Shown: positions 1 through 14,270 of the stretch, one piece after another | Position numbering within the stretch: the first letter of the stretch is position 1 | Layout of the letters: each line of letters opens with the position of its first letter | Assembly: GCA_002690755.1 (NCBI GenBank) | Contig: NZFT01000102.1 | Span: forward strand, 1-14,270 | Direction: 5' to 3' | Source of the DNA: Phycisphaerae bacterium | GTDB lineage: Bacteria > Planctomycetota > Phycisphaerae > Phycisphaerales > SM1A02 | Length of the DNA: 14,270 nt | Notes under the pieces: generated by a model | What the model was told of the DNA's origin: nothing | The model's database searches: none | Seen by the model: only the letters and a program-made list of their open reading frames with translations | Translations under genes and position numbers: made by a program

Positions 1-2859
1 GGCAAGTTCCAGTTTCAGTGCTTTGGCTGTATCGATGTAATCGAGATACTGGTCGACCAGCGCCCGTCCGCCCCGCCGGAAGAGGCTCGCGACGGCCAGC
101 AGCAGGTCATCGACCGCCACCCGCCCGGCTTCGCTCTCGAGCAGACCGGGAACCGTCTCGAGGGCCTGTTGGATCCTTTGATGGAGCCAGCGAGCGGAAC
201 TCGGCCCACGATGCAGACGCGTCTCGAGGACGATCTCCCGTCGACGCCGGGCGAACAGCTCGACCGTGGCCGAGCTCGATCCCCCGCCGCTCTGCGGTGA
301 CTCGGCCAGCAGCCGCCCGAACCGGAACGCCTCACCGGTGCGACCGAACCCGACCCGTTCCAGACGCTGCGCGGCCTCGGTGATCGCCTCGAGCGAGACG
401 GGGACGAGTCCACGCTGGTACGCGATCCCGGTCAGCACCACGTCGAGCAGACGACGATTGCCGAACTGCTGGATGACTCTCGGAAGAATCGCATCGACCA
501 GGTCCCCCGGCGTGCCGCAGTGTCGAGCCGCTTCGGACTGCAACGTCGCCGCCACGTCCGGAAGGGACGCTCGCTCGTCCGGCGGAGGCTCGGTGTTCGC
601 CACGATCGAAGTCCGGCCCGGCGTCGCGACCCGGAGTTCGGAATCGGTCGCGATCGCCCGCAGCGTCTCGATCGGATCCACGCCGAGCACCACGTCGGCC
701 TCTCCCGGCGGAATCGAGGGAACCAGCGTGTCGACCACGTCCTCCCGAGCGGGCCGGGTGAAGAGCACCTGCGACCAGGCGGATGGATTCGAGGATCGGC
801 TGGCGCCGAGATTGGCGAGTCGGACGTCGAAGCCCATCACCCGTCCGGCGAGCGCCACGAGACTCGCCGCGCCGCCCGGCGAGACCCCACGCACCCCGGC
901 GACGTGGAACCGCCAGCGTCCCCGACCGCGATGCCGGAGGGTCGGCACGGTGATTCCAAGATCCTGCATCACCGGCGTGGCGACCTGAGGACTCCGCTGT
1001 CGGACGAGTTCGGTGATCTCGAGCAGGCGACCGACCCGCAGGACGAAGGATCGTCGAAGGCGGCTCCGCACCGGTTCGAACCGGTACCGACCTTGGACGT
1101 CGTCCGGTCGGGGAAGCGAACTGTCGATGGTGGGCTCCGCGAACGCCCGCACGCCGCACCCGTCGTCGATCCGCGTCTTCACCCGCAGGAGCGGTGAGTA
1201 ACCGAGCCGATCGATCTCTTCGAGGTCCCGGGCGACGCCGCGTTCCCGCCGACGAACCACGAGGACCGAAGGGTGGGGCGCTCGAACCGCCTCACCGATG
1301 TCCTTCCGCAGCGAGACCTCGTCCTCGACCTCGACTCGACGGACCTGACCGGGGTTCTCGCCCGCCACGGGAATGGCCGCGGTCAGGAGTCGCACCGCGT
1401 CGAGCTCGTCGCCGCCCCCGTCGTCGACGAGGATGGTGACCCAGGGGCGTCCGAGATCCCGGGCCGCCGCGAGCAGCACCGCCTCCTCGAGCAACCGTCG
1501 ACGCTCGACGATCTCGACCGCGACCACGCGCCCGGTGAATCCCGCCGGTGGACGCCCGTTGATCGCCAGCGCGAGGGGCTCCTCGCCCTCCTCGACCACC
1601 CGGCGGAGCATCCGGTCGGCCGAAACGGATGCACGTCGAACCGTCTGCAGGAGTCCCCGCCCGACCTGACCGCTTCGCACCGGCACCAGTTTCGATGACT
1701 CATCGGCCGCCGAATCCTCTTCTTCGAGCGGCTCGCCCCGAGGAAGATCGAGGGTCGGCCGGATCTCCAGGAGGACGTCGCGAAGCTTGGTCGCGAGCGT
1801 GGACGGATCACGGGCGTCTCCCGGCTCGATGACCGCGTCGCTGCCGCCGGGCACGCGTCGCCACGCGACCTCCGCGACGATCTCGCCTCGGCGTCGAAGT
1901 CGTTCCGCGATCTCGATCACCGGTGCGGCGAGCAGTCCGGGGCGGGTCTCGATCACCAGCACGGTGCGTGAACGGACGAGCAGGCGTTCGATCAAGGAGG
2001 CGTCGAGCGGATTCACGAGCCCCACGTGGATCGCGGGGATCCGCCCGGTGAGGCGGGTCTCCTCCAGCACGTGACGAACCGAACGAGATGCGAGCCCCGA
2101 TGCCACGATCGCGACCGTCTCGCGTTCGCCGGGACTGGGCATCCCCATCGCCGAATCCAGTTCGAGACGACGTCCCAATCGCGCGAGATCCTCTCCACCG
2201 GTCAGCCTCGGACCGCGTCGTCGCCGCAGCGAGGCCGCGGTGTCGATGGTCTCGACGATCCGGTTGGCCCGGACCGTGATGGTGACCGCCACCGACAGCA
2301 GGGACGCGTCGACGACGATCGCGGCCGGACCGTCGGACACGTCGGCCAGCCGCGCCGCATGTTCGATCTTCAAGCGAAGGTCGTCGAGACCGGTGGTCTC
2401 GAGGACCGGGATGCCGAGACCGGCGAGCAGGGATCGTGCGGGGGTTCCCGGCGCCGCCTGGGGGTCGTCCACCGCGATCACGACCAGCCCCCGGCGGGCC
2501 GCGTCCCCGCCGCGGCCGATGGCGTCGACGGCCCGGGGGATATCGTGCGTGGCGACGATCGCGACCGCCGCACCACGATCCGCGAGCCGCCCCGCTTCGA
2601 CGAGTCTCCGCTCGGGGCTTCGTCGGGCGACGAAGGCGAGCCGGTGCCGATTCAGCACTCGCGCGATCACCGGATCCTCGGAGGCCGCGAGCAGGCGATC
2701 GAACGCCCCGCCCACGTCGACGAGGAGCCCGCCGATCACCACCTCGGATTCGAGCACGCTCTTGAGCACGATCGCGGGGGCGTCCATGAGCTCACGCCCC
2801 TCGGCGCGGTCGAACACCTCGGCGTCGACGATCGGCGAGCGTCGTGGGGCATCCAGCAC
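1..2859 (-). CDS. Indolepyruvate:ferredoxin oxidoreductase-like IorA-IorB fusion with degenerate cofactor motifs (3' end outside window)
   Basis: Reading the minus strand from GTG at 2859 gives 953 uninterrupted codons to the window edge. Order of regions: a KorA/IorA-like pyrimidine domain (about residues 25-200), a transketolase-C-like domain (about 248-320), a region where the TPP pyrophosphate domain should lie (about 390-540), a ferredoxin-like stub (about 555-580), an IorB/POR gamma domain (about 650-850, with GRTSIVANTEPPP at 748-760 and EAFRFGRLLAES at 843-854), and a C-terminal segment resembling the extension of large bacterial indolepyruvate oxidoreductases. Active relatives oxidise aryl pyruvates to acyl-CoA with TPP and Fe-S clusters. 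Here only two cysteines are visible (568 and 781), and I see no TPP motif. The GTG start is favoured by a TACAAT box 6 nt upstream. ATG at 2787, with GAGGGG 9 nt upstream, is the alternative. Family assignment is by eye and moderately sure; the activity is unknown. Confidence 0.65.
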   Translation of the reverse strand, partial: MLDAPRRSPIVDAEVFDRAEGRELMDAPAIVLKSVLESEVVIGGLLVDVGGAFDRLLAASEDPVIARVLNRHRLAFVARRSPERRLVEAGRLADRGAAVAIVATHDIPRAVDAIGRGGDAARRGLVVIAVDDPQAAPGTPARSLLAGLGIPVLETTGLDDLRLKIEHAARLADVSDGPAAIVVDASLLSVAVTITVRANRIVETIDTAASLRRRRGPRLTGGEDLARLGRRLELDSAMGMPSPGERETVAIVASGLASRSVRHVLEETRLTGRIPAIHVGLVNPLDASLIERLLVRSRTVLVIETRPGLLAAPVIEIAERLRRRGEIVAEVAWRRVPGGSDAVIEPGDARDPSTLATKLRDVLLEIRPTLDLPRGEPLEEEDSAADESSKLVPVRSGQVGRGLLQTVRRASVSADRMLRRVVEEGEEPLALAINGRPPAGFTGRVVAVEIVERRRLLEEAVLLAAARDLGRPWVTILVDDGGGDELDAVRLLTAAIPVAGENPGQVRRVEVEDEVSLRKDIGEAVRAPHPSVLVVRRRERGVARDLEEIDRLGYSPLLRVKTRIDDGCGVRAFAEPTIDSSLPRPDDVQGRYRFEPVRSRLRRSFVLRVGRLLEITELVRQRSPQVATPVMQDLGITVPTLRHRGRGRWRFHVAGVRGVSPGGAASLVALAGRVMGFDVRLANLGASRSSNPSAWSQVLFTRPAREDVVDTLVPSIPPGEADVVLGVDPIETLRAIATDSELRVATPGRTSIVANTEPPPDERASLPDVAATLQSEAARHCGTPGDLVDAILPRVIQQFGNRRLLDVVLTGIAYQRGLVPVSLEAITEAAQRLERVGFGRTGEAFRFGRLLAESPQSGGGSSSATVELFARRRREIVLETRLHRGPSSARWLHQRIQQALETVPGLLESEAGRVAVDDLLLAVASLFRRGGRALVDQYLDYIDTAKALKLELA

Positions 2860-2871
2860 GATTCGATTGTA
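2860..2871 (-). promoter_or_regulatory. -10-like box TACAAT placed for a leaderless start at GTG 2859
   Basis: On the minus strand TACAAT (2871-2866) is one base from the consensus TATAAT. It is followed by six bases and then the GTG at 2859, so transcription starting about 7 nt after the box would begin at the start codon itself. No good -35 hexamer or Shine-Dalgarno is visible. The box lies in the 28-nt gap after the upstream HAD gene, so the oxidoreductase-like gene may have its own promoter as well as read-through. Confidence 0.4.
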
Positions 2872-2887
2872 CGAGGCGTGGCTCGGT

Positions 2888-3742
2888 TCAGTCGTGTTCC
2901 AGCAGTCGACGGATCGCGTCCCCCACCCCGGTGCCCGGCGGTCCGGTCCGTCGATCGGCGACCGCGATCACCCGAGGATCGGCGTTCTCCATCGCGACTC
3001 CGATGCCCGCGTTCCCCACCATGCCCACGTCGTTCAACCCATCGCCGATGGCCGCCACCGCCTCGCGGCCGACCCCCCGGCGCCCGGCGATCCGCTCGAG
3101 CATCGTCCACTTGTCGACCGCGGGATCGAACGCTTCGAGCAGGTGGATGCGATCCCCGGACACCTCGGATTCCACCACCGCCTCCCAGGCCTGCAGCAGC
3201 ACGCGATCCCCGAGCGCGGCCTGGATCTCCTCGACCACGTGACCGAGCGCGGAGCCGACCGCGGTCGTGCCGACGCGAACCGTGTGCGCCAGCGTCGGGA
3301 CGTCGGCGAGGTGTTCGACCCAGCGCGCGTTCACGTCGTGTCGTTCGAACCACCATCGCGTCGCCTCGCTGACGGTGTCGCGCCCGATCATCCAGTAGTC
3401 GCAGCCGGCCTGCGGGGCATCCTGCAGAAGATGGACGACGTGACCATGGCGACGCAGTTCGGTCGTCACCGCCACGGCGACTTCGGGATGGATCACGCTT
3501 CGTTCGAGCGTCTCACCCGTCGCCGCTTCGTGCAGCAACGCGCCGCCGGCGGCGATCATCGGGCCGGTCGCTTCGATCGGCTGAAGCGCCTCGAGCGATT
3601 CCGACCAGGATCTGCCGGTCGCGATCACGACCATCACGCCCGCGTCACGCGCCGCATCGATCGCCGCCCGATCGGTGTCGGTGACTCCCCCGCGGGTGAG
3701 CAGGGTTCCGTCGAGATCGATGGCGATGAGACTGGGCTTCAT
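2888..3742 (-). CDS. HAD-superfamily (Cof/type IIB) phosphatase
   Basis: This 284-residue protein has all four HAD motifs: IAIDLDGTLL (nucleophile D9, acid/base D11), IATGRS with T42, lysine K211 in AVDKWTML, and IGDGLNDVGM with metal ligands D234 and D238. The roughly 100-residue cap between motifs II and III is that of the Cof/YidA group, soluble Mg-dependent phosphatases acting on sugar phosphates, nucleotide-like compounds or phosphoglycolate. Which substrate applies cannot be read from sequence. The start at 3742 (MKPSLIAIDLDG) puts motif I at the N-terminus, as usual. The frame stays open upstream, but that extension runs into the divergent gene. No Shine-Dalgarno is visible. A TATGCT box at 3789-3784 is a weak -10 candidate. 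The gene is divergent from the kinase gene (97-nt gap) and lies 28 nt upstream of the oxidoreductase-like gene. Confidence 0.88.
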   Translation of the reverse strand: MKPSLIAIDLDGTLLTRGGVTDTDRAAIDAARDAGVMVVIATGRSWSESLEALQPIEATGPMIAAGGALLHEAATGETLERSVIHPEVAVAVTTELRRHGHVVHLLQDAPQAGCDYWMIGRDTVSEATRWWFERHDVNARWVEHLADVPTLAHTVRVGTTAVGSALGHVVEEIQAALGDRVLLQAWEAVVESEVSGDRIHLLEAFDPAVDKWTMLERIAGRRGVGREAVAAIGDGLNDVGMVGNAGIGVAMENADPRVIAVADRRTGPPGTGVGDAIRRLLEHD

Positions 3743-3825
3743 GGTGTGTTTCGATCGACCGGACGCGGCGTCGGGGACGTCGGAGCATACGGGATCCGCC
3801 ACGCCGGATCGCCGAGGACGCGTGG

Positions 3826-3831
3826 TACGAT
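3826..3831 (+). promoter_or_regulatory. -10-like box TACGAT just upstream of the kinase gene
   Basis: TACGAT lies 8 nt before the ATG at 3840. Transcription from it would give a leaderless or near-leaderless mRNA. No clear -35 element is seen at 16-18 nt spacing, so this is a positional suggestion only. Confidence 0.28.
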
Positions 3832-3839
3832 TCGAGGGC

Positions 3840-4841
3840 ATGACCACGGTCCCGGAAGAAACCTCGACCTCGGTTCCGGTCCCGGTCCCGGTCCCGACCA
3901 ACGACCGGCGGACGATTCTCGGCCACGCCCTCGGGCCCTTGCTCCGAAAGACCCTCGAAGGGCGGCTCGGCGAGATCCGCTGGTTCCGGACGGACTGGCA
4001 GCGCAGCGGCGCCGCGACCGGTCGGGCTCGATGGACGACGGCGACGGGCGAGGAGCTCGAGGTGGTCGTCAAACTTCCCGTGAGCGAACGGGAATTCCGC
4101 TGGCTTGGTCGACTGCAGGATGCGATCGAACCGCTTCCGGTGCCGAAACTCCTCGCATCGGGCGACCTGCTCGGTGGATACGACCTGGCCTGGGTGGTCA
4201 TCGAGCACCTGCCCTTCGGCCCCCTCGGCACGCACTGGGAAGACGATCACATCCTTCGAATGACCGAGGCTGCGGCACGCTTCCAGGCCGCAGCGGCGGG
4301 CCATCCCATCGACCGTCCGATTCGTCAGGAGGACTGGGAACGCCTGCTGAAGCGATCACGCGAGGCGGTGCGCGGCCAGAAGATCAGCCAGCCGACTCGA
4401 TGGCGAAGGACGCTCAAGTCGGTGGCCCGGCACCTCGACGCCATCGCCGAGGAGTGGCAGGGTCGCGGTCCGATCGCGTGGATCCACGGCGACCTCCACC
4501 TGGCCAACGGCATGGGCCGCGAAACGAACGGCACCGGTCCGGTGGTCCTCATCGATCTCGCCGAAGTCCGCCCCGGGCACTGGGTGGAGGATGCGGTCTA
4601 CCTCGAACGACTGCATTGGGCCCGGCCTGAACGACTCAAGGGCCGGAACCCGGTCCGACTGCTCGCCGCCGCGCGGCGCCGGCGGGGACTCGAGGTGGAC
4701 GAGGATCACCCCCGACTCGCGGACCTGCGCCGAATCCTGATCGCGGCCTGTGCCCCGGCCTTCCTGAAGACCGAAGGCCTCCCCCGCTATCTGGATGCGG
4801 CCCTCGACCATCTGGAGCGAGGCCTGCGGCGGTTCGCCTGA
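3840..4841 (+). CDS. Aminoglycoside phosphotransferase/choline kinase-fold protein
   Basis: This 333-residue soluble protein has a small-molecule kinase fold: candidate ATP lysine K78 in LEVVVKLP, the hinge-like VVIEHLPFGP (119-128), the catalytic loop HGDLHLAN (H216, D218, N223) and a metal-binding aspartate D239 in VVLIDLAEVRPG. The family phosphorylates hydroxyls on antibiotics, choline, sugars or other metabolites, and many chromosomal members are housekeeping enzymes. Nothing in the context points to antibiotic resistance, and the substrate is unknown. I chose ATG 3840 because the frame upstream (open to 3675) overlaps the divergent HAD gene and does not look like kinase sequence. The N-terminus has a low-complexity VPVPVPVP run (12-19) encoded by a hexanucleotide repeat. 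The gene stands alone; a hairpin follows it at 4867-4892. Confidence 0.82.
   Translation: MTTVPEETSTSVPVPVPVPTNDRRTILGHALGPLLRKTLEGRLGEIRWFRTDWQRSGAATGRARWTTATGEELEVVVKLPVSEREFRWLGRLQDAIEPLPVPKLLASGDLLGGYDLAWVVIEHLPFGPLGTHWEDDHILRMTEAAARFQAAAAGHPIDRPIRQEDWERLLKRSREAVRGQKISQPTRWRRTLKSVARHLDAIAEEWQGRGPIAWIHGDLHLANGMGRETNGTGPVVLIDLAEVRPGHWVEDAVYLERLHWARPERLKGRNPVRLLAAARRRRGLEVDEDHPRLADLRRILIAACAPAFLKTEGLPRYLDAALDHLERGLRRFA
3872..3895 (+). repeat. Four tandem hexanucleotide units (GGTTCC then three GGTCCC)
   Basis: The four 6-bp units encode the Val-Pro repeat (residues 12-19) of the kinase gene. Copy-number change would add or remove Val-Pro pairs without shifting the frame. Confidence 0.85.
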
Positions 4842-4866
4842 GGATCCTCCCCCATGGCCTTGAACC

Positions 4867-4892
4867 GGGGTTTTCATCATCCCGAAAGCCCC
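4867..4892. terminator. 9-bp hairpin after the kinase gene, without U-tract
   Basis: GGGGTTTTC (4867-4875) can pair with GAAAGCCCC (4884-4892) across an 8-nt loop, with one G-U pair. It sits 25 nt after the kinase stop and before the next gene's putative promoter. No T-run follows, so intrinsic termination would be weak; it may instead protect a 3' end. Confidence 0.3.
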
Positions 4893-4911
4893 TCGTACAC
4901 GGCGGCGGGCC

Positions 4912-4920
4912 TGCTACCAT
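4912..4920 (+). promoter_or_regulatory. Possible extended -10 (TGC-TACCAT)
   Basis: TGCTACCAT matches an extended -10 (TGn followed by TAnnnT) and would give a leader of about 50 nt for the gene starting at 4979. No convincing -35 is seen. Confidence 0.25.
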
Positions 4921-4964
4921 GCGGCGTCCCGAACCGTCGTCGGTCGACGGGCTGGACACCGTGT

Positions 4965-4968
4965 GGAG
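4965..4968 (+). promoter_or_regulatory. Shine-Dalgarno GGAG deciding the 4979 start
   Basis: GGAG lies 10 nt before ATG 4979. The in-frame ATG at 4919 has no such site and would only add 20 non-conserved-looking residues. Confidence 0.4.
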
Positions 4969-4978
4969 CTCCCCGACC

Positions 4979-5794
4979 ATGGACGATCGTCTCAAGCAGG
5001 TCCAGACCAGCGACCTGACCGATTCCCGCCTCAATCACGAGTTCGTCGCCTGGCTCAAGACGTCCGGCATGAACTACCTGCTCATGCTGCTGCTCGTCGC
5101 CTGCGCCTTCCTCGCATGGGACTGGTGGAACCGCAAGCAGGGCGAGGCGATCGACACGGCGTGGACCGAACTCGCGTCCGCGACCAGTCCGGCCGCCCTG
5201 CGCGGCGTCGCCCGGACCCACGCCGCCGTCGACGGCGTCGCGGAACTTTCGCTCCTCACCGCCGGTGACATCCTGCTGCAGTCGGTCAGGTCCGGCCTTC
5301 GACCCGGACTCGCCGCCGGTGACGAAGGCGCCGAACTCACGCCCGAAGACAAGGCGAAGAGCCTCGTCGAGGCGGACGCCTTCTTCGCCGAAGCGGTCGA
5401 ACTCGCCTCGGCCCGACCCGGATTCGCCGGCAAGCCCATGATGATCGCGGGCCTGTTCGGACGCGCCGCGGCCGCCGAGGGCGCCGGTCGACTCGACGAC
5501 GCCAGAACCCACCTCGAAAAGGTGGTCGAGATCTCGACGCCCGAGTATCCCCCGCTGGCCGAGCAGGCGAACGCTCGCCTCGAGAATCTCGACGGCATCG
5601 AGGCGCACGCGAGCCTTCCGAATCAGGCTGATCTCCCGGTGATCGCCGTCGGCGAGGAGGAGGCCTTCACGGTCCCCGCCGCGGACGATCTGCTCGAGAT
5701 GTTCGAGGCCGAGGACGAAGAGGCTGCGGAAGCGACTTCGGAAACCGGGGACGAAGCGGCCCCCGAGGCCACCGAGACGCCCGCGGCCCCGTGA
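4979..5794 (+). CDS. Single-pass membrane protein with TPR-like periplasmic domain (YfgM-like)
   Basis: This 271-residue protein starts with a short charged N-terminus ending in a helix (LNHEFVAWLKTSG, 18-30). One membrane span follows (about 31-49, MNYLLMLLLVACAFLAWDWW), then a mostly helical domain (about 55-205) with TPR-like periodicity (for example AGLFGRAAAAEGAGRLDDARTHLEKVVE at 157-184). The C-terminal tail (about 225-271) is rich in Glu, Ala and Thr, and is probably disordered. The order of a short cytoplasmic N-terminus, one span and helical repeats is that of YfgM-type proteins, which in enterobacteria associate with SecYEG and periplasmic chaperones. The match here is structural, not by diagnostic motif. 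The inside/outside orientation is inferred. It overlaps the pseudouridine synthase gene by 4 nt (GTGA), indicating translational coupling. Confidence 0.72.
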   Translation: MDDRLKQVQTSDLTDSRLNHEFVAWLKTSGMNYLLMLLLVACAFLAWDWWNRKQGEAIDTAWTELASATSPAALRGVARTHAAVDGVAELSLLTAGDILLQSVRSGLRPGLAAGDEGAELTPEDKAKSLVEADAFFAEAVELASARPGFAGKPMMIAGLFGRAAAAEGAGRLDDARTHLEKVVEISTPEYPPLAEQANARLENLDGIEAHASLPNQADLPVIAVGEEEAFTVPAADDLLEMFEAEDEEAAEATSETGDEAAPEATETPAAP

Positions 5795-7008
5795 CCGGCC
5801 GCGACGAATCCGACGACGTCATTCCGCCGGCGTCTCCGTCAACCCCGACGCCGGAACCCGGCGAGGGCGAGGAAGCCCCGCTGTTCGACGCCGGTGGCAA
5901 GGTGGATCGCGATGCGATCTACCGCCAGCACGAGACCCGGTCCGACGACGACACGCCGGTGCAGGTGCGGCTTGAACTGACCCGGGATCTCAAGAAGCGG
6001 CTCGACCGCTATCTCGTGGATCGCATTCCCTTCATGAGCCGGACCGCCCTGCAGCGGCTGATCGAGGAGGAAGCGGTGACCGTGAACGGTCGTCGCCCCA
6101 AGGCGAGCACGCGACTCCGGCTCGGCGACGTGGTCGAGGCGGTGCTGCCGCCCCCCCCGTCGAACGAGATCCCTCCCGAGGACATTCCGCTCGACGTCCT
6201 GTTCGAGGACGACGATCTGATCGTCCTGAACAAGCAGCCGGACATCATCGCCCACCCCGCCCGGGCCATGAAGTCCGGAACCATCGTGAACGCCCTGAGC
6301 TGGCGCTTCCGCCACCAGACGTCCGGCGGGCTCTCCACCGTCGGCGAGGAGTTCGCCCGACCCGGCATCGTCCATCGACTCGATCGGTTCACGTCGGGCG
6401 CGATGGTCGCGGCGAAGACCGACACCGCCCACTGGCGACTCGGCCATCAGTTCCAGGCCCGCACCGTCGACAAGCGATACCTCGCGATCGTTCACGGCGT
6501 GGTGCGTCGCGACCGGGATCTGATCGACCTGCCACTCGGACGTCATCCGAGGATCTTCGACCGGTACGCGGTTCGCCACGACGAGGCCGGCAAGGAGGCG
6601 CGGACCATCTACCGGGTCCGCGAGCGGTACGACGGCTTCACGCTCGTCGAACTCCAACTCCTCACCGGCCGCACCCACCAGATTCGAATCCATCTCTCCG
6701 AGATCGGCCATCCGATCGTCGGCGACGACTACTACGGCGGCCGGAAGCTCCCCCGCCGGGCGGTGGTTCCGAAGCGGGCCGAAGCCGACGGTCGATCCAG
6801 TGATGCACCACTGATGGCCCGCCAGGCCCTCCACGCGGCACGGCTGGAGTTCGATCATCCCATCGCCGGTGATCGGCGTGCCTTCGAGGCGCCGCTGTGG
6901 CCGGACGTCCGCGGCTTCCTCGATGCGCTGCGCGAACACCGCGATCCCGCGCCGGTCGAGTCGGCCGAGGCGATCGTGGACCTCGAGCCGGACGGCTCCG
7001 AGGGCTGA
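5791..7008 (+). CDS. rluD: RluA/RluD-family 23S rRNA pseudouridine synthase
   Basis: This 405-residue protein has an acidic, Pro-rich N-terminal extension (1-55), an S4 RNA-binding domain (about 60-120, LKKRLDRYLVDRIPFMSRTA) and a pseudouridine synthase domain (about 135-370). Hallmarks are PGIVHRLDRFTSG with catalytic D198, RTHQIRIH (294-301) and HPIVGDDYYGGR. The family isomerises uridines in 23S rRNA or tRNA. The S4 plus catalytic arrangement is the RluC/RluD type, and RluD (helix 69) is my best guess; the symbol is tentative. The start is GTG at 5791, overlapping the previous stop as GTGA. ATG alternatives are internal to the fold. The extension is longer than in E. coli RluD (326 residues). 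Four consecutive prolines (120-123), encoded around a C8 run, link the two domains. The gene converges on mraY. Confidence 0.88.
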   Translation: MTGRDESDDVIPPASPSTPTPEPGEGEEAPLFDAGGKVDRDAIYRQHETRSDDDTPVQVRLELTRDLKKRLDRYLVDRIPFMSRTALQRLIEEEAVTVNGRRPKASTRLRLGDVVEAVLPPPPSNEIPPEDIPLDVLFEDDDLIVLNKQPDIIAHPARAMKSGTIVNALSWRFRHQTSGGLSTVGEEFARPGIVHRLDRFTSGAMVAAKTDTAHWRLGHQFQARTVDKRYLAIVHGVVRRDRDLIDLPLGRHPRIFDRYAVRHDEAGKEARTIYRVRERYDGFTLVELQLLTGRTHQIRIHLSEIGHPIVGDDYYGGRKLPRRAVVPKRAEADGRSSDAPLMARQALHAARLEFDHPIAGDRRAFEAPLWPDVRGFLDALREHRDPAPVESAEAIVDLEPDGSEG

Positions 7009-7024
7009 TCCGCGATCGATCAGC
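7004..7024. terminator. Perfect 7-bp inverted repeat containing both convergent stop codons
   Basis: GCTGATC (7004-7010) and GATCAGC (7018-7024) flank a 7-nt loop. The left arm holds the TGA of the pseudouridine synthase gene, and the right arm holds the TGA of mraY read on the other strand. It is the only secondary structure in the 11-nt convergent gap, so it could act in both directions, though no U-tract follows either way. Confidence 0.35.
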
Positions 7025-8279
7025 GCAGCTTCACGAGGGCGAACGCCGCCATCGAAAGCACGATGGTGATCAACCAGAATCGCGTCACGACCTGTTGCTC
7101 GCTCCAACCACCGAGATGGAAGTGGTGATGGATCGGACTGCAGCGAAGGAGACGACGTCCCTTCCCGGTGCGGATCCTGGTGAACTTGAACCAGCCCACC
7201 TGCAACACCACGCTCCCCATCTCGAGGAAGAAGATGCCGCCGATCAGCACCAGCAGGGCCTCCTGGCGGATCGCCACCGCGAGGTAGCCGAGCAGACCGC
7301 CGAGCGCGAGGCTTCCGGTGTCACCCATGAAGACCATCGCCGGGCTCGAGTTGAACCAGAGGAATCCCAGGCACGCGCCGATCATCGCGCCGGCGACCAC
7401 CATCAGATCCGCGGTCCCCGGGACGTGCGGAACCAGCAGGGACTGGGCTTCGACCTGGCTTCCCGCGATGTGCACCAGGATCATGAAGGCGACCGCGGCG
7501 AATCCGACCACGCCCGCCGCGAGTCCGTCCATGCCGTCCGAGATGTTGACGGCGTTGCTGGTGCCCGCGATCACGAGGGTGCCCAGCAGCACGAACCCGC
7601 CGAGCCCGAGCACCATGACCCCGGGATTGAGGGGCAGGCCGAACATCGTCTCCTCGCCGTCGGCGAAGGGGTCGGTTTCCACGGGCGTGTCCCAGGTCTT
7701 CTGGAACGGCAGGTTGAGCACGCGGGCGGAATCCTGCCAGATCTCCGCCTGGGCACCGACGCCACCGATGGGATTGACCGTGGCCTGGGTGAAGATGACC
7801 CAGGAGAACAGCGCCGCGAGACCGAGCTGGAAGAGGAGCTTCTCCCACGGCAGCAGTCCATCCCGGGATCCGGGCGTCCGCCGCGCGGAGGTCAGCTTCA
7901 ACCAGTCGTCGAACATCCCGAGCACCGAGTACGCGACGAGCACCGCGATCGCGAGGTGGATGTAGCGACTTCGAAGTTCGGCGAGCAGCAGGATGGTGAT
8001 CAGGATCGAACCACAGATCAGGATCCCCCCCATCGTCGGCGTGCCCGCCCGGGATCGCATGAGATCGTTGAGGTCCGCGTTGTGGAACTCCGGAGAATCG
8101 CCGACCTTCTGCCGGAGCAGCCAGCGGATCACCGGGCGTCCGAACGCGAGCACCAGTCCGAACGAGACGAGCACCGCGAGGAACGCCCGGAATTCCACCT
8201 GGAAGACGACTTGCAGGATGCGGATGAGGCCGGTCTCCTCGAGCGGCCCCTTCAACGATTCCACGAGGTGATAGATCAA
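7020..8279 (-). CDS. mraY: Phospho-N-acetylmuramoyl-pentapeptide-transferase (MraY)
   Basis: MraY transfers phospho-MurNAc-pentapeptide from UDP to undecaprenyl phosphate in the inner membrane, making lipid I. The 419 residues carry RAGTPTMGG (78-86), GMFDDWLKLTS with D124/D125, NAVNISDGMDGLA (242-254), FMGDTGSLALGG with D320, and the histidine loop CSPIHHHFHLGGWSE (380-394), spread over about ten membrane spans. The start is TTG at 8279, overlapping the murF stop as TTGA. A GGGAGG 7 nt upstream supports it, and no nearby ATG offers a better choice. The protein is longer than E. coli MraY (360), partly because the loop at about 166-222 is enlarged with acidic residues; it should face the periplasm by the known topology. 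It is the last gene of the operon. Confidence 0.96.
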   Translation of the reverse strand: MIYHLVESLKGPLEETGLIRILQVVFQVEFRAFLAVLVSFGLVLAFGRPVIRWLLRQKVGDSPEFHNADLNDLMRSRAGTPTMGGILICGSILITILLLAELRSRYIHLAIAVLVAYSVLGMFDDWLKLTSARRTPGSRDGLLPWEKLLFQLGLAALFSWVIFTQATVNPIGGVGAQAEIWQDSARVLNLPFQKTWDTPVETDPFADGEETMFGLPLNPGVMVLGLGGFVLLGTLVIAGTSNAVNISDGMDGLAAGVVGFAAVAFMILVHIAGSQVEAQSLLVPHVPGTADLMVVAGAMIGACLGFLWFNSSPAMVFMGDTGSLALGGLLGYLAVAIRQEALLVLIGGIFFLEMGSVVLQVGWFKFTRIRTGKGRRLLRCSPIHHHFHLGGWSEQQVVTRFWLITIVLSMAAFALVKLR

Positions 8280-9706
8280 CCGCGAGCCTCCCAGTTTTCC
8301 AGAATCGAGACGACCACCTTGTCCAGCCCCACCGCCCGGGATCCCTTGAACAGGATCGCATCACCGACCACGACGTGCCCGGCGAGCAGCGTGATCGCCG
8401 CCTCACCGTCCGCGACCTGATGCAGCCCGCCCTCGAACCCCGCGTCACGGGCCCCGCGACCGATCGCCGCGGCGGCGTCGCCACCCACCAGCACGATCTC
8501 GTCCGACGCCTTCGCCGCCACCGCGCCCACCGCTTCGTGAAGCGACGTCGAGCGCGTTCCGAGTTCCCGCATCCCACCCAGCACCACGATCCGACGAACC
8601 GCCGCGGTCGAGATCTCCGCGAAGGTCTCGAGCGACGCCCGCATCGACTCGGGATTCGCGTTGTAGCTGTCGTCCACGATCTCGATGCCGCCCACCACGT
8701 GGCGGACGAACCGCATCGGTGGCGGCTCGAGTTCTCCGAGCCTCCGCGCGATGTCGGCGTCTGCGACCCCGAGCCGACGGGCGAGCTCCACCACCGCGAT
8801 CGCGTTGATCGCGTTGTGCCGGCCGTCGAGTCCGACGTCACCGGTGAAATCATCGAGTTCGATGATCTGTCCGCCGCCCGCCCGAACCGAACGGTTCAGC
8901 AGCCTCCGGTCGGCGGCGGTGGATTCGCCGCAGGTCACGATCGACACGCCGGCCGCCCGTCGACGGGAGATCTCCCCGTTGATCACCTCGGCATCCACGT
9001 TCACGATCGTGGTGCCGGCGTTCTTCGCCACCGCATCGATCAACGCGGCCTTCTCCGCCGCGATCGCGGCTTCCGAGCCGAACCCCCCGAGGTGGGCCCG
9101 TCCGACACCCGAGAGGATGCCGAGCATCGGATCGGCGATCCCCGCGAGCCGGGCGATCTCACCGGGTGCGTTGGTGCCGATCTCCAGCAGCACCCAGCGA
9201 TCGTCCTCGCGGGCTTCGAGGATCGTGAGCGGCACCCCGAGGTCGTTGTTGAAACTGCGGATGCTCGCGGTGCCCGGCCCGAGCTCCGCGAGAACCCGCT
9301 CCGCCATGGACCGCATCGTGGTCTTGCCGGAGGAGCCGGTGATCGCGATCACCACGCCTTGGAGCCGCCGCCGATGGGCTCGCGCGAGCGCGGCGAGGGC
9401 GGGACGGATGCTGGTGACCGCGATTCCGGGCAGCCCTTCGGGGAGCGTCCCGCCGCGATCGAGGAACGCGGATTCGACCAGCGCCGCGGTCGCTCCGGCG
9501 GCTCGCGCCGCCTCCAGATGATCGTGTCCGTCGTGACGATCCCCGGAGATCGCGACGAAGAGTCGCCCGTTCAGCGTGGCCCGGGTGTCGGTGCCGACCC
9601 CGTGCACTTCAGGATTCCCGTGATCGTGACGACCATCCCGGCCGCGGGCACCGACCGGCCGACCATCGACGATGTCGACGATTTCGACGAGACGTCTTCG
9701 AATCAA
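8276..9706 (-). CDS. murF: UDP-N-acetylmuramoyl-tripeptide--D-alanyl-D-alanine ligase (MurF)
   Basis: MurF adds D-Ala-D-Ala to the UDP-MurNAc-tripeptide in the cytoplasm, using ATP. The 476 residues include the substrate-binding N-terminal domain (GVGTDTR at about 36-42), the P-loop ITGSSGKTT (122-130), SFNNDLGVPLTIL, LLEIGTNAPGEIA and GVGRAHLGGFGS of the central ATPase domain, and DDSYNANPESMRASLE plus VVLGGMRELG of the C-terminal ligase domain. All are typical of MurF rather than MurE or MurD. The length is close to E. coli MurF (452). The start is TTG at 9706, overlapping the murE stop as TTGA, with GGGGAGG 7 nt upstream. Its own stop overlaps the TTG of mraY in the same way, so MurE, MurF and MraY are probably made in coupled amounts. 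Confidence 0.96.
   Translation of the reverse strand: MIRRRLVEIVDIVDGRPVGARGRDGRHDHGNPEVHGVGTDTRATLNGRLFVAISGDRHDGHDHLEAARAAGATAALVESAFLDRGGTLPEGLPGIAVTSIRPALAALARAHRRRLQGVVIAITGSSGKTTMRSMAERVLAELGPGTASIRSFNNDLGVPLTILEAREDDRWVLLEIGTNAPGEIARLAGIADPMLGILSGVGRAHLGGFGSEAAIAAEKAALIDAVAKNAGTTIVNVDAEVINGEISRRRAAGVSIVTCGESTAADRRLLNRSVRAGGGQIIELDDFTGDVGLDGRHNAINAIAVVELARRLGVADADIARRLGELEPPPMRFVRHVVGGIEIVDDSYNANPESMRASLETFAEISTAAVRRIVVLGGMRELGTRSTSLHEAVGAVAAKASDEIVLVGGDAAAAIGRGARDAGFEGGLHQVADGEAAITLLAGHVVVGDAILFKGSRAVGLDKVVVSILENWEARG
8287..8292 (-). promoter_or_regulatory. Shine-Dalgarno GGGAGG of mraY
   Basis: GGGAGG on the minus strand lies exactly 7 nt before the TTG of mraY, inside the end of murF. 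It is one of the strongest ribosome-binding sites in the window and decides the non-ATG start. Confidence 0.7.
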
Positions 9707-11244
9707 CGCGGCGCCTCCCCACGTCTGCGGGCGAGGGCGGCCGCCGCCACCTCCACGTCGTCGAAGTGTCGGCGTTCGGTCCCGACGATCTGGTAGTCCT
9801 CGTGCCCCTTGCCGGCGATCACGATCACGTCACCGGCGTCGGCGGTGGCGATCGCGTGGTCGATGGCCAGCGACCGATCGACCTCCGGGTGGATCCGGCC
9901 GAGGCGGTCCGCGTCACACGCCGCGACGATCTCCGCCACGATCGCCTCGGGCGCTTCGGTCCGCGGGTTGTCGCTCGTCACCACCACCCGGTCCGCGCCA
10001 TCGAGGGCGGCATGCATCATCCGAGGCCGCTTGGTGCGATCCCGATCGCCGCCGGCGCCGAAGACCACGACCAGCGCCGCATCGGGCGGGACCTCGGGCC
10101 GAACGCCGGCGAGGACGTTGACGATGGCGTCATCGGTATGGGCGTAGTCGACGAAGACGCGGATCTCATCGTCCGCACCGTGGACGGGCTGGAGCCGACC
10201 CCGGGGCGCCTTGATCGTCTCGAGGGCGTCCCGGACCGCGGACCAGCCGGCGCCGAACGAAATCGCCATCGCTGCGGCCGCCGCCGCGTTGAAGGCGTTG
10301 TGGTCGCCCACCAGCGGAACCCGGACGCGATGCGAGACCCCTTCGAAGCGGAACTCCAGCGTCATCCCCGAGAAGTCGCGATCGATGATCCGATGTTCGA
10401 GGCACCGGACGCCATCGGCGGGGACGACCTTCGATTCCGCCGGCTTCACGCCGATGACGCGCGCCGGCCCCGCCTCGAGCATGGTTCGAGACGCGGGATC
10501 GGCGAGATTGATGATCGCGGTCGCATCGGAACGAAGTCCGGCGAAGAGCCTGGCCTTCGCGGCCGCGTAGGACGCCATGTCCCCGTGGTAGTCGAGATGA
10601 TCGCCGGAGAGGTTGGTGAACACCGCGACGTCGAAATCGAGGTCCGCGACCCGCCCCTGGTCGAGGGCGTGGCTGGAGACCTCCATGACGACCCGTTCGC
10701 ACCCCGCCTCCACGAAGTCTCCGAGCACGCCGGCGAGGGCGATTCGGCCGGGGGTGGTGAGCGTCGCGGGGGTCGATTCGAGGCCGTCGTGGGTTTCGAT
10801 GGTGCCGACGAGACCGCAACGTCCCGACGTCGCAGCCAGCAGCTGGCGGGCGAGCGTCGCGACGGTGGTCTTGCCATTGGTCCCCGTGATCCCGGCGAAG
10901 TCCGTCCGTCGTTCCGGATGACCGTGAAACCGGAAGGCGAGGTCGCCACCGACCTTCGCCGGATCCGGGGTCGCGATCCCCACGGCGGATGCGGGGATGC
11001 CCGTCGCCACCGCCGGGACCGCGAGGATCGCGGCGGCCCCTCGTTCGATCGCATCGGCCACGTGGTCGCCACCGTCGTGCGACGTTCCCGGACGCGCGAC
11101 GAACAGCGTGCCCGCCTCGACGAGGCGGCTGTCCTCGGTGATTCCGGTGATTCGACCGCCGACGGCGTCCCCCGCGACGACCTGGATCGTCCCGGCGAGC
11201 GCCGCATCCTCGAGCAGGTCTCCAAGGCTCGTCTGGCGTGGCAT
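9703..11244 (-). CDS. murE: UDP-N-acetylmuramoyl-tripeptide synthetase, meso-diaminopimelate type (MurE)
   Basis: MurE adds the third stem-peptide residue to UDP-MurNAc-L-Ala-D-Glu in the cytoplasm. The 513 residues show the N-terminal ITEDSR...GTLFVA region (35-50), P-loop ITGTNGKTT (119-127), MEVSSHALDQGRV (187-199), FTNLSGDHLDYHG (209-221), a lysine (K230 or nearby, in AAAKARLF) at the carbamylated position, GDHNAFNA (313-320), DYAHTDDA and AGKGHEDYQ (477-485). DNPRTE at 425-430 is the signature for meso-diaminopimelate rather than lysine. ATG 11244 is chosen because MPRQTSLGDLL fits the family N-terminus and AGGGA stands 5 nt upstream. The frame stays open upstream to 11697, but that stretch is inside queA. 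It is the first of three coupled peptidoglycan genes, 74 nt after queA. Confidence 0.96.
   Translation of the reverse strand: MPRQTSLGDLLEDAALAGTIQVVAGDAVGGRITGITEDSRLVEAGTLFVARPGTSHDGGDHVADAIERGAAAILAVPAVATGIPASAVGIATPDPAKVGGDLAFRFHGHPERRTDFAGITGTNGKTTVATLARQLLAATSGRCGLVGTIETHDGLESTPATLTTPGRIALAGVLGDFVEAGCERVVMEVSSHALDQGRVADLDFDVAVFTNLSGDHLDYHGDMASYAAAKARLFAGLRSDATAIINLADPASRTMLEAGPARVIGVKPAESKVVPADGVRCLEHRIIDRDFSGMTLEFRFEGVSHRVRVPLVGDHNAFNAAAAAAMAISFGAGWSAVRDALETIKAPRGRLQPVHGADDEIRVFVDYAHTDDAIVNVLAGVRPEVPPDAALVVVFGAGGDRDRTKRPRMMHAALDGADRVVVTSDNPRTEAPEAIVAEIVAACDADRLGRIHPEVDRSLAIDHAIATADAGDVIVIAGKGHEDYQIVGTERRHFDDVEVAAAALARRRGEAPR
9714..9720 (-). promoter_or_regulatory. Shine-Dalgarno GGGGAGG of murF
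   Basis: GGGGAGG lies 7 nt before the TTG of murF, inside the end of murE. Site and spacing match the mraY site almost exactly. Confidence 0.7.
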
Positions 11245-11249
11245 GCGTT

Positions 11250-11254
11250 TCCCT
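11250..11254 (-). promoter_or_regulatory. Shine-Dalgarno AGGGA of murE
   Basis: AGGGA on the minus strand lies 5 nt before ATG 11244, in the otherwise featureless 74-nt gap after queA. It favours 11244 over the upstream in-frame starts. Confidence 0.5.
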
Positions 11255-11318
11255 GTTGCTGTCGATGTTGCATCGGCCACACGCGGCCGTCGACTGGAAT
11301 CGAATGATCGGTCGATGA

Positions 11319-12500
11319 TCAGGCGATGCCCCGTCGCACGAACATCGCATCGCCGTAACTGAAGAAGCGGTATCGCGCCTCGATCGCCGCCGCGTAGATC
11401 GCACGGGTTCGATCGAGACCGGTCATCGCCGCGACCAGGGCGAGGAGCGTGGAACGCGGCAGGTGAAAGTTGGTCAGCATCGCATCCACGCGGCGGAATC
11501 GATGCCCCGGTTGAATGAGCAGATCCGTCCGCCAGGCATGCCGACCGTCGACCAGGGCCGGGAGCCGGTCGACGGGGGCCATCGACTCCAGGGTCCGCAC
11601 CGCGGTGGTCCCGACCGCCACCACCCGTCCGCGTCCGGCGGCTCGATCCACTTCCGCCCGCCCGATCGCGGCAGCCGCTTCGGGCGTGACCAGACACCTT
11701 TCCTCGTGCATCGGGTGGCGGTCGAGTTCCTCCACCTCCACCGGCTTGAAGGTTCCGGCACCCACCTCGAGCGAGATCCGGATCTCCTCGACCCCTCGAT
11801 CTCCGAGCCGACGCCGGAGTTCATCGGTGAGATGCAGGCCGGCCGTCGGTGCCGCCACCGAGGCGGTTGGATCCGAGGCCGCGGCGAACGTCGTCTGATA
11901 CCAGTCCGGATCGTGCGGATCCGACTCGGGCAGGCCGCGGTCACGGCGAGCGTGCAGGATGTAGGGCGGCAGCGGGATCTCACCCGCGTCCGCTCGAAAG
12001 GCCTCGACGGTCGCCTCGTCGATCGGTGCGTCGGCGGCGGTCCCGGTTCGAAGATCGACGAGGCCGACCAGAACCCGCCCGACATCGTCGGTGTCCTCGA
12101 CCCGAAGCCGGAATCCCGTCGAATCACCGTGGCGATCGAGGACGTCGATCTCGTGGCCCGGGCGGAGACGACGGCTCTTGCGAAGCATCGCCCACCACCG
12201 GCCGAGCCCCGCGGACTCGGCCAGGAGCCCCTCGAGTCCCCCGCCGGTGTCGATGCGGCGACCCCGAATGCGAGCGGGCACCACCTTCGTCTCGTTGAGC
12301 ACGAGGCGGTCGCCGGCCCCGAGGTACTCGGGAAGATCCGCGATCCGGCGATGTTCCAGATCGAATGAGGCACCGTCCTCGAGTTCGGCCGGGGGCAGCG
12401 TGACCACGAGCATCCGGGCCGAATCCCGCGGCGAGACCGGCGCGGTCGCCACCAGGGCGGGATCGAGTTCGAAATCGAGTTGGTCGGTTCGGAGCCCCAT
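11319..12500 (-). CDS. queA: S-adenosylmethionine:tRNA ribosyltransferase-isomerase (QueA)
   Basis: QueA transfers and isomerises the ribosyl group of S-adenosylmethionine onto preQ1-modified tRNA, giving epoxyqueuosine at the wobble position of His, Asp, Asn and Tyr tRNAs. Family hallmarks are all present in the 393 residues: RDSARMLVV near the N-terminus, LVLNETKVVPARIRGR, PTAGLHLTDELRRRL, LEVGAGTFKPVEVE, HPMHEE, GTTAVRTLES, DAMLTNFHLPRSTLL and the C-terminal YRFFSYGDAMFV. It is a little longer than E. coli QueA (356). ATG 12500 gives the expected N-terminus (LRTDQLDFELDPALVA); no Shine-Dalgarno is seen. It starts 11 nt after the metalloprotein gene stop, so it is co-transcribed with def-fmt, and a 74-nt gap separates it from murE. 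Confidence 0.96.
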   Translation of the reverse strand: MGLRTDQLDFELDPALVATAPVSPRDSARMLVVTLPPAELEDGASFDLEHRRIADLPEYLGAGDRLVLNETKVVPARIRGRRIDTGGGLEGLLAESAGLGRWWAMLRKSRRLRPGHEIDVLDRHGDSTGFRLRVEDTDDVGRVLVGLVDLRTGTAADAPIDEATVEAFRADAGEIPLPPYILHARRDRGLPESDPHDPDWYQTTFAAASDPTASVAAPTAGLHLTDELRRRLGDRGVEEIRISLEVGAGTFKPVEVEELDRHPMHEERCLVTPEAAAAIGRAEVDRAAGRGRVVAVGTTAVRTLESMAPVDRLPALVDGRHAWRTDLLIQPGHRFRRVDAMLTNFHLPRSTLLALVAAMTGLDRTRAIYAAAIEARYRFFSYGDAMFVRRGIA

Positions 12501-12511
12501 CGGAACGGATG

Positions 12512-13195
12512 CTACCCGGCGACGGGCGACATCCCCCCGGTCCCGGGCGTCGGCGCGACGGCCACCGTCGGATCGGCGAGCAAGGCCGGGCCGCGAACCT
12601 CCTCCAGGAGGGCCGGCAGGGGCTCGACTTCGCGGGATCTCGGTTCGAGGAAGGGAACCAGTTCACCGGGGAGTCGCTTGAGACCACGCCGCCTCGCCTT
12701 GGCGATCGCGTAATGGAGGGACTCGTCCCGCCGCCGCCGAACCGCCTCGGTGACGTTGAATCCGAGTTCGAGCATCGTCTCGAGCGACCAACGCCAGGCG
12801 TGATACTCCTCGAGGCACCGCGGACGGTAGGTCCCGAGGCCGATGGCATGGTGACCCACCTCGTGAAGGAACACCGCGCAACTCATCGGTCCCCGAGGCC
12901 TCGGCGACTCGATCAATCTCGCCACGCTCCCATCCCCATAGGCGACGGTCCAGGCGCACCCGGACGTGCTCGATCGCCAACGAACCACGCGCAGTCCGTA
13001 TCGCCGCTTCATCGACGCGACGAGCGCCTCGTACTTCGCCTGCTGCCCGCCGCGAGGTCGCGTGGGCGACGACGAGGCCCTGCCGGCGGTGACCGCCGGT
13101 GGCTTCTTCTCGTCCGTCCGCGATGCGTGGAGGAGATCCCAGAGCGTGGTCGCGAAATCGCCGAGACTTCGACGGATGGGACCACGCGCACTCAT
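12512..13195 (-). CDS. Uncharacterised HExxH zinc-metallopeptidase-like protein
   Basis: I do not recognise a named family. This 227-residue protein has a basic, low-complexity N-terminus (to about 50) and a compact core from QQAKYEALVASMKRRYG (51-67). At residues 108-120 it has VFLHEVGHHAIGL, a HExxH motif (H111, E112, H115) that in metallopeptidases binds zinc. LEEYHAWRWSLE (128-139) follows, with E129/E130 placed to be the third ligand. The spacing and hydrophobic pattern recall ImmA/IrrE-like or minigluzincin domains, but this is by eye. There is no signal peptide or membrane span, so it is probably cytoplasmic. The start ATG 13195 overlaps the fmt stop as ATGA. The frame is open upstream to 13270, but that part lies inside fmt. 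The context among def, fmt and queA suggests a role in protein maturation or translation, which is inference only. Confidence 0.78.
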   Translation of the reverse strand: MSARGPIRRSLGDFATTLWDLLHASRTDEKKPPAVTAGRASSSPTRPRGGQQAKYEALVASMKRRYGLRVVRWRSSTSGCAWTVAYGDGSVARLIESPRPRGPMSCAVFLHEVGHHAIGLGTYRPRCLEEYHAWRWSLETMLELGFNVTEAVRRRRDESLHYAIAKARRRGLKRLPGELVPFLEPRSREVEPLPALLEEVRGPALLADPTVAVAPTPGTGGMSPVAG

Positions 13196-14178
13196 CGGTC
13201 GCCATCGCCCCCGAGCGGCTTGAGACGGGTTCCCCGGGGGAACGACCGGCCACGACGAAGGTCGTCCCACGCCATCGCCCGCCCGCCCGGGATCTGGACC
13301 TCCAGCAGTCGGACGCCGCCGATCCGACAGGCGACCGTTCCGTCCTCGAACAGGGTTCCGGGCACGGCGTCGAGGTTCTCCACTCGCGCCTCGACCCGGT
13401 GGATCCGAAGCCGATGCGACGTTCCGTCCGGCTCGATCGCCTCCACCTGACAGCCCGGCCAGGGAACGAGCCCGTGGATCCGACCCCGAACCCGGTCCGC
13501 CGGTCGATCGAAATCGACGGTCGCCTCCGCCTTCGAGAGCTTCGACGCCGCGGTCACCGCCGCTTCGTCCTGCACGTCGGATTCGACCTTTCCCGCCGCG
13601 AATCGATCGAGCACTTCCAGCACCGCGTCCACGCCGAGGACCGCGAGTCGGTCATGAAGCTCCCCCGCGGTCTCTCGCGGATCGATCGCGGTCGCTCGCG
13701 TCGCGTGAACCTCGCCGGCATCCATCCGGCTCGCGAGGGAGATCACGCTGACCCCGGTCTCCGCGTCGCCGGCCATCATCGAACGGTTGATCGGCGCCGC
13801 CCCTCGCCATCGAGGCAGGAGCGACGCGTGAAGGTTGACCGCGAAGCGGCCGTCGAGCAGCCCCGGCCCGAGCTTCTGTCCGAACGCGATCACCACCATC
13901 GCATCGATGTGGTGCCGGTCCAGTCGTTCGACGACCGTCGCTTCGTTGGCGTTCTCGGTCCGAATCAGTTCCGTTCCGGCGAATCCGCCGCCGGTCACGT
14001 CCTCGAGGATCCGGGCCGAGATCGGCGTCGGCGTCTCTTGGCGGCCCCGACCCGCGGGCCGATCCGGTTGCGAGATCACCAGCGGCACCTCGAACCGACG
14101 CCCCAGCGCCTCCAGCGTCGGCACGCCGAACGCGCCGGATCCGAGAAATGCGATTCGCCGCCGGGCGTCGTCGGTCAT
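13192..14178 (-). CDS. fmt: Methionyl-tRNA formyltransferase (Fmt)
   Basis: Fmt formylates Met on initiator tRNA with 10-formyl-tetrahydrofolate. The 328 residues match the usual length of about 315. Visible motifs are IAFLGSGAFGVPTLEAL (9-25), QPDRPAGRGRQ (37-47), VVIAFGQKLG (95-104), and the active site NLHASLLPRWRGAAPIN (115-131) with N115 and H117. The third catalytic residue D153 in ASRMDAGEV lies 36 residues after H117, as in E. coli. A C-terminal OB-like tRNA-binding domain follows (about 210-315), including IHGLVPWPGC. ATG 14178 overlaps the stop of the upstream deformylase gene as ATGA, with GAGGA 9 nt before it (14192-14188). Its own stop overlaps the metalloprotein start in the same way. 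Confidence 0.95.
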   Translation of the reverse strand: MTDDARRRIAFLGSGAFGVPTLEALGRRFEVPLVISQPDRPAGRGRQETPTPISARILEDVTGGGFAGTELIRTENANEATVVERLDRHHIDAMVVIAFGQKLGPGLLDGRFAVNLHASLLPRWRGAAPINRSMMAGDAETGVSVISLASRMDAGEVHATRATAIDPRETAGELHDRLAVLGVDAVLEVLDRFAAGKVESDVQDEAAVTAASKLSKAEATVDFDRPADRVRGRIHGLVPWPGCQVEAIEPDGTSHRLRIHRVEARVENLDAVPGTLFEDGTVACRIGGVRLLEVQIPGGRAMAWDDLRRGRSFPRGTRLKPLGGDGDR

Positions 14179-14270
14179 CGGCCGGCGTCCTCGAAATCCT
14201 CACGCATCAACTTGAGCCGCTTCCGATGCGTCAGTCGATCCCGGGGCGACATTCGATCCGTGATCAGCAC
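14175..14270 (-). CDS. def: Peptide deformylase, C-terminal end only
   Basis: The last 31 codons of a gene enter from the right edge, read from the first base available (14270). The residues include LITDRMSPRDRLTHRKRL, which fits the end of peptide deformylase, where an (F/I)-x-D-R-(L/M)-S-x-x-x-R helix follows the metal site. Deformylase removes the formyl group added by the product of the next gene. def-fmt adjacency is widespread, which supports the call. The stop overlaps the fmt ATG as ATGA. The catalytic motifs lie outside the window, so this rests on the tail and the context. Confidence 0.75.
   Translation of the reverse strand: MLITDRMSPRDRLTHRKRLKLMREDFEDAGR

Follow-up and report, generated by a model that had tools for sequence, protein, structure and literature searches.

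The window, the whole stretch of 14,270 nucleotides analysed here, opens contig C100 of a planctomycete genome of 3.47 Mb in 133 contigs, 88.8% complete. Its first feature, at positions 1..2859 on the minus strand, is the 5′ part (about 940–944 codons) of a gene for a cofactor-less homologue of the fused indolepyruvate:ferredoxin oxidoreductase (IOR). The 953-codon open frame described in the initial annotation does exist; it is read from the minus strand, however, with a GTG start at position 2859, and it runs off the window start, so that the window, cut by the contig end, contains only about 85% of the gene. The full-length protein of 1111 residues was recovered from an overlapping contig (G000:C70; protein L003) and from the near-identical P0001. 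Window bases 41–7648 are 99.9% identical to C70, whereas bases 1–40, covering the last ~10 codons of the open frame, diverge from it and look like contig-end sequence outside the gene. Because C70 and C100 overlap over 7.6 kb at this identity, the genome's two matches represent a single gene, and a paralogous second copy was ruled out.

The predicted fold of the protein retains oxidoreductase domains I and II, a shrunken thiamine-diphosphate (TPP) domain and a gamma domain, and the structure prediction places domains I and II and the TPP domain in the superfamily of OFOR/transketolase-like folds. Domains I and II (residues ~17–371; 1747..2811, minus strand) comprise an OFOR pyrimidine-binding fold and a transketolase-C-like fold, with the GYPGSP loop and the catalytic glutamate lost. 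The shrunken TPP diphosphate-binding domain follows (residues ~372–540; 1240..1746, minus strand), with its GDG...N site replaced, in the window by ERRRLLEEA. The former ferredoxin segment (residues ~541–640; 940..1239, minus strand) no longer carries the CxxCxxC...C...C...C pattern. The gamma domain (IorB, PF01558-like; residues 641–855; 295..939, minus strand) is one of the best-kept regions, and the C-terminal region begins at residue 856, reaching residue ~940 within the window (41..294, minus strand) and continuing beyond it; its counterpart by alignment is the part of canonical IORs with DUF6537 (PF20169) at its end. As had been noted at the outset, the window frame encodes exactly two cysteines, at residues 568 and 781. 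Upstream, separated by 28 bases and on the same strand, is a gene for a Cof-type HAD-IIB phosphatase (2888..3742, minus strand; PF08282, E 1e-33; TIGR00099, 109 bits, under the 137-bit cut-off).

Among NCBIfam models, the window frame matches PRK13030 (large indolepyruvate ferredoxin oxidoreductase) at E 1.8e-16 and IOR_alpha at E 6e-6, both far under their curated cut-offs (59 bits against 816 for PRK13030). In Pfam, the window protein by itself had no match even at E 5; the relationship is visible only with NCBIfam models or profiles. No Pfam family passed its cut-off for P0001, and in Pfam and NCBIfam together no family of a non-IOR type did so, the strong matches being of IOR type only. 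A PDB sequence search gave a single match, at E 0.22, which we took as chance. By protein search we found 35 relatives, 32 of them 1055–1139 residues long and all, where names were legible, called hypothetical protein; with a 621-residue fragment (P0030) left out, 34 were aligned (A1). At E ≤ 0.01, PRK13030 matches all 34, with an IOR_alpha stretch in 27 and an IOR_beta stretch in nine. PF01558 reached a best E of 0.0069 among the 34; it is annotated, by precomputed assignment, on P0005 and P0032, and it is over cut-off on the eroded protein in at least 17 other genomes of the family (27.5–34.7 bits).

Comparison of A1 with 19 canonical IORs of the same class (A2) by hhalign gave a probability of 100 and E 6e-82 over 1033 columns. 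The homology thus extends over the whole length and follows the domain order of the fused IOR (PRK13030/PRK13029; PF02775, PF01558, PF20169), of which canonical L017 carries all three Pfam domains over cut-off; the large-IOR layout that the initial annotation had read from the letters is borne out. The family differs from the fused IOR in having no catalytic glutamate, GDG...N, CPGCPH or cluster motif and in its shorter TPP segment, while about half of the near-invariant positions of the gamma and C-terminal regions are kept. With the two-subunit IorA/IorB (TIGR03336, TIGR03334) it has recognisable IOR_alpha and IOR_beta stretches in common, but the family protein is fused, bears a C-terminal extension and is cofactor-less. 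Identity to pyruvate:ferredoxin oxidoreductase (7plm, 6cin, 1b0p) is ~10%, and the family is without the ligands. Descent from a fused IOR, with subsequent loss of the cofactors, is in our judgement close to certain.

Cofactor sites were compared in an alignment of 104 proteins, 48 from the window's family and 56 relatives from outside it, with partial L080, L121, L122 and L126 left out. The GYPGSP loop, the NNEA glutamate, the CPGCPH motif, the GDG...N site and the ferredoxin cysteine motifs are absent from 48/48 family rows. C568 (L003 numbering) is the counterpart of the leading cysteine in the canonical CxxCxxC, and the residue there is a cysteine in 38/48 family rows; the remaining cluster-ligand columns are not cysteine in the family. 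Outside the family, the motifs are intact in 41 of the 56 relatives and altered or eroded in 15, in a table that was grouped by the motifs themselves, with ‘canonical’ there meaning ‘motifs seen’. They are kept in 15/15 rows of other families of the class, 7/7 f3 rows and 19/28 f4 rows, where ‘kept’ allows GDS for GDG and variants beside the glutamate and the cysteines; the GYPGSP loop and the TPP-activating glutamate of NNEA are present in 22/22 rows of the other class families and f3. The alignment to these intact relatives is in register, which rules out cofactor residues in another register. The loss of the TPP and Fe-S sites, as first suspected, therefore stands, with neither a register shift nor a missing profile match to undo it.

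The loss is uneven along the protein. The TPP segment (relative to L017 residues 396–610) measures 121–171 residues in the family against 211–248 in canonical forms. The canonical set has 315 near-invariant columns; those kept by the majority of the window's family number 34/110 in domains I and II, 7/86 in the TPP domain and 5/35 in the ferredoxin segment, and 31/56 in the gamma domain and 15/28 in the C-terminal region (together 46/84). The classical IOR reaction requires the catalytic glutamate, the Mg/diphosphate site and the clusters; all are lost, and the reaction therefore cannot run. The protein appears incapable of TPP/ferredoxin chemistry.

Despite this loss, the gene is maintained. 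It was found in 170/181 genomes of the family, 102/104 of the good ones and 44/45 genera, mostly with one match each, and the degenerate form makes up a conserved clade (support 100/99). In 294 genomes drawn from the phylum, A1 matches at E ≤ 1e-20 were seen in eight, all of the same class. By our own Nei-Gojobori counts, dN/dS was 0.065–0.093 in all seven close pairs, three of which share L003, and 0.080–0.130 in the middle domain, where the TPP site is lost; dS is above 1 in the most distant pair, and ratios near saturation (L176/L172) are rough. A decaying gene heading for loss would account for the missing thiamine and ferredoxin motifs, the shortened TPP domain and the few metagenome copies with stops: among the matches listed, G350 and G299 have one TGA each within the match, G433 one TAG and G438 four TGA. 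Many genomes of the order, such as the f2 genomes listed, also lack any match. The low dN/dS and the retention in nearly all good family genomes argue against decay, as do the long frames without stops that make up most of the matches listed, and we consider it extremely improbable. Relaxed selection, stops and patchy loss, the marks of a pseudogene, do not characterize the family, in which few copies have stops; a pseudogene is ruled out by dN/dS and the genome census, in agreement with the original proposal that the gene is maintained.

Catalytic residues have been lost here while the gene is under purifying selection, which is what distinguishes a pseudoenzyme. Pseudoenzymes, kinase-like and others, keep their fold under selection after their catalytic residues are gone, and the family resembles them in this respect. 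We think it very probable that the protein is a pseudoenzyme retained for a role that does not involve TPP. To our knowledge, no pseudoenzyme is known in the 2-oxoacid:ferredoxin oxidoreductase superfamily, and a literature search whose coverage lay mostly outside the subscription journals returned nothing on cofactor-less IOR, DUF6537 or OFOR pseudoenzymes. The present case is a cofactor-less IOR of 1100 residues, present in nearly every genome of one bacterial family, usually as a single copy, and constrained by purifying selection in every domain tested. That an aquatic planctomycete family retains a full-length protein without cofactor sites suggests a different job, and raises the question of what a multi-domain metabolic enzyme offers the cell after losing its chemistry.

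The replacement role named in the initial annotation, a regulator, a scaffold or a new reaction, may be sought first in the residues that the family has gained. Of 61 near-invariant family positions, 21 are new relative to canonical IOR, including R84, E233, R292, R296, E449, D550, H652, R657, W695, E720, R803 and D806. The Gly-rich loop of the gamma domain, GVGGMGIG, has mostly become G-x-R-G-x-x-P-G, with Arg657 as its new near-invariant residue. Eight of the 21 fall in the gamma domain (p 0.035, uncorrected), among them the replacements of Gly by Arg657 and of Asn by Asp806. Since constraint persists in the gamma and C-terminal regions, we infer a binding or scaffold role for that part of the protein. 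Selection would then act to keep the protein's shape and a surface for binding around these regions, and the remodelled gamma cleft might, as a guess, bind a phosphorylated or acyl ligand instead of TPP. The half of large IORs that survives best here is the gamma/DUF6537 half, and its role in those enzymes is a further question raised by the family.

The same residues could instead mark the site of a new enzyme, with the old pocket or the gamma cleft adapted to a reaction that is cofactor-free or uses a different cofactor. The 21 new positions include charged residues in place of fully conserved G, V and N, and the keeping of a protein of 1100 residues suggests more than an adaptor. On the other side, the new positions are scattered across the four regions (7, 2, 8 and 4), the segment of the TPP domain has shrunk, and only IOR-type families match strongly, with none of another kind over the cut-off in Pfam or NCBIfam. 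We regard a new enzyme as unlikely.

The cofactors might also come from another polypeptide, the protein then being one subunit of a 2-oxoacid oxidoreductase complex. OFORs in other organisms do occur as separate subunits, and PF01558 is over cut-off in 78/181 family genomes; in at least 17 of them the eroded protein accounts for the match, which leaves about 60 genomes with a separate PF01558 protein, many in frames of ~640 residues. The window's own genome, however, has no match to PF01558 or PF01855 at E ≤ 1 and none to the canonical TPP and ferredoxin segment, and in its genus PF01558 is matched at E ≤ 0.01 in 0/8 genomes. The second, complete IOR that the initial annotation proposed to look for was accordingly not found in this genome; at 88.8% completeness, this falls short of proving that an OFOR is missing. 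PF02775 occurs there in one kind of frame only, of 579 residues and on two contigs, and no other candidate for a TPP subunit from elsewhere in the genome was found. Across the family, the canonical TPP and ferredoxin segment matches 2/181 genomes and 0/104 good ones, and in those two genomes it falls in another frame, IorA-like, 1175 and 1165 residues long, with a GDSTF motif. Moreover, the eroded protein already has the alpha, TPP and gamma folds. A separate-subunit arrangement is highly improbable.

The pseudoenzyme reading leads to the question of a partner, for which we examined the gene neighbourhood by tblastn at 91 loci (80 taken from named genome records, 11 from the genome set; some genomes are represented twice and some flanks are short). 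A Cof-type HAD gene lies upstream in 80/91 loci, on the same strand in 69 and on the opposite strand in 11. At 61 of the 69 same-strand loci, a possible start codon of the IOR homologue is found between −10 and +60 bases from the HAD stop, and at 26 such a codon overlaps that stop by four bases. This spacing suggests a single transcript, and the likeliest operon partner is the HAD gene. In G167, a genome on a single contig, a search of about 7 kb around the gene did not reveal it; among the other ten loci without it, several have flanks too short to tell. Beside the IOR of the two other eroded groups discussed below, none of the genes that were read is HAD-like. Other neighbours, under putative labels, are RlmN downstream on the opposite strand (80/91 loci), IspH (76/91), an upstream TPR-like gene (73/91) and the downstream hopanoid genes HpnC/HpnD (56/91); the TPR-like frame of the window had no match in family scans. 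Because the whole block is syntenic, adjacency of the HAD gene is no proof of interaction, and the link may be mere conserved synteny, the RlmN, IspH, TPR-like and hopanoid genes being about as constant as neighbours.

Since the IOR homologue usually follows the HAD gene closely, a partner or sensor for the phosphatase is our leading guess for its role. We speculate that the protein is a ligand-sensing or scaffold partner of the upstream Cof-type HAD phosphatase; taken by itself, this partnership is a tentative proposal that we would sooner bet against than for. To the reading as a whole, that of a pseudoenzyme family derived from a fused IOR, together with the inferred binding surface and the guess of a non-catalytic HAD partner, we assign a probability of about 0.6. 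A bolder version would make the protein a core, family-wide regulator whose gamma cleft, at the Arg657 loop, senses an acyl or phosphorylated metabolite and controls the phosphatase, having arisen in this planctomycete order by stepwise erosion, the TPP site first and the Fe-S sites later, with living intermediates; this we consider decidedly improbable.

Three groups have eroded, each differently and each forming a well-supported clade: the window's family (f1, 48 rows), f5 (six rows) and genus g25 of f4 (four rows), with 6/6 f5 rows and the four g25 rows fully eroded in ways unlike the window's family. Such a pattern could arise if, in this order, the canonical fused IOR had already served a non-catalytic function as well, which several lineages kept when they independently gave up catalysis. 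Identical replacements between the groups are, as far as the alignment tells, not clearly above chance, which fits independent losses: 10/119 for f1 and f5 against 14.8 expected from shuffling, 20/120 for f1 and g25 against 15.5 (p 0.10), and 19/121 for f5 and g25 against 13.9 (p 0.06). In a careful tree of 39 rows, however, a 98/95 branch has every eroded row on the same side, next to f4 forms that are partly altered; this speaks for a single origin, subject to possible long-branch effects. A quick tree of 66 rows, like the 39 a subset of the aligned proteins, agrees, with long-branch warnings. An ancestral second function with independent losses is possible but on balance doubtful. As the tree and the shared-replacement test disagree, a single origin followed by graded erosion and parallel erosion in several lineages are both possible.

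In five further f4 rows, the cluster cysteines are kept and the alterations lie around the TPP site; examples of altered f4 sites are GTPGAP with RHER and GDAAYF, GYPRGP with GAATF, and GCAGAP with GDGAF. Relatives within the same order thus span intact, TPP-site-altered and fully eroded forms.

The eroded indolepyruvate:ferredoxin oxidoreductase (IOR) homologue, encoded on the minus strand at window positions 1-2859, lies where two contigs of the same genome, C100 (which holds the window) and C70, overlap. The window matches the second contig, C70 (G000:C70 39430-47533), with 99.9% identity over 7.6 kb, and diverges from it over bases 1 to ~40. The two contigs are thus redundant pieces of one locus. 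The neighboring genes, at window positions 2888-14178, encode a HAD phosphatase, an APH-like phosphotransferase, a pseudouridine synthase, an MraY-like transferase, two Mur ligases, a QueA-like queuosine synthesis protein and a formyltransferase; unassigned open reading frames lie at 4919-5794 and 12515-13270. Two predicted relatives of the eroded protein, P0033 and P0035, carry N-terminal extensions of ~280 residues each; by eye, these look like a frame antisense to an inverted HAD gene, that is, wrong start calls.

In the family alignment, the column of residue 568 of the full-length window protein, the first cluster cysteine position, holds cysteine in 38 of 48 rows. In the window protein itself, C568 is the single cysteine left at a cluster-cysteine position. 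Two family members, G342 and G374, encode both the eroded protein and a further IorA-like frame with a GDSTF motif (L217 and L218, 1175 and 1165 residues, respectively).

Five IORs of a second family, f4 (L022, L089, L100, L103 and L105), have altered TPP-site motifs and intact Fe-S cysteines, and are possibly living intermediates of IOR erosion. In the f4 genus g25, a 1153-residue frame adjoins the eroded IOR (L042:11764-15222; likewise L021, L085 and L090). By its sequence, this frame seems to join the E1 alpha and beta parts of a 2-oxoacid dehydrogenase, a lipoyl domain and a β-ketoacyl-ACP synthase III in one protein. Its start lies beside the eroded IOR in three of four g25 genomes; in the fourth (L093), no match to this start occurs within the ~1 kb read downstream.

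Family f14 includes an intact IOR of 1577 residues, L028, whose frame reads as continuing after the IOR into an FAD/NAD-linked oxidoreductase part. A protein of similar length, P0131 (1578 residues), contains PF14691 and PF07992. Other f14 frames reach 1872 residues; the reading of an oxidoreductase part applies to L028. The L028 IOR may pass electrons to NAD(P).
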